The translations under genes were made by a program, and so were the position numbers. Under the pieces are notes generated by a model. It was not told where the DNA came from. It made no database searches and saw nothing but the letters and a program-made list of their open reading frames with translations. Positions 1-64,000 of a DNA stretch of 64,000 nt are shown here, one piece after another. The stretch's first letter is position 1, and each line of letters begins with the position of its first letter. Origin of the DNA: an uncultured Lachnospiraceae bacterium (GTDB taxonomy: Bacteria > Bacillota > Clostridia > Lachnospirales > Lachnospiraceae); contig CANQBX010000005.1 in NCBI GenBank assembly GCA_947589095.1, positions 21,712 through 85,711 on the forward strand, given 5' to 3'.

Positions 1-371
1 ATATCGTGCCGCTCAATTATGGATACGAGACGGCTGGCGGAAGTTTGATTTTCTATATGCACAGCGCGAAGGACGGGCATAAGCTGGACCGGATCAGGCA
101 GAATCCGAAAGTCTGCATTGAACTGGAATGTGATACGGAGCTTGTGCCCGGCGGAGATATTCCATGCAGATATGGTCTGACCTATGCGTCCGTCATCGGA
201 TGGGGGATGGCAGAGATCGTTGAGGACGAACAGGAGAAAGTTCGGGGGCTAAAACTTTTGATGAAAAATCAGACAGGCCGTGATTTTGAAATGGACGGCA
301 GGATGGCGTCAGCGGTTGAGGTGCTGAAAGTTGTCGTGCCGCATTTTACCGCAAAAGCAAGGCGAAAATAG
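1..371 (+). CDS. pyridoxamine 5'-phosphate oxidase-like / NimA-type flavin-binding protein, 5' truncated by window edge
   Basis: Frame is open from window start (IVPLNYGYE...); the PxxYGY..GGSLIFYMHSAKDGHKLD pattern is typical of PNPOx-like split-barrel proteins. Confidence 0.75.
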   Translation, partial: IVPLNYGYETAGGSLIFYMHSAKDGHKLDRIRQNPKVCIELECDTELVPGGDIPCRYGLTYASVIGWGMAEIVEDEQEKVRGLKLLMKNQTGRDFEMDGRMASAVEVLKVVVPHFTAKARRK

Positions 372-393
372 AGCAAATCAGGAGAATGCAGCT

Positions 394-888
394 ATGAACA
401 TATCGGTCAGAGGCTATATGAAAAAGGACATCCCTGCGATGATCTGTATCTGGAATCAGGTGGTGGAAGACGGTGTGGCGTTTCCGCAGGAGGAATGTCT
501 GGACGCGGAAAGCGGTGAGGCCTTCTTCGAGGAACAGACATACTGCGGTGTGGCCGAAAATGAAAGAGGAGAAATCTGTGGACTTTATATCCTGCATCCT
601 AACAATGTGGGGCGATGTGGTCACATTTGTAACGCCAGCTACGCGGTGAGGCGCGACCTGCGTGGACTGCATATCGGAGAGAAGCTGGTGGCGGACTGCC
701 TTGCGCAAGGTAAGAACTGCGGTTTTAGTATCCTGCAGTTTAACGCGGTGGTAGCGACGAATACCCATGCACGCCATCTGTATGAGAGGCTGGGATTTAT
801 CCAGCTTGGAACGATCCCGAAGGGATTCCGCATGAAGGACGGGCATTATGAGGATATCTGTCCGTATTATAAGGTGCTGGACGAATAA
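394..888 (+). CDS. GNAT family N-acetyltransferase
   Basis: ATG at 394; RPYMKKD..AMICIWN, YAVRRDLRGLHIGEKL (acetyl-CoA loop), ATNTHARHLYERLGF. Confidence 0.85.
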   Translation: MNISVRGYMKKDIPAMICIWNQVVEDGVAFPQEECLDAESGEAFFEEQTYCGVAENERGEICGLYILHPNNVGRCGHICNASYAVRRDLRGLHIGEKLVADCLAQGKNCGFSILQFNAVVATNTHARHLYERLGFIQLGTIPKGFRMKDGHYEDICPYYKVLDE

Positions 889-950
889 GGTTTGGATGCC
901 GTATACGGCGGGATGAATAACTGTAAAATGAGAAACAGAGGATTCTGACA

Positions 951-2192
951 ATGACGGAAAACAGATACCCGGTTCTGGAGATCGATCTTGGGAAACTGGA
1001 ACACAACCTGCGGGAGATCATGGCTCGATGCGCCGCATCGGGAATTCAGGTGGCCGGCGTGGTCAAAGGCTTTACGGCCTGGCCGGAGATCGCGCGGATA
1101 TATGAACGGTGCGGCTGTCCATATCTGGCTTCATCCCGGATCGAGCAGCTTAAGAGGCTTAAGGAGGCGGAGATTCAGAGCCCGCTTATGCTTCTACGGG
1201 TTCCGATGCTTTCTGAGCTTGACGAGGTGGCGGAGATCGTGGATATCAGCCTGCAGAGCGAACCGGAGGTGCTGAGGCGACTGGATGCGGTATTCTCAGA
1301 AAGAGAAGATAGAAAATCGAAAACTGAGAGGGTAGAAGCTGCGGAATCCGTTTGGCCGGGGGGGATTGTGTCAGAGAAGGGTATGCCGGAGAAGACTATG
1401 CTTGGGAAGATTAGGGCGGAGATGACTATGCCGGGGAGGGGTGGAAATAACGCAGCTAGGCGTCACAAGGTGATCCTCATGGCGGATCTGGGCGACCTGC
1501 GTGAGGGCTTCTGGAACCGGCAGGAGCTGATCGACACGGCGGTGGAAGTGGAGCGGAATCTGTCTCATCTGGAACTGGCCGGCATCGGCACGAATCTGAC
1601 CTGCTTCGGTTCCGTGGAGGCGACGCCGGAGAAGATGCGGGAGCTTCTTGAGATCACCGCGCGGGTCGAGGCGGCGGTCGGACGGAAGCTTTCGCATGTG
1701 TGCGGAGGCGCGTCTTCTTCTCTTCATATGGTTTTAGACGGTACGATGCCGGTCGGCGTGAATCTGCTGCGGCTGGGAGAAAGCATGCTTCTTGGCGATT
1801 TTCTTGGCTGCGCGATGGATTTTACGTACAAGGACGTATTCACGCTGAAAGCGGAGGTGGTCGAGGTGAAGGATAAGCCCAGCTATCCGGTGGGAGAGCT
1901 GGCGGCGGACGCTTTCGGAAGGACGCGGCAGTATGAGGATCGGGGAATCCGCCGCCGTGCCCTGGCGGCGATGGGGCTGGTGGATTACGGAAATTACACG
2001 GACATCCGCCCGCGGATGAAAGGCGTAGAGGTGATCGGCGCGTCTTCGGATCATACGATCCTGGATGTGGAAGCGGTGAAAGACCGGATCCATGTCGGAG
2101 ATGTGCTGGAATTCGATATCAGCTATGCGTCGATGGTGTATCTGACGAATACGGAGAGCGTGCGGAGGGAGTATCTGCAGGCGAATCGCTGA
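951..2192 (+). CDS. alanine/ornithine racemase-family PLP enzyme (alanine racemase N-terminal domain) with internal insertion
   Basis: LEIDLGKLEHNLREI, AGVVKGF (PLP lysine), VILMADLGDLREGFW, GIGTNLTCFG, LRLGESMLLG. Confidence 0.8.
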   Translation: MTENRYPVLEIDLGKLEHNLREIMARCAASGIQVAGVVKGFTAWPEIARIYERCGCPYLASSRIEQLKRLKEAEIQSPLMLLRVPMLSELDEVAEIVDISLQSEPEVLRRLDAVFSEREDRKSKTERVEAAESVWPGGIVSEKGMPEKTMLGKIRAEMTMPGRGGNNAARRHKVILMADLGDLREGFWNRQELIDTAVEVERNLSHLELAGIGTNLTCFGSVEATPEKMRELLEITARVEAAVGRKLSHVCGGASSSLHMVLDGTMPVGVNLLRLGESMLLGDFLGCAMDFTYKDVFTLKAEVVEVKDKPSYPVGELAADAFGRTRQYEDRGIRRRALAAMGLVDYGNYTDIRPRMKGVEVIGASSDHTILDVEAVKDRIHVGDVLEFDISYASMVYLTNTESVRREYLQANR

Positions 2193-2220
2193 TTTTTCGA
2201 GGGAAATTTATGACAAAAGT

Positions 2221-2266
2221 ATGGACTGGTACAGACAGCTGAGAATCTGTATGCCAGTCCATTTTT
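2221..2266 (+). terminator. Rho-independent terminator after racemase gene
   Basis: ATGGACTGG-TACAGA...TCTGTA-CCAGTCCAT followed by TTTTT. Confidence 0.75.
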
Positions 2267-2282
2267 GATTTTCAGTACAAAC

Positions 2283-2395
2283 AGGGCGCTAGTAATGTCT
2301 TGTTAATATTTCTGTGCAAGAAAGGCACCAGTGATGCCTTGTTTGTATTTCTAAGCGTGCAGGGTTCCGGTGACTATCGGATTGTATCGGGGGTG
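2283..2395. repeat. Two ~39 nt tandem hairpin-forming repeats plus a degenerate third copy
   Basis: AGGGCGCTAGTAATGTCTTGTTAATATTTCTGTGCAAGA / AAGGCACCAGTGATGCCTTGTTTGTATTTCTAAGCGTGC / AGGGTTCCGGTGACTATCGGATTGTATCGG. Confidence 0.6.
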
Positions 2396-2412
2396 GCGCA
2401 GTAAGCGGAATA

Positions 2413-4266
2413 TCACGGAGAATATGCACCGGCCTCCTTCATCAGCCGGTTGCATTCCCGCACGGCTTCCGCATCCATCTTGCAGATCTGCCGGTCGTAG
2501 GTATAAAGCCCGTTGGTCTCGCTCTCGATGTCCGTAAGCTGCGTGTAAATGGCCGCGGCCAGGCCTTCCCGGACGGACAGCAGGATCGTATCTGTGATCA
2601 ACCGCTGAAACGCCGCTGTCAGCGACGCGGAGTCGGAGTATTTCTGGTAGCCGTACTCCTCGTCGTGGGTGCAGTGGCCGGGAACGGACCAGGAATAGCC
2701 ACCGTATTCGGTCAGCGCCATGGCGCGCCGCCGCTCCGGCTTGAATCGGTAACGGAAGAAATAGTAGTGAATGCTCTGGATGTCGCCGCCTCCCAGATCG
2801 AACCAGCCGCTGGCGTGGTCGACGAGGCGGCCGGGGTCCATTTTTTTGATAAGGGAGCATATTTTCAGAGTGTCAAACTGTCCCCAGCCTTCGTTGAAGG
2901 GCACCCAGACCACGATGGAGGGATGGCTGCCAAGCGTCCGGACAGTGTCGCGGACTTCGGCGGTGAATTCGTCGCGCCCGGCTTTCTCCCGGCGGGAGAG
3001 CAGGCGGCGGAAACGGTCGCCGGGGCGGATATGCAGCTGGTTCATGGCCGTAGCCAGATAGGTCACGTACCAGTCCTTATAAGAACTGCCGCCGTTGACC
3101 ATATCCTGCCACACCAGCATGCCCAGCCGGTCGCAGTGGTAGTAGAACCGATCGGGCTCGATCTTGGCGTGCTTGCGCAGCATATTAAAGCCCAACGCTT
3201 TGGCGGAGAGAAGGTCCGCAGTCATGGCTTCGTCCGTGGGCGGCGTGTAAAGACTCTCCGGGTAATATCCCTGATCCAGAAGCCCGGTCTGGAAATAAGG
3301 GCGGTTGTTCAGATAGATCCGCGGGACGCCGTCCGCCCCGCTCTGAAGATCGCATTTCCGCATGGCGAAATAGCTTTGTACGCGGTCGCGGGAGGTCTCG
3401 AAGGTCACGTAATAGAGATAGGGCTCTTCCGGGCTCCAGGCCTTGAAATCAGGCAGGGAAACCGAAAATGCGTGATTGGTAACCGCCTTGCCGGTCAGAA
3501 GGATCTGCGGCCTATTGGAGGCAGCAGTGGCTGCCAGCGGCACGTCTTCGGGATTGCTTGGCCTGTCGGTGTCAATGAGGGGTGTGCAGATCGTATATGT
3601 AACCTCTTCGTCGGTTTCACTATACAGCTTTATCCGAATCTTAGAATCGTCATAATCCGGCCGGAATGCGATCCGCCCGATATGATTTTCCGGAACAACT
3701 TCCATCCACACAGTCTGCCAGATGCCGCTCTGGGCGGTATAATACATGCCGGAAGGCTCCAGCTTCTGCTTACCGCGGCTGTGGTAGGAAGTGTCAGTCA
3801 GATCAACGACTTTGACAGTGAGGATATCGGCATCGGAGTTCGAGCGACGGTGCAGGGCCTCCGCGATATCGCAGGTAAACGGCAGATATCCGCCGTGATG
3901 TTCCCCGACCGGGGTACCATTTACATAGACCCATGCATGCTGGTCGACAGCGCCGAAATGCAGCAGGAGATGTTCGCCATCCTGCAGCGGGACGGCCGGC
4001 AGTTCCCTGCGGTACCAGAGTACCTCTTCGGGAAGAATCTTCCGGTTTACGCCGGAGAGCGCGCATTCCGGGGAGAACGGTACCAGAATCTGTCCGTCAT
4101 ACTCTGTTGAACCCCCGCCGCCATCAGAGACAGCGTATTCCCACAGCCCGTTCAGATTATAATACGACCCGCGCTCCAGCATGGGCCGCGGATATTCTGG
4201 GAGAACCCGCCGCGGATCGATCTGTTCCGAAAATTTTGTATGTAACTGTTTCATGTTGATCTCCAT
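2413..4266 (-). CDS. glycoside hydrolase family 2 protein (beta-galactosidase/beta-glucuronidase-like)
   Basis: YYNLNGLWEYAV, WYRRELP, NMLRKHAKIEPDRFYYHCDRLGMLVWQDM, VWVPFNEGWGQFDT (acid/base), LTEYGGYSW (nucleophile). Confidence 0.88.
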   Translation of the reverse strand: MEINMKQLHTKFSEQIDPRRVLPEYPRPMLERGSYYNLNGLWEYAVSDGGGGSTEYDGQILVPFSPECALSGVNRKILPEEVLWYRRELPAVPLQDGEHLLLHFGAVDQHAWVYVNGTPVGEHHGGYLPFTCDIAEALHRRSNSDADILTVKVVDLTDTSYHSRGKQKLEPSGMYYTAQSGIWQTVWMEVVPENHIGRIAFRPDYDDSKIRIKLYSETDEEVTYTICTPLIDTDRPSNPEDVPLAATAASNRPQILLTGKAVTNHAFSVSLPDFKAWSPEEPYLYYVTFETSRDRVQSYFAMRKCDLQSGADGVPRIYLNNRPYFQTGLLDQGYYPESLYTPPTDEAMTADLLSAKALGFNMLRKHAKIEPDRFYYHCDRLGMLVWQDMVNGGSSYKDWYVTYLATAMNQLHIRPGDRFRRLLSRREKAGRDEFTAEVRDTVRTLGSHPSIVVWVPFNEGWGQFDTLKICSLIKKMDPGRLVDHASGWFDLGGGDIQSIHYYFFRYRFKPERRRAMALTEYGGYSWSVPGHCTHDEEYGYQKYSDSASLTAAFQRLITDTILLSVREGLAAAIYTQLTDIESETNGLYTYDRQICKMDAEAVRECNRLMKEAGAYSP

Positions 4267-4302
4267 TTCGCCGCGCTGTCGCCGGCGGCCTGCTTATCTC
4301 TG

Positions 4303-6210
4303 CTATTCCAGCAGTTCCGGTTCCATTTTCCGAATATAAGATTCCAGTGTATTCCTGTCGATCAGCGCCGCGACGACGCCCTGTCTGGCTATGCAGAAAC
4401 CGGCCGCGTAGGCGGCGATGCGGATGGCTCTTTCCAGGCTGCAACCTTCGATCAGGAAGGACGCCAGCGCTGAGATAAACGCGTCCGCGCCGCCTGTGGT
4501 ATCGACCGGGACGGTGTCGACCGCCGGAAAATACCGGCTCAGCTCCGGAGAACGCAGGTAGCATCCCTTATCGCCCAGTGTAATGATGACGGTGCCCGCA
4601 CCTCTGCGCAGCAGTTCGTCGGCCTGCGCTTCCGGCGTTTCACAGCCGGGGCAGAGGACTGCCGCCTCGCGGCGGTTGGGAACCAGAATATCGGTATTGG
4701 CGTACAGTTCGTCCGGCAGGCTTTTCGCGGTAGCCGGTTTAACGATGGTCTTCACGCCGTATTGCCTTGCGGTGCGGGCCGCCTCTGCGGCAGACTGCAT
4801 CGGAATTTCGGTGGATATCAGGCAGTATCCGGCTTTTTCGAACAGAAACTGCTGGCTTCGGATCTTCTCCGGCAGCAGTCTGGCATTGGCGCCCGGCAGA
4901 ATCGTGATGGCGCCCTCGCCATTTTTCTCGATATAAATATAGGCAGTTCCGGTAGGCTGGTTCATATCTTTGTGGATGCCATGGGTAGCCACATGCTCAT
5001 CCTCCAGCCTGCGCATGATGTAGGAAGAGTAAACGTCGTTGCCGATCTCGCCCATCAGGGATACCTGCCGGCCCAGCCGGGCGGCGCCTATGGCCTGGTT
5101 GACGCCCTTGCCGCCGGGAGTGGTGACAGCGCTCTGGATCGTGATGGTCTTGCCGCTTTGGGGAATGTGTTCTACGGAGAAGGTAAAATCCGTATTGATA
5201 CTTCCGACGACCACGATCTTCTTGGCCCGCAGAAACGGCGGGCTGTCGATGCTGTCTGTGCCATCCATTTCAGTAGTGGGCTTAAACAGATATTCCTCCG
5301 ACTCTGCCGGCGCGCCGGTATCCTCAAGAATCGAAACCAGTCGTCCGCATACATAGGAGCCGAATTCATAGTAGGGGATGAGCGGCCCGGAGATGCGGGG
5401 CATAGAGCAGAGGTCATCCGGATCGTCCTTTAAGCTGACGATCGAAAAATCATCCGGAATATCGTAATGCAGCGTTTTCAATTCCCGGCAGACGGAAAGA
5501 GCGTCCGGCAGATGGGAGCAGATGACGCCGGTGGCGCCGCTTTCCAGCAGCTGACGGAAGCTGCCGCTGTCGCCGGAGGCAAGCTGCAGACTGCGGTCAA
5601 ACGTGATCTGATTGTCGAACAGGCAGCGCTTGTAGCCTTCCAGCATAGCCGGAAACCGCCGGCTGTCCGTGTCAAAGAGGCAGGCGATCTTCGTGTGCCG
5701 GCGATCGACGAGACTCTGGGTCATAGCGTAACTGAGTTCGGCAAAATCAATAGAATAGGAGGGCTCGGACAGAAAACTGTCGATCGTGCAGACCGGGATC
5801 CCCTGTTCGGCAAAGTAGTGGGACTGCTGCCCGCTTTCCTCGCCTGCCGGCAGCCAGATCACGCCGTCGACCCGGTTCTTGCAGAGAGTGGTAATATGCT
5901 TGAGTTCCTGCTGCATATTCCCGTCGCTGTCCAGCAGCAGGATGCTGTAACCATGAGCCTGGGCAGTCTGCATGATCCCGTTGATCATGCGGACCGAGGA
6001 AGGCGCCTTGTTCATCAGCACCCCCAGAAGAAATGTGCGGGAGGTGGAAAGATTCTTCACCATGCCGTACGGCGTATAGTTGTACTCCTTAACGATCTTA
6101 AGCACCCGCTCGCGGGTAGCCGGATTGATGTACTGGTCCTTGTTATTCACGATCTTTGAAACAGTAGAGATCGAAACGCCTGCCAGTTCGGCGATTTCCT
6201 TAATTGTCAT
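4303..6210 (-). CDS. LacI-family transcriptional regulator fused to a ribokinase/PfkB-family kinase domain
   Basis: N-terminal HTH MTIKEIAELAGVSISTVSKIVNN and periplasmic-binding-like domain; C-terminal VVVGSINTDFTFSVEHIPQSGKTI, PGGKGVNQAIGAARLG, VDTTGGADAFISAL. Alternative upstream start at 6234. Confidence 0.9.
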   Translation of the reverse strand: MTIKEIAELAGVSISTVSKIVNNKDQYINPATRERVLKIVKEYNYTPYGMVKNLSTSRTFLLGVLMNKAPSSVRMINGIMQTAQAHGYSILLLDSDGNMQQELKHITTLCKNRVDGVIWLPAGEESGQQSHYFAEQGIPVCTIDSFLSEPSYSIDFAELSYAMTQSLVDRRHTKIACLFDTDSRRFPAMLEGYKRCLFDNQITFDRSLQLASGDSGSFRQLLESGATGVICSHLPDALSVCRELKTLHYDIPDDFSIVSLKDDPDDLCSMPRISGPLIPYYEFGSYVCGRLVSILEDTGAPAESEEYLFKPTTEMDGTDSIDSPPFLRAKKIVVVGSINTDFTFSVEHIPQSGKTITIQSAVTTPGGKGVNQAIGAARLGRQVSLMGEIGNDVYSSYIMRRLEDEHVATHGIHKDMNQPTGTAYIYIEKNGEGAITILPGANARLLPEKIRSQQFLFEKAGYCLISTEIPMQSAAEAARTARQYGVKTIVKPATAKSLPDELYANTDILVPNRREAAVLCPGCETPEAQADELLRRGAGTVIITLGDKGCYLRSPELSRYFPAVDTVPVDTTGGADAFISALASFLIEGCSLERAIRIAAYAAGFCIARQGVVAALIDRNTLESYIRKMEPELLE

Positions 6211-6338
6211 GTATTTGCCCTCATAAAAATACAAAAATCTGGTTTTCTAAATTATATCGGGAGAGAGAGGATATTGTCAAGAATAATAGATTTATTTTGT
6301 TTGGCATGAGGTGGAAAAACCGTGTTTGATTCTGATAA

Positions 6339-6355
6339 TTCCTAAAAAATAGGAA
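6339..6355. promoter_or_regulatory. Perfect inverted repeat TTCCTA-AAAAA-TAGGAA in the divergent intergenic region
   Basis: Read directly; between the LacI-ribokinase gene and the GH51 gene. Confidence 0.4.
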
Positions 6356-6456
6356 AACAAAAGGAATAAATGGAAAATATTTCAAATAAAATTAGGAAAA
6401 TCATACAGGAAAACAGTTGCACATCTAGTTGTATTGCATAAAGATGAAATTGTCAC

Positions 6457-6485
6457 TTGACTTTTCCCACGCAGGAAACTATAAT
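6457..6485 (+). promoter_or_regulatory. Sigma-A type promoter for GH51/ribokinase/ABC operon
   Basis: TTGACT (6457-6462), 17 bp spacer, TATAAT (6480-6485). Confidence 0.75.
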
Positions 6486-6493
6486 CAAGATAT

Positions 6494-8078
<1,585 letters not shown>

Positions 8079-8150
8079 AGCTATTAATGCGTTAGCCCTA
8101 AATTGGCTGTTAGATATCTAACTACCACATTTTTATTGCAGAAGGAGGTG

Positions 8151-9155
8151 ATGAGTACGAAGAAAGCAGTGAATGGGAATGGAAAATGCAAGTCTGGGAA
8201 GATTCTGGTGATCGGGAGCCTGAATGTGGATATGGTGGTGGATGTGGATCATATGCCGGTGGTGGGAGAAACTATCATCAGTGCCGACATGGACATGATC
8301 CCGGGCGGAAAGGGCGCGAATCAGGCCTGCGCGGCCGGATACCTGGGAACAAATGTGTCGATGCTGGGCGCGGTAGGCGACGACTCCTATGCAAGGCTGC
8401 AGTTCATGAGTCTTGACAAGGCAGGGGTGGATACCTCCCGTGTCATCGTAAAGAAAGAGGAAAAGACAGGGGTCGCGTTCATTACAGTGAACCGGAACGG
8501 TGAGAATTGCATTGTGGTAGTTTCCGGAGCCAATGCGGCGCTGTCACCGCAGGACATCGACGCGCACCAGGATCTGCTGGATGAATGCGACGTGGTGCTT
8601 TTGCAGATGGAGATTCCGATGGCGACGGTCTGCCACGCGGCGCGGCTGGCGAAAGACAGGGGAAAGATGGTAATTCTGGATCCTGCGCCAGTGCCGGCAG
8701 TTTTCCCGGAAGAGCTCTATGCTTGCGTGGATGTGATCAAGCCAAACCGGACGGAAACGGCGATGCTGACCGGCGTGGACTGCAGAACCGAGGAAGGACT
8801 GAAGCGGGCCGCAAAACGTCTGCGTGTCAAAGGCATCCGGGAGGTGCTGGTTACGTTGGGAGGCGATGGCGTCTATATCGACTCCGCCACCTGTGGGATC
8901 AGCCATATTCCGGCGCGGCGCGTGCAGGCACTGGACACGACGGCGGCAGGCGATTCCTTCACGGCGGCGCTGGCGTTCATGCTGGTGCAGGGAAAGAACA
9001 TCCGGGAGGCGGCAGAATTTGCCAATACGGTGTCAGCTATCGTTGTTACGCGGAAAGGGGCGCAGACATCGATGCCGATGCTGGATGAGGTGGTTGCGTA
9101 TATGGAACAGGATATCATGTGGCAGATTGAAACCCGAAAGGAGGCACAGGGATGA
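8151..9155 (+). CDS. rbsK: ribokinase (PfkB family)
   Basis: LVIGSLNVDMVVDVDHMPVVGETI, PGGKGANQACAAGYLG, LDTTAAGDSFTAALAFML; GGAGGTG immediately before ATG 8151. Confidence 0.88.
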   Translation: MSTKKAVNGNGKCKSGKILVIGSLNVDMVVDVDHMPVVGETIISADMDMIPGGKGANQACAAGYLGTNVSMLGAVGDDSYARLQFMSLDKAGVDTSRVIVKKEEKTGVAFITVNRNGENCIVVVSGANAALSPQDIDAHQDLLDECDVVLLQMEIPMATVCHAARLAKDRGKMVILDPAPVPAVFPEELYACVDVIKPNRTETAMLTGVDCRTEEGLKRAAKRLRVKGIREVLVTLGGDGVYIDSATCGISHIPARRVQALDTTAAGDSFTAALAFMLVQGKNIREAAEFANTVSAIVVTRKGAQTSMPMLDEVVAYMEQDIMWQIETRKEAQG

Positions 9156-10105
9156 AGAAATCCAAGGCCCGGAAGCTGAATGCCAGGCTCCCATGTCAGA
9201 GAAAGGGATATATACGCAAACGTCTCTACCAGAGCTGGCAGTTGTATGTGCTGTTGCTGCCGGGATTGATCTATCTGCTGATATTCATGTACGGTCCCAT
9301 GTATGGGGTTCAGATTGCATTTAAGGACTATCGCCCTTCCAGGGGAATCTGGGGAAGCGAATGGGTGGGTTTAAAACATTTCATCACATATATAACCTAT
9401 CCCAAATTCTGGACGATGATCAGGAACACGCTGTCGATCACGTTGTACAACCTGGCAATGTTCCCTTGCGGAATCATTTTCGCATTGCTCTTGAATGAGA
9501 TCCGGCATGCCAGGATGAAAAAGACAGTGCAGATGCTCACCTATATGCCTCACTTTCTCTCAGAGGTGGTGGTCTGTGCCTTGATTCTTCTGATGCTGGA
9601 CATGAATAATGGCCCGATCAACGGCCTGATTGCCTGGATGGGAGGAAAGAGGATTAATTTCATGGGTATCCCCGAGTTGTTTCCCTCCATTTTCGTGCTG
9701 TCGGGCGTATGGCAGAACCTGGGGTGGAATTCCATCCTCTATATCTCCGCATTGTCCGGCATATCTATGGATCTGGTGGAGGCAGCCAGAATTGATGGGG
9801 CAAGACGTCTGCAGATTATCTGGCATGTGTATCTGCTGGGAATCATGCCGACCATAATCACCACATTTCTTCTGTCGGTGGGGCACATCATGAGTCTTGG
9901 CTATTCGAAAATCCTGCTTTTGCAGAATGATATGAACCTGGAGGTATCCACGGTCATATCCCTTTATACCTATAATGTTGGCATCCTGAGGGGACAGTAT
10001 AGTCTGTCAGCAGCGGTGGGTCTTTTCAATAACGTGATTAATATTATCATTCTGCTGCTGGTGAATTATATCATGAAGAAGTTGTCCGACACGAGTTTGT
10101 TTTGA
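9152..10105 (+). CDS. carbohydrate ABC transporter permease (LplB/YteP-like)
   Basis: LYVLLLPGLIYLLIFMYGPMYGVQIAFKDY...GIWGSEWVGLKHF; EAARIDGARRLQIIWHVYLLGIMPT. Confidence 0.9.
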   Translation: MKKSKARKLNARLPCQRKGYIRKRLYQSWQLYVLLLPGLIYLLIFMYGPMYGVQIAFKDYRPSRGIWGSEWVGLKHFITYITYPKFWTMIRNTLSITLYNLAMFPCGIIFALLLNEIRHARMKKTVQMLTYMPHFLSEVVVCALILLMLDMNNGPINGLIAWMGGKRINFMGIPELFPSIFVLSGVWQNLGWNSILYISALSGISMDLVEAARIDGARRLQIIWHVYLLGIMPTIITTFLLSVGHIMSLGYSKILLLQNDMNLEVSTVISLYTYNVGILRGQYSLSAAVGLFNNVINIIILLLVNYIMKKLSDTSLF

Positions 10106-11064
10106 AAAAAGGAGGAGAGGTGATGGAGAAAAGGGGCAAGGGCGATCGGACCAGACAAAAGCGTGTGCGTGTAACAACAGGGGACAGATTGTTTACGGTG
10201 GTGGTATATGGGTTAGTGCTATTGATTACAGCCTGCTGCGTGTATCCGATCTACTATACCATTATTGCTTCTGTATCAGATGCCACCGCACTTTATGGAG
10301 GCAAGGTCACTTTCCTGCCGTCCGGCTTTCATCTGGATGCTTACAGAGAAGTTTTCAGCAACAGACAGATATGGCGCAGCTACGCGCTCACAATCTTTTA
10401 TACAGTGGGAGGAACGCTGGTGAATATGGTACTTACGGTTCCGACTGCGTATGCATTAAGCCGGAAGCGTATGTTCGGCAGAGGCTTTCTCACTGCGGTG
10501 TTTCTGGTTACCATGTACTTTGGCGGTGGGTTGATCCCAACATATATGCTGTTTAAGAATCTTCACTTGGTCAATACGCCGTGGATTATGCTGGTATGCG
10601 GGGGGTTGAGTGTTTACAATGTTGTACTTACCAGAACGTATTTTCAGACCAGTATTCCTGACGGACTGTATGAGGCGGCCCGGATCGATGGTGCGAATGA
10701 GTTCCTGATCTTTGCAAGAATCATGCTGCCGCTTGCCAAACCGATTTTAGCTGTCATCACTCTGTATTATGCGGTGGGGCATTGGAGCAGTTGGTTTAGC
10801 GCTATGATCTATATCTCAAACACAGAGCTGCATCCTCTGCAGCTGGTGCTGAGAAGAATATTGATCCAAAATGAATCTGCCGTGATGAATATGGGAGAAA
10901 TCACATCCCAGACTTTGGCGGATTCTCTGCGAAGGAAGATGGAGCTTACTCAGGTGATGAAATTTGCGCTTGTGTTGATATCCAGCGCACCCATGCTGGT
11001 GGTCTATCCTTTTGTGCAGAAATATTTTATAAAGGGAGTCATGGTGGGAGCTTTGAAAGAGTAA
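10102..11064 (+). CDS. carbohydrate ABC transporter permease (LplC/YtcP-like)
   Basis: YPIYYTIIASVSDATALYGGKVTFLPSGFHLDAY; YEAARIDGANEFLIFARIMLPLAKPILAVITLYYAVGHWSSWF. Confidence 0.9.
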   Translation: MKKGGEVMEKRGKGDRTRQKRVRVTTGDRLFTVVVYGLVLLITACCVYPIYYTIIASVSDATALYGGKVTFLPSGFHLDAYREVFSNRQIWRSYALTIFYTVGGTLVNMVLTVPTAYALSRKRMFGRGFLTAVFLVTMYFGGGLIPTYMLFKNLHLVNTPWIMLVCGGLSVYNVVLTRTYFQTSIPDGLYEAARIDGANEFLIFARIMLPLAKPILAVITLYYAVGHWSSWFSAMIYISNTELHPLQLVLRRILIQNESAVMNMGEITSQTLADSLRRKMELTQVMKFALVLISSAPMLVVYPFVQKYFIKGVMVGALKE

Positions 11065-11108
11065 CGAATATATAATTATAACGAAATTACAATAAGGAGG
11101 AGAATCAT

Positions 11109-12950
11109 ATGTTTTCAAAACAAGGTATTATGAAACGTCTGTCAGTTGGCGCGTTGATATTGGCCATGACTGGAACCAGCCTGTTGACAGGCTGCAGCGG
11201 CTCTGCTTCGAATGCAGGCAGCCAGACAACTGAGGCTCAGGTCACAAAGAATACGGAACAAGCAAAAACAACGGAAGCGGAGAGCACGGCTGCACAGTCA
11301 GAAGCGGTTTCATCGGAGCCTGTCACGATCAAAATTTTGACCAAATTGCGCGAATTGGCCAAGGATGTCACATTGGACGACGTATATATTTGGCATTATT
11401 TGGAATATTATATGAGGCAGCAGGGTTATAATGTAACCATTGAAATGGAGGATGCCGGTGCTGATCCTGGCGAAAGAATGTCCCTGCTTCTCAATACAGG
11501 GGATTTGCCGGATATCGTGATCGGTATCGGTCTTAGCAATGTGGACGCAGTTAACTATGGAGTCAATGAGGGGATGTTGCTGGACTGGTTGCCGTATCTG
11601 AATGATCCGGAAATCATGCCTAATGCGAATGCGCTGCTCTCTTCGAATCCTGAATATTTTGAGGAAGTGATCTGCTCGGATGGAAAGATCTATTCTCTCC
11701 CGGGCATTGAGGAACGCACATATCTGTGGCTGGCAGGCAATTATGCCGGCTCAGATGTATATATCAATGAAGATTGGCTGGAAGCCTGCAATCTGGAACC
11801 GCCTCAAACTTCAGAAGAACTTCTGGACATGATGAGGGCCTTTTCAGAGAAAAAGAAGGCAGAAGGAAAGGATGGAGTAGTTTATGTCGCGAGTTCCAGG
11901 GGTGCGATAGAAAACTCGATCTGGTCCGGTCTGGGCTTTTACGGAAGCGGATTAAGTCAATTTGGGACCACTATTTCCATTAAGGACGGCAAGGTTGAGC
12001 TTCCTGCGGCCACGGAGGATTATCGGACATTTATCGAAATAATGCATAGCATGTACTCTGAAGGACTCATCTCACAGGATTATTTTACGATAGATACTGA
12101 TACGGCGGCCAGTATAGAGTCGACACTTGAATATCCGATGATAGATAATCCGTTTAAAACAATGACCGATCCGAAGGCTTTCAAGTCCTGGATCGATATG
12201 CCGCCGTTTACCGTGGGCGATAATACTACTGTGGTGAAATCGGTAAGAAGCAATGTTACAACTGGAAATCTGTGGGCATCTGCCGAAACAGAGCATCCTG
12301 AAATCGTAGCGAAGATGATGGATTTCTTCTATGACAAACAGGACGGCGTACCGATCTGGCTGTTTGGCCCGAAGAGCGGAGAAGACCCCCTTGGCCTGGT
12401 AGAAGGGTGGACCGTGAAGGACGGAAAGTTCACATGTAAAGAGGTGGAGGATGGAAATTATGACAACTGGGATGCATATGCACAGAATCGTCTTATTGGT
12501 CCTTATCCAAGTTGTACGATCGGAGTAGGATACGCTGACAGCCGCAATGAAGATGGATCCCCCAATTATTTGGGAACTAAATCCTATGTAGATCCAATTA
12601 CGGGGAAAGAAGTCGAAATGGTGATAAAAGCGGTCTATACTGATGACATAGTAGATGGCGCCATGAGGTTGAAAAAAGAGGCGCAATGGGCGACTGATCC
12701 GGTACATGTGACTACCGTACGTCTGCCATCCGTTTATTTGGATGGAGAAACCGCCAGACACGCGGATGAATTGTCCATGTTAATCGGAGACCAGATCAAG
12801 ACGGAGTCGGTCAATTTCATAACCGGAAAGCGCCCCATATCAGAACTGGATCAGTATTTTGAGGAAATCAAAAGTCTGGGCGTCGACGAATTTGTGGAGA
12901 TCTATCGGAACGCCTATAGTCGTTACATTGATAGTGTCTTCGGGGATTGA
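11109..12950 (+). CDS. extracellular solute-binding lipoprotein of sugar ABC transporter
   Basis: Signal peptide and lipobox LLTGCSGS; LLNTGDLPDIVIG; adjacent to permeases. Confidence 0.88.
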   Translation: MFSKQGIMKRLSVGALILAMTGTSLLTGCSGSASNAGSQTTEAQVTKNTEQAKTTEAESTAAQSEAVSSEPVTIKILTKLRELAKDVTLDDVYIWHYLEYYMRQQGYNVTIEMEDAGADPGERMSLLLNTGDLPDIVIGIGLSNVDAVNYGVNEGMLLDWLPYLNDPEIMPNANALLSSNPEYFEEVICSDGKIYSLPGIEERTYLWLAGNYAGSDVYINEDWLEACNLEPPQTSEELLDMMRAFSEKKKAEGKDGVVYVASSRGAIENSIWSGLGFYGSGLSQFGTTISIKDGKVELPAATEDYRTFIEIMHSMYSEGLISQDYFTIDTDTAASIESTLEYPMIDNPFKTMTDPKAFKSWIDMPPFTVGDNTTVVKSVRSNVTTGNLWASAETEHPEIVAKMMDFFYDKQDGVPIWLFGPKSGEDPLGLVEGWTVKDGKFTCKEVEDGNYDNWDAYAQNRLIGPYPSCTIGVGYADSRNEDGSPNYLGTKSYVDPITGKEVEMVIKAVYTDDIVDGAMRLKKEAQWATDPVHVTTVRLPSVYLDGETARHADELSMLIGDQIKTESVNFITGKRPISELDQYFEEIKSLGVDEFVEIYRNAYSRYIDSVFGD

Positions 12951-12967
12951 GAGAATCCAGTATGTGA

Positions 12968-13000
12968 ATGCAGTTGGAGGGGGATACCCCTCCTCTGCAT
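12968..13000 (+). other. Strong intercistronic hairpin without U-tract (possible mRNA processing/stability element)
   Basis: ATGCAG-tt-GGAGGGG-gata-CCCCTCC-t-CTGCAT. Confidence 0.55.
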
Positions 13001-13111
13001 ACCTGGCGCACCTGTGGACAGATCGTGTCCGCCGGTAGAAGGAGTTAGGGATAATAATTCTTACACTGCTGCTTGTGACGCCGGCTGAACGGCGGCGGAA
13101 TGGAGATAAGT

Positions 13112-14341
13112 ATGAAAATGATGCACAAAAAGCTGGCGATGCTTTTCCTTGTGTTTGTTGCGACGGCTGCTTTGGCGGCAGGATGTGGAAAAGGAAATGA
13201 GAATGACAGCGATATTTCAGCCAGCGTGGATCTCCAAATTGATGACGGTGAAGTAGAGGAAAATCAGGAAGATAGATTTATCCTGACGCCGGATAATCCC
13301 CCAAATGATGGGATTCTGTTTGCTGATCTTGAAGCAGAAGGACGAAGCGGTCATTTGGGTCATGCGCTGGTTGAATATGCACCGGGCGAAATTCTGGCCT
13401 TTTATCCGAATTGCTCCGCCGAGGATGAATATTGGAAAGGTCATTCGGGACATGGATGGATGGAGTACAAAAGGTCGACGGATGGCGGGGAGACATGGTC
13501 GGAACCATTTATTGAACCAAATTCAAAGAAGCTTTTTGATGAGACGGATGGAACCGAGACCATGATGTGCGAGAAGGCAATCTGTACTGACGACGGAACG
13601 ATCGTCCTGTTTTATCTGACTTGCGATATGGTTACAAGAGGACATGCCTGGGAGCCTAACCTCGAACCGCGTTATGCACTCAGCCATGATGGAGGAGAGA
13701 CTTTCTCTGATACAAGAGAAGTCATCAAGACAAAACAAAAATATAAGAGAATTTCCGGCAGAATATACGACGCGGATTATCGTGATGGCGTTATCTATGT
13801 CCTGCTCAATACATCCGGAGTTACCGATTTGTTTGTCAGCGAAGATAATGGAGAAAACTTTCAGCGCCGATCCACACTGCCTTTTAGGACAGTTGCCGGA
13901 TATGCCAATTTTTACGGTACGATGGAATTCATGCCAAATGGCGACCTGATTGCCTATACATACAACGAATCCGATGAATACAACATACCCTACGCAATAA
14001 GTCATGATAGTGGACTGACATGGGAGGAACCATCGACGGCTTATTTCGAAAAGAAAATCCGAAATCCTCAGCTGGCCTATTTCGGCGATAAATGGTGGAT
14101 GCATGGGAGGAGCGGAAACAAGGGTGAAAACAACGGCCATTTCATCCTGTATTTCTCTGAGGATGGAGTGAACTGGGACAGTGGCCAATATCTGCAGATG
14201 AAGACGGCAGGGTTTGGAGCCTATTCCAACAATCTGGTAGTCCACTGCGAAGATGGCAGCGAAAGGCTGCTGATACAGGCGTCCCATGCCTACTATCAGA
14301 ATCGAACAAACGTCTACCATTGGTGGATAGATAAATCTTGA
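13112..14341 (+). CDS. sialidase-fold (BNR/Asp-box) lipoprotein, putative exo-glycosidase
   Basis: Lipobox ALAAGCGKG; Asp-box motifs STDGGETW, SHDGGETF, SEDNGENF, SHDSGLTW. Upstream in-frame ATG at 13100 also possible. Confidence 0.78.
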   Translation: MKMMHKKLAMLFLVFVATAALAAGCGKGNENDSDISASVDLQIDDGEVEENQEDRFILTPDNPPNDGILFADLEAEGRSGHLGHALVEYAPGEILAFYPNCSAEDEYWKGHSGHGWMEYKRSTDGGETWSEPFIEPNSKKLFDETDGTETMMCEKAICTDDGTIVLFYLTCDMVTRGHAWEPNLEPRYALSHDGGETFSDTREVIKTKQKYKRISGRIYDADYRDGVIYVLLNTSGVTDLFVSEDNGENFQRRSTLPFRTVAGYANFYGTMEFMPNGDLIAYTYNESDEYNIPYAISHDSGLTWEEPSTAYFEKKIRNPQLAYFGDKWWMHGRSGNKGENNGHFILYFSEDGVNWDSGQYLQMKTAGFGAYSNNLVVHCEDGSERLLIQASHAYYQNRTNVYHWWIDKS

Positions 14342-14355
14342 CGGGAGGAAACAGG

Positions 14356-15000
14356 ATGAACAAAGTATTTGAAGAGATGTACCGTTCCGGCGTCGTGCCG
14401 GTAGTGATGTTATCCGACGAAAACAAGGCGGTTGGCCTGGCGCGCGCAATCCTGCGCGGCGGTATTGGCGTACTGGAGATCCCCATGCGCAATCCCGAGG
14501 CAGCGGATTGCATTCGCGCTGTGCGTACTCGCTGCCCGGAAATAGTGGTTGGAGCGGGAACGGTTTTGACGCCTCAGTTGGCGAAAACAGCTATTGAAGC
14601 AGGAGCTATGTTTGGAGTAGCTCCGGGGTATGACGATGAAATCATTGGGTATTTTCAGGAAAAAGGAATACCGTTTATTCCGGGAGCTATTACTTCGACA
14701 GATATCCAGAAAGGCGTTCGCGCAGGGCTTTCTGTGATTAAGTTCTTCCCTTCGGAGCCGCATGGCGGACTGCGGACGATCGGTTATCTGGCGGAGCCGT
14801 TTTCCATGGTGAAATTTCTGCCGGCGGGAGGCGTGGGGCTCGGGAATCTGGAGGAATACCTGGCCAATCCGGCAGTGCTTGCCTGTGCGGGAGGATTCAT
14901 GGCGCGGGCGCACCACATAGAGGAGGAAGACTGGGAGACAGTGACATCGATCTGTGCAGAGATTCGGGAGATTGCGGATAAGCGCCTGAGGGGAATCTGA
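14356..15000 (+). CDS. eda: bifunctional 2-keto-4-hydroxyglutarate / KDPG aldolase family
   Basis: GIGVLEIPMRNPEA, EIVVGAGTVLTPQLAKTAIEAGA, VIKFFPSEPHGG (Schiff-base Lys), FLPAGGVGLGN. Confidence 0.87.
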   Translation: MNKVFEEMYRSGVVPVVMLSDENKAVGLARAILRGGIGVLEIPMRNPEAADCIRAVRTRCPEIVVGAGTVLTPQLAKTAIEAGAMFGVAPGYDDEIIGYFQEKGIPFIPGAITSTDIQKGVRAGLSVIKFFPSEPHGGLRTIGYLAEPFSMVKFLPAGGVGLGNLEEYLANPAVLACAGGFMARAHHIEEEDWETVTSICAEIREIADKRLRGI

Positions 15001-15032
15001 TGTGATAAAGAGTCAGGGAAGGAGAATGAAAA

Positions 15033-16133
15033 ATGTGCGAGTGGAACTCATTATTTCGGTTAACGCCGGATAATCCGCCCAATGACGGAATTCTTTTTGC
15101 GGATCTGGAAGCGCAGGGACGCAGCGGCCATATGGGACATGCATTGGTGGAATATGCGCCTGGTAAGATACTGGCTTTTTATCCAAACTGTTCAGCTGAG
15201 GATCCTAGGTGGAAGGGACATTCCGGTTATGGCTGGATGGAATATAAACGCTCTGTGGACGGCGGCTTAACCTGGTCGGAGCCGATGATCGAACCGAATT
15301 CGAAGGCGCTGTTCGATCGAAACAGCGGCAGGACCCAGATGTGCGAAAAGGCGGTGTGTACAGATGATGGGACAGTCATCCTGTTCTATCTGACCTGCGA
15401 CATGACGGTGAACGGCCATATCTGGGAGCCGTATTTTGAGCCGTACTATGCGGTCAGCCGGGACGGCGGTGAGACGTTTTCCGAAGAGAAACTGTTCGTA
15501 CATAAGGCGGGGCGGATCTACGACGCGGTCTGCCATGATGGGAAGGTCTATGTGCTTTTCTTTGCGAATGCAGAACTTCCCGGTATCGCTCATCTGCGCT
15601 CGTGGCCTTATGAGCTTTATGTCAGTGAAGACGGCGGCGAAACGTTTGCACTGCGGTCTGTTCTTCCTTTCCAGAGTACGGTGGGCTGCTATTACGGAAC
15701 AATGGAATTTGGACCGGATGGAAAACTACTCGTCTACATTTATGATGAAACGGATGAGTATAACCTGAAATACATGGTCAGTGACGATGAAGGCCGCAGC
15801 TGGGGTGTGAACCGGCGGGCTTTTTTTGCCCGGAAGCTGCGGAATCCGCAGATGGTGTATTATGGCGGAAGCTGGTGGATGCACGGGCGCAGCGGCGGCA
15901 TGGGCGAGAATGCGGGACATTTCATTCTTTATCATTCGGCGGATGGAATCTGCTGGGACAATGGCTGCTATCTGAGGTTAGCCACGCAGGGGCATGGCGC
16001 CTATTCCAATAATCTGGTGGTGCATGGTACGGACGGAACAGAGAAGCTCCTGATCCAGACTTCTCATGCGTATTACCAGAATAGGACGAATACCATCATG
16101 TGGTGGATTCAGAAATGCGGACAGAAAACGTGA
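15033..16133 (+). CDS. sialidase-fold (BNR/Asp-box) protein lacking a signal peptide
   Basis: Long near-identical stretches to the 13.1 kb ORF (LTPDNPPNDGILFADLEA.GRSGH.GHALVEYAPG); SVDGGLTW, SRDGGETF, SEDGGETF, SDDEGRSW. Confidence 0.78.
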   Translation: MCEWNSLFRLTPDNPPNDGILFADLEAQGRSGHMGHALVEYAPGKILAFYPNCSAEDPRWKGHSGYGWMEYKRSVDGGLTWSEPMIEPNSKALFDRNSGRTQMCEKAVCTDDGTVILFYLTCDMTVNGHIWEPYFEPYYAVSRDGGETFSEEKLFVHKAGRIYDAVCHDGKVYVLFFANAELPGIAHLRSWPYELYVSEDGGETFALRSVLPFQSTVGCYYGTMEFGPDGKLLVYIYDETDEYNLKYMVSDDEGRSWGVNRRAFFARKLRNPQMVYYGGSWWMHGRSGGMGENAGHFILYHSADGICWDNGCYLRLATQGHGAYSNNLVVHGTDGTEKLLIQTSHAYYQNRTNTIMWWIQKCGQKT

Positions 16134-16146
16134 GAGAGGTGGATAT

Positions 16147-16974
16147 ATGATCTGTAAGACTTTAGATATTAAGAATAAGGACTCCATGGAGTATGCAAAG
16201 GCTGTCGTATATATCCTGGATCAGTCGCCGGAGATTTCCATTGACCGAAGACCGTTGATCATCGTGTGTCCCGGCGGGGCTTACCGTTATACATCTGACC
16301 GGGAGGCGGAGGCGATCGCCATGCAGTATACTTCTATGGGATACCATGCGGCGGTACTGAGATATTCGGTGGCTCCGGCCCGGTTCCCGGCAGCATTCCT
16401 GGAACTGGCAAGAACAGTGGCGCTTATTCGGGAACATGGGGATGAATGGTGCGTGGATAAGGACAAGATACTGGTATCCGGCTTTTCTGCGGGAGGACAT
16501 CTGGCGGCCGGTTACGGCGTGTTCTGGGGTGAGGACTGGGTGAATCAGAGTCTTGGGGTCGACAGAGAAGCGCTTCGCCCGAATGGGATGATACTTGCTT
16601 ATCCGGTGATTTCCGCGGGAGAATACGGACATCTCGAGTCGTTTCGTAACCTTCTGGGCGATGATTATGAGGATGAGACAAAGCGGAGGCGGCAATCGCT
16701 GGAATTATGGGTCAATAAAGACACACCGCCTGCATTTATCTGGCATACCTATGAAGATACGTTAGTGCCGCTTCAGAATTCGTTAATGCTGGTCAGCGAA
16801 ATGGCGAAACAGAATATCCCTGTGGAGTTTCATCTGTTCGAAAAAGGCGGTCATGGTCTGGCGCTTGGGACCTGGGTCACGCGGAATAAAGCCGGATATG
16901 GAATCTCTGATTCGGCAGCGGAATGGGTTGTGTTGGTTCGAAGATGGCTCCAGGCGCGTTATTCCGTGCATTGA
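16147..16974 (+). CDS. alpha/beta hydrolase (acetyl/xylan esterase-like)
   Basis: RPLIIVCPGGAYRYTSDREAEAIA, LVSGFSAGGHLAAGYG, WHTYEDTLVP, GGHGLALG. Confidence 0.82.
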   Translation: MICKTLDIKNKDSMEYAKAVVYILDQSPEISIDRRPLIIVCPGGAYRYTSDREAEAIAMQYTSMGYHAAVLRYSVAPARFPAAFLELARTVALIREHGDEWCVDKDKILVSGFSAGGHLAAGYGVFWGEDWVNQSLGVDREALRPNGMILAYPVISAGEYGHLESFRNLLGDDYEDETKRRRQSLELWVNKDTPPAFIWHTYEDTLVPLQNSLMLVSEMAKQNIPVEFHLFEKGGHGLALGTWVTRNKAGYGISDSAAEWVVLVRRWLQARYSVH

Positions 16975-16996
16975 TTGAAAGGCAGGCTTAAAGAGA

Positions 16997-18304
16997 ATGA
17001 GTATCTACGATTCATTATTGGCAGATGTTCAGCTGCCGCGTTTCCGTAAGATTCATATGGAAGTGCCGAAGGGAAAAATCAGACGCGAAGAGATCGATGG
17101 AATCGTCCGTGAACGTATGACAGAATGCGCAGTGCTCGCCCGGCTGAAGCCGGGCGAGACTGTTGCAGTCGGCGTGGGGAGCAGGGATATCCGAAATTAT
17201 GACCGTATCGTGAGAAGCGTTATAGATGTATTGAAAGAGGCGGGAGCGAAGCCGTTCATTTTCCCAGCCATGGGAAGTCATGCCGGAGCTACGGCGGAGG
17301 GGCAGGAAGGGCTTCTTCGTGATCGCGGAATATCGGAAGAAACGATGGGAATACCGATACGGTCGTCGATGGAGACCTTGATCATCGGCAAGACGCCGCA
17401 TGGACTTCCAGTTTATTTCGACCGAAATGCCGCCGGCGCAGATTGGATCGTGACGGTAGGGCGCGTTAAACCTCATACGGATTTTCATGGGGCGCATGAA
17501 AGTGGCCTTTATAAGATGCTGGCGGTGGGCTGTGGCAAACAGGTGGGAGCGGCAGTCTGTCATTCCGGCGGATATGGGCTTATGGAACGCAATGTCACGG
17601 AGATTGCGGAGGTAGTTCTTCAAGAGAAACGGCTGCTTTTGGGAATCGCGGTGATCGAGGACGCATTCGGAGATACGTACCGGCTGGAAGCGGTATCCGG
17701 CGAACGGTTTGGCGAGGAAGACACACGGTTGCTGGCAGAGGCGAAGCGGCTGGTGCCGAGGATCCCGTTTCATAAGATCGATATGCTGGTGTTGAATGAA
17801 TTTGGAAAGGATATCAGCGGCGCGGGAATGGATCCGAATGTGACAGGTCGTCTGGGCGCCGCCGGGGACGAGAAACCATATGCGGACCGGATCGTAGCGC
17901 TGGATCTGACGGAAGGGTCGCATCATAATTTCGCGGGAATCGGCAATGCGGATGTGATCACACAGAGGTTTTTCGAGAAGGTGGATTTCCTGGAAACATA
18001 TCCGAACTGTATTACGAGCCGCGACCTGGCCGGTATGAAACTGCCTGCCGTAATGCCGAACGACCGCAATGCGGTGCGGATCGCGCTGCATACGATACCG
18101 GGCGGTGCTTCGGGCTGCGGATGGAGGATCGTGTGGATGAAGAATACGCTGGGGTTGGGAACATTTTTAATTTCGGAAGCCCTAGTAGGAGAGGCGCGTG
18201 GGAATCCGCTTCTTCGTGTTGACGGAAAGGCATTTGAGATTCGGTTTGATGATCAGGGGAATCTGTGTCAGGATATGCTGGTTTGTTTTGATGGAATAAA
18301 TTAG
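16997..18304 (+). CDS. LarA-like (lactate racemase domain / nickel-pincer isomerase family) protein
   Basis: GRVKPHTDFHGAHESGLYKMLAVGCGKQVGA motif, LKPGETVAVGVGSRDIRNYDRIVRSVID. Confidence 0.6.
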   Translation: MSIYDSLLADVQLPRFRKIHMEVPKGKIRREEIDGIVRERMTECAVLARLKPGETVAVGVGSRDIRNYDRIVRSVIDVLKEAGAKPFIFPAMGSHAGATAEGQEGLLRDRGISEETMGIPIRSSMETLIIGKTPHGLPVYFDRNAAGADWIVTVGRVKPHTDFHGAHESGLYKMLAVGCGKQVGAAVCHSGGYGLMERNVTEIAEVVLQEKRLLLGIAVIEDAFGDTYRLEAVSGERFGEEDTRLLAEAKRLVPRIPFHKIDMLVLNEFGKDISGAGMDPNVTGRLGAAGDEKPYADRIVALDLTEGSHHNFAGIGNADVITQRFFEKVDFLETYPNCITSRDLAGMKLPAVMPNDRNAVRIALHTIPGGASGCGWRIVWMKNTLGLGTFLISEALVGEARGNPLLRVDGKAFEIRFDDQGNLCQDMLVCFDGIN

Positions 18305-18410
18305 CTGTCGCTGCGGGCTTTAACGCATATATGATTGAAAAGAACATCTTGCAGGAAGGGTCAATTTTGATTATACTTATAGATAGAGGAAATAATCGGG
18401 GGGTGAACGT

Positions 18411-19328
18411 GTGGCTGAAAAAGACGCCGCGGAAAAGACGCTGGAAGCATATAACGACGTATTCGCGGATATTGTAAATGGTCTCTTATTCCATGGGGAG
18501 CGCGTTGTAAAGGAAGAGGAACTGGAGGACGAAACGCCGAGATCCATATATAAGGCGGATGGGAAACTCCACGAACAGGAACGGGATACGGCGAAGTATT
18601 GGAAGGACTGTAATGTTCAGATCGCCTTGTACGGATTCGAGAACCAGACGAAGTCGGATGCGGATATGGCCCTGCGAGTGATCAGTTATGACGGTGCGGC
18701 TTACCGCCGCCAGCTTTTGAGAAATGTGCCGCGGGAGGCTGGGCGAGAGAATGGATGCCGGGAAGAGGACTCGGCCCCGGGGCGTTATCCGGTTGTGACG
18801 CTGGTCCTGTACTTTGGCGAGAAACATTGGAATAAACCGTTGTCGCTTAAGGAATGCCTGGACATTCCGGACAGGCTGCAGCCATTTGTCAGCGACTACA
18901 GAATCAATCTGTTCGAGATAGCCTGGCTTGAGGAAGAACAGGTAGAGCTTTTTACCAGCGACTTCAAGATCGTAGCGGATTATTTTGTTCAGATGAGGAA
19001 GAACAAGGAATACCGTCCCTCAGAAGAGGCTATGCGACATGTGGATGAGGTGCTGAAGCTGATGACGGTTCTGACGGGAGACAGCCGGTTTGAGGAGGTT
19101 TTAAACGAACCGGGGAAAGGAGATGTGAAGAAAATGTGTGAGGTATTGGATCGGGTTGAGGCCAGGGGGAAGGCCATAGGAGAAAAGAGCGGCAGGGAGA
19201 GCGGTCTGTATGACGCGATCTGCAGCTTGATGAGGACGGTAAGATGCACCGCGGATCAGGCGATGGATATGCTGGAAATCCCGGCTGCAGATAGAGGAAA
19301 GTATCTGAGTAGAATGAACGCGAAGTAA
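18411..19328 (+). CDS. Rpn/PD-(D/E)XK nuclease-family putative transposase
   Basis: YNDVFADIVNGLLF, YPVVTLVLYFGEKHWNKPLSLKECLDIP, DYRINLFEIAWL. Confidence 0.72.
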   Translation: MAEKDAAEKTLEAYNDVFADIVNGLLFHGERVVKEEELEDETPRSIYKADGKLHEQERDTAKYWKDCNVQIALYGFENQTKSDADMALRVISYDGAAYRRQLLRNVPREAGRENGCREEDSAPGRYPVVTLVLYFGEKHWNKPLSLKECLDIPDRLQPFVSDYRINLFEIAWLEEEQVELFTSDFKIVADYFVQMRKNKEYRPSEEAMRHVDEVLKLMTVLTGDSRFEEVLNEPGKGDVKKMCEVLDRVEARGKAIGEKSGRESGLYDAICSLMRTVRCTADQAMDMLEIPAADRGKYLSRMNAK

Positions 19329-19454
19329 TGTGTGGATATCCGTTCGCCTGTTTGAGCATAAAAAGGACAGTTTGCCGCGCGAGCCCGTTAAGATTCATAC
19401 GGCAAAAGTATTTATGTTGGCAGATATTATACAGAGATAGAGAAGGAGTCAGCG

Positions 19455-20111
19455 ATGGATCTTAAAGATAAAAAGATTGCTTTCCTGGGTGACAGCATTA
19501 CAGAGGGACACGGAACGACGTCGGCAGAGCATACATTCTGGAATATTCTGGCGAAGAGAACCGGTGCGCAGAGCTACGGATATGGGATCGGCGGGACCCG
19601 GATAGCGCCGCAGCGCAAGCCGTCGGAGAATCCAAGGCACGATCTTTATTTCGGATCACGGGTGGATGAAATGATCCCGGACGCGGATATCGTGGTGGTG
19701 TTCGGCGGAACCAATGATTACGGCCATGGAGACGCTGCTTTCGGGACGATGGAGGACCGGACGGAGGATACATTCTATGGGGCTCTTCATTCGCTGATCC
19801 GGAAACTGATTGAACGGTATCCGGAAGCGCTGATCGTGATCATGACGCCGCTGCACCGTCTGGGTGAATCCGGCCGTGATTATAATGAGCGCGGGGTGCG
19901 CAACGCGGCGGATCTGCAGGATTATGTGGATGCGATTATCGAGGTGGCGGCGTACTATGGGATTCCAGTGCTGGATTTGTTTCGGGTCAGCGGGATCCAG
20001 CCGGAGATACCGGCGGTCCGTGAGCGTTACATGCCGGATGGACTGCATCCCTGCGACGCCGGGCATGAACGGATCGCGCAGCGGCTGATCGGATTTTTGG
20101 AAACTCTGTAG
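19455..20111 (+). CDS. SGNH/GDSL hydrolase
   Basis: IAFLGDSITEGHGTT, VVVFGGTNDYGHG, MPDGLHPCDAGHERIA. Confidence 0.88.
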   Translation: MDLKDKKIAFLGDSITEGHGTTSAEHTFWNILAKRTGAQSYGYGIGGTRIAPQRKPSENPRHDLYFGSRVDEMIPDADIVVVFGGTNDYGHGDAAFGTMEDRTEDTFYGALHSLIRKLIERYPEALIVIMTPLHRLGESGRDYNERGVRNAADLQDYVDAIIEVAAYYGIPVLDLFRVSGIQPEIPAVRERYMPDGLHPCDAGHERIAQRLIGFLETL

Positions 20112-20262
20112 ATAATATGGAGTGACATCATGTTTGCAGTAACGTGGATTTATTTGTATAATTCTAGTTGAAGCAAACAGCACGAATGAGAATTTCTGCC
20201 TGCAAAGAAGAAAATGGAACCGTACATTTCAGAAAGTTTATAGTAACGAAAGGGGGGCAATC

Positions 20263-20991
20263 GTGGAAAAGATCATCACCTATGAGAATCTTCGAAGCTT
20301 CGCCTATGTAAATGACAACGTCTGCGCAGAGCCGATCCGCGGCATTATCGTGCAGTTCTCCGGTCTGAACGGGAACGCGATGTATCAGCCTGACACGCTG
20401 GAAGGGGAATTCTACGGGGAGAAGGGCATTCTGTTCGTCATTCCGTATACCAATCCCTGGTCGTGGATGAACCGGCAGGCGGTGGGCTATACGGAAGAGA
20501 TCCTGGACGTTCTTTTTGAGAAATACGCGCTGGATTCGTCGGTTCCGATCGCGTCCACCGGCGGAAGCATGGGCGGACAGTCGGCGCTGGTCTATTCGTG
20601 TTATGCGAAACGGACGCCGGCTGTCTGTGTGGCGAACTGTCCGGTCTGTGACATGGAATACCATTTCGGAGAGCGGACTGATCTGCCGCGTACCATTTAC
20701 AGCGCGCTGTGGCAGGAGGAAGGCAGTCTGACGGACGCGTTACATTCTGTATCGCCTCTGCATCTGATCGGGAAGCTGCCGCGGATCAGGTATCATATCC
20801 TTCATTGCGACGAGGATAAGGCTGTCGATCTGGAGCGGCATTCGGAAACGTTCGTCGGAGAGATGAAGAAAGCCGGGTATGACATCTCTCTGGATATTAT
20901 CCATGGCCGGGGACACTGCGATCTGGGGTACGAAGGAAAGAAAAAGTATGCCGGATATATATTAAGCGGATTGGGCTGTGCCCAGGATTAA
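20263..20991 (+). CDS. alpha/beta hydrolase, prolyl-oligopeptidase-like
   Basis: GTG start; IASTGGSMGGQSALVYS nucleophile elbow, HCDEDKAVDLERHSE, GRGHCDLG. Confidence 0.7.
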   Translation: MEKIITYENLRSFAYVNDNVCAEPIRGIIVQFSGLNGNAMYQPDTLEGEFYGEKGILFVIPYTNPWSWMNRQAVGYTEEILDVLFEKYALDSSVPIASTGGSMGGQSALVYSCYAKRTPAVCVANCPVCDMEYHFGERTDLPRTIYSALWQEEGSLTDALHSVSPLHLIGKLPRIRYHILHCDEDKAVDLERHSETFVGEMKKAGYDISLDIIHGRGHCDLGYEGKKKYAGYILSGLGCAQD

Positions 20992-21034
20992 TCTTCGGAA
21001 AGAGGTATCGTGTGGGGGGATAACGGCTGCGATT

Positions 21035-22117
21035 CTATTTCTGCCGGCTATTCCGGGGCAGCAGGAAGCCCGTAATCCGATCCAGGCCCCATGCGGCAAG
21101 AGCCGGGAGCAGTATTCCGCAAACCAGATAGACCGGTCCCAGCTCCTCCCGGAATCCGGTCGGAAAGCCGGCCAGCGTTTCCGCGGAGACCGGAACGGCT
21201 GAGAGGCGGGCATAGGCCAGATCAATGGCCTTGAATACGAGAAAATGCAGCGCCATTATATCAAAGGAATGCCTTCCCAGGAAGGCCAGACCTTTGGACA
21301 GAGCCGGGATACGCTCGGCCAGAGACGCCAGCGAGAGCACCAGATAGATCCCGAGGAGCGAGATCGGGTAGTAGAGGACGCCGGGAATACTCATGGCGCT
21401 GATATCAATGTAGATCTGAAGCCCGGCGTTGACCTGGTGGAGCAGGATTATGCTGATCAGGGCGCCGTACCAGGTGGTATACCGCTTAAAGGACGGCAGG
21501 CGGCGCCTCATCAGCCATGCGGCCAGGTAAAGGGGAACCGCGAGGATCGCGCAGTGCATATTGTAGGGCAGGTAGCACCGGCGGCTGAAGAGGAAAAGCC
21601 CGACGACGCCGGCGGCCAGGCTGCCCAGAATAACAAGGGGCGTTTCGAGCCGTTCTGCGCCGATACGCCGGGAGGCCGTCCGGCCGAACCAGACGATTCC
21701 GCCGAAGAAAGCGGATGATAACAGCCATGCAGGGACGAACCACAGCGCTCCCTGCATGTTTTCCGTAGTCTGAAAGACGGCTGCCTGCAGACAGGAGGTC
21801 AGCATGGCGGTATGGTTGTAGAGCGGCGTATTTGCGTAAAGACCATGCGTTACGAAAAAATTATGGATCAGAACGAGGCAGACGCTGTAGAAAAAGAACC
21901 GCGGCCAGCAGCCGGCCAGCCGGGCACCGAGATAGCGGAAAGGGTCGTCCCCGTATTTGTTTTCATTGTAAAAATATCCTGTAACAAAGAAAAACACAGC
22001 CAGATGGAACAGATAGACGAAAGCGGACTGAATTCCGCAATGTCCCATTACAACTGCGATGATTGCCAATCCTTTTATGATGTCCCAGTAGGCGGAACGG
22101 TTTGCGTTTTGGTTCAT
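21035..22117 (-). CDS. membrane acyltransferase (acyltransferase_3 / OafA-like)
   Basis: RSAYWDIIKGLAIIAVVMGHCG, FHLAVFFFVTGYFY, multiple TM segments. Confidence 0.82.
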   Translation of the reverse strand: MNQNANRSAYWDIIKGLAIIAVVMGHCGIQSAFVYLFHLAVFFFVTGYFYNENKYGDDPFRYLGARLAGCWPRFFFYSVCLVLIHNFFVTHGLYANTPLYNHTAMLTSCLQAAVFQTTENMQGALWFVPAWLLSSAFFGGIVWFGRTASRRIGAERLETPLVILGSLAAGVVGLFLFSRRCYLPYNMHCAILAVPLYLAAWLMRRRLPSFKRYTTWYGALISIILLHQVNAGLQIYIDISAMSIPGVLYYPISLLGIYLVLSLASLAERIPALSKGLAFLGRHSFDIMALHFLVFKAIDLAYARLSAVPVSAETLAGFPTGFREELGPVYLVCGILLPALAAWGLDRITGFLLPRNSRQK

Positions 22118-22271
22118 GGAGGCTCCTTTGTGTATGAAAATCTTTCATATATTGTACAATGGAGCCGTGAAAATGGCAAGCGTAAAGTTAACGGCCGGCT
22201 TCCGCCGAAAATCTCTTGTAATTCTCCTGAAACAGTGGTATGATGTAACGGTCACGGAAACAGAATAGAAC

Positions 22272-22428
22272 GCAGAGTAGGTTTGCGCGCGTCAAGTGCT
22301 CATCGGACGGGGAGTTGCCGGTGGGACGAAGGAGACGGGCCGGGGACCGCGGCGGGACGGATTGAAAGCGTCCGCGCGGCGGAACCGGGAGCCATGATCC
22401 CGCGGTGCGCAGACCGCATCCCGCTGCA
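22272..22428 (+). ncRNA. Tetrahydrofolate (THF) riboswitch upstream of folT
   Basis: GCAGAGTAGGTTTGCGCGCGTCAAGTGC...GGGAGTTGCC...GACGAA...CGCGGTGCGCAGACCGCATCCCGCTGC. GGTTTGCGC pairs with GCGCAGACC; CATCGG pairs with CCGGTG. Followed by a folate ECF S-component. Confidence 0.82.
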
Positions 22429-22489
22429 ATGGAAGATAGGGCGATTATCTCCTGTTGTGGTAAGAGGTCTGCAAAGGAGGTAATTTTTT

Positions 22490-23083
22490 ATGAAGAAATT
22501 AGCAACTTTGTTTCAGGAATCTTACAGAGAATTCTACGAGTACGCGCCGGACGGGAAGACTGTAAAAGGCGTATGCGTGCGGACGATCACGACCCTGGGG
22601 CTGTTCGGAGCGATCGCTGTGGTGCTTGGAGCGTTTACGCTGGTGCTGGGCGATTACATTAAGATCGGATTCTCGACCATCGCCAATCAGTTCGTGTATT
22701 ATCTGTACGGACCGGTGGTCGGAGGACTGTTCGGGGGCGCGCTGGATATCCTCAAGTATCTGGTAAAGCCGACAGGCGCGTTCTTCCCGGGCTGGACTGT
22801 GAGCGCCATGGCGGCGGGAGTGCTGTACGGCTGCTTCCTGTATAAGCGGCCGTTAAGCCTGCGCAGGGTGCTGGCGGCGGAGCTGACTGTGTCGGTGGTC
22901 TGTAATATGCTCCTGGGAACGCTGTGGCTGACCATGATGTATGAAAAGGGCTTTCTGGCCCTTCTGCCGATGCGGGTCCTGAAGAATCTGATCATGTGGC
23001 CCATCAATTCGATGATCTTCTATTCGATGGCGTGGGCGCTGGAGCACGGCGGCGTGCTGAAGGCGATCCGCAGGACGGCATAA
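22490..23083 (+). CDS. folT: folate-family ECF transporter S component
   Basis: TLGLFGAIAVVLGAFTLVLGDYIKIGFSTIANQFVYYLYGPVVGGLFGGALDILKYLVKPTGAFFPGWT. Confidence 0.87.
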   Translation: MKKLATLFQESYREFYEYAPDGKTVKGVCVRTITTLGLFGAIAVVLGAFTLVLGDYIKIGFSTIANQFVYYLYGPVVGGLFGGALDILKYLVKPTGAFFPGWTVSAMAAGVLYGCFLYKRPLSLRRVLAAELTVSVVCNMLLGTLWLTMMYEKGFLALLPMRVLKNLIMWPINSMIFYSMAWALEHGGVLKAIRRTA

Positions 23084-23128
23084 TTGTAAAATCCGGACGA
23101 TTCGTCCGTTGGTAAAGGAGTAGATGAA

Positions 23129-23977
23129 ATGGCAGAAGCGATCGAAAACTGCACCCATAACTGTAACACCTGCGGAGCCAGTTGCTCCAGCAGGACCCAG
23201 GAGCAGCAGAGCTTTCTGGAGGCGTTAAATCCGGCCAGCTCGGTGAAGAAGGTCATTGGCGTCGTCAGCGGCAAGGGCGGAGTAGGCAAATCTCTGGTCA
23301 CGTCGCTGCTTGCGGTGAAGATGAACGCGAAGGGCTTCCGAACGGCAATCCTTGACGCCGACATCACCGGTCCGTCCATTCCGAAGGCGTTCGGCATCGA
23401 CGGCGGTATCGGGATGGCGGAAGTGGGGGGTTCGAACCTGATGATTCCGGCTACGACCAGCACCGGGATCCAGATCATGTCGGCGAACCTTCTTCTGGAG
23501 AATGACACCGATCCGGTCATCTGGCGCGGCCCGGTGATCGCGGGGGCGGTGAAGCAGTTCTGGAATGAGACATACTGGAAAGACATCGATTATATGTTTG
23601 TCGATATGCCTCCGGGCACCGGCGATGTGCCGCTGACCGTATTTCAGTCGCTTCCTGTGGACGGCATTGTGATCGTGACGTCGCCCCAGGAGCTGGTATC
23701 CATGATCGTCGGCAAGGCGGTGAACATGGCGAAGAAGATGGATATTCCGATTCTGGGCATCGTGGAGAATATGAGCTATCTGAACTGTCCGGACTGCGGG
23801 CGGAAGATCGCGGTCTTCGGCGAGAGCCGGATCGATGAGATCGCGGTGGATTATGACACCTGTGTACTGGCTAAGATTCCGATCGAGCCGGCGGTGGCGA
23901 AGGCGGTGGACGAAGGCTCCGTCGAGTATGCGGATGCGCCGTGGCTGGATGAAGCGGCGGAGAAGATCGCGCGCTGA
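23129..23977 (+). CDS. Mrp/NBP35-family Fe-S cluster carrier ATPase
   Basis: KKVIGVVSGKGGVGKSLVTSLLA, DADITGPSIPKAFG, DMPPGTGDVPLTVFQSLP, NMSYLNCPDCG; Cys-rich N-terminus CTHNCNTCGASC. Confidence 0.92.
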   Translation: MAEAIENCTHNCNTCGASCSSRTQEQQSFLEALNPASSVKKVIGVVSGKGGVGKSLVTSLLAVKMNAKGFRTAILDADITGPSIPKAFGIDGGIGMAEVGGSNLMIPATTSTGIQIMSANLLLENDTDPVIWRGPVIAGAVKQFWNETYWKDIDYMFVDMPPGTGDVPLTVFQSLPVDGIVIVTSPQELVSMIVGKAVNMAKKMDIPILGIVENMSYLNCPDCGRKIAVFGESRIDEIAVDYDTCVLAKIPIEPAVAKAVDEGSVEYADAPWLDEAAEKIAR

Positions 23978-24044
23978 AACGGCGCTTCCCCCGGGAGGAA
24001 GAGCCGCTTCAGCAAACCGGCGGCTGCGCCGCCGGACAACGGTT

Positions 24045-24851
24045 TCAGTAGATATAATACGACAGGGATTCCGTATCACGGAACCCTGTTTTTTTGTACA
24101 GATTTCGCGCGATATAGTTAAGGCCGGAGACCTGAACGGAGATCGTGTTTTCGGATCCGCCGGCAGAGTTCTTCGCGATGAGCGAAAGCATCCCCTTCAG
24201 AAAATCCCGGCCATGCCCCCGGCTTTGATACGCTTCTTTGATCTGAAACGCATATAGATAGGTTTCTCTCCCGGAGGGGAGAAGAGCGCACGTTCCGATG
24301 ATCTCCCCGTCCAGGGAAGCGGTGTAGAGCCCGGCTGCTGCGTCCGCTTCTTCGATCTGGACATTCGCTGTGTAATCCATATCCTTTTCCCGCAGCGGAC
24401 GCACCATCTTATATTCGGAAAACCAGTATTCCGCGCCGATCGATTCCAGAACGGCGGATGCGTCCGGGGATTTGCCGTCGGTCAGGAAGCAGAAATCCAC
24501 CTGGCAGCGATGTTCCTTTTCGAAACGGTCGGCGGCGGTAAGGGCCGCGTTCAGCATTTCGGTAAAATATCCCTGCCGGCGATGGGCGGGATGCACAAAT
24601 GCGGTATATTCGCAGGTATAGACAGACGCAGGCCCCGCATCCTCCTGCGGAACAAAGAAGAGAAAGCTGAACGCGGTCAGACCGCCTTCCTCCGGCGTAT
24701 TCTCATAGATAAGATAGTAATCCAGTCCGTCTTCCGACGGGGCGGAAAGCGTGATCGGTTCCGCCCTCCGGCACGCCTCCGTCAGCGCGCGGATGGATTC
24801 CTTCTGGGGAGCGGACAATAGGGTAGTGTGGATCAGGTTCATGAGATGCAT
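24045..24851 (-). CDS. GNAT family N-acetyltransferase
   Basis: TAFVHPAHRRQGYFTEMLNAAL, AYQSRGHGRDFLKGML, NYIARNLYKKTGFRDTESLSYYIY. Confidence 0.83.
   Translation of the reverse strand: MHLMNLIHTTLLSAPQKESIRALTEACRRAEPITLSAPSEDGLDYYLIYENTPEEGGLTAFSFLFFVPQEDAGPASVYTCEYTAFVHPAHRRQGYFTEMLNAALTAADRFEKEHRCQVDFCFLTDGKSPDASAVLESIGAEYWFSEYKMVRPLREKDMDYTANVQIEEADAAAGLYTASLDGEIIGTCALLPSGRETYLYAFQIKEAYQSRGHGRDFLKGMLSLIAKNSAGGSENTISVQVSGLNYIARNLYKKTGFRDTESLSYYIY
24062..24096 (+). terminator. Rho-independent terminator overlapping the 3' coding end of the convergent GNAT gene
   Basis: ACAGGGATTCCG-tatca-CGGAACCCTGT followed by a T-run. Confidence 0.75.
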
Positions 24852-24979
24852 CCTCCTTTAGGGCTTATTATAGCGGAAGAGACAGGCTTTCGCAAGAGAA
24901 TCCGCCGAAAAGCGCGCGGATATCCGTTGGGGAACGCGGCAGACATCCGGATAAACCGTTAAAATAGGATCGGAAGGTA

Positions 24980-25008
24980 TTGACAATCCGATAAAATGTG
25001 TTAATATA
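24980..25008 (+). promoter_or_regulatory. Promoter of CadC/P-type ATPase operon
   Basis: TTGACA at 24980-24985, TAATAT -10 at about 25002. Confidence 0.65.
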
Positions 25009-25010
25009 AA

Positions 25011-25032
25011 CATATGAATAGTTGTTCATATG
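25011..25032. promoter_or_regulatory. ArsR/SmtB-type operator CATATGAATAGTTGTTCATATG
   Basis: Inverted repeat CATATGAA-n6-TTCATATG just after the -10 box, resembling ATATGAACA-type ArsR/SmtB operators. Confidence 0.78.
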
Positions 25033-25091
25033 AAAACAGAATGAGCTTCCAAAAGACAGAAAAGAAAGTTATAAGGAGAAAGGAATCAGCG

Positions 25092-25472
25092 ATGAAGGAT
25101 TTGGTAAAGATCGAGCAGGAAGTAGCGGACGGTGTCTGCGAATTCATCCATGTTCATGAGGACATTGTGAAGAAGGTGGAGAAGGCCATGCCCGAGGAGC
25201 AGGAGCTTTTGGATCTGGCGGAATTTTTCAAGATATTCGGCGATTCCACGCGGATCAAGATCCTGTATGTGTTAAGCCAGTCGGAGATGTGCGTATGCGA
25301 TATTGCGTCGCTTCTGATGATGGGACAGTCGGCGATCTCCCATCAGCTGCGGGTGTTAAAGCAGATGCGCCTGGTGAAGTTCCGGCGGGAGGGGAAGACG
25401 GTTTTCTATTCCCTGTCGGACGGCCATATTCAGACGATCCTAGCGCAGGGAATGGAGCATATCAGCGAGTGA
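25092..25472 (+). CDS. ArsR/SmtB-family metalloregulator (CadC-like)
   Basis: LAEFFKIFGDSTRIKILYVLSQSEMCVCDIASLLMMGQSAISHQLRVLKQMRLVKFRREGKTVFYSLSDGH. Confidence 0.92.
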   Translation: MKDLVKIEQEVADGVCEFIHVHEDIVKKVEKAMPEEQELLDLAEFFKIFGDSTRIKILYVLSQSEMCVCDIASLLMMGQSAISHQLRVLKQMRLVKFRREGKTVFYSLSDGHIQTILAQGMEHISE

Positions 25473-25538
25473 GGCGCGCAGACAGCGGCTGCGGAAGGCG
25501 AATCAGACAGAATAACAGGAGAATCGAGGCAAAAGGTT

Positions 25539-27602
25539 ATGACAAAAAAACAGAAAAAGATGCTCATGAGACTGGCGGCAAGCGCCGTATTCCTGATCGC
25601 GGGGATCGCGGCGGAAGGGATCCATCCGATGGACTGGATCTGCTTTGCGGTATCGTATCTGGCGGCAGGCTATGATATCCCGCTGAAGGCGGCGAGGACC
25701 ATCCGGGGCGGCCAGGTATTCGACGAGAATTTCCTGATGACGGTGGCTACTGTGGGCGCGGTCCTGGTGGGGGCTTATGAGGAAGCGGTTGCGGTCATGC
25801 TGTTCTATCAGGTGGGCGAATTCTTCAATGATTACGCGGTGAACAAGTCCCGCAGATCCATTTCCGAACTGATGGATATCAATCCTGAATTCGCCAATGT
25901 GGTTCGCGGCGGCAGGGAGGAACAGGTGGATCCGGACGAGGTTCAGATCGGTGAGACCATAGTGATACGGCCCGGCGAGCGGGTGCCGTTAGACGGCGTC
26001 GTGGTGAAGGGGACCTCCAGCCTGGATACGAAGGCGCTGACCGGCGAGTCCATGCCGGCGGAGATCGGCGAGGGAGAGAATATCGTCAGCGGTTCCATCA
26101 ATCTGAACGGACTGCTGGAGGTGCAGGTCATGAAGCTTTACGACGATTCTACCGTGGCGAAGATTCTGGAGCTGGTGGAGAACGCCAGCTCACGGAAGGC
26201 GAAGGCGGAGAATTTCATTACCCGGTTTGCGCGGGTCTACACGCCGGTCGTGGTGTTTCTGGCTTTGGCGCTGGCGCTTCTTCCGCCGATCCTGGCCGGG
26301 CAGTCCTGGTCGGTATGGGTGTACCGGGCCTGCAGCTTCCTGGTGGTGTCCTGTCCCTGCGCGCTGGTGATCTCCGTGCCGCTCAGCTTCTTCGGCGGTC
26401 TGGGCGCGGCGTCGAAGCAGGGGATCCTGATGAAGGGCAGCAACTTTCTGGAGGCCATGGGCAATCTGGATACGGTCGTATTTGACAAGACCGGTACGCT
26501 CACCACCGGGAAGTTCGCGGTGACGGATGTAGAGCCGGCGGGCGTCAGCCGGGAGGAGCTTCTTACGCTGGCGGCCTATGGAGAGTGCCATTCGACCCAT
26601 CCGATCGCGCTGTCGGTGCTGGAGGCGTACCGGGAAATGAAGGAAGAGCTGCCCGCCGCAATGCCGGGCAGCAGCGGAGCGGGCGATGGATATTCCGCGG
26701 CGCAAAGTTTGGATCAGAGCCGAATCGTGTCGGTGGAGGAGATCGCAGGGCATGGGATCCATGCAGTGCTGAGGGCAGTCGTACTGGATACAAATGGTAT
26801 GATTGCTCTAGATGAAAAAAATGTGACTGCGTCGGCACTGAATGAATCAACGACTGTTTCGAATAAAAAAGCGGCAGCTGCACGCGGGCATGCGGCGGAC
26901 ACGTTCGATCTTTACATCGGCAACGAGAAACTGATGAACCGCCAGGGCATCGCATTCCAATCGGTCCGGGATGCGGCCGGGACGACGCTCTATGTAGCGC
27001 GGAACAGGGAATATATCGGCGCAGTCACGATCTCCGATACCGTCCGTGAGGACGTACCGGCGGCCCTGTCCGGCCTGCGCGGCGAAGGCGTCAGCCAGCT
27101 GGTAATGCTGACCGGCGACAAGGAATCCGTCGGTCAGGCAGTCGGAAAGAAGCTGGGGCTGGATCGTGTATACGGCGGCCTTCTGCCGGCGGATAAAGTG
27201 GCGAAGGTGGAGGCGCTTCTTGCGGAGAAGCCGGAAGGCCGCACGCTGGCGTTCGTCGGCGACGGCATTAACGATGCGCCGGTTCTGTCCCGCGCGGATG
27301 TGGGTATCGCCATGGGCGGTATCGGTTCCGATGCGGCGGTGGAGGCGGCGGACGTGGTCATCATGACCGACGAGCCGTCCAAGATCGTGGACGGTATCCG
27401 GATCGCCAGAAAGACGGTCGGCATCGTCCGGCAGAATATCATTTTCGCCATCGGCGTAAAGATCCTGATACTGCTTCTGGTGGCGCTGGGCGCGGCCGGA
27501 ATGTGGATGGCGGTGTTCGGCGATGTGGGCGTGTCGGTGCTGGCGATCCTGAACGCGATCCGCGCGCTCGGCTATAAAAGATCCGCTGCACAGGCAGAAT
27601 AA
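25539..27602 (+). CDS. cadA: heavy-metal translocating P-type ATPase (Cd/Zn/Co type)
   Basis: VSCPCALVISVPLSFFGG (CPC), FDKTGTLTTGKF, LTGDKESVGQAVGKKLG, FVGDGINDAPVLSRADVGIAMG. Confidence 0.92.
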   Translation: MTKKQKKMLMRLAASAVFLIAGIAAEGIHPMDWICFAVSYLAAGYDIPLKAARTIRGGQVFDENFLMTVATVGAVLVGAYEEAVAVMLFYQVGEFFNDYAVNKSRRSISELMDINPEFANVVRGGREEQVDPDEVQIGETIVIRPGERVPLDGVVVKGTSSLDTKALTGESMPAEIGEGENIVSGSINLNGLLEVQVMKLYDDSTVAKILELVENASSRKAKAENFITRFARVYTPVVVFLALALALLPPILAGQSWSVWVYRACSFLVVSCPCALVISVPLSFFGGLGAASKQGILMKGSNFLEAMGNLDTVVFDKTGTLTTGKFAVTDVEPAGVSREELLTLAAYGECHSTHPIALSVLEAYREMKEELPAAMPGSSGAGDGYSAAQSLDQSRIVSVEEIAGHGIHAVLRAVVLDTNGMIALDEKNVTASALNESTTVSNKKAAAARGHAADTFDLYIGNEKLMNRQGIAFQSVRDAAGTTLYVARNREYIGAVTISDTVREDVPAALSGLRGEGVSQLVMLTGDKESVGQAVGKKLGLDRVYGGLLPADKVAKVEALLAEKPEGRTLAFVGDGINDAPVLSRADVGIAMGGIGSDAAVEAADVVIMTDEPSKIVDGIRIARKTVGIVRQNIIFAIGVKILILLLVALGAAGMWMAVFGDVGVSVLAILNAIRALGYKRSAAQAE

Positions 27603-27653
27603 AGATGCGTTTTTGGAACGGTTTTGGGATGCCGGCTGAAACTCTTTTTCAGT

Positions 27654-27681
27654 TGACATTTCCATGTTCTGCTGATATTAT
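27654..27681 (+). promoter_or_regulatory. Promoter upstream of glnA
   Basis: TTGACA (27654-27659), 16 bp spacer, TATTAT (27676-27681). Confidence 0.7.
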
Positions 27682-27697
27682 TTTCACATATGTATGT

Positions 27698-27739
27698 AGC
27701 AAGGGGGTTACACTTTTATTTGTGACACCCTTGTTTGCT
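27698..27739 (+). promoter_or_regulatory. glnA leader stem-loop
   Basis: AGCAAGGGGGTTACAC-TTTTATTT-GTGACACCCTTGTTTGCT inverted repeat between promoter and start codon. Confidence 0.6.
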
Positions 27740-27791
27740 ATCCGGAGATGCGGGATGAAATAAAAATCCGATGGAAAAGGAGATCACAATC

Positions 27792-29129
27792 ATGGGAAGG
27801 TACAATAAAGAAGATATCATCCGTATGGTGGAAGAGGAGGATGTGGAATTCATCCGCCTGCAGTTTACGGATATGTTTGGTATGCTGAAAAATGTGGCGA
27901 TCACGGCCGGGCAGCTGCAGAAAGCGCTTGACAATCTCTGCATGTTCGACGGCTCCGCCATTGAGGGCTTCGTGCGGGAGGAGGAGACGGATATGTACCT
28001 GCATCCGGATCTGGACACCTTCGAGATCTTCCCGTGGCGGCCCCAGCAGGGCAAGGTGGCCCGGCTTCTCTGCGACGTCTACTGCCCGGACGGAACGCCC
28101 TTTGAAGGGGATCCGCGCTATGTCCTCAAGAAGGTGTTAAAAGAAGCCGAGGACATGGGGTACTATTTCAATGTGGGACCGGAATGCGAGTTCTTCCTGT
28201 TTCATGCCGACGAAGAAGGACGGCCTACGACCCAGACCCATGAGACGGCGGGATATTTCGACGTGGCGCCGATCGATCTGGCGGAAAATGTGCGCCGGGA
28301 TATCGTGCTGAATCTGGAGGAGATGGGCTTTGTCATCGAGTCCTCCCATCATGAGATCGCGCCTGCCCAGCATGAGGTGGATATCCAGTATGAACCGGGG
28401 CTGAAGGCGGCGGACAATATCGTTACGTTTAAGAACGCGGTGAAGACCATCGCCAAGCGCCACGGCCTTCACGCTACGTTTATGCCGAAGCCAAAAGCGG
28501 GAATCAACGGATCCGGTATGCATATCAATATGTCGCTGGAGGACAGTCTCGGCAAGAATCTGTTCTCCGATCCGTCGGACAGCATGGGCTTAAGCCAGCT
28601 GGCCTATCAGTTCCTGGCCGGAATCCTGTATCATATCGAATCCATGACGATCCTGACGAATCCGCTGGTGAACTCCTACAAGCGGCTGATCCCCGGCTAT
28701 GACGCGCCGGTCTATATCGCGTGGGCGTCGGCTGCCAACCGGGGCCAGGTCATGCGGATCCCGTCCAACCGGGGCGCGTCTACCAGGATCGAGCTGCGCA
28801 GTCCGGACCCGGCCATGAATCCGTACCTGACGCTGGCCGCCTGCCTGGCAGCGGGACTTGACGGTATCCGTAAGGGAATGGTGCCGCCGAAGCCGTTTTA
28901 CGGGAATGCATTTTCCCTGTCCAGGGCAGAGATGAAGCGGAGAGGGATCCGCCATCTGCCGGAGACTCTGGGCGAGGCCATTGAGCAGTTTGAAAATGAT
29001 GAATTCCTGGAGTCGGTGCTTGGCGAGACGGTCTACACCAAGTATCTGGAAGCGAAGAAAAAGGAATGGAATGAGTTCCGCAGCCAGGTGACAGACTGGG
29101 AGATCGGCGAATATCTGTATAAATTTTAA
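27792..29129 (+). CDS. glnA: glutamine synthetase type I
   Basis: FIRLQFTDMFGMLKNVAI, MFDGSAIEGFVREEETDMYLHPDL, GPECEFFLF, PKAGINGSGMHINMSL, PSNRGASTRIELRSPDP. Confidence 0.95.
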   Translation: MGRYNKEDIIRMVEEEDVEFIRLQFTDMFGMLKNVAITAGQLQKALDNLCMFDGSAIEGFVREEETDMYLHPDLDTFEIFPWRPQQGKVARLLCDVYCPDGTPFEGDPRYVLKKVLKEAEDMGYYFNVGPECEFFLFHADEEGRPTTQTHETAGYFDVAPIDLAENVRRDIVLNLEEMGFVIESSHHEIAPAQHEVDIQYEPGLKAADNIVTFKNAVKTIAKRHGLHATFMPKPKAGINGSGMHINMSLEDSLGKNLFSDPSDSMGLSQLAYQFLAGILYHIESMTILTNPLVNSYKRLIPGYDAPVYIAWASAANRGQVMRIPSNRGASTRIELRSPDPAMNPYLTLAACLAAGLDGIRKGMVPPKPFYGNAFSLSRAEMKRRGIRHLPETLGEAIEQFENDEFLESVLGETVYTKYLEAKKKEWNEFRSQVTDWEIGEYLYKF

Positions 29130-29383
29130 GCGTCACAGTACTCTTAGCTTCGCAGAGGCGGTAAACATGCTGTGCGGAATTCTTCTGTTGCTTCGGCAGA
29201 TGCCGGATGATTGTGTGAGTGCGCAGGGTCGGCATGCTGCGTAAAGCGGCAGTAGAATCGAGCGCTGCATGGATATGGCGAATTTGCTGCATTGGGCATC
29301 GTGAGAGCCGAACGCTCCACGGACATAGCGAATATGCACCGCATTCTGCAATACTGACAGAAAAAGAGGCCGGGGGTGAATGC

Positions 29384-29932
29384 GTGACCAATATCATTGT
29401 GGCGTTCTCGAAACCGGAGGACGCGAGAAGTATTAAAAATATCATAGTGAAAAACGGCTTCCCGGTGGTGTCGGTCTGCAGTTCCGGCGCCCAGACGGTC
29501 AGCAGTCTGGACGGACTTCACGGAGGGATCATCGTCAGCGGTTACCGATTTAACGATATGTTGTTTTCGGAACTGCGGGAGCTGGTTCCGCAGGAGTTTG
29601 CCATGCTTTTGGTGGCGTCGGCCCGGCGTGTGGGCGACGCGCTGCCGGAAGGGGTGACGTGGCTGCCGATGCCGCTGATGGTCCATGATCTTCTGGAAGC
29701 GCTTCTGAAACTGGACGACGAACAGGCGCGGAGGAAGCGGATCGCCAGGCAGAAGCCGGCCGCGCGCAGCGAGGGCGACCGGCAGGCGATCGCGCGGGCA
29801 AAGGAGCTCCTGATGGAGCGGAACAGTATGACGGAGAGCGAAGCCCACCGCTACATCCAGAAATGCAGCATGGACAGCGGAAGCTCGATGGCAGAGACTG
29901 CGCAGAAGCTGATCAGCCTGATGGTCCGGTGA
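29384..29932 (+). CDS. ANTAR-domain response regulator (RNA-binding antiterminator)
   Basis: GTG start after GGGGGTG; C-terminal RQAIARAKELLMERNSMTESEAHRYIQKCSMDSGSSMAETAQKLISL is ANTAR-like. Confidence 0.82.
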   Translation: MTNIIVAFSKPEDARSIKNIIVKNGFPVVSVCSSGAQTVSSLDGLHGGIIVSGYRFNDMLFSELRELVPQEFAMLLVASARRVGDALPEGVTWLPMPLMVHDLLEALLKLDDEQARRKRIARQKPAARSEGDRQAIARAKELLMERNSMTESEAHRYIQKCSMDSGSSMAETAQKLISLMVR

Positions 29933-29996
29933 GCGCCGGACGGAGAGCGCGGCAGCGGGCAGAAATCGGAAAGTGACGGAGTCAGGGAGGAAAAAG

Positions 29997-30800
29997 ATGC
30001 GGTTTGTGAAAATGCAGGGAGCCGGGAACGATTATGTATATGTGGACTGCTTCCGCGAAACGGTTCCGGATCCCGCGGCGCTGGCGGTGAGGATAAGCGA
30101 CCGGCATTTCGGGATCGGTTCGGACGGGCTTGTCCTGATCTGTCCGTCGGACGCGGCGGACTGCCGGATGCGGATGTTCAACGCGGACGGTTCCGAAGGG
30201 GAGATGTGCGGCAACGCGATCCGCTGCGTCGGAAAATATGTATATGAGCATGGGATCGCCGAAAAAGAGCGGCTGACGGTGGAGACGCTGGCGGGGATCA
30301 AGACCCTGGAACTGGCGGTCCGCGGCGGAAAGGTGACGGCAGCTACGGTGGATATGGGCGTGCCGGTGCTGACCTCGGAGCTGCCCGAGGAGATCCTCGT
30401 GGAAGGACGGAAACAGAAGTTTGTGGGAATTTCCATAGGAAATCCGCATGCGGTGTATTTCCGGCAGGAGATCGGGGGACTTAAGCTGGACGCGATCGGG
30501 CCGGAGTATGAGAATCACGCCCGCTTCCCGGACCGGGTGAATTCGGAGTACGTGCAGGTGATCGACCGCGGGCATGTGCGGATGCGCGTCTGGGAACGGG
30601 GAAGCGGAGAAACGATGGCCTGCGGGACCGGAGCGACGGCCTGCGCGGCGGCGTGTATGCTGATGGGGTATACGGACGATACGGTGCAGGTGGAGCTGCG
30701 CGGCGGGACGCTGACGATCCGCTGGGACCGGGAAGGCGGCGGCCATATTTTTATGACGGGACCGGCGGAGGAGGTATTCCGCGGCGAGCTTGAAGTATAG
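29997..30800 (+). CDS. dapF: diaminopimelate epimerase
   Basis: FVKMQGAGNDYVYVD, FGIGSDGLVLICPSD, MFNADGSEGEMCGNAIRCVGKY, RVWERGSGETMACGTGATACAAA. Confidence 0.95.
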   Translation: MRFVKMQGAGNDYVYVDCFRETVPDPAALAVRISDRHFGIGSDGLVLICPSDAADCRMRMFNADGSEGEMCGNAIRCVGKYVYEHGIAEKERLTVETLAGIKTLELAVRGGKVTAATVDMGVPVLTSELPEEILVEGRKQKFVGISIGNPHAVYFRQEIGGLKLDAIGPEYENHARFPDRVNSEYVQVIDRGHVRMRVWERGSGETMACGTGATACAAACMLMGYTDDTVQVELRGGTLTIRWDREGGGHIFMTGPAEEVFRGELEV

Positions 30801-30855
30801 GACGGCCTGCAGGGGCGCGGGAAATGAATAATAATCGAACGGAGGATATAGAGTT

Positions 30856-32070
30856 ATGGTTAAGCTGAATGAGAATTATCTGAAACTGCCGGGAAGCTAC
30901 CTGTTTTCCACGATCGGGAAGAAAGTGGCGGCGTATTCGGAGGCGCATCCGGACGTGAAAGTGATCCGGCTGGGGATCGGCGATGTGACGCAGCCGCTGG
31001 TGCCGGCGATCATTAAGGCGCTTCACGAGGCGGTGGAAGAGATGGGGAACGCGGAGACATTTCACGGGTACGCGCCGGATCTGGGATACGCGTTTCTGCG
31101 TGAGACGATCGCGCAGAAGGACTATCAGGCGCGGGGATGCGCGATCGATGCGGACGAGATCTTTATCTCGGACGGCGCGAAGAGCGACTGCGGGAATATC
31201 CAGGAGATCTTCTCGGCGGACGCGCGGATCGCGGTGTGCGATCCGGTCTATCCGGTATATGTGGATTCCAATGTGATGGCGGGGCGGACCGGCGTGTATG
31301 ACGAGAAGACCGGAACATGGAGCCATGTGATCTATATGCCGTGTACGGCGGAGAACGGTTTCGTGCCGCAGCTTTCGGAAGAAACGCCGGATCTGATCTA
31401 TCTGTGCGTGCCGAATAACCCGACCGGGACGGCGCTTACGAGGGATCAGCTGAAGGTCTGGGTGGACTATGCCAATTCGGCAGGCGCGGTGATCCTCTAC
31501 GACGCGGCCTACGAGGCGTATATCGCGCAGGATGACGTGCCGCACAGCATTTACGAGATTCCGGGAGCCAGGACGTGCGCGATCGAATTCCGGTCATTTT
31601 CCAAAAACGCCGGTTTTACGGGCGTGAGGCTTGGCTTTACGGTGGTGCCGAAGGATCTGAAATGCGGAGGCGCTTCGGCCCACAGCCTGTGGGCGAGGCG
31701 TCACGGGACGAAATTCAACGGCGCGCCCTATATCGTGCAGAAGGCGGCTATGGCCGTTTATTCGGAGGAGGGAAAGGCGCAGTTAAAGGAGCAGGTGGCA
31801 TACTATATGCGCAACGCCAAAGTGATCTTCGACGGTCTTAAGGAAGCCGGATATGAGGTGTACGGCGGGATCAACGCGCCTTATATCTGGCTTAAGGTAC
31901 CGGAGGGGATGACCTCCTGGGATTTCTTCGATTATCTGCTGGAGAAGGCCCATGTGGTAGGAACTCCCGGCAGCGGCTTCGGACCCAGCGGGGAAGGCTA
32001 TTTCCGGCTGACGGCGTTTGGCAATTATGAGAACGCGGCGGAGGCCATTGACAGGATCAGGAATCTGTGA
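30856..32070 (+). CDS. dapL: LL-diaminopimelate aminotransferase
   Basis: NYLKLPGSYLFSTIGKKVAAY, RLGIGDVTQPL, PNNPTGTALT, FRSFSKNAGFTGVRLGFTVVP. Confidence 0.95.
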   Translation: MVKLNENYLKLPGSYLFSTIGKKVAAYSEAHPDVKVIRLGIGDVTQPLVPAIIKALHEAVEEMGNAETFHGYAPDLGYAFLRETIAQKDYQARGCAIDADEIFISDGAKSDCGNIQEIFSADARIAVCDPVYPVYVDSNVMAGRTGVYDEKTGTWSHVIYMPCTAENGFVPQLSEETPDLIYLCVPNNPTGTALTRDQLKVWVDYANSAGAVILYDAAYEAYIAQDDVPHSIYEIPGARTCAIEFRSFSKNAGFTGVRLGFTVVPKDLKCGGASAHSLWARRHGTKFNGAPYIVQKAAMAVYSEEGKAQLKEQVAYYMRNAKVIFDGLKEAGYEVYGGINAPYIWLKVPEGMTSWDFFDYLLEKAHVVGTPGSGFGPSGEGYFRLTAFGNYENAAEAIDRIRNL

Positions 32071-32962
32071 AACCGGCGGTACCGGCAGAGCCGGAACCCG
32101 CGTCCTGCGCAGATGCCGCCAGTTCGTCAAGCGACGCGAACCGGTATCCCATTTCCTCCCATTTCGTCAGAAGGCTGTCCAGGATCTCGGCATTGGTCTT
32201 AGAGGTGCTGTGCAGCAGGACCACTGCGCCGGGATGGATGCGCCCCAACAGCTTTTCGTAGGCTTCTTCATGGGACGGCTGGTTATCCTGGTACCAGTCC
32301 ACGTAGGCCAGGCTCCAGAAGAAGGTCTTATAGCCGAGAGAACGGGCCATTTTCAGGTTGGCTTCGCTGTACTTGCCCTGAGGCGGACGGTAGTATTTCT
32401 TCATAGGCTGGCCGGTGGTCTGCTCGTAGAGCTTTTCCAGGCCGGTTAGCTCCCGGGAGAAAGCTTCCTCCGTGGAAATGGACGACATATCCGGGTGGTG
32501 CCAGGTGTGGTTGCCGACGATATGGCCTTCGGCCACCATGCGCTTTACCAGCTCGGGCGCGGTCTCGATGTAGTTGCCGACGACAAAGAACGCGGCGGGA
32601 GCCTTATGCTTCTTCAGCGCATCCAGAATCGTCTCCGTACAGCCGTTTTCGTAGCCGGCATCGAAGGTCAGGTAGAGAACCTTTTCGCTGGTTTGCCGGG
32701 CGTAGAAAGCGTCAAATTGCGCCAGATAGTCCGCGGTGGCGTTGGCGACGGGAGGTTTGCCCTCTTCCTGAAAGCTCAGGCCCCAACTGCCGTCGGAGGA
32801 GGCAGGGACAGCCGATGCGGATGACAGGCCGGTCAGCTGCGTACCGGCTGTGACGGGCCAGCGTTCCGCCAATCGCGCGGCGGCATCTCCCATACAGAAG
32901 CAGAGGACTGCCAGAAAGAAATATTCCGCACCCTTTCGAATCATACGGGATGGAGTGTTCAT
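32057..32962 (-). CDS. polysaccharide deacetylase (NodB domain, PdaA-like)
   Basis: VLYLTFDAGYENGCTETILDALKKHKAPAAFFVVGNY, GHIVGNHTWHHPDMS, YYRPPQGKYS, HPGAVVLLHSTSKTNAEILD; N-terminal TM. Confidence 0.88.
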   Translation of the reverse strand: MNTPSRMIRKGAEYFFLAVLCFCMGDAAARLAERWPVTAGTQLTGLSSASAVPASSDGSWGLSFQEEGKPPVANATADYLAQFDAFYARQTSEKVLYLTFDAGYENGCTETILDALKKHKAPAAFFVVGNYIETAPELVKRMVAEGHIVGNHTWHHPDMSSISTEEAFSRELTGLEKLYEQTTGQPMKKYYRPPQGKYSEANLKMARSLGYKTFFWSLAYVDWYQDNQPSHEEAYEKLLGRIHPGAVVLLHSTSKTNAEILDSLLTKWEEMGYRFASLDELAASAQDAGSGSAGTAGFTDS

Positions 32963-33098
32963 AATTACCTCTGTGTAATCTTGCGGTATTACAGAATGTA
33001 TATGTGGTGTTTTGCGGAAAAATACCATGCATATTGGCGAAAAAACGTGGTAAAAGCACGATAAAATGAGGAAATGCTACGATTTTCTGTTCCCTCCG

Positions 33099-33127
33099 TT
33101 GACAAATTACAAAAATAGATTTATACT
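33099..33127 (+). promoter_or_regulatory. Promoter for the DUF6465-type gene
   Basis: TTGACA, 17 bp spacer, TATACT. Confidence 0.7.
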
Positions 33128-33202
33128 ACAGACAATTTATCATTTGCAAAATATTTTTAACTAATTTTTATGAAAATGCAATAATTTAGGAGGAAAATGA
33201 TT

Positions 33203-33643
33203 ATGTCAGACATTGAGAAAGTGGTAGAGACGCCGGCAGCAGAGGAGCCGGTCAAGAAGACCAGGAAGCCGAGAGCAAAGAAGGCGGAAACCGAGGCTGC
33301 TCCGAAGAAGACTGCCGCGAAGAAGGCGGAGGCGGAAGCCGCGCCCAAGAAGACGGCTGCGAAGAAGACGGCTGTGAAGAAGGCCGACGCTCCGAAGGCT
33401 GAGAAGGCTCCGGCGGCGAGAAAGACCACCGCGAAGAAGGCGGCGGACGCGACCGTGTATATTCAGTTCGCAGGCCAGGAGATCGCCGCGAAGGATATCC
33501 TTGAGGCTGCGAAGAAGGCGTTTGCCGAGGCCAATAAGGACGTCGAGATCAAGACGATCGAGCTCTATGTGAAGCCGGAAGAGGGCGCCGCGTACTATGT
33601 GGTGAACGGCGTCGGCGGCGACGATATGAAGATCGAGCTGTAA
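33203..33643 (+). CDS. DUF6465-type protein with Ala/Lys-rich histone H1-like N-terminal tail
   Basis: KKTRKPRAKKAETEAAPKKTAAKKAEAEAAPKKTAAKKTAVKKADAPKAEKAP..., then a compact C-terminal domain ATVYIQFAGQEIAAKDI... Confidence 0.65.
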   Translation: MSDIEKVVETPAAEEPVKKTRKPRAKKAETEAAPKKTAAKKAEAEAAPKKTAAKKTAVKKADAPKAEKAPAARKTTAKKAADATVYIQFAGQEIAAKDILEAAKKAFAEANKDVEIKTIELYVKPEEGAAYYVVNGVGGDDMKIEL

Positions 33644-33702
33644 GACTTACAGGGCTGTATCGTGTGTCGTAGTTGTGTGGTTAATGAGAAATGAAAGAAA
33701 CG

Positions 33703-33734
33703 AACCGCGGGAGGAAAATTCTTCCCGCGGTTTT
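33703..33734 (+). terminator. Rho-independent terminator
   Basis: AACCGCGGGA-ggaaaattc-TTCCCGCGGTTTT. Confidence 0.85.
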
Positions 33735-33796
33735 CTGTTTCCATGCAAGCGTGGCGCCAGTGGCGCCCTGCTTGTATTCAGGCTTTAGCCTGTTGA

Positions 33797-33837
33797 ATAT
33801 GTCTCCGTTTTTCGTGATCCGAAAAACGGAGACATAT
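33797..33837. repeat. Perfect 18-bp stem-loop ATATGTCTCCGTTTTTCG-TGATC-CGAAAAACGGAGACATAT
   Basis: Read directly. Confidence 0.85.
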
Positions 33838-33950
33838 GAAACAGACAACCACCCGCTTTGCGGGTGCGCGATGATAGTTATACAAAAAATCACCTTTCCC
33901 GTTATAATAGAGGTGTCCAGCCACTATTAAGAGAAAGGAAAGGTGATTTT

Positions 33951-34406
33951 ATGGCAAATAAAGCCAATGACTTAGCTCACACGAAATGGATGTGCAAGTA
34001 TCACATTGTCTTTACTCCTAAGTATAGACGAAAAATAATTTATAATCAACTGAAAGATGATATAAGAGATATTTTGAAACAACTGTGTTCTTATAAGGGA
34101 GTGGAGATCATAGAAGGACATCTGATGGCGGATCATATCCATATGCTGGTAAGTATACCGCCAAAGATAAGTGTATCGAGTTTTATGGGGTATTTGAAAG
34201 GGAAATCGGCCCTGATGATCTTCGACCGACACGCAAATCTGAAGTATAAGTTTGGGAACCGACATTTCTGGTCGGAAGGGTACTACGTAAGCACGGTAGG
34301 ACTGAATGAGGCCACCATAAGGAAGTATATACAAGACCAGGAGAGAGAAGACATCATGAGAGACAAACTGAGTGTGAAGGAGTACGAGGACCCTTTCAAG
34401 GGTTAA
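33951..34406 (+). CDS. tnpA: IS200/IS605-family transposase TnpA (Y1_Tnp)
   Basis: HTKWMCKYHIVFTPKYRRKIIYNQ, EIIEGHLMADHIHMLVSIPPK (HUH), FGNRHFWSEGYYVSTVG. Confidence 0.95.
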   Translation: MANKANDLAHTKWMCKYHIVFTPKYRRKIIYNQLKDDIRDILKQLCSYKGVEIIEGHLMADHIHMLVSIPPKISVSSFMGYLKGKSALMIFDRHANLKYKFGNRHFWSEGYYVSTVGLNEATIRKYIQDQEREDIMRDKLSVKEYEDPFKG

Positions 34407-34678
34407 AGGTGAAGTAGTACGAAAGCCGCTTAAGCGGCGGCGAGGAGTTAAGAGCGAAGTGGCTGGAACGGGGCTGTGGGAATGGAGCGCAGAGCGACAT
34501 TCCCATAGCGCAAAGAGACAGCCAGCGCCTTTAGACGCTGGCCGAGTAGTGCGGGCTTATAGCCCGCGTCCGAGCCACCCGTTTTACGGGTGGAGGCGAC
34601 TATCCGTTTGCCGGAAGGCGTCAACTGCAGGCTTTGCATTAACAACAGTTTACAAAAGACTGCCGGCAGCGTGTTTTT

Positions 34679-36079
34679 TTAAGACGATTTGGAAATGACA
34701 GGCAGCAGGATCTTAACTGCAAATCCGCCGCAGCGGCTGTGGCCGATCTCTACATGCCCATGATGGGAATCCGCGATCTGCTTAACGATCAGAAGTCCCA
34801 GGCCGTGCCTTTGCCCGGCAGTATTATCATCGCAGACCATGTAGTGGGGCGTGGTGTTCAGCTTATCGATCAGTTCGTCCGTTGCGCCGATTCCGTCATC
34901 CTCCACACAGATCACGCAGTTTCCGTTATCTTCTGCCACAGAAATATAGACTGTACAGCCGGCTTCGTTATGGTTTATGCTGTTTTGGATCAGATTGGAA
35001 ACGGCGCGTTTCAGCAGGTCCCGGTCCGCGTTTACCGGGCATACGGACAGGCTGGAGTCGATGAGCCATTCGATCGGATATTTTCCGTCCGGACTGTCAT
35101 TGATAAAATCGGCCGCCGCCTGTCTGACGAGGGCCACGGCATTTTCCTGTCTGCATCGGACCGGCTGCATATTATATTCCAGCTTGGACGCCAGGTTGAG
35201 ATCGCTGACGAGGTTTTTGATCCGCTGGCTTTGCCTCAGAATAACGGCCGCCTTGTGCCGCTGCTCCTTCGGAAGCTCCGGGTCGGACTGCAGCTGGTCG
35301 GCGTAGCCCATCGCCATGGAGAGCGGGGTCCGGATATCGTGTGAGACGCCGGCGATCCAGTTGGCCCTGGCGGTTTCCCGTTTCCGCAGCTGGCGCTTCT
35401 GCGTCTGCAGTACTTCGGAGGTGGAGTTGATATGGAAGGCGATCTCCGACAAAAGCCCGTTTTCTTTGATGTGGACCGGCTCGCCGGAGGGAAGCGCCTG
35501 GATCCCGCTGGTGATCGGCTTAATGGAACGGAGCATCTTTGTACAGGCGGTCGCGTAGATCAGGAGGATCACGAGGATATTTGCGATCAGGACAATAAGG
35601 GCAATCTGCGGCGCGTGGGCAATGAGCTGATAATCCCAGCTGGGCCCCATATGCTTCCAGAAGCTGGTTTTGGGAAATCCGAGCACCACAAGTCCGCCTT
35701 CCGTACCGCACGGAAAAGTGGGATAACCGTCGATGTAGCCGCGGGTCAGTCCGGCGATATCCGACAGGGTGTAACGGTAGGGAACGGATTCCGGAAGATC
35801 GTCGCTGTGCCATACGACGGTTCGGGTATCGTTGTCAATCAGGATGGCCCATGCGCCGGAGGACTGCAGGATTTCCGCGCCTTCGCGGGAAAGGACGCAG
35901 CCGTTTTCCGTCTGATTAAGAGCGGCTGCAACCTTCTCCGTAATGCCCCACGGGCGGGCGTTTGCTGTCTGTCTGGAAACAATGGCGGCAAGGAGCAGGA
36001 TATTGACAGCGACAAGCAAAAGGAAGCTCAGAAGAAGCAGTCCGACGAAGCGCCGGATCAGTTTGGGTATGCTTTTCAT
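34679..36079 (-). CDS. sensor histidine kinase
   Basis: NWIAGVSHDIRTPLSMAMGYADQL (H box), NLIQNSINHN (N box), EDDGIGA, GLGLLIVKQIADSHHGH. Confidence 0.92.
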   Translation of the reverse strand: MKSIPKLIRRFVGLLLLSFLLLVAVNILLLAAIVSRQTANARPWGITEKVAAALNQTENGCVLSREGAEILQSSGAWAILIDNDTRTVVWHSDDLPESVPYRYTLSDIAGLTRGYIDGYPTFPCGTEGGLVVLGFPKTSFWKHMGPSWDYQLIAHAPQIALIVLIANILVILLIYATACTKMLRSIKPITSGIQALPSGEPVHIKENGLLSEIAFHINSTSEVLQTQKRQLRKRETARANWIAGVSHDIRTPLSMAMGYADQLQSDPELPKEQRHKAAVILRQSQRIKNLVSDLNLASKLEYNMQPVRCRQENAVALVRQAAADFINDSPDGKYPIEWLIDSSLSVCPVNADRDLLKRAVSNLIQNSINHNEAGCTVYISVAEDNGNCVICVEDDGIGATDELIDKLNTTPHYMVCDDNTAGQRHGLGLLIVKQIADSHHGHVEIGHSRCGGFAVKILLPVISKSS

Positions 36080-36080
36080 A

Positions 36081-36785
36081 TCAGCGGTCCTCCACAAGCA
36101 GTTTATAACCCAGGCCTCTGACTGTAACGAGCGATACCGGCTGCGAGGGATTCGCCTCGATCTTTTCGCGGATCCGGCGGATGTGCGCCATCAGAGAGTT
36201 TTCATATCCGAACGGATTGTCGCCCCAGGCCGCTTCGCAGAGGGCGTCGATGGTTACGATCCGGCCGGCGCCGCGATAGAGGGCGAGGAGCAGATCATGT
36301 TCTTTGGCGGTGAGCGGAATGTGCTCGCCGTTTCGGATAACCTCGGCGCGGGAGAAATCGACGGCGCTGTCTTTCAGCCGGACGAGCGTGCTGTCCTCTT
36401 TGTAGGTTCTGCGGAGGATCGCGGTAACGCGGAAGAGCAGTTCCTTCGGAAGGAACGGCTTGACTATATAATCGTCCGCGCCGAGGCCGAAGCCGCGGAA
36501 TTTGTCTTCTTCCTCTCCGCGGGCTGTCAGGAACAGAACCGGATAGTCGCCGTTCTGTTTTAATATCTTCATTAGTTCAAATCCGTCGCCGTCGGGAAGC
36601 ATAACGTCCAGGATCGCAAGCTCCGGCGGCGTCTTACCGGCGAGAGAAACTGCCTCGCGAACGCTCCCGGCGGTAACGATATTCTGAAATCCGCCGCTTT
36701 GAAGGACGGACACGACCAGATCCAAAATTTCCGGTTCATCGTCTACCAGCAGAATGCGCTTATTTTTCAAATATGTAAGATTCAT
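36081..36785 (-). CDS. OmpR-family response regulator
   Basis: RILLVDDEPEILDLV, LAILDVMLPDGDGFEL, VKPFLPKELLFRV, C-terminal winged helix SLMAHIRRIREKIE..RGLGYKL. Confidence 0.93.
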   Translation of the reverse strand: MNLTYLKNKRILLVDDEPEILDLVVSVLQSGGFQNIVTAGSVREAVSLAGKTPPELAILDVMLPDGDGFELMKILKQNGDYPVLFLTARGEEEDKFRGFGLGADDYIVKPFLPKELLFRVTAILRRTYKEDSTLVRLKDSAVDFSRAEVIRNGEHIPLTAKEHDLLLALYRGAGRIVTIDALCEAAWGDNPFGYENSLMAHIRRIREKIEANPSQPVSLVTVRGLGYKLLVEDR

Positions 36786-36890
36786 GGGTAACCTTCTTTC
36801 TTAAATCCATTATGATATTTCTCTTGCACATGTCCTCTCTGAGAAATGTACACAACTCATTCCGTAATTGCGCTTCCTTTGGTCGGGCAT

Positions 36891-37043
36891 GAATCAGCAC
36901 AAGTATAATTTCCAACAAGATTATACTGTGTCCGCGGGACATGCTCCCTCCGGCGGACGCGCACGGCTCGGTTCGGTGTCTTGTCCTCACTTCGTTCGGA
37001 CACCGAATCAGCACAGTATAATCTCTACTAGGATTATATCATG
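36891..37043. repeat. ~40 nt direct repeats flanking a palindromic segment in a divergent intergenic region
   Basis: GAATCAGCACAAGTATAATTTCCAACAAGATTATACTGTG (36891-36930) and GAATCAGCACAGTATAATCTCTACTAGGATTATATCATG (37005-37043), with TTCGGTGTC...GGACACCGAA between. Confidence 0.7.
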
Positions 37044-37076
37044 AAATCATGATTTTTAACTACTTCACGGTCAAAA

Positions 37077-37130
37077 GTAAGGTAAATGTAAGGCAGGGAG
37101 AATGCTGCCGTAAGGCCGGTCGGGTACAAT
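37077..37130 (+). promoter_or_regulatory. Phased GTAAGG repeats and -10 TACAAT upstream of the ABC exporter
   Basis: GTAAGG at 37077, 37088, 37110 (11 and 22 bp steps), TACAAT at 37125-37130. Confidence 0.6.
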
Positions 37131-37160
37131 GGGTGCATCAAGCGAAAGGAGATATCCGCT

Positions 37161-37916
37161 ATGAACATCATAGAAACACAGAACCTGACGAAGACCTACG
37201 GGGATTTTGCGGCGGTTTCCGGGTTAAACCTTCATGTGCCCAAAGGGTCAGTATACGGCTTCCTGGGCCCCAACGGCGCGGGCAAATCGACCACGATGAA
37301 AATGTTTCTCGGCCTGACGAAGCCGTCCGGCGGTACCTTCGTCATTGACGGGAAGCAATTCCCGGGAGACCGTGTGCAGATTCTTAAGCAGGTCGGTTCC
37401 TTCATCGAAGCGTCTGCATTTTACGGCAACCTGACCGGCGAGGAGAATCTGGAAATTATCCGAAGGATTCTGGGACTTCCGAAATCTTCCGCAGCCGAGG
37501 CCCTGGAACTGGTGGGTCTGACGCCGCATCGGAAGAAACTGGCGAGAAAATATTCTCTCGGAATGAAGCAGCGGCTGGGGCTGGCAGGCGCCCTGATCGG
37601 CAGGCCGCCGGTGCTGATTCTGGACGAGCCGACCAACGGATTAGACCCGGTCGGTATCCATGAGATCCGTGCGCTGATCCGTTCCCTTCCGCGGCAGTTT
37701 GACTGCACCGTGTTCGTATCGTCTCACCTTCTATCCGAAATTGAATTAATGGCGGACAGCGTCGGGATTCTCAACCACGGCCGGCTTCTGTTTGAGGGAA
37801 CGCTCGACGCGCTGCGGTTCAATGCGGTTTCCCGGGGATATCCGACCGATAATCTGGAGGATATGTTCCTCGCGATGATCGACGCCGACAACCGGCAGAG
37901 GGGCGGTGCACGATGA
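37161..37916 (+). CDS. ABC transporter ATP-binding protein (lantibiotic immunity/BcrA-like)
   Basis: FLGPNGAGKSTTMKMFLGL, YSLGMKQRLGLAGALIGRPPVLILDEPTNGLDPVGI. Confidence 0.92.
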   Translation: MNIIETQNLTKTYGDFAAVSGLNLHVPKGSVYGFLGPNGAGKSTTMKMFLGLTKPSGGTFVIDGKQFPGDRVQILKQVGSFIEASAFYGNLTGEENLEIIRRILGLPKSSAAEALELVGLTPHRKKLARKYSLGMKQRLGLAGALIGRPPVLILDEPTNGLDPVGIHEIRALIRSLPRQFDCTVFVSSHLLSEIELMADSVGILNHGRLLFEGTLDALRFNAVSRGYPTDNLEDMFLAMIDADNRQRGGAR

Positions 37917-38635
37917 GCTTTGCACTGGAATGTGGGAAAGTTAAGCGAACCGGGTTTCTGCCAGCTTTCTTTGGCGGCGGCTTTTTGGCCGGGGCGGTTC
38001 CCGCTCTGAACATGCTTTTCCGTTCTGAAATGTATACCGGCATAAATGATTCGCCTGTCAGCATCCTTCTCAGAGCGAACTGGCAGATGATATCCATGCT
38101 GAATATTCTGCTTGTTATTGTCGGCGCATGCATTTTATATAATATCGAATACGCGGATAACGCGATTCAGAGAATGCGCGCGCTGCCGGTAAGTGAATGC
38201 GCTGTGTTTTTCGGCAAAACAGCCGTGCTGGCAATGGTAAGCGTTCTGCTTCTGGCCATAGAGGCGGTTTCCATCGGCGGCTGCGCCGTGTACTGGTTTG
38301 AATCGGATGCCGGTCTTTATGGGGAAATGCTTAAAAACTTTAGTTTCTTTCTGTTGCTGATGCTTCCGTCTGTCCTGGCATCGCTTCTGACGGCATCCTT
38401 GTGCAGGAACATGTGGATCTCGTTAGGGATCGGCGTCGTATGCGTGTTCGCGGCTACTATGATTCCCGCGCGGAATTTTGTGCTGAGTCTGTTTCCGTTT
38501 GCGATGCCGTTTCAGATATTGGCGGATCATACCGAAGATGCAGTCCGAAATTATAGGATCGCCGGCGCGGCGGAAACGGCAGGGATCGCCCTGCTGGAGG
38601 TTGTTATTCTGAAGATCAGGAGGTTGTTCGAATGA
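37913..38635 (+). CDS. ABC-2 type permease (LanE/LanG-like)
   Basis: Six-TM hydrophobic protein; 4-nt overlaps with both neighbours. Confidence 0.75.
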   Translation: MSFALECGKVKRTGFLPAFFGGGFLAGAVPALNMLFRSEMYTGINDSPVSILLRANWQMISMLNILLVIVGACILYNIEYADNAIQRMRALPVSECAVFFGKTAVLAMVSVLLLAIEAVSIGGCAVYWFESDAGLYGEMLKNFSFFLLLMLPSVLASLLTASLCRNMWISLGIGVVCVFAATMIPARNFVLSLFPFAMPFQILADHTEDAVRNYRIAGAAETAGIALLEVVILKIRRLFE

Positions 38636-39402
38636 GCTTTTTATCTCTTGTGGGCGTAGAATGGAGAAAACTGCGCCGGTCGAGAATAGTTCTGATCATG
38701 GTTTTAGCCACGGTTATTCTCTGGACGCCGTCGATTCTGAACGCCGATCTGAATTTCGGAATGCAGTCGGAGGGAATTTCTCCGGAAAATAACTTCTTCA
38801 TACAGGGCTTTATGGCGATGGCATGGTTTTTATTTCCTGCCGCAATGGTGGTTGTGACCGTTTTACAGAATCAGATCGAACGCGGGGATCACGGCATTCT
38901 CAGGATGCTCGCGCTGCCTGTCGGCAAAGCAAAGCTCTGTATGGCTAAATTTGCTGTGCTGATAGCTTTTTCGGCGATCCAGTTTCTGATATCGGTCGGA
39001 ATGTACTATATCGGCGCCGCGATAGCTTCCCATATACAGAATTACGATTTTATCCTGCCGCCGGTTTTTATTTTCAAAGAGATCGGCGTGATGTGGGTGT
39101 CCGCGATCCCGATGCTGGCGGTTTTCTGGATGTTGGCCGTCTGTGTCCGGACGCCGGTTTTCGCAATCGGAATCGGATTTGCGTCGATCGTGCCGTCTGT
39201 CCTGCTGATAAATACGAAGGTGTGGTTCGCGTATCCGATGGCGTATCCGTTCTTTGCGATCGTCTCGGAATACGGGAAGCTGGCGGTCCATCTTTCAGCG
39301 GCAAAGACGGAGCTGATCCCGTGGCTTCCGACCGCAGGGATGATTACTGTACTTTGTTTGATAATTTCCTGCAGTTGTTTCGGGCAGGAGGAAAGCAGAT
39401 AA
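38632..39402 (+). CDS. ABC-2 type permease (LanE/LanG-like)
   Basis: VGVEWRKLRRSRIVLIMVLATVILW..., multiple TM; overlaps upstream permease by 4 nt. Confidence 0.75.
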   Translation: MSFLSLVGVEWRKLRRSRIVLIMVLATVILWTPSILNADLNFGMQSEGISPENNFFIQGFMAMAWFLFPAAMVVVTVLQNQIERGDHGILRMLALPVGKAKLCMAKFAVLIAFSAIQFLISVGMYYIGAAIASHIQNYDFILPPVFIFKEIGVMWVSAIPMLAVFWMLAVCVRTPVFAIGIGFASIVPSVLLINTKVWFAYPMAYPFFAIVSEYGKLAVHLSAAKTELIPWLPTAGMITVLCLIISCSCFGQEESR

Positions 39403-39445
39403 TTTGTATGAAAGGCAATATAAAACAAACAGGAGAATAATTCAC

Positions 39446-39727
39446 ATGAAAAACAAGATTCTGACAGCCGTGAGTGTCATTTTAGTTTTTATTCCCTGGT
39501 CGATCCTGCCGCTGCGGATCTATACCAAATGGGCAATGGATTACGCGCACATTATGATTCCGTGCTACGCGGTATTTATGGTCCTCTCCGGTATTTTTAC
39601 GATACTTGCATACACGGCCGGCAGCGTGAAGAACGCCGCTATGAAGGTATGCTTTGTCATGAACAGTGCATATGCATTTTTCGGTACCGCCGTAATTACG
39701 ATGATGATCATTCAGAAAATGAAGTGA
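39446..39727 (+). CDS. small membrane protein of unknown function
   Basis: Three predicted hydrophobic segments; directly downstream of the ABC operon. Confidence 0.5.
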   Translation: MKNKILTAVSVILVFIPWSILPLRIYTKWAMDYAHIMIPCYAVFMVLSGIFTILAYTAGSVKNAAMKVCFVMNSAYAFFGTAVITMMIIQKMK

Positions 39728-39753
39728 AAGGCGAAGCCGGCGCTAATTCTATC

Positions 39754-39781
39754 TTGATACTTTCTGCGATTCTGGTATAAT
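39754..39781 (+). promoter_or_regulatory. Promoter upstream of HerA-like ATPase
   Basis: TTGATA, 16 bp spacer, TATAAT. Confidence 0.65.
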
Positions 39782-39878
39782 AACGAGGAAAGCGTTGATG
39801 ACGCTTGCGTCAATCGACGTTTGATTCATACTGAAAAGCAGACAGGGCTGCAGCAAGCGGTATACGGAGGGTACGGAT

Positions 39879-41543
39879 ATGTTTTGCGACGGAAAGATAT
39901 GGATCGGTAAAAGCGATAACGGAAAGGAGTGCATCCTGCCGAAGATGGCCAACCGCCACGGCCTGATCGCGGGCGCGACCGGCACCGGCAAGACGATCAC
40001 GCTGAAGGTGCTGGCGGAGTCGTTCAGCGACGCGGGGGTGCCGGTATTTCTGGCGGACGTAAAGGGCGATCTGGCAGGGACCTGCCGTCCCGGCACGGAC
40101 AGCGAGGACATGCAGAAACGGATCGCGAAATTCGGACTGGCGGAGGCAGGATTTTCCTATCACGCCTATCCAGTCTGCTTCTGGGATATTTTCGGGGAGA
40201 AGGGATTGCCGCTTCGGACTACGGTCAGCGAGATGGGACCGACGCTTCTGGCGCGGCTTATGGATCTGACAGATGCGCAGACGGATATTATGTCCATCGT
40301 ATTTCGGATCGCGGACGACGAGGGGCTGCTTCTGCTGGATATCAAGGACCTGCGGGCCATGTTAAATTATGTGGCGGAGAATAATAAGGAGTACAGCGCC
40401 CAGTACGGCAATATGCCGAAGCAGAGCATCAACAGCATTCTGCGGGGACTGGTGGCTCTGGAGGAGCAGGGCGGCGACAAGTTTTTCGGGGAGCCGGCGC
40501 TGGATATCCATGACTGGTTCCGGACGGATTTCTCCGGAAAGGGCATGATCAATATTCTGCACAGCGAGAGCCTGATCAACAATCCGATGATGTATTCCAC
40601 GTTCATGCTGTGGATGCTTTCGGAGCTGTTTGAGATCATGCCGGAGGCCGGCGACTGCGAGCGGCCGAAGATGGTGTTCTTCTTCGACGAGGCCCATCTG
40701 CTGTTTGACGACGCGCCGAAGGCGCTGCTGCAGAAGATCGAGCAGGTGGTGAAGCTGATCCGCTCCAAGGGCGTGGGGATCTATTTCATTACCCAGAGCC
40801 CGAAGGATATTCCGGACGGCGTCCTGGGACAGCTTGGCAATAAGATCCAGCACGCGCTGCACGCCTACACGCCGGCAGACCAGAAGGCGGTGAAGGCGGC
40901 CGCGGATTCCTTCCGCGTAAATCCCAACTTTGATACGAAGGAAGTACTGACTCAGCTGGGGATCGGTGAGGCGCTGGTGTCCTTTTTGCAGGAAGACGGT
41001 TCGCCGTCAATTGTGCAGCAGGCGAAGATCCTGCCGCCGCAGAGCCAGATGGGTCCGATCCCGGACGGCGACCGGCAGGCGGAGATCCAGAATTGTACGC
41101 TTTTCTCCAAATACGGAACCTATGTGGATCGGGATTCGGCCTATGAGTTCTTCCAGAGAAAACGGAAGCAGGACGCGCAGGCCGCCGAAGAACAGGCGGC
41201 GCTGGAGGCGAAGCAGAAGGAGGAAGCGCTGGCGGCGAAGGAAGCTGAGAAGGAAGCGGAACGCCAGGCCAAAGCAGCTGCCAAGGAGGCGGAGCGCCAG
41301 GCCCGCGAGGAAGCCAGAGAGGCGGAGCGGAAAGCGAAGGAAGAGGCGAAAGAGAAGGAAGCTGTGGAGAAAGCCCGCAAACGGGCGGTGTCCAGCGTGG
41401 CAAAGAGCGCCGCGGGAACCATCGGCCGCGAGGTGGGCAATGAACTGGGCAAGACCATCGGCGGCAGTTTCGGGAAGAAGCTGGGCGGCAATCTGGGCGC
41501 CAGCATCGGCCGCGGAATATTGGGGACGCTGTTCGGAAGATAA
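39879..41543 (+). CDS. HerA-like ATPase/helicase, DUF853 family
   Basis: GLIAGATGTGKTITLKVLAESFSDAGVPVFLADVKGDLAG, MVFFFDEAHLLFDDAPKAL, GVGIYFITQSPKDIPDGVLGQLGNKIQHALHAYTP. Confidence 0.9.
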   Translation: MFCDGKIWIGKSDNGKECILPKMANRHGLIAGATGTGKTITLKVLAESFSDAGVPVFLADVKGDLAGTCRPGTDSEDMQKRIAKFGLAEAGFSYHAYPVCFWDIFGEKGLPLRTTVSEMGPTLLARLMDLTDAQTDIMSIVFRIADDEGLLLLDIKDLRAMLNYVAENNKEYSAQYGNMPKQSINSILRGLVALEEQGGDKFFGEPALDIHDWFRTDFSGKGMINILHSESLINNPMMYSTFMLWMLSELFEIMPEAGDCERPKMVFFFDEAHLLFDDAPKALLQKIEQVVKLIRSKGVGIYFITQSPKDIPDGVLGQLGNKIQHALHAYTPADQKAVKAAADSFRVNPNFDTKEVLTQLGIGEALVSFLQEDGSPSIVQQAKILPPQSQMGPIPDGDRQAEIQNCTLFSKYGTYVDRDSAYEFFQRKRKQDAQAAEEQAALEAKQKEEALAAKEAEKEAERQAKAAAKEAERQAREEAREAERKAKEEAKEKEAVEKARKRAVSSVAKSAAGTIGREVGNELGKTIGGSFGKKLGGNLGASIGRGILGTLFGR

Positions 41544-41672
41544 TAGTGTGGAAGACGGCGTACATGTTCGAAGAAACAGATGGACAATTTTGAGGCGAAA
41601 ACCGGACGGTATGAATGGCCGGCGGATGAATTTACATGGCGATGGTTTGGATAGAACGGGAGTCTGTTTATC

Positions 41673-43406
41673 GTGAAGAAAAAAAGCCTAAGAGCAGATA
41701 AAGAGATTCGGAGCGATGAATCGCGGGAAGTGCCGATGACGGCGCTTCCCGCCGCTTTCCTTGCGCGGATGCGGGAACTTCTGGGGGATGAATACGAAGC
41801 GTTTGTAAGAAGCTACGAGCAGCCCAGGACGCAGGGGCTGAGGCTGAATCCGCTGAAGGTGGATCTGTCAGGATCAGTATCAGCTGGTGGTGAGTACTGT
41901 GTAAGTGACATAGAAAAGGCGGCTGTGACTGCAGCGCTTGCCGAAGGTTCAGATGGAACGGAAAAGCAGATGCACACGGCTGAGAGGTTGTGTAATTCAA
42001 AAAAGCTATGCGATGCAGAGGAAACAGATGCCGCGGGGAAACCATGTGCCGCAGATAGGACAGACATTACACAGCGCCTGACCGAAATGTTCGGTTTAAG
42101 AAAGATCCCCTGGGCGCGGGACGGTTATTATTATGACGCGGAAACGCGGCCGGGCCGTCATCCCTACCATGAGGCCGGCCTTTACTATATCCAGGAGCCC
42201 AGCGCCATGGCGGTGGAGGAACTTCTGGATCCGCAGCCGGGCGAGCGGATACTGGATCTGTGCGCGGCTCCCGGCGGCAAGACGACACAGATCGCGGGCC
42301 GGATGCTGGACCGCGGACTTCTTGTCAGCAACGAGATCCATCCGGCCCGGGCAAAGATCCTTTCACAGAATGTGGAACGGATCGGCGCAGCCAACGTGGT
42401 GGTGACGAACGAGGAACCGTCGCGGCTGGCGGAGTATTTCCCGGAGTATTTCGACCGGATCCTGGTGGACGCGCCCTGTTCTGGCGAGGGAATGTTCCGC
42501 AAGGACGAGACGGCCAGGAGCGAATGGAGTCCGGATAACGTGAAACTCTGCGCCCGGCGTCAGGCGGAGATCCTCAAGCAGGCGGCGCGGATGCTGAAGC
42601 CGGGAGGCAGGCTGGTCTATTCCACCTGCACATTTGCTCCGGAGGAGGACGAGGGAACCATTCAGGGGTTCCTTGACAGGCATGGTGAGTATGCGGTTGA
42701 GCAAGTGCCGGCGTATGCAGGCCTTTCACCGGGACGGCCGGAATGGGCCGATGGCGGAACGGAAGAACTGCGGAATACATTTCGTATCTGGCCCCATAAG
42801 GCGGACGGGGAGGGACATTATGCGGCGGTTCTGAGGAAGAAGGCAGATTCTGACCGTATGGAAAAAGCGGAGAAATATAGTACGCAGTTCAGCGGCGTCG
42901 AAGGAAAAAGCAAAGTTATGCTTTCAAAGCAACCTGGTGGTATCGGGAAAGAGATATGGGACGCCTGGCGGCAATTTCGGGAAGATACATATCTGGATTT
43001 TCCGGCAGAGGTATCGGAAGAAGAGATGCGCAGGCGGATGATCCTTTACGGGGATCAACTGTATCTGCTTCCGGAAGGGATCGGGAGGCTGGACGGTTTG
43101 AGGGTTCTGCGGCCCGGACTGCATCTGGGCACTGCCAGAAAGAATCGGTTTGAGCCATCCCACGCGCTGGCGCTTTGTTCGTCTGCGCGAAACGTGATCA
43201 GGCATTATAATATGTCCGGTACCGGCAGGGAAGTATTGGCGTATCTGCGTGGAGAGTTGATCTCAGAGCCATCGCCGCAGAACGGCTGGACGCTGATGAC
43301 GGTGGATGGATTTTCCATCGGATGGGGGAAATGCGTGGACACCACGATCAAAAACCACTATCCGAAGGGACTCCGGCGTGATCTGCAGCAAACGGAAAAC
43401 GATTGA
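41673..43406 (+). CDS. RsmB/RsmF-type rRNA (cytosine-5-)-methyltransferase with internal insertion
   Basis: GLYYIQEPSAMAVEELLDPQPGERILDLCAAPGGKTTQIA, ILVDAPCSGEGMFRKD, GGRLVYSTCTFAPEEDE. Confidence 0.9.
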   Translation: MKKKSLRADKEIRSDESREVPMTALPAAFLARMRELLGDEYEAFVRSYEQPRTQGLRLNPLKVDLSGSVSAGGEYCVSDIEKAAVTAALAEGSDGTEKQMHTAERLCNSKKLCDAEETDAAGKPCAADRTDITQRLTEMFGLRKIPWARDGYYYDAETRPGRHPYHEAGLYYIQEPSAMAVEELLDPQPGERILDLCAAPGGKTTQIAGRMLDRGLLVSNEIHPARAKILSQNVERIGAANVVVTNEEPSRLAEYFPEYFDRILVDAPCSGEGMFRKDETARSEWSPDNVKLCARRQAEILKQAARMLKPGGRLVYSTCTFAPEEDEGTIQGFLDRHGEYAVEQVPAYAGLSPGRPEWADGGTEELRNTFRIWPHKADGEGHYAAVLRKKADSDRMEKAEKYSTQFSGVEGKSKVMLSKQPGGIGKEIWDAWRQFREDTYLDFPAEVSEEEMRRRMILYGDQLYLLPEGIGRLDGLRVLRPGLHLGTARKNRFEPSHALALCSSARNVIRHYNMSGTGREVLAYLRGELISEPSPQNGWTLMTVDGFSIGWGKCVDTTIKNHYPKGLRRDLQQTEND

Positions 43407-43424
43407 AAAGGTACGGGAAAATTC

Positions 43425-44081
43425 ATGATAAAATGTGTTCTGTTCGATTTCGACGGCGTGATCGCCGACACGGAAGTAAGCAATTTTGAATATTACCGGA
43501 AGGCATTCCACTATTTTGGAGTCGAGCTTACGGATGAGGATATCCAAAGACTGATCGGGACTGTGGTTCCCCAATATGAGAAGGTGCTTCTGGCCAGGGC
43601 GCCGCGGCCGGTGCCCCATGAAGAGCTGGCGAAAAAGAAGGCCGAGATCGGCAATACCTATGAAAATGGAGAGCTATACCCGGCAGCGGGCGTAAAGGAA
43701 CTGATCGCCGAGCTGCGGAGGCGGGGAATAAAGACAGCCCTTGTTTCTTCCACATTTACAAAATTGATCGTAACGGCCTTAAATCGCATGGGCATGACCG
43801 ATCTGTTCGACGTTATTCTCTGCGGGGATATGTATTCCGCGGCGAAGCCGGATCCGGAAGGGTATCTCACAGCCATGCGGTATCTGAACGTCAGACCGGA
43901 GGAGTGTATCGTGGTGGAGGATTCCCCCAATGGAATCCTGTCCGGTAAGCGTTCCGGAGCTTATGTGATGGCTTATACCGGAAGTACTGTGAAGCTGGAT
44001 GTAAGTCAGGCGGACTGTCAAATCGCGTCGTTTGAGCCGGTGGGGCAGCTGGCGGATGCGATGATGAAGATCCGCGGGTGA
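43425..44081 (+). CDS. HAD-superfamily hydrolase (beta-phosphoglucomutase-like)
   Basis: CVLFDFDGVIADTE, ALVSSTFTKLI, AKPDPEGYLTAMRYLNVRPEECIVVEDSPNGI. Confidence 0.88.
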   Translation: MIKCVLFDFDGVIADTEVSNFEYYRKAFHYFGVELTDEDIQRLIGTVVPQYEKVLLARAPRPVPHEELAKKKAEIGNTYENGELYPAAGVKELIAELRRRGIKTALVSSTFTKLIVTALNRMGMTDLFDVILCGDMYSAAKPDPEGYLTAMRYLNVRPEECIVVEDSPNGILSGKRSGAYVMAYTGSTVKLDVSQADCQIASFEPVGQLADAMMKIRG

Positions 44082-44280
44082 CGCGACGAATTGACTTTGC
44101 AGGATGGCGATCGTACGCAAAAAGCGGCAACGACGTGCATATCACGGCCGGGCGCAGTATGGCTGTTTGTATTTAGCGCAGGAATGGCGCGGAATGAGAG
44201 CTTTCTGCATTGCCTAGAGTTGTATGAAAACCAGTCGGTAACCGAAAATGATACCAGGAAAGGGACAGGACAGGCACACG

Positions 44281-46335
44281 ATGAAAAACCAGGATTCTGT
44301 CCGCACGCTGAAGGGCGTCGGGGATAAATCAGGAAAATTATTCGAGAAGCTGGGCGTCAGTACCATCGACGACCTGCTGCATTACTATCCGCGGGCCTAT
44401 CATGCCTATGAGCCGCCGGTTCCGATCGGGAATCTGGTGCCGGAGCAGGTATTCGCGGTGGCCGGGATCCTGGCAAAGGACGCTTCCGTGCGCCGTTTTG
44501 CCCATATGCAGATCGTGACGGTGTCCTTAAAGGACGGGACCGGAAGCCTGCAGCTTGTGTGGTATAATATGCTGTATCTGCGCACAACGCTCCAGGCCGG
44601 AACCTTTCATATCTTCTACGGAAAAGTCGTGAAGAAGAATAACCGCCTGACCATGGAGCAGCCGGAGATCTACAGCCGTGACGCCTACGAGCAGGTCATG
44701 GCGACGATGCAGCCGGTCTACAGCCAGACGAAGGGCCTGGGAAATAAGGCTATTTCCAGGGCCGTGGCCCAGGCGCTGGACAGCCGGCAGCTGGAGCGGG
44801 AATATATGCCCGCGGCGCTCCGCCGGAAATACGAACTGGCCGAGTATAATTTCGCGATCGAGCACATCCATTTCCCAAAAGACCGGCAGGATCTGATCTT
44901 TGCCAGACGCAGGCTGGTCTTCGATGAATTCCTGCTCTTTATCCTGGCCGTGCGCAGCCTTAAGGAGAAGCGGGCCGATAAGAAGAGCGGCTGGGTCATG
45001 AAGCTGGCGCCGGAGGTACGCAGGCTGCAGGAAAGGCTGCCATACCGGCTGACCCGCGCCCAGCAGAAGGTCATGGATGAGATCGAGAAGGACTTAACCG
45101 GCGGCCAGGTAATGAACCGCCTGATCCAGGGAGACGTGGGTTCCGGCAAGACGATCATCGCCGTGCAGGCTCTTTTGCATGTGGCTTACAATGGCTGCCA
45201 GGGCGCGCTGATGGCGCCTACCGAGGTGCTGGCGAAGCAGCATTACGAAAGCATTTCCCGGCTGTTTCGTGAATACGGCATTGCCAAAACGCCAATTCTG
45301 ATCACCGGTTCCATGACCGCCAGGGAGAAGCGGATCGCGCAGGAAAAGGTGAAGAACCATGAGGCCGACATCATCATCGGCACCCATGCTCTGATCCAGG
45401 ACAAGGTGGTCTACGACAATCTGGCCCTGGTCATCACCGATGAGCAGCACCGTTTCGGCGTCGGACAGCGGGAGATGCTGGGCGGCAAGGGCCGCGAGCC
45501 CCACGTCCTCGTCATGAGCGCCACGCCGATCCCCAGGACGCTGGCGATCATCCTTTACGGCGATCTGGACATCTCCGTCATCGACGAACTGCCTGCGAAC
45601 CGTCTGCCCATCAAGAACTGCGTCGTCGGAACCGAATACCGTCCGAAGGCCTACGCCTTTATCGCAAAGCAGATCGCCGCCGGCCGTCAGGCCTATGTGA
45701 TCTGTCCGATGGTGGAAGAAAGCGAAATGATCGACGCCGAGAATGTCCTTGACTATACGAAGAAGCTGCGGGAGGCCCTGCCGGATATTTCCATCGAGTA
45801 TCTTCACGGCAAGATGAAGGGCAAAGAGAAAAATCAGATCATGGAGCGCTTCCTGGCCGGAGAGATCCAGATCCTGGTCTCCACCACGGTCATCGAAGTC
45901 GGCGTCAATGTACCCAACGCCACCGTCATGATGATCGAGAACGCCGAACGCTTCGGCCTGGCCCAGCTCCATCAGCTCCGCGGCCGCGTCGGCCGCGGCA
46001 GATACCAGTCCTACTGCATCATGGTCAACTGCGGCGACCAGGAAGGCACCCAGAAGCGCCTCGATATCCTGAACCGCTCCAACGACGGCTTCTATATTGC
46101 CTCCGAGGACTTAAAGCTCCGCGGCCCCGGCGATATCTTCGGCCTGCGCCAGAGCGGCGATATGGAATTCCGCCTCGCCGACATCTTCACCGACGCCGAT
46201 ATTCTCAAGACTGTGTCCGAAGAAGCCGACGCGCTTCTTGCTGCCGATCCGGAACTCTGTTCCGAAGAGAATCATGAACTGAAGCGCCGTCTCAGCGAGT
46301 ACCTTACAAAGAGTTACGACAGGCTGGCGTTATAG
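44281..46335 (+). CDS. recG: ATP-dependent DNA helicase RecG
   Basis: LKGVGDKSGKLFEKLGVSTIDDLLHYYPRAY, LIQGDVGSGKTIIAVQALL, DEQHRFGVGQRE, VMSATPIPRTLAIILYGDLDISVIDELP, QLRGRVGRGRYQSYCIM. Confidence 0.96.
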   Translation: MKNQDSVRTLKGVGDKSGKLFEKLGVSTIDDLLHYYPRAYHAYEPPVPIGNLVPEQVFAVAGILAKDASVRRFAHMQIVTVSLKDGTGSLQLVWYNMLYLRTTLQAGTFHIFYGKVVKKNNRLTMEQPEIYSRDAYEQVMATMQPVYSQTKGLGNKAISRAVAQALDSRQLEREYMPAALRRKYELAEYNFAIEHIHFPKDRQDLIFARRRLVFDEFLLFILAVRSLKEKRADKKSGWVMKLAPEVRRLQERLPYRLTRAQQKVMDEIEKDLTGGQVMNRLIQGDVGSGKTIIAVQALLHVAYNGCQGALMAPTEVLAKQHYESISRLFREYGIAKTPILITGSMTAREKRIAQEKVKNHEADIIIGTHALIQDKVVYDNLALVITDEQHRFGVGQREMLGGKGREPHVLVMSATPIPRTLAIILYGDLDISVIDELPANRLPIKNCVVGTEYRPKAYAFIAKQIAAGRQAYVICPMVEESEMIDAENVLDYTKKLREALPDISIEYLHGKMKGKEKNQIMERFLAGEIQILVSTTVIEVGVNVPNATVMMIENAERFGLAQLHQLRGRVGRGRYQSYCIMVNCGDQEGTQKRLDILNRSNDGFYIASEDLKLRGPGDIFGLRQSGDMEFRLADIFTDADILKTVSEEADALLAADPELCSEENHELKRRLSEYLTKSYDRLAL

Positions 46336-46426
46336 GAAGAACCCCTTTCGTTATTTCCACGTGAACCAGAGCCGGGATGTTTCCCAAGAATCCGACAGCC
46401 TTTCACATCTATTCCCGCGAAAACCA

Positions 46427-46677
46427 GCGCAAGGCTATGGTTCCTCTGGGACGAATTTTACGGATGGTTAGAAATTCTTAGTGAGCAGTAATTTGCGGTG
46501 CTGTGCGCCAGTGGCGCACGTTTAGCACCGACCGGAGCGAAGCGGAGAATTCCGAAAAATGGACATGTTTGAGCGAAGCGAGTTGTCCATTTTTCGGAAT
46601 GCTTTTAGCAAATTGCTGTGAGCTTAGAATTTCTTCCGTCCGGAAACCTGAGTCCCATAGGAACCATAGCCTTGCGC
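46427..46677. repeat. Long nested inverted repeat (~70 bp arms) containing two inner hairpins
   Basis: Arms 46427-46496 and 46608-46677; outer 26 bp differ at one position (GCGCAAGGCTATGGTTCCTcTGGGAC / GTCCCATAGGAACCATAGCCTTGCGC). Confidence 0.85.
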
Positions 46678-46719
46678 GTATCTTTCACGATCATATACAC
46701 CCTCCCGCATCCACAAAGA

Positions 46720-46761
46720 AACCGTTGCTCCGTCAATTCGAGAATCAACAGAGTAACGGTT
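46720..46761 (-). terminator. Terminator of SASP gene
   Basis: AACCGTTGCTCCGT...ACAGAGTAACGGTT stem; on the minus strand followed by TTCTTTG. Confidence 0.6.
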
Positions 46762-46805
46762 CCTTCGCGCCTGTTACGGCATATTTTTCATTTTATCTCC
46801 GGTCA

Positions 46806-47012
46806 TTACTTGCCAGCCATCTGCTTCTCCTGGGCCTCGATCATCTTCTTGACCATATAGCCGCCCACAGAGCCATTCTGCGCGGAAGTCAGGTTCCCGT
46901 TGTAACCGTTGGTTAACGGCACGCCGATCTCGCTGGCTACTTCCATTTTGAACTTGTCCATAGCCTCCTTGGCTTCCGGAACATTAGTCGTGTTAGAAGA
47001 TTTGCTTGACAT
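46806..47012 (-). CDS. alpha/beta-type small acid-soluble spore protein
   Basis: EAKEAMDKFKMEVASEIGVPLTNGYNGNLTSAQNGSVGGYMVKKMIEAQEKQM; SD AAGGAGGCG. Confidence 0.95.
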   Translation of the reverse strand: MSSKSSNTTNVPEAKEAMDKFKMEVASEIGVPLTNGYNGNLTSAQNGSVGGYMVKKMIEAQEKQMAGK

Positions 47013-47335
47013 GATAAAACGCCTCCTTCTCATCTAACGATGTGTTTTTGTGTTACAATCCTATTATGTGTTTGACAGAAAATAATAAACTAACATATTT
47101 TTGAAAAAATACCAGTACCGCAGACCGGCAAAGCTGTGCTGCTTACAGCGATCCTATTTTCTTGTATACATGACGAAATCGGTATAAAATACTTGTCGGA
47201 ATCGATTTTTCATATTATACTTAAAAAGTCCCGTGCGTCGGATAGAATGCATGCGTGTTTTTCTGCGGTACGCGGACGTCTGCTATTCAGTTTACGGAAA
47301 GGAAGGAGCGCCCCTGCAGGCGGGCGGCAGCCGGA

Positions 47336-47911
47336 ATGCGTGTGATAGCCGGAACGGCCAGAAGATTACAGCTTAAAACTTTGGAGGGTCTGGACACAAG
47401 GCCGACCACCGACCGGATCAAGGAGACTCTGTTCAATATGATCCGGCAGGATGTGGTCCGGACACGTTTCCTGGACTGCTTTGCGGGCAGCGGGGCGATA
47501 GGGATCGAGGCGTTGAGCCGGGGAGCTGAGGAAGCCGTATTCATTGAGAAGAATCCGAAAGCGGCCGCCTGCATCCGGGAGAATCTGAAGACCACCCGTC
47601 TGGAAGAGCGAGGGCATATCCTGACCTGCGATATTATGGCCGGACTGCGCCGCGCGGAAGGACAGAACAAAGCGTTCGGCGTGATTTTCATGGATCCGCC
47701 GTACGATCATCAGTGGGAGCGGCAGGTTCTGGAGTACCTGAAGGACTCGCGGCTGGCGGATGAAGAGACGCGGATCATCGTGGAGGCGTCCCTGGATACA
47801 GATCTTTCCTATGCGGATCGGCTGGGATATGAGATCATCAGGGAGAAGCGGTATAAGACTAACAAGCATATTTTCTTAAGAAAACAGACAGGGCGGGAGC
47901 TTTCATTATGA
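47336..47911 (+). CDS. rsmD: 16S rRNA (guanine(966)-N(2))-methyltransferase
   Basis: [63 protein letters not shown]. Confidence 0.95.
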
Positions 47912-48390
47912 CAGTTGGAGTATATCCGGGCAGTTTTGATCCGGTCACATACGGACATTTCGATATTATTGAGCGCAGCTCGGCCATTATGGACCGGCTG
48001 ATCGTGGCAGTTTTGAATAATTCTTCAAAATCGCCGTTGTTTTCTGTAGAGGAACGTGTTAATATGTTAATAGATGTTACAAAGCATCTGCCCAATGTGG
48101 AGGTTAGGTCCTTTAACGGGCTTTTGGTGGATTTTGTACAGGCGAATCAGGCGAACGTTATCATCCGAGGACTGCGCGCCGTAACGGACTTTGAATATGA
48201 ACTGCAGCTTTCCCAGACCAACCGCGTGATCGCGCCGCAGGTCGATACGATATTTTTGACGACAAATTTGAAATATTCATATTTAAGTTCCAGTATTGTA
48301 AAGGAGATCGCCATGTACGGCGGCGATATCAGCGCGTTCGTCCATCCATCCATAGCTGAGAAGATACGGGCCAAATTCGCGGGGGATTAA
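47908..48390 (+). CDS. coaD: phosphopantetheine adenylyltransferase
   Basis: [59 protein letters not shown]. Confidence 0.96.
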
Positions 48391-48415
48391 CAAAGAGAAG
48401 GGAGAGTACACAGGC

Positions 48416-49033
48416 ATGAGCAGAATCGAGCAGTTGATCGAGGAGATCGAGGAGTATATCGACGGGTGCAAACCGGCCCCGCTTTCGAATAATAAGATCC
48501 TGGTGAACCGGGAGGAGCTGGAAGAGCTTTTGGTTGAGCTTCGTCTCCGTGTACCGGATGAGATCAAGCAGTACCAGAGAGTCATCAGCAACCAGGAGGC
48601 CATCATGAATGACGCCCGCACGCAGGCGGACGCCATGCTTCAGGAGGCTAAGAGCCAGACCAACGAGATGGTGAACGACCATGAGATCACGCAGGCGGCC
48701 TATCAGGCGGCCAACCAGATCATCGACGACGCCAATGTACAGGCGCAGGCGATCCTGGATGCCGCGGTCAATGACGCCAACAACATTCGCCAGGGCGCGA
48801 TTCAGTATACGGACGACGCGCTCCGCAATCTGCAGAATATCATCGCTCACACGGTCGATACGGCCCAGAACCGTTTCGAGGCGTATATGAATTCCATGAA
48901 GAGCGCCTTCGATGTGATAACCAACAACCGCAGCGAGCTGCATCTGCCTCCGCAGCCGCAGGACGCGTCCGTTCCTACAGGCGGAGAAGGCCGGGAAGGT
49001 TCCCCAGAAAGCTATACAGAAGACATGATGTAA
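48416..49033 (+). CDS. coiled-coil protein (annotated in relatives as vacuolar H+-ATPase subunit H-like)
   Basis: Long amphipathic helices ARTQADAMLQEAKSQTNEMVNDHEITQAAYQAANQIIDDANVQAQAIL; follows coaD. Confidence 0.6.
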   Translation: MSRIEQLIEEIEEYIDGCKPAPLSNNKILVNREELEELLVELRLRVPDEIKQYQRVISNQEAIMNDARTQADAMLQEAKSQTNEMVNDHEITQAAYQAANQIIDDANVQAQAILDAAVNDANNIRQGAIQYTDDALRNLQNIIAHTVDTAQNRFEAYMNSMKSAFDVITNNRSELHLPPQPQDASVPTGGEGREGSPESYTEDMM

Positions 49034-49985
49034 CCGTATGAAGCAGTTTCCAAGCGATATAATGCCGGATCGACAATCCGGCTTTTTTCGCGTACAGCGA
49101 GCCGCGTCCTTCTATGACGCTGCGTGTCTGGAATATCCCCGACAGACCGCCGAAGGCCGTGATCGCCGTCAGCCAGAAGCCCTGCCAATATCCGTTAAGA
49201 GTCCGGGAAACGGCCTGTATGCCGGTCGTGATCTCCGCGGCGCCCAGAAGCAGCGCTTTGAAAACGGCGGGGAGAAGCGGAAGCTGCCGTATAAAAGCGG
49301 CCAGGATGGAGAAGAGCATGATATAACCGCCGATACGAACCATAACCTCGGCCGAGCGCATCATAATGACGTCGAAAGTATCGTTGGCGTCCTGTGTCCT
49401 GCGGGGCAGCTCCTGTCCGTGATTTGGTCCGGGCAGGCCGCGCGGGGGCAGGCGGTAGAACCGCCGGGCCAGCGCGGAGAGCGGCAGAACCGGCAGATAG
49501 AGGCATATCATGACCAGGCCGGCGGGAATACCGGCGCAGAGATTGGCGGCCAGATAGCCCAGTACGAACATGGGACTCGGGTGGTTGCTGACGGCGAGAA
49601 GGTATTCGGCTTCTTCCGGCGCGATCCTTCCCTGTTCCAGAAATTCCGCGCAGGTCTTGGCTCCCATGGGATAGCCGCAGAGCAGGCCGGAAACCAGCAC
49701 ATAGCCGCCGGCGTCGGAGAGTGCGAACATATGTTTAAGGATCGGGCGCAGCGGCGCCATGAGCAGAGGCAGTCCTCCGGCGGACACGATCACATTGGAG
49801 CAGATCATGAACGGGAGAAGCGTCGGCAGCACGGTATCGGACCACAGCAGAAGGCCGTTTCTGGCGCCGGAAAGGGCCGCAGCCGGATCGGAGAGCAGCA
49901 GAAAAAGGATGAGAACGGACAGGACGCCTGCGATGGGGGGACGCGGCGCGGCGCTGCCTCTGGATAAAGCGGCGGAATGTTCCAT
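48975..49985 (-). CDS. ylbJ: sporulation integral membrane protein YlbJ (nucleoside-recognition-like)
   Basis: GARNGLLLWSDTVLPTLLPFMICSNVIVSAGG, SGLLCGYPMGAKTCAEFLEQGRI; near rsmD-coaD as in Bacillus. Confidence 0.82.
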   Translation of the reverse strand: MEHSAALSRGSAAPRPPIAGVLSVLILFLLLSDPAAALSGARNGLLLWSDTVLPTLLPFMICSNVIVSAGGLPLLMAPLRPILKHMFALSDAGGYVLVSGLLCGYPMGAKTCAEFLEQGRIAPEEAEYLLAVSNHPSPMFVLGYLAANLCAGIPAGLVMICLYLPVLPLSALARRFYRLPPRGLPGPNHGQELPRRTQDANDTFDVIMMRSAEVMVRIGGYIMLFSILAAFIRQLPLLPAVFKALLLGAAEITTGIQAVSRTLNGYWQGFWLTAITAFGGLSGIFQTRSVIEGRGSLYAKKAGLSIRHYIAWKLLHTVTSCLLYSFLGNLPGLLRL

Positions 49986-50039
49986 ATTGCACCGAATACA
50001 ATGGATTTATAGCAATGTATGAGGCGGAGAGGGACGGAT

Positions 50040-50852
50040 ATGCGGATTTTTCTGCTGACGCTTCTTGCGTTTCTGAACGTATGCCTGCGTGACTATCTGA
50101 TCGGGAATCCGGACTTTTATCAACTGGACGCCTATACCTGGGAAACGGACGAATTCAGGGCCATGGCCCTGGGAGAGGCTGCGGCGGATGCGGAGCGTCT
50201 GGACGCGGACGGCATCACGGCGGCGATGCTTCGCATGGAGTATGATCTGACGGAAGCGGCAGAGGAGGATCTGAAGCCCCCGGTCATAAATCCGGCGCTG
50301 AAGCGCCGTCCGGCGGAATACCGGAAGCTGAGGAACGCGTATGAGTCTGTCATCGCGGATCTGAGATATTTTCCCATACCGGCAAGCAGCAGCGCGGACA
50401 CGCCGGAGATTGCCTATGAAAATGACTGGCAGGACCGGCGCACCTACGGCGGAGAGCGGGGACATGAAGGCTGCGACATCATGGGCGCGAAGCTGCCGCG
50501 GGGATCCTATCCGGTCGTCAGCATCACGGACGGCGTGGTGGAGAAAGCGGGCTGGCTGGAAATGGGCGGCTGGCGGATCGGGATCCGTTCTCCCTCCGGT
50601 CTCTATCTATATTATGCCCATCTTTACGACTACGCCCGGGACTGGCAGGAAGGGGACGCGGTGCGCGCCGGGCAGCTGCTGGGCTTTATGGGCGACTCCG
50701 GCTATTCCGCGGTGCCGGGCACGGTCGGTAATTTCGAGGTCCATCTTCACATCGGCATGTATCTGCGGACGGACCATTATGAGGAGCTGAGCGTCAATCC
50801 CTACTGGCTCCTCCGCTATCTGGAAAAATACCGTCTGAAATACAACTATTGA
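50040..50852 (+). CDS. M23-family metallopeptidase, membrane anchored
   Basis: RTYGGERGHEGCDIMGA, YAHLYDY, VHLHIGMYL. Confidence 0.85.
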   Translation: MRIFLLTLLAFLNVCLRDYLIGNPDFYQLDAYTWETDEFRAMALGEAAADAERLDADGITAAMLRMEYDLTEAAEEDLKPPVINPALKRRPAEYRKLRNAYESVIADLRYFPIPASSSADTPEIAYENDWQDRRTYGGERGHEGCDIMGAKLPRGSYPVVSITDGVVEKAGWLEMGGWRIGIRSPSGLYLYYAHLYDYARDWQEGDAVRAGQLLGFMGDSGYSAVPGTVGNFEVHLHIGMYLRTDHYEELSVNPYWLLRYLEKYRLKYNY

Positions 50853-50913
50853 TTTTCAATAAAGGATAAATGTGGTATAATCTCGTTAGGATTTATTTTT
50901 ATCGGGAGATTTC

Positions 50914-52299
50914 ATGAGACAGGATTTACCGGAATCGTTTAAAATACAGATGCGGGAGCTCCTGGGCGGGGAATACGGCGCATGGCTGGAAAGCTTCGAC
51001 GCCCCGCCGGCCGCCGGCCTGCGCGTCAATACGTTAAAATGGAGTACGGCCGAGGCTGCCGGGAAGCTTGGCGTCCCGCTCCGGCGCGTGCCGTGGACGG
51101 AGAACGGATTCTATGTCGAACGTGAGGCGAAGGAACGTTTTTCGAAGGATCCGTACTACTATGCGGGACTTTACTATCTGCAGGAGCCCAGCGCCATGGC
51201 GCCGGCCCGCTTCCTTCCGGTAAGGCCGGGAGACAAAGTGCTGGATCTGTGCGCGGCGCCGGGAGGCAAGAGTACGGAGCTGGGAGCCAGGCTGCAGGGG
51301 AAGGGCCTTCTGTGGGCCAATGATATCAGCAGTTCCAGGGCCAAAGCCCTGCTTAAGAATCTGGAGCTGTTCGGGATCGCCAATATCTGCGTGAGCAGCG
51401 AGACGCCGGATAAGCTGGCCGGGCTGTATCCGGAATATTTCGACCGTATTCTGGTTGACGCGCCATGCTCCGGGGAGGGGATGTTCCGCCGGGATCCGGG
51501 CATGGTAAAGGACTGGCTGGAACGGGGACCGGAGTATTACGCGCCGGTCCAGGCCGGGATCCTTGAGCAGGCGGTAAGGCTTCTGCGTCCGGGCGGATAT
51601 CTGCTGTATTCCACCTGCACGTTTTCACGGCTGGAGGATGAGGAAAATGTACTGCGGCTGCTTCGGAACCATTCGGAGATGGAGCTTGAGCCGCTGAAAC
51701 CGTTTCCGGGGGCCTGCGGCGGAATCGGTCTTGAAGGCTGTCTGCGGCTGTTTCCGCATCGGATCGAGGGAGAAGGACATTTCCTTGCCCTGATGCGGAA
51801 GAAGTGTACGGAAGGGATGCCGGAGGAAAGATCGGGGCGGGAACCGCTGCAGGCGGCGCCGGAACGGCCGGCCGGGACGGATGAATTGTCGGAGCCTGCC
51901 GCGTTTCTTGCGAAGTGCGGTTTTGACCGGGATCCGCGTCGGCTTCTGGTAAACGGCGGGTCGGTCTGCTATCTGCCGGAGGGCTTTACGCCCGCGCGGG
52001 GGATCCGTTATCTGCGTACCGGACTTTATGCGGGAACGGTTAAGAAGGGGCGCTTTGAACCTTCGCAGGCCATGGCCATGGTCCTGGACAGCGATACGTT
52101 TGCGGACAGCATTTCGTTTCCGCATGAGGATGAGCGGCTGGTGCGGTACCTGAAGGGGGAGACCGTCTTTCTGCGGGAGGATGAACCCGCGCGGCAGGGC
52201 TGGCAGCTGATCTGTGTGGACGGCCATGGACTGGGCTTTGCGAAGGCTTCCGGCCGTACGCTTAAGAATAAGTATTATCCCGGCTGGCGGTGGATGTGA
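50914..52299 (+). CDS. RsmB/RsmF-type rRNA (cytosine-5-)-methyltransferase
   Basis: GLYYLQEPSAMAPARFLPVRPGDKVLDLCAAPGGKSTELG, ILVDAPCSGEGMFRRD, GGYLLYSTCTFSRLEDE. Confidence 0.92.
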   Translation: MRQDLPESFKIQMRELLGGEYGAWLESFDAPPAAGLRVNTLKWSTAEAAGKLGVPLRRVPWTENGFYVEREAKERFSKDPYYYAGLYYLQEPSAMAPARFLPVRPGDKVLDLCAAPGGKSTELGARLQGKGLLWANDISSSRAKALLKNLELFGIANICVSSETPDKLAGLYPEYFDRILVDAPCSGEGMFRRDPGMVKDWLERGPEYYAPVQAGILEQAVRLLRPGGYLLYSTCTFSRLEDEENVLRLLRNHSEMELEPLKPFPGACGGIGLEGCLRLFPHRIEGEGHFLALMRKKCTEGMPEERSGREPLQAAPERPAGTDELSEPAAFLAKCGFDRDPRRLLVNGGSVCYLPEGFTPARGIRYLRTGLYAGTVKKGRFEPSQAMAMVLDSDTFADSISFPHEDERLVRYLKGETVFLREDEPARQGWQLICVDGHGLGFAKASGRTLKNKYYPGWRWM

Positions 52300-52323
52300 C
52301 CGCGGCGGAAAGGAGCAGTCCGG

Positions 52324-53058
52324 ATGGCGGATAAAGGCGTTGGCACGATGCGGCTGGATCGTTTCCTGGCGGAGATGGGAGAGGGAACGCGCGGGCAGAT
52401 CCGCGACATGGCGAAGAAGGGCCGGATCGCGGTAAACGGCGTCCCTGAGAAGAGAACAGAGCGGAAGATCGATCCGGAATCGGATCGAGTGACCGTTGAC
52501 GGCAGGCCGGTTCTGTACGCGGAATTTGAATACTATATGTTAAATAAGCCGCAGGGCGTAGTGTCCGCCACGGAGGATCGGATCCATACGACGGCCGTGG
52601 AGCTGATCACGGAGCGGAAACGCGGAGATCTCTTCCCGGTGGGAAGGCTGGACATCGATACGGAAGGGCTTATGCTGATCACCAACGACGGGGAACTTGC
52701 CCACCGCCTGCTGTCGCCGAGAAAGCATGTGGACAAGCGGTACCTGGCGGTCCTGGAGGGGGAGCTCCCGAAGGACGCGGCCCGGAGGTTTAGCGAAGGG
52801 ATCGTGCTGGAGGACGGCACAAAGACGCTTCCGGCGGAGCTTGTGAAGGCGGATGCCGCGGCGGAAGAGGCCGTTATTGTCACGATCCGGGAGGGAAAGT
52901 TTCATCAGGTCAAAAGAATGTTCGAGGCTCTGGGCTGCCGGGTGACGTATCTGAAGCGTTTGTCCATGGGGAGCCTTAAGCTGGATGAAGGACTGAAGCC
53001 CGGCGAGTACCGGCCGCTTACGGAAGAGGAACTGTTGGATCTTAGGGATGGCCGGTAA
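52324..53058 (+). CDS. pseudouridine synthase (RsuA/RluB family)
   Basis: MRLDRFLAEMGEGTRGQIRDMAKKGRIAVNG, YYMLNKPQGVVSATED, FPVGRLDIDTEGLMLITNDGELAHRLLSPR. Confidence 0.93.
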   Translation: MADKGVGTMRLDRFLAEMGEGTRGQIRDMAKKGRIAVNGVPEKRTERKIDPESDRVTVDGRPVLYAEFEYYMLNKPQGVVSATEDRIHTTAVELITERKRGDLFPVGRLDIDTEGLMLITNDGELAHRLLSPRKHVDKRYLAVLEGELPKDAARRFSEGIVLEDGTKTLPAELVKADAAAEEAVIVTIREGKFHQVKRMFEALGCRVTYLKRLSMGSLKLDEGLKPGEYRPLTEEELLDLRDGR

Positions 53059-53087
53059 GAAGGCCGGCGGCTGTACAGGAGAAGAGT

Positions 53088-53765
53088 ATGACATTGGATA
53101 AGTTCAGGGCGTTCATTTTTGATCTGGACGGAACGCTGGTGGATTCCATGTGGATGTGGAAGGCCATCGATATCGAGTTTCTGGGGCGGTACGGCTATGA
53201 ATGCCCGGACGACCTGCAGAGAGCCATTGAAGGAATGAGCTTCACGGAGACGGCGGCCTATTTTATCCGCCGCTTTGATCTTCCGCTGACGATGGATGAG
53301 ATCAAGGGGATCTGGACGGAGATGTCCATTGACAAATACCGCTGCGAAGTGCCGGTGAAGCCGGGTGTTATGCGGCTTTTGCGGTATGCGGAGGAGCACG
53401 GCATCCGCTGCGGCATCGCTACCAGCAACGGCTCTGACATGGTGGAGGCGGTACTGGATTCCCAGGGGATAAAGCCGTATTTCCAGGTGGTGGCGACGGC
53501 CTGCGAGGTGAAGGAAGGAAAGCCCAGCCCGGATATCTACCTGAAGGTGGCGGAATCGCTGGGGGTCAGTCCGGAAGAATGCCTGGTCTTCGAGGATGTG
53601 CCGGCAGGCGCGACGGCCGGAAAGCGCGCCGGTATGACCGTATGCGGCGTGGCCGACGCGGATGCGGATGCCCGGAACCTGCGGGAAGAAATGCTTCGTC
53701 TGACCGATTTTTTTATCGAGGATTTCCGGCAGCTGTTTGATGAGAACGGAGAGGTGCGCTTATGA
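53088..53765 (+). CDS. HAD-superfamily hydrolase (beta-phosphoglucomutase-like)
   Basis: FIFDLDGTLVDSMWMWK, GIATSNGSDMVEAVLDSQGI, GKPSPDIYLKVAESLGVSPEECLVFEDVPAG. Confidence 0.9.
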   Translation: MTLDKFRAFIFDLDGTLVDSMWMWKAIDIEFLGRYGYECPDDLQRAIEGMSFTETAAYFIRRFDLPLTMDEIKGIWTEMSIDKYRCEVPVKPGVMRLLRYAEEHGIRCGIATSNGSDMVEAVLDSQGIKPYFQVVATACEVKEGKPSPDIYLKVAESLGVSPEECLVFEDVPAGATAGKRAGMTVCGVADADADARNLREEMLRLTDFFIEDFRQLFDENGEVRL

Positions 53766-54565
53766 AGATCGCGATTGTGACGGGGGCGTCGTCCGGGATG
53801 GGCCGAGAGGCGGTCTTTCAGATCGGCGACCGCTTCCCCGGTATCGATGAAGTGTGGGTAGCGGCCAGAAGGGAAGAGCGGCTTCGGGAACTGGCCGGAA
53901 AGGCCGCGCCGGAAGACGGCGGGGAGCAAAGATGGCCGGGAGCCTGCATTCCGGCAAGGGTCCGCTGCTTCGCGGTGGATCTGACGGATCCGGCGGGCAG
54001 GGACAAGATCGGCGCGGCCCTGCGGGAGGAGAAGCCGGAGGTAAAGATCCTGGTGAATGCGGCCGGATTCGGCGTGACCGGACCCGCCGGTTCGCAGCCG
54101 GAGACGGCGGAATGCGGTATGGTGCGTCTTAACTGCGAAGCGCTGTGCGCCGTTACGGGAATGGTTCTGCCCTATATGGGACGAAACAGCCGGATCCTTC
54201 AGTTCGCGTCTGCGGCGGCGTTTCTGCCCCAGCCGGATTTCGCGATCTACGCGGCTTCGAAGGCGTTCGTGCTGCGTTACAGCCGGGCGCTGGGGATGGA
54301 GCTCAAGAACCGTGGGATCTGTGTGACGGCGGTATGTCCCGGACCGGTGAAGACCGAATTTCTGGATATCGCCCGGCAGGGACAGGAGATCCCGGGTTAT
54401 AAGAAGCTGGTGATGGCGGATCCGAAAAAGGTGGTTAAGAAGGCGATCAGGGACAGTATGGCCGGCCGGCCGGTTTCCGTATACGGGATCACGATGAAGC
54501 TGTTTATGATTGCCGCCAAGATACTGCCTCATGGGCTGATCCTGGAAGTGATGGAAAGGCTCTGA
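53762..54565 (+). CDS. SDR-family NAD(P)-dependent oxidoreductase
   Basis: IAIVTGASSGMGREA, LVNAAGFGVTGP, YAASKAFVLRYSRALGMEL, CPGPVKTEF. Confidence 0.93.
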   Translation: MKIAIVTGASSGMGREAVFQIGDRFPGIDEVWVAARREERLRELAGKAAPEDGGEQRWPGACIPARVRCFAVDLTDPAGRDKIGAALREEKPEVKILVNAAGFGVTGPAGSQPETAECGMVRLNCEALCAVTGMVLPYMGRNSRILQFASAAAFLPQPDFAIYAASKAFVLRYSRALGMELKNRGICVTAVCPGPVKTEFLDIARQGQEIPGYKKLVMADPKKVVKKAIRDSMAGRPVSVYGITMKLFMIAAKILPHGLILEVMERL

Positions 54566-54588
54566 GAGAGGAACGGAGGACGGAAACG

Positions 54589-55155
54589 ATGAGAAAGCAG
54601 AAAGGGGAATACGGCTATCGGAACTACCGGAAGGCGGTGCAGCTCGGAGAGGTCCTGTTCGGGGCGGCGGCCATTATCGTTCAGCTGCTGGCCAGGAATT
54701 TCACGGACAGCCAGGCGGCGAAGAATGTGCTGACGCTGATGGCGATCCTGTCGGTACTGCCTACGGCCAATGTGGCGTCGCCGTTTCTGGCATCGCTGCG
54801 CTACCGGACGCCGGGGGAGGATTTCCACCGAAAGGCGGCCGAATACGAGGCGAAGGGAATCCTGCTGTATGATCTGGTGGTTACGACGAAGGAACAGATC
54901 CTGCCGTTCGACGCGGTGCTGGTCCATCCTATGGGAGTGTTCGCTTACTGTACGGCGGAGAAGGCGGATATAAAGAAGGCGGAGAGGACGCTGAATGATT
55001 CGTTCAAGGTTCAGAAGCTGGATCCGAATATTAGGATCATCACGGATGAAAGACAGTTTTTTAACCGCCTGAAAGGACTTAAGCCCGCGGCGGAGTACGA
55101 GGACGACGGAAGCGCGGATTACGCGGCCGGAGTGCTTAAGAGCATGTCGATGTGA
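54589..55155 (+). CDS. conserved membrane-anchored protein of unknown function
   Basis: Two N-terminal hydrophobic segments and a soluble C-terminal domain; good RBS and tight gene spacing. Confidence 0.6.
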   Translation: MRKQKGEYGYRNYRKAVQLGEVLFGAAAIIVQLLARNFTDSQAAKNVLTLMAILSVLPTANVASPFLASLRYRTPGEDFHRKAAEYEAKGILLYDLVVTTKEQILPFDAVLVHPMGVFAYCTAEKADIKKAERTLNDSFKVQKLDPNIRIITDERQFFNRLKGLKPAAEYEDDGSADYAAGVLKSMSM

Positions 55156-55163
55156 GGCCTGCC

Positions 55164-56144
55164 ATGAAGAGTCTGATCATTTCGGAAAATGAAGCCGGAC
55201 AGCGTCTGGATAAGCTGCTGGCGAAATACATGAACCTTGCGCCGAAGGGCTTTCTGTATAAAATGCTGCGCAAGAAGAATATAACGCTTAACGGCAAACG
55301 CTGCGACGGTTCCGAGCGTCTGGCGGTCGGGGATGAGGTGAAGCTGTTTCTGGCGGAAGAGACGATCGATAAATTTGCAAAGCCTGTTTATGCCGGCAGC
55401 CGCAAAGACAGGCTGGATATCCTTTATGAGGACGCCCATATCCTGCTGATCAACAAACCTGCCGGTATGCTGTCCCAGAAAGCGAAGGAGGACGACGTCT
55501 CCCTTGTGGAATATGTGACGGATTATCTGCTCGACAGCGGCGCGCTGACCGGGGAGGAGCTTCGTACCTTCCGCCCGTCGGTGTGCAACCGGATTGACCG
55601 CAACACCAGCGGCCTGGTCGCGGCAGGCAAATCCCTGGCGGGGCTCAGGATCCTGTCTCAGGTCTTTCGCGACAGGAGCATTCACAAATATTACCTGTGC
55701 GTGGTGAAAGGAAAGGTCGAGGCCGCGCAGACGGTCGCCGGTTATCTGATAAAGGATGAAAAGACGAACCGGGTGACGGTGAGCGATAGCCCGCTTCACG
55801 GAAGCGTGCCGGTCGCGACGGAATATGAGCCGCTCCGATACGCCAGGGATGCGGCAGCAGGGGTCTGCACGCTTCTGCGGGTGACGCTGATTACCGGACG
55901 GACGCACCAGATCCGGGCGCATCTGGCTTCCATCGGGCACCCGGTGGCCGGAGATATGAAATACGGTGATCCGCAGCTGAACGACAGGTTTCGGAAGGCG
56001 TACGGCGTTCGCCATCAGATGCTGCATTCCTACCGGATCACGTTCCCGCAGCTTCCCGAACCGATGGAATATCTGAGCGGAAAGACATTTACGGCGCCTG
56101 TGCCGGAAGAGTTTGCGGAACTTCCGTGGGATGCGGCCATATAG
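55164..56144 (+). CDS. RluA-family pseudouridine synthase
   Basis: AGQRLDKLLAKYMNLAPKGFLYKMLRKKNITLNGKR, LLINKPAGMLSQKA, CNRIDRNTSGLVAAGKSLAGLR, TGRTHQIRAHLASIGHPVAGD. Confidence 0.94.
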   Translation: MKSLIISENEAGQRLDKLLAKYMNLAPKGFLYKMLRKKNITLNGKRCDGSERLAVGDEVKLFLAEETIDKFAKPVYAGSRKDRLDILYEDAHILLINKPAGMLSQKAKEDDVSLVEYVTDYLLDSGALTGEELRTFRPSVCNRIDRNTSGLVAAGKSLAGLRILSQVFRDRSIHKYYLCVVKGKVEAAQTVAGYLIKDEKTNRVTVSDSPLHGSVPVATEYEPLRYARDAAAGVCTLLRVTLITGRTHQIRAHLASIGHPVAGDMKYGDPQLNDRFRKAYGVRHQMLHSYRITFPQLPEPMEYLSGKTFTAPVPEEFAELPWDAAI

Positions 56145-56184
56145 GGCGCGGACAGGCACGGCGGCCGGAAATGCGGGAAGAGGG

Positions 56185-56306
56185 GCGTATACACAGAACG
56201 AGCGCAGAAAGCGGAGCGTATACGCAGAACGAAGCGCAGGAAGCAGAGTTATCGCAGGACGGGCGCAGAAAGCGGAGCGTATACACAGGACGGCAGGAAC
56301 CGCAGA
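56185..56306. repeat. Four tandem copies of a ~29-32 nt repeat
   Basis: GCGTATACACAGAACGAGCGCAGAAAGCGGA / GCGTATACGCAGAACGAAGCGCAGGAAGCAGA / GTTATCGCAGGACGGGCGCAGAAAGCGGA / GCGTATACACAGGACGGCAGGAACCGCAGA. Confidence 0.85.
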
Positions 56307-56318
56307 GGAGGACGCGGA

Positions 56319-56861
56319 ATGGGAACCTGGAATTCCAGAGGCCTTCGGGGCTCGACCCTGGAGGACATGATTAATCACACCAACGAGATATACCGGGAGA
56401 AGAAGCTGGCGCTGATCCAGAAGGTGCCGACGCCGATCACGCCCATGAATATCGATAAGGAGACCCGCCATATCACGCTGGCGTATTTTGATCAGAAGAG
56501 TACGGTGGATTATATCGGGGCGGTCCAGGGAATCCCCGTGTGCTTCGACGCCAAAGAGTGCGCGGTAAATACGTTCCCGCTGCAGAATGTCCATGAGCAT
56601 CAGGTGCGGTTCATGCAGGAATTTGAGGAGCAGGGCGGCGTGTCCTTTATCATCCTTCACTGGACGGCGCTCGACGAGATCTATTATATTCCCTTCGATG
56701 AACTGTATGGGTTCTGGAAACGGATGCTGGAAGGCGGAAGGAAGAGCTTTACTTATGAGGAAATCGACCGTTCCTGGCGGATCGGCCATCATCGGGATGT
56801 ACTGGTTCATTATCTGGAAATGCTCCAGAAGGATCTTGACAGGCGCTCCTGCGCGCAATGA
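56319..56861 (+). CDS. recU: Holliday junction resolvase RecU
   Basis: WNSRGLRGSTLEDMINHTNEIYREKKLALIQKVPTPITPM, STVDYIGAVQGIPVCFDAKECA, FPLQNVHEHQVRFMQEFEEQGGVSFIILH. Confidence 0.9.
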   Translation: MGTWNSRGLRGSTLEDMINHTNEIYREKKLALIQKVPTPITPMNIDKETRHITLAYFDQKSTVDYIGAVQGIPVCFDAKECAVNTFPLQNVHEHQVRFMQEFEEQGGVSFIILHWTALDEIYYIPFDELYGFWKRMLEGGRKSFTYEEIDRSWRIGHHRDVLVHYLEMLQKDLDRRSCAQ

Positions 56862-57064
56862 TTTTCATACAAGAAAAAAACTGTAATTTCATTCGGCTTT
56901 TTTGTAGATTTCGTTAGAAAAATCCAAAGTTCATGATTAAATATAGAAATTTTTACGTATTCTAAGATTCGGATCGGGCGAAATCCGAACCGGATTCTGT
57001 CATGATTTTCCACTATTACAAGTAAAAGGCTGTGAATATTACATATATAAGATTGTTTCATGGC

Positions 57065-57093
57065 TTGACAAATCCGTTTTTCTCCCGTATAAT
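57065..57093 (+). promoter_or_regulatory. Consensus sigma-A promoter of the transporter/pxp operon
   Basis: TTGACA (57065-57070), 17 bp, TATAAT (57088-57093). Confidence 0.82.
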
Positions 57094-57099
57094 GCGATA

Positions 57100-57112
57100 C
57101 ATCACAGTGATG
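57100..57112. promoter_or_regulatory. Perfect palindrome CATCACAGTGATG near the predicted transcription start
   Basis: Six nt downstream of the -10 box. Confidence 0.5.
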
Positions 57113-57226
57113 AAGTCATTTCCCGCCGGATACAGGAAGATGAATATTTATAACTTCTCCTGCATACGGACAGAATCAGGGGATTGGGGAGACCGGGAGA
57201 TGGACTGTCAAGAAGGAGGATATCAT

Positions 57227-58456
57227 ATGGCAGACAACAACACTAAGAAGAAAAGCGGCGGCGGAGCCTTGCTGGGAGCGGCATTTATCATGGCGACATC
57301 GGCCATCGGCCCCGGCTTCCTGACGCAGACGGCAAGCTTTACCGGCACCCATCAGGCCAGCTTCGGTTTCGTGATCCTGGCGTCCATCGTCCTGGCGGCT
57401 ATCGCGCAGATCAATATCTGGAGAGTGCTGTGCGTATCGGGACTGCGCGGACAGGACGTAGCCAATAAGATCCTTCCGGGTCTGGGTTATGTCGTATCGC
57501 TCCTGGTCGCCTTCGGCGGACTGGTATTCAACATCGGCAACGTCGGCGGCGGCGGCCTGGGCTTCAATACGCTCCTGGGTCTTCCGACCAAGGCGGGCTG
57601 CGCTCTGGCGAGCGCCATCGCGATCGCGGTATTCCTGATCAAGGATGCCAAGGCAGCTATGGATAACCTGGCGAAGGTTCTGGGCGGCATCATGATCGTA
57701 GTTATTTTCATTATCATTCTCGTTGTGAAGCCTCCGGTCGGCGACGCGCTTGTCAACACCGTAGTTCCTTCCACCGGGTACGGCGCGCTGGTTCCGGCCA
57801 TCATCACACTGCTGGGCGGCACAGTCGGCGGCTACATCACATTCTCCGGCGCGCACCGTCTGATCGACGCGGGCATCACCGGCGAGAAGAATCTGAAAGA
57901 GATCAATAAGAGCTCCGTTATGGGGATCGGGATCGCGACCATTGTCCGGATCTTCCTGTTCCTGGCGATTCTGGGCGTTGTTGTGAAGCTGACCGGCGGC
58001 GAGACGCTGGATGCTTCGAACCCGGCGGCTGACGCGTTCCGTCGCGGAGCCGGCGAGATCGGCTACCGCTTCGCGGGCCTGGTGATCCTGTGCGCGGCTG
58101 TTACGTCCATCATCGGCGCGGCCTATACGTCGGTTTCGTTCCTGAAGACCTTCCATCCGGCGATCGCGAAATATGAAAACTGGGTCGTCATCGGATTCAT
58201 CGTTGTTTCCGCGATCATCATGCTGGCGATCGGAACCACGCCGGCGACGATGCTGATCCTGGCGGGCGCGGTGAACGGCCTGATCCTGCCGATCACCCTG
58301 GGCATCTGCCTGATCGCGTCCAAGAGCAAGAAGATCATGGGCGACGACTACAAGCATCCGACGGTTCTGCTGGTACTGGGCGTGATCGTGGTCATCATTT
58401 CCGCTTACCTGGGGATCACGACGTTCATGTCCAACATGGGGAACCTGCTTGGATAA
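57227..58456 (+). CDS. Nramp-family-like transporter (non-canonical, lacks DPGN and MPH motifs)
   Basis: Eleven or so TM segments; TM1 region ATSAIGPGFLTQTASFTG; TM6 region GTVGGYITFSGAHRLIDAG; linked to pxpBCA genes. Confidence 0.78.
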   Translation: MADNNTKKKSGGGALLGAAFIMATSAIGPGFLTQTASFTGTHQASFGFVILASIVLAAIAQINIWRVLCVSGLRGQDVANKILPGLGYVVSLLVAFGGLVFNIGNVGGGGLGFNTLLGLPTKAGCALASAIAIAVFLIKDAKAAMDNLAKVLGGIMIVVIFIIILVVKPPVGDALVNTVVPSTGYGALVPAIITLLGGTVGGYITFSGAHRLIDAGITGEKNLKEINKSSVMGIGIATIVRIFLFLAILGVVVKLTGGETLDASNPAADAFRRGAGEIGYRFAGLVILCAAVTSIIGAAYTSVSFLKTFHPAIAKYENWVVIGFIVVSAIIMLAIGTTPATMLILAGAVNGLILPITLGICLIASKSKKIMGDDYKHPTVLLVLGVIVVIISAYLGITTFMSNMGNLLG

Positions 58457-58549
58457 TAAAGAAAATTAGTTTCGCAGCGCGCCGGTCTTTGCTGCATGCA
58501 GTTTTACAGCCGGCAGACAGACGGCGTGCCGCGGGGTACATCATGTTAA

Positions 58550-58634
58550 CAGGCAGGAAGCTGCGCTGGGGGCGCGTTTCCTGCGTCACCAAAGAAGGTG
58601 CAATCTATGTTCGATCCGGTTGCACCTTTCTTCC
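58550..58634 (+). promoter_or_regulatory. Two stem-loops in the leader of pxpB
   Basis: GCAGGAAgctGCGC-tggg-GGCGCgtTTCCTGC and GAAGGTGCAA...TTGCACCTTTCTTCC. Confidence 0.55.
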
Positions 58635-58830
58635 TATATATGATACGAAATCTGTGTTATTGGCTGAAAATTTCGGTTGCAGATAGTATGACGGACCAGG
58701 AGACCAGACGGATATATTTGCACGTGATTGTATTATATCAGGAAGATAACATAAGGAAATTATATGCAGGAACGCCGCGGTATCCGCGCAGGCGGCTATC
58801 GGCGGCGGGAGAGGAGCAAAGCGACATTCT

Positions 58831-59559
58831 ATGCAGAATATTAAGATCCTGACAGCGGGAGACAGTTCCCTGCTGGTCGAATTCGGTTCGGAGATCAGCC
58901 CGCAGATTAACCAGAAGATCGCGGCCACCGTGAAGCTCATGCACGAGCAGAACATCGAGGGCGTGGTGGACGTGATCCCGGCTTTCTGCTCCCTGCTGAT
59001 CAATTACGATCCCCGCGTCATCCGCTACGAGCAGATGAAGAAGCGGATCGAGGGTATCCTGAAGGTGGATGTCCGCACCGGTGCGCAGACGAAGAAGATT
59101 TTCGAGATCCCGGTCCTTTACGGCGGGGAATACGGCCCGGATCTGTCCTATATCGCGGAGCACGCGGGCCTTACGCAGGAGGAGGTCATAAAGATCCATT
59201 CCTCCAGCGATTATCTGATCTATATGCTGGGATTTCTGCCCGGCTTCTGTTACTTAGGCGGTCTGGACGAGCGCATCCACACGCCGCGCCTTGCCAATCC
59301 GCGGCTTAAGATCCCGGCGGGCAGCGTCGGTATCGGCGGATCCCAGACCGGCATCTATCCCCTGGATTCTCCGGGCGGATGGCAGTTAATGGGAATGACT
59401 CCGGTGAAGACCTACGATCCGGCGCGGGAGACGCCGATCCTGGTGCAGGCCGGCGAATACATCCGTTTCGTTCCCATCGACGAGGCGGAATATAAGCGGA
59501 TCGCGGAACTGGTGGACCGGGGCGAGTATGAGTGCCCGATCCGCAGAGAGGAGGCGTAG
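58831..59559 (+). CDS. pxpB: 5-oxoprolinase subunit B (KipI family)
   Basis: ILTAGDSSLLVEFG, FLPGFCYLGGLDERIHTPRLANPRLKIPAGSVGIGGSQTGIYPLDSPGGWQLMGMTP. Confidence 0.94.
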   Translation: MQNIKILTAGDSSLLVEFGSEISPQINQKIAATVKLMHEQNIEGVVDVIPAFCSLLINYDPRVIRYEQMKKRIEGILKVDVRTGAQTKKIFEIPVLYGGEYGPDLSYIAEHAGLTQEEVIKIHSSSDYLIYMLGFLPGFCYLGGLDERIHTPRLANPRLKIPAGSVGIGGSQTGIYPLDSPGGWQLMGMTPVKTYDPARETPILVQAGEYIRFVPIDEAEYKRIAELVDRGEYECPIRREEA

Positions 59560-59560
59560 C

Positions 59561-60574
59561 ATGGGCATCCGTATCATCAAGGCAGGCATGATGACCACCG
59601 TACAGGATCTGGGCCGTACCGGCTATCAGAGCCAGGGCTTTCCGGTGGCCGGCGTTATGGATGTGCGGTCCTTTAAGATCGCGAACCTCCTTTTGGACAA
59701 TCCGGAAAATGAGGCCGTGCTGGAATTTACGCTGATCGGCCCGACGCTGGAATTTACGTCGGACACGCTGATCGCGATCACCGGCGGGGATTTCCAGCCG
59801 ACGATCAACGGGGAACCGGCGCCGATGTACACGGCTATTTATGTCAATAAGGGCGACGTGCTGAAATTCTCCAGCGCCCGCACCGGAAGCCGGGGCTATG
59901 TGGCATTTTCCAGCTATTTAAAGATACCGGTGGTTATGGGCAGCCGCTGCACGAACATGAAGAGCTCCATCGGTGGCTTTAAGGGGCGCAAGCTTCAGGA
60001 TGGCGACTATATCGAATTTCGTATCAAGAGACGTTATCTGCCGTTCTTTCTGTCCAGGACGCTGGATCTGGACGAGTTTGACCAGGAAGACGCGACGCTT
60101 CGGGTGGTCATGGGACCGCAGGACTATCTGTTCAGCAAACAGGGCATCGATACGTTCCTAAGCAGCGAATACAAGGTGACCAGCGATTTCGACCGCATGG
60201 GCTGCCGGCTGGAGGGACCGTTCATTTCCCGCAAGGAAGACAAGGACATGATCTCCGACGGCATCGCCTTCGGCTCCATCCAGGTGCCGGCCCACGGCAA
60301 GCCGATCATCCTTCTGGCCGACCGGCAGACCACCGGCGGGTATCCGAAGATCGCCACGGTGGCGTCGGTGGATATCCCGAAGCTGGTGCAGAGAAAGACC
60401 GACCATTCGATCCGGTTCAAAGCCATTTCCGTAGAGGAGGCCCAGAAGCTTTATCTGGCGGAGCTGGAAGAGCTGAACGAGATGCGCAAGAAGATCCACA
60501 GGCCGTGCAAAGAGGTTCTGGAGTGCCGGCAGACGGCGAAGCGGCTGAGGAGGCTTTTTGAGGCGCAGATGTAG
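59561..60574 (+). CDS. pxpC: 5-oxoprolinase subunit C / biotin-dependent carboxyltransferase family (KipA)
   Basis: IRIIKAGMMTTVQDLGRTGYQSQGFPVAGVMDVRSFKIANLLLDNPENEAVLE, DRMGCRLEGP, SDGIAFGSIQVPAHGKPIILLADRQTTGGYPKIATV. Confidence 0.94.
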   Translation: MGIRIIKAGMMTTVQDLGRTGYQSQGFPVAGVMDVRSFKIANLLLDNPENEAVLEFTLIGPTLEFTSDTLIAITGGDFQPTINGEPAPMYTAIYVNKGDVLKFSSARTGSRGYVAFSSYLKIPVVMGSRCTNMKSSIGGFKGRKLQDGDYIEFRIKRRYLPFFLSRTLDLDEFDQEDATLRVVMGPQDYLFSKQGIDTFLSSEYKVTSDFDRMGCRLEGPFISRKEDKDMISDGIAFGSIQVPAHGKPIILLADRQTTGGYPKIATVASVDIPKLVQRKTDHSIRFKAISVEEAQKLYLAELEELNEMRKKIHRPCKEVLECRQTAKRLRRLFEAQM

Positions 60575-60608
60575 ACAGATAACAGGAAAATGAAAGGGGA
60601 ACAAGACG

Positions 60609-61061
60609 ATGGATCTTGAGAAGATTGCAGGATTAGTGAAAATGATCGAAGAATCCGGACTGACGGAGTTTACGTATAAAGAGGGCGACGTGAAGATCAC
60701 GATGAGCAAGCTGGAGCATCCGCCGGTGGTGGCGGCCGGAATGCCGGCCATGCCGGTTGGCGGACCGGCGCCGGCCGGCGCGGCGCCGGCTCCCGCGGCA
60801 GCACCTGCGGAGGAGGACGAGGTCCTCTTCATCACGGCGCCGATCGTGGGAACTTTCTATTCGGCGGCGGGCCCGGATATCCCGGCCTATGTGCGCGTGG
60901 GCGACCGGATCAAGGAAGGCCAGACGGTCTGCATCCTGGAGGCCATGAAGCTGATGAATGAGATTCAGTGCGAATTCGACTGCGAGATCGAGGCGGTCCT
61001 GGTCAGCAATGAGCAGAAGGTGGAGTACGGTCAGCCCCTGTTCCGCGTAAAGAAGATCTGA
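60609..61061 (+). CDS. accB: acetyl-CoA carboxylase-type biotin carboxyl carrier protein
   Basis: Ala/Pro linker, APIVGTFYSAAGPD, CILEAMKLMNEIQCE biotinylation motif. Confidence 0.94.
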   Translation: MDLEKIAGLVKMIEESGLTEFTYKEGDVKITMSKLEHPPVVAAGMPAMPVGGPAPAGAAPAPAAAPAEEDEVLFITAPIVGTFYSAAGPDIPAYVRVGDRIKEGQTVCILEAMKLMNEIQCEFDCEIEAVLVSNEQKVEYGQPLFRVKKI

Positions 61062-61078
61062 CACACGGAGGTAGGCAT

Positions 61079-62431
61079 ATGATTAACAAAGTTCTGATCG
61101 CCAACCGCGGCGAGATCGCCGTCCGCATCATCCGCGCTTGCCGCTGCATGGGCATCCAGAGCGTGGCGATCTATTCGAAGGAGGACGCGGACAGTCTCCA
61201 TGTGCAGCTGGCGGACCAGCGCGTCTGCATCGGCGAAGGCCCGGCGAAGGACAGCTATCTGAACATGGACCACATCATCGCCGCCGCCGAGAATGTGCAG
61301 GCGGACGCGATCCATCCCGGCTTCGGATTCCTGTCGGAGAACAGTACCTTTGCCCGCAAATGCCAGGAGAACGGCATCATTTTCATCGGCCCGGATCCGG
61401 ACGTGATCGACCGGATGGGCAATAAATCCGAGGCCCGCAAGACCATGATGGACGCGGGCGTGCCCGTGGTGCCCGGTTCCCGGGAAGCGGTCTACGATGT
61501 GGAAGACGCGAAGAAAGAAGCGGAGCGGATCGGCTATCCGATCATGATCAAGGCGTCCTCCGGCGGAGGCGGCAAGGGCATGCGGGTGGCGAACTCTCCC
61601 GAGGATTTTGAGGTCCAGTTTAACATGGCCCAGCGGGAGTCGGCCAACGCCTTCGGCGACGACGCCATGTACCTGGAGCGCTGCATCGTGAATCCCCGCC
61701 ATGTGGAGATCCAGATCATGGCGGATTCCCACGGAAACGTGGTGGCGCTGGGGGAGCGCGACTGTTCCGTGCAGCGCAACCACCAGAAGCTGATCGAGGA
61801 ATCGCCGTCGCCGGCTATCGACGACGCGGCGCGCCGGAAAATGAACGAGTACGCGGTTCTGGCCGCAAAGACCGTGGGCTATACCAACGCGGGAACCATC
61901 GAATACATCGTAAGCCCCGCGGGTGAATTCTATTTTATGGAAATGAACACTCGCATTCAGGTGGAGCACGGCGTTACGGAGATGGTAACCGGAACGGACC
62001 TGATCATCGAGCAGATCCGGGTGGCCATGGGCGAACCGTTAAGCTTCACCCAGGACGACATCCATCCGAAGGGCCATGCCATCGAATGCCGCATCAACGC
62101 GGAGATCCCGGAGAAGAATTTCATGCCCAGCCCCGGTCTGGTACAGTTCGTGCATCTGCCGGCCGGCAACGGCGTGCGGGTGGACACCGGGCTTTACAGC
62201 GGTTATCGGATCCCGTCGCTGTACGATTCCATGATCGCCAAGATCATCGTTCACGCTCCCACGCGGGAGGCGGCGCTTCTGAAGATGCGCGCGGCGCTGG
62301 ATGAGATGGTGGTCATCGGCGTGGAGACGAACCTGGACTTCCAGTACCAGATCATCCGGCACCCGACGTTTATCGAAGGGAAGGCGGACACCGGGTTTAT
62401 TGAGAGTTTCATGAAGATGAAGGGGCAGTAA
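61079..62431 (+). CDS. accC: acetyl-CoA carboxylase-type biotin carboxylase
   Basis: INKVLIANRGEIAVRIIRACRCMGI, HPGFGFLSENSTFARKC, KASSGGGGKGMRVA, FYFMEMNTRIQVEHGVTEMVTGTDLI. Confidence 0.96.
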   Translation: MINKVLIANRGEIAVRIIRACRCMGIQSVAIYSKEDADSLHVQLADQRVCIGEGPAKDSYLNMDHIIAAAENVQADAIHPGFGFLSENSTFARKCQENGIIFIGPDPDVIDRMGNKSEARKTMMDAGVPVVPGSREAVYDVEDAKKEAERIGYPIMIKASSGGGGKGMRVANSPEDFEVQFNMAQRESANAFGDDAMYLERCIVNPRHVEIQIMADSHGNVVALGERDCSVQRNHQKLIEESPSPAIDDAARRKMNEYAVLAAKTVGYTNAGTIEYIVSPAGEFYFMEMNTRIQVEHGVTEMVTGTDLIIEQIRVAMGEPLSFTQDDIHPKGHAIECRINAEIPEKNFMPSPGLVQFVHLPAGNGVRVDTGLYSGYRIPSLYDSMIAKIIVHAPTREAALLKMRAALDEMVVIGVETNLDFQYQIIRHPTFIEGKADTGFIESFMKMKGQ

Positions 62432-62579
62432 AGAGGGCTGACTTTGGAGTGTGCGTCCGGCAGGCCTGTTATATCCTGACTGCGGCAGCGTTTCACAGAC
62501 GGAGGAAGCAGGTAAACGCTGCCGGGAGGATGTCCGGAAGTTTTCTTCAGTCGGACAGAATGAAAAGGAGTGGAGAGAT

Positions 62580-63347
62580 ATGTATCGCGTAGACTTAAAC
62601 AGCGACCTGGGCGAGAGCTTCGGCCGCTATACACTGGGAAATGACGATAAGATCATCCCGTTAGTGACGTCCGCCAACGTGGCCTGCGGCTTTCACGCCT
62701 CGGACCCGGTGGTAATGGACAAGACGATCGCCATGGCGGCCGCCGCCGGCATCCGCGCAGGCGCGCATCCCGGCTTCCCGGATCTTATGGGCTTCGGCCG
62801 CAGGAACATGGTGGTATCGCCGGACGAGGCGAAGGCGTATACGCTGTATCAGCTGGGCGCCCTGGACGCATTTCTGCGGGTCCACGGTATGAAGATGCAG
62901 CATGTGAAGCCCCACGGCGCGTTCTACAATATGGCGGCTAAGGACTACACGCTGTCGAAGGCGATCTGCGAGGCGGTGAAGACATATGACGCGGATCTGA
63001 TCGTGCTGGCCTTATCCGGCGGTGAGCTGGCCCGCGCGGCCATGGATCTGGGGCTTCGCACCGCGCAGGAGGTCTTCGCGGACCGTGCCTACGAGGAGGA
63101 CGGGACGCTGGTGAACCGCCGCAAGGAGGGAGCCATGATTACCGATGAGGACGAGGCCATCGCCCGCGTGATCCGCATGGTGAAGGAGCAGAAGGTGACG
63201 GCGATCACCGGCGGGGACATTCCGATCCGGGCGGATTCCGTCTGCGTCCACGGGGACGGCGCGAAGGCGCTGGCGTTCGTGGAGAAGATCCGCGCGGCGC
63301 TTACGGCGGAGGGCGTTGAGATCTGCGCGCTTGAAGAGATCGTGTGA
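62580..63347 (+). CDS. pxpA: 5-oxoprolinase subunit A (LamB/YcsF family)
   Basis: VDLNSDLGESFGRYTLGNDDKIIPLVTSANVACGFHASDP, GAHPGFPDLMGFGRRNM, VKPHGAFYNMA. Confidence 0.95.
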   Translation: MYRVDLNSDLGESFGRYTLGNDDKIIPLVTSANVACGFHASDPVVMDKTIAMAAAAGIRAGAHPGFPDLMGFGRRNMVVSPDEAKAYTLYQLGALDAFLRVHGMKMQHVKPHGAFYNMAAKDYTLSKAICEAVKTYDADLIVLALSGGELARAAMDLGLRTAQEVFADRAYEEDGTLVNRRKEGAMITDEDEAIARVIRMVKEQKVTAITGGDIPIRADSVCVHGDGAKALAFVEKIRAALTAEGVEICALEEIV

Positions 63348-63426
63348 GGTAAGAACAAGGCGGGAGCGGGCGGTAAGAGTAATTGACGGAAAACAAGGAG
63401 AATTCGTGCTGCTGCGGCAACACCAA

Positions 63427-63459
63427 AATCAGGGGCTATGGCGACATAGTCCCTGATTT
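63427..63459 (+). terminator. Terminator-like hairpin preceding group II intron
   Basis: AATCAGGG-g-CTATG-gcga-CATAG-t-CCCTGATT then T-rich/A-rich sequence. Confidence 0.8.
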
Positions 63460-63467
63460 AACATAAT

Positions 63468-64000
63468 GTGCGCCCGGCGGCGCACGTTTCTAAAGGGTGA
63501 AAGTCCCGAATCCGCCCGGTAGTGGGAAGGATATAGCCGAAGGCAAGGGTGTCCATCGCGAGGTGGAATCTGAAGGAAGCCGGATGTGGGAACAGACTAA
63601 CCACGAGCAAACCTCTGGCCTGACGAACAGAAACCGCACAAAAGGCTATGCATGAGGGTAAGACTGCATTACAAGCTGAAGCCCGATAACTACACGGAAT
63701 CATGCATGGTAGATGTGGCAGGTAGATGGAGGGAAAGAAACGTGTGGTACCCGGGGAGGTCTGTGCGGCATGTCTTGAAAAGGATAACCACGGCCGAGAG
63801 GCAGTGCTGAACGCACAGAAGTCAGCAGAGGCCATAGTAGCAGAGATGTGAAGGGCCGAATCAACAGGAGTCTTTAGTACGACCCGGAAAGGAGGAATGG
63901 GCAGATGGATGCAGAAAACAGTAAAGAAAGCTGCTTGCAGAGAGATAGTGCGGAACACAAAGGGTATGTAAGAGCGCATCGCTCATTCAACCGGATATGG
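63468..64000 (+). mobile_element. Group II intron, 5' part (class C-like), truncated by window end
   Basis: 5' end GTGCGCCC; AGGGTGAAAGTCCCGAA, GCAAGGGTGTCCATCGCGAGGTGGAATCTGAAGGAAGC, GGCCTGACGAACAG, TACCCGGGGAGGTCTG and ACAGAAGTCAGCAGAGGCCATAGTA are group II intron RNA motifs. Confidence 0.88.
63905..64000 (+). CDS. ltrA: Group II intron-encoded reverse transcriptase/maturase, N-terminal fragment
   Basis: Open frame to window end: MDAENSKESCLQRDSAEHKGYVRAHRSFNRIW; position matches intron domain IV. Confidence 0.6.
   Translation, partial: MDAENSKESCLQRDSAEHKGYVRAHRSFNRIW

Follow-up and report, generated by a model that had tools for sequence, protein, structure and literature searches.

Very long DNA hairpins as a dispersed repeat family in gut Lachnospiraceae and scattered relatives, recognised from a nested palindrome beside recG

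The window, i.e., the whole 64,000-nucleotide stretch analysed from the genome of an uncultured Lachnospiraceae bacterium (G000), contains a large palindrome between the stop codon of recG and a convergent spore-protein (SASP) gene, overlapping neither. According to domain matches, the recG product carries RecG domains and the SASP gene corresponds to PF00269. The nested palindrome that an earlier note had placed at 46427-46677 was confirmed at exactly that position. Its 70-nt arms (46427-46496 and 46608-46677) were complementary at 52 of 70 positions (74%) without gaps, and the 20-nt tip arms (46546-46565/46584-46603) were 95% complementary and contained the perfect 16-bp inner stem reported previously. 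The inner CGGTGCT...AGCACCG hairpin was also there, as claimed. When folded as RNA, the 251-bp palindrome reached -148.7 kcal/mol, compared with -76.7 ± 5.2 kcal/mol for 200 shuffles (z = -13.9). The features of the locus are as follows.

46336..46697, + strand: whole segment (palindrome plus short flanks); G014 and G002 have a recG-SASP spacer that lacks it
46414..46426, + strand: left foot flank CCCGCGAAAACCA, whose conserved CCA tag adjoins the hairpin base on the 5' side; the consensus is CCCGGAARAACCA and then GC in clade copies, and CA and then GC in many copies from other genera
46427..46452, + strand: outer arm X (left), copy-specific and self-complementary with the right arm; arm mismatches were counted over 53 copies
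46453..46495, + strand: left middle arm with conserved internal loops; the outer loop has its GA at 46453-46454, the inner loop at 46483-46484
46496..46548, + strand: REP-like module CGGTGCTGTGCGCCAGTGGCGCACGTTTAGCACCGACCGGAGCGAAGCGGAG, an insertion of a different dispersed repeat into an internal loop
46550..46599, + strand: tip hairpin, with a 16-bp stem (46550-46565/46584-46599) closing TGTTTGA-GCGAAGC-GAGTT
46600..46650, + strand: right middle arm GCTTTTAGCAAATTGCTGTGA...CCTGA, with the partner GA at 46620-46621 and 46650-46651; covarying stems
46651..46677, + strand: outer arm X' (right), the reverse complement of X
46678..46690, + strand: right foot flank GTATCTTTCACGA; the consensus is GKAYC, with GTCC/GTAC in other genera

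A unique, non-conserved sequence would have refuted the earlier note; instead, searches revealed dispersed homologous copies in G000 and its relatives. Searches of G000, presumably a rabbit-gut genome (4.1 Mb, 192 contigs), yielded 14 full copies and one half copy or relic. Within the genus, copies were present in 9 of the 26 genomes (species) sampled, while most others carried none and G003 matched the inner insert only. In an exact motif scan of a species-genome collection, the matches were confined to uncultured Lachnospiraceae assemblies labelled 'Lapin', presumably from rabbit gut; thus, sequence identity alone detects one clade. With 31 distinct cores as input, a covariance model matched 21 of 299 Lachnospiraceae genomes, sampled at approximately one genome per genus (about 20 of 298 genera), with 1-9 matches per carrier genome outside this genus, and it also found members in three other families of the same order. 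The exact tip motif CTGTYTGAGCGMAGCGAGTT occurred in 10 of 399 phylum-wide genomes (reversed control, 0), and most of the matches inspected lay at the tips of long hairpins. The copies were intergenic, often between convergent or co-directional genes; none of 53 overlapped a predicted gene, and only 5 were located between divergent genes. The palindrome at 46427-46677 belongs to a family of very long DNA hairpins, not described before, that has been repeatedly inserted in gut Lachnospiraceae and scattered relatives. Literature searches by sequence string and by keyword returned nothing on this hairpin family.

The window copy had no match in phage, plasmid, and viral-contig collections, and viral contigs shared the short tip motif only; a phage or plasmid origin was therefore rejected. 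In the viral contigs (L254-L262), this motif caps hairpins that in most cases precede a second one, e.g., TTCTTTTGTTTCAAGACAAAAGAA; BLAST searches with two of these tip-motif hairpins gave nothing useful. Judged from its genes, L257 presumably resembles a P2-like phage, and L262 carries large tail-like genes.

The clade copies have a common anatomy. From the outside in, a 5' foot ending in CCA is followed by GC, the outer arm X, a GA/GA internal loop, a second variable stem, a second GA/GA loop, ATTTGCGTT facing GCTTTTAGCAAAT, the tip stem, and an exchangeable tip. The feet are fixed, with CCA then GC at the left and GC then GTMC at the right; more precisely, the 3' GC is followed by GKAYC in this clade and by GTCC or GTAC elsewhere. 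The internal loops are conserved with tandem G.A mismatches, and the left GA was found in 53 of 53 copies at the outer loop and 48 of 53 at the inner loop, while the right GA at the inner loop was found in 52 of 53. The outer arms differ in sequence across copies and range from 23 to 75 bp (23-25 nt in this clade and up to approximately 75 bp, with few mismatches, in other genera such as those of G301 and G095), yet complementarity is kept. Despite the wide divergence of X between copies, X and X' mismatched at only 48 of 1219 positions (4%) over 53 copies. The tip TGTYTGA-[mini-hairpin]-GAGTT was present in nearly all of 51 copies listed, which were collected with the tip pattern; it is nearly invariant across genera, and its mini-hairpin varies. 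In copies from other genera the two outer GA/GA loops are mostly absent, but the feet, this tip, and the GCGTT/TTTTAGC loop persist. Tip loops also vary by species at a single locus, as seen at the recG site (G000 versus G012 and G018) and at the L014 site (G014 versus G000, G004, and others). The d(GCGAAGC) mini-hairpin and hairpins with GNA loops are unusually stable as DNA (PMC4686876).

One part of the window copy does not belong to this anatomy. Among the clade copies seen, the CGGTGCT...CGGAG hairpin (46496-46548) occurred only in the window copy and in L024 (G004), in the same internal loop. It does not belong to the long-hairpin family: the window copy carries it as an insertion of a distinct REP-like module. 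Elsewhere the module is free-standing, and related forms occur in other genera. A tandem array of the module, GGCGCTGTGTGCCAGTGGCACACGCTTAGCGCCGACCGGAGCGAAGCGGAG, with a period of approximately 49 bp was observed at L010 (G000:C133:5837-5980). The earlier claim that the inner motif recurs at 33.75 kb and 2.3 kb did not hold, as those hairpins share only the CCAGTGR loop and the stem type. They form a third small hairpin family, GCAAGC..CCAGTGR..GCTTGTAT (window positions 2316 and 33745), distinct from the inner insert. A further member of this third family adjoins the long-hairpin copy in L007.

Orthologous sites were polymorphic. The recG-SASP spacer is approximately 90-110 bp without a palindrome in G014, G002, and G021, while the palindrome is present in G000, G012, and G018. 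Other empty sites were found for L009 in G002, for L006 in 8 relatives, and for L007 and L008 in several. Site polymorphism thus supports mobility, and no recent transposition was caught directly in the sites compared. No clean target-site duplication was seen by eye at the empty sites, where the flanks had also diverged. Only one arm was left at L133, L136, and L146 (half-deletions). In G095 (L339-L351), about a dozen sites with arm relics only were observed, which suggests high past turnover in that genome; its L339 site holds a compact solo hairpin without the core, beside two further full copies. Both the one-arm sites and the G095 relics fit insertion followed by slippage deletion. The MITE-like suggestion of the earlier note was well supported by the dispersed homologous copies, empty orthologous sites, and deletion relics.

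Direct repeats, 3-9 to an array, adjoin or run into the left foot in 6 of the 14 G000 copies, and right-foot arrays occur in 2. In the left flanks of L002, L003, L004, L006, and L008, the arrays adjoining the foot have units of 28-39 bp, and relatives that lack the hairpin at the L006 and L008 sites lack the array there too. Together, the half-deleted relics and the foot arrays fit a DNA hairpin that stalls replication. Two ideas about the arms were considered and rejected. An origin from the target by inverted target duplication is not supported, as empty sites lack X and X elsewhere in the tested genomes represents other copies or relics. Similarly, arms acting as guides to other loci were dismissed, since X matched element copies only (G000, G301, G280, and G166).

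Whether pairing is kept at the DNA or RNA level can be judged from the stems. Checking for covarying stems, as proposed earlier, revealed strong covariation, with 23 of 39 core pairs changing on both sides and a score of 0.385 compared with 0.178 for shuffled and <=0.108 for slid partners. Isolated stem mismatches comprised 55 G.T and 50 A.C, with no G.U preference (34 and 31 in the distant set, 21 and 19 in this clade). The tRNA control from the same loci gave 10 versus 0, and the contrast is clear, although the control is small (nine tRNAs) and the copies are non-independent. In the core alignment, G.U cells were somewhat commoner than A.C cells, which tells against the DNA reading. Selection on an RNA should leave G.U intermediates on one strand, and the isolated mismatches showed no such preference; thus, the pairing looks strand-symmetric, as expected for DNA-level correction, e.g., replication template switching. 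Perfect stems have been proposed to arise and persist through template switching (PMC8794818). Most changes within orthologous sites were single and unpaired, and double changes came in blocks. Gradual pairwise compensation within these sites was therefore rejected, and the blockwise double changes indicate that exchange between copies also contributes; the pattern is better explained by correction or by copies exchanging sequence than by slow compensation. Against strand-symmetric pairing, the + strand folded better in 48 of 53 copies (RNA parameters) and the GA/GA loops are strand-specific, which we read as selection for the single-stranded fold of one strand.

The better + strand fold, conserved GA/GA loops, strong covariation, and nearly invariant tip with its variable mini-hairpin would also suit a new class of structured noncoding RNA, in which the dispersed copies give rise to a long rod-shaped transcript with tandem G.A loops and a tip resembling a K-turn. 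Such an RNA appears unlikely, as isolated mismatches lacked the G.U preference of the tRNAs (10:0), no gene neighbour was constant, orientation showed no clear bias (18 versus 11), and the only promoter-like match nearby, approximately 390 bp away, was at chance level. In Rfam, no match exceeded the gathering score, with only sub-threshold miRNA-hairpin or sRNA chance matches at the elements; a known RNA was rejected for the same reason. These results weaken the structured RNA proposed in the earlier note. Its cruciform, taken as a DNA hairpin, is favoured by the absent wobble bias. The intergenic positions, often between convergent or co-directional genes, are those expected of a transcription terminator or an mRNA-end stabiliser kept by selection at gene ends. 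However, the same spots are empty in close relatives, some divergent gene pairs carry copies, and the window copy has no terminator-like U tract, which makes this function very improbable. Least plausible of all is the absence of a mobile family, with each quasi-palindrome growing at its own site through template switching. That process is able to build stems (PMC8794818) and the foot arrays show local slippage, but the homologous cores, feet, and tip common to copies across loci and genera refute local growth.

A Y1 (IS200-like) tyrosine transposase mobilising the hairpin, as for GTAG or CGTC REPs, was also considered. The foot tags and hairpin architecture are REP-like, and CGTC REPs have a CGTC tag, CCA tails, and no dedicated transposase (PMC3733652). 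Moreover, the window has an IS200 TnpA gene (IS200-type Y1 within 33858-34406; a 141-bit match to PF01797), accompanied by CCACCCG hairpins of its own. Contig C1 carries another, shorter Y1 gene (L076). However, the Y1 match was absent from the copy carriers G002, G004, G009, G012, G018, G021, G147, G148, G309, and G280, and the tip motif was not found within approximately 1.5 kb of 30 Y1 genes examined; RAYT/IS200 mobilisation is therefore disfavoured. The stems are also about ten times the REP length and the tag polarity is reversed, so that this explanation is quite improbable. Only in G574 did a Y1 gene lie near a copy, and it has the look of a common IS200/IS605 insertion; in other genera, the genes next to copies are unremarkable and unrelated. 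In a transposase search that covered Y1, neither a mobilising enzyme nor an autonomous copy was found, and none of approximately 100 copies seen bore a gene. The matching transposase that the earlier note had proposed to look for thus did not emerge, and the window IS200 TnpA is unlinked to the long-hairpin family.

The comparisons show a multicopy family: orthologous sites can be empty, the feet are fixed, the tip and internal loops are conserved, and the arms stay complementary as their sequence changes. The locus is probably a dispersed, non-autonomous long-hairpin DNA repeat that is or once was mobile; the mobilising mechanism and the enzyme are what we infer. During replication, the strand carrying GAGCGAAGCGAG would fold as single-stranded DNA or a cruciform. 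A putative trans-acting enzyme would recognise the feet and tip and copy the hairpin to new intergenic sites, while template switching within the strand would be the main force keeping the arms complementary. The foot tandem arrays and the half-deleted relics would result from stalling at the base of the hairpin. More speculatively, the family might represent a new class of mobile element living as a single-stranded DNA hairpin, with its G.A loops, TGTYTGA/GAGTT tip, and CCA/GTMC feet read by an undiscovered host- or phage-encoded enzyme; it would then span several Bacillota families and, from the tip-motif matches, phage contigs.

Among known systems, REP sequences have stems of 5-13 bp with a GTAG or CGTC tag at one end; GTAG and CGTC REPs are likewise dispersed intergenic hairpins with tagged feet, mostly downstream of genes, and the CGTC type adds the likeness of CCA tails and no dedicated transposase (PMC3733652). 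In contrast, the present stem is approximately 100 bp, with conserved internal loops and tip and variable arms, the tags are reversed (CCA 5', GTC 3'), and there is no Y1 link. Neither the tagged 5-13 bp stem nor the linked RAYT/Y1 that defines REPs was thus found in the long-hairpin family. With MITEs (ERIC/RU and Correia-type), the copies share being short, non-coding, multicopy, palindromic, and polymorphic at orthologous sites, and the multicopy non-coding nature with orthologous-site polymorphism that characterises MITEs was observed. At the empty sites, whose flanks have diverged, no target-site duplication was visible by eye, and the search for Y1 transposases gave no cognate enzyme; the ends are inverted but variable, as the outer arms differ between lineages. 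Integron attC sites, too, are imperfect DNA hairpins that are strand-specific, keep certain features unpaired, and vary in the length of stem and tip. This likeness is a functional analogy only; no copy was seen in a cassette array. IS200/IS605 and derived palindrome-associated elements share the single-strand hairpin logic, but no tnpA or tnpB link was present here and the IS200 hairpins of the window (CCACCCG) are unrelated. The copies constitute a new long-hairpin dispersed repeat family with MITE- or REP-like behaviour, which by the features compared does not belong to REPs and whose MITE identity falls short of proof. As the family is absent from Rfam and its tip from the literature searched, it would add a large new type of bacterial dispersed palindrome. 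It would also offer a natural experiment on how normally unstable 100-bp palindromes persist, spread, and keep their arms matched, with the conserved tip and feet as direct handles for finding a new DNA-hairpin-processing enzyme.
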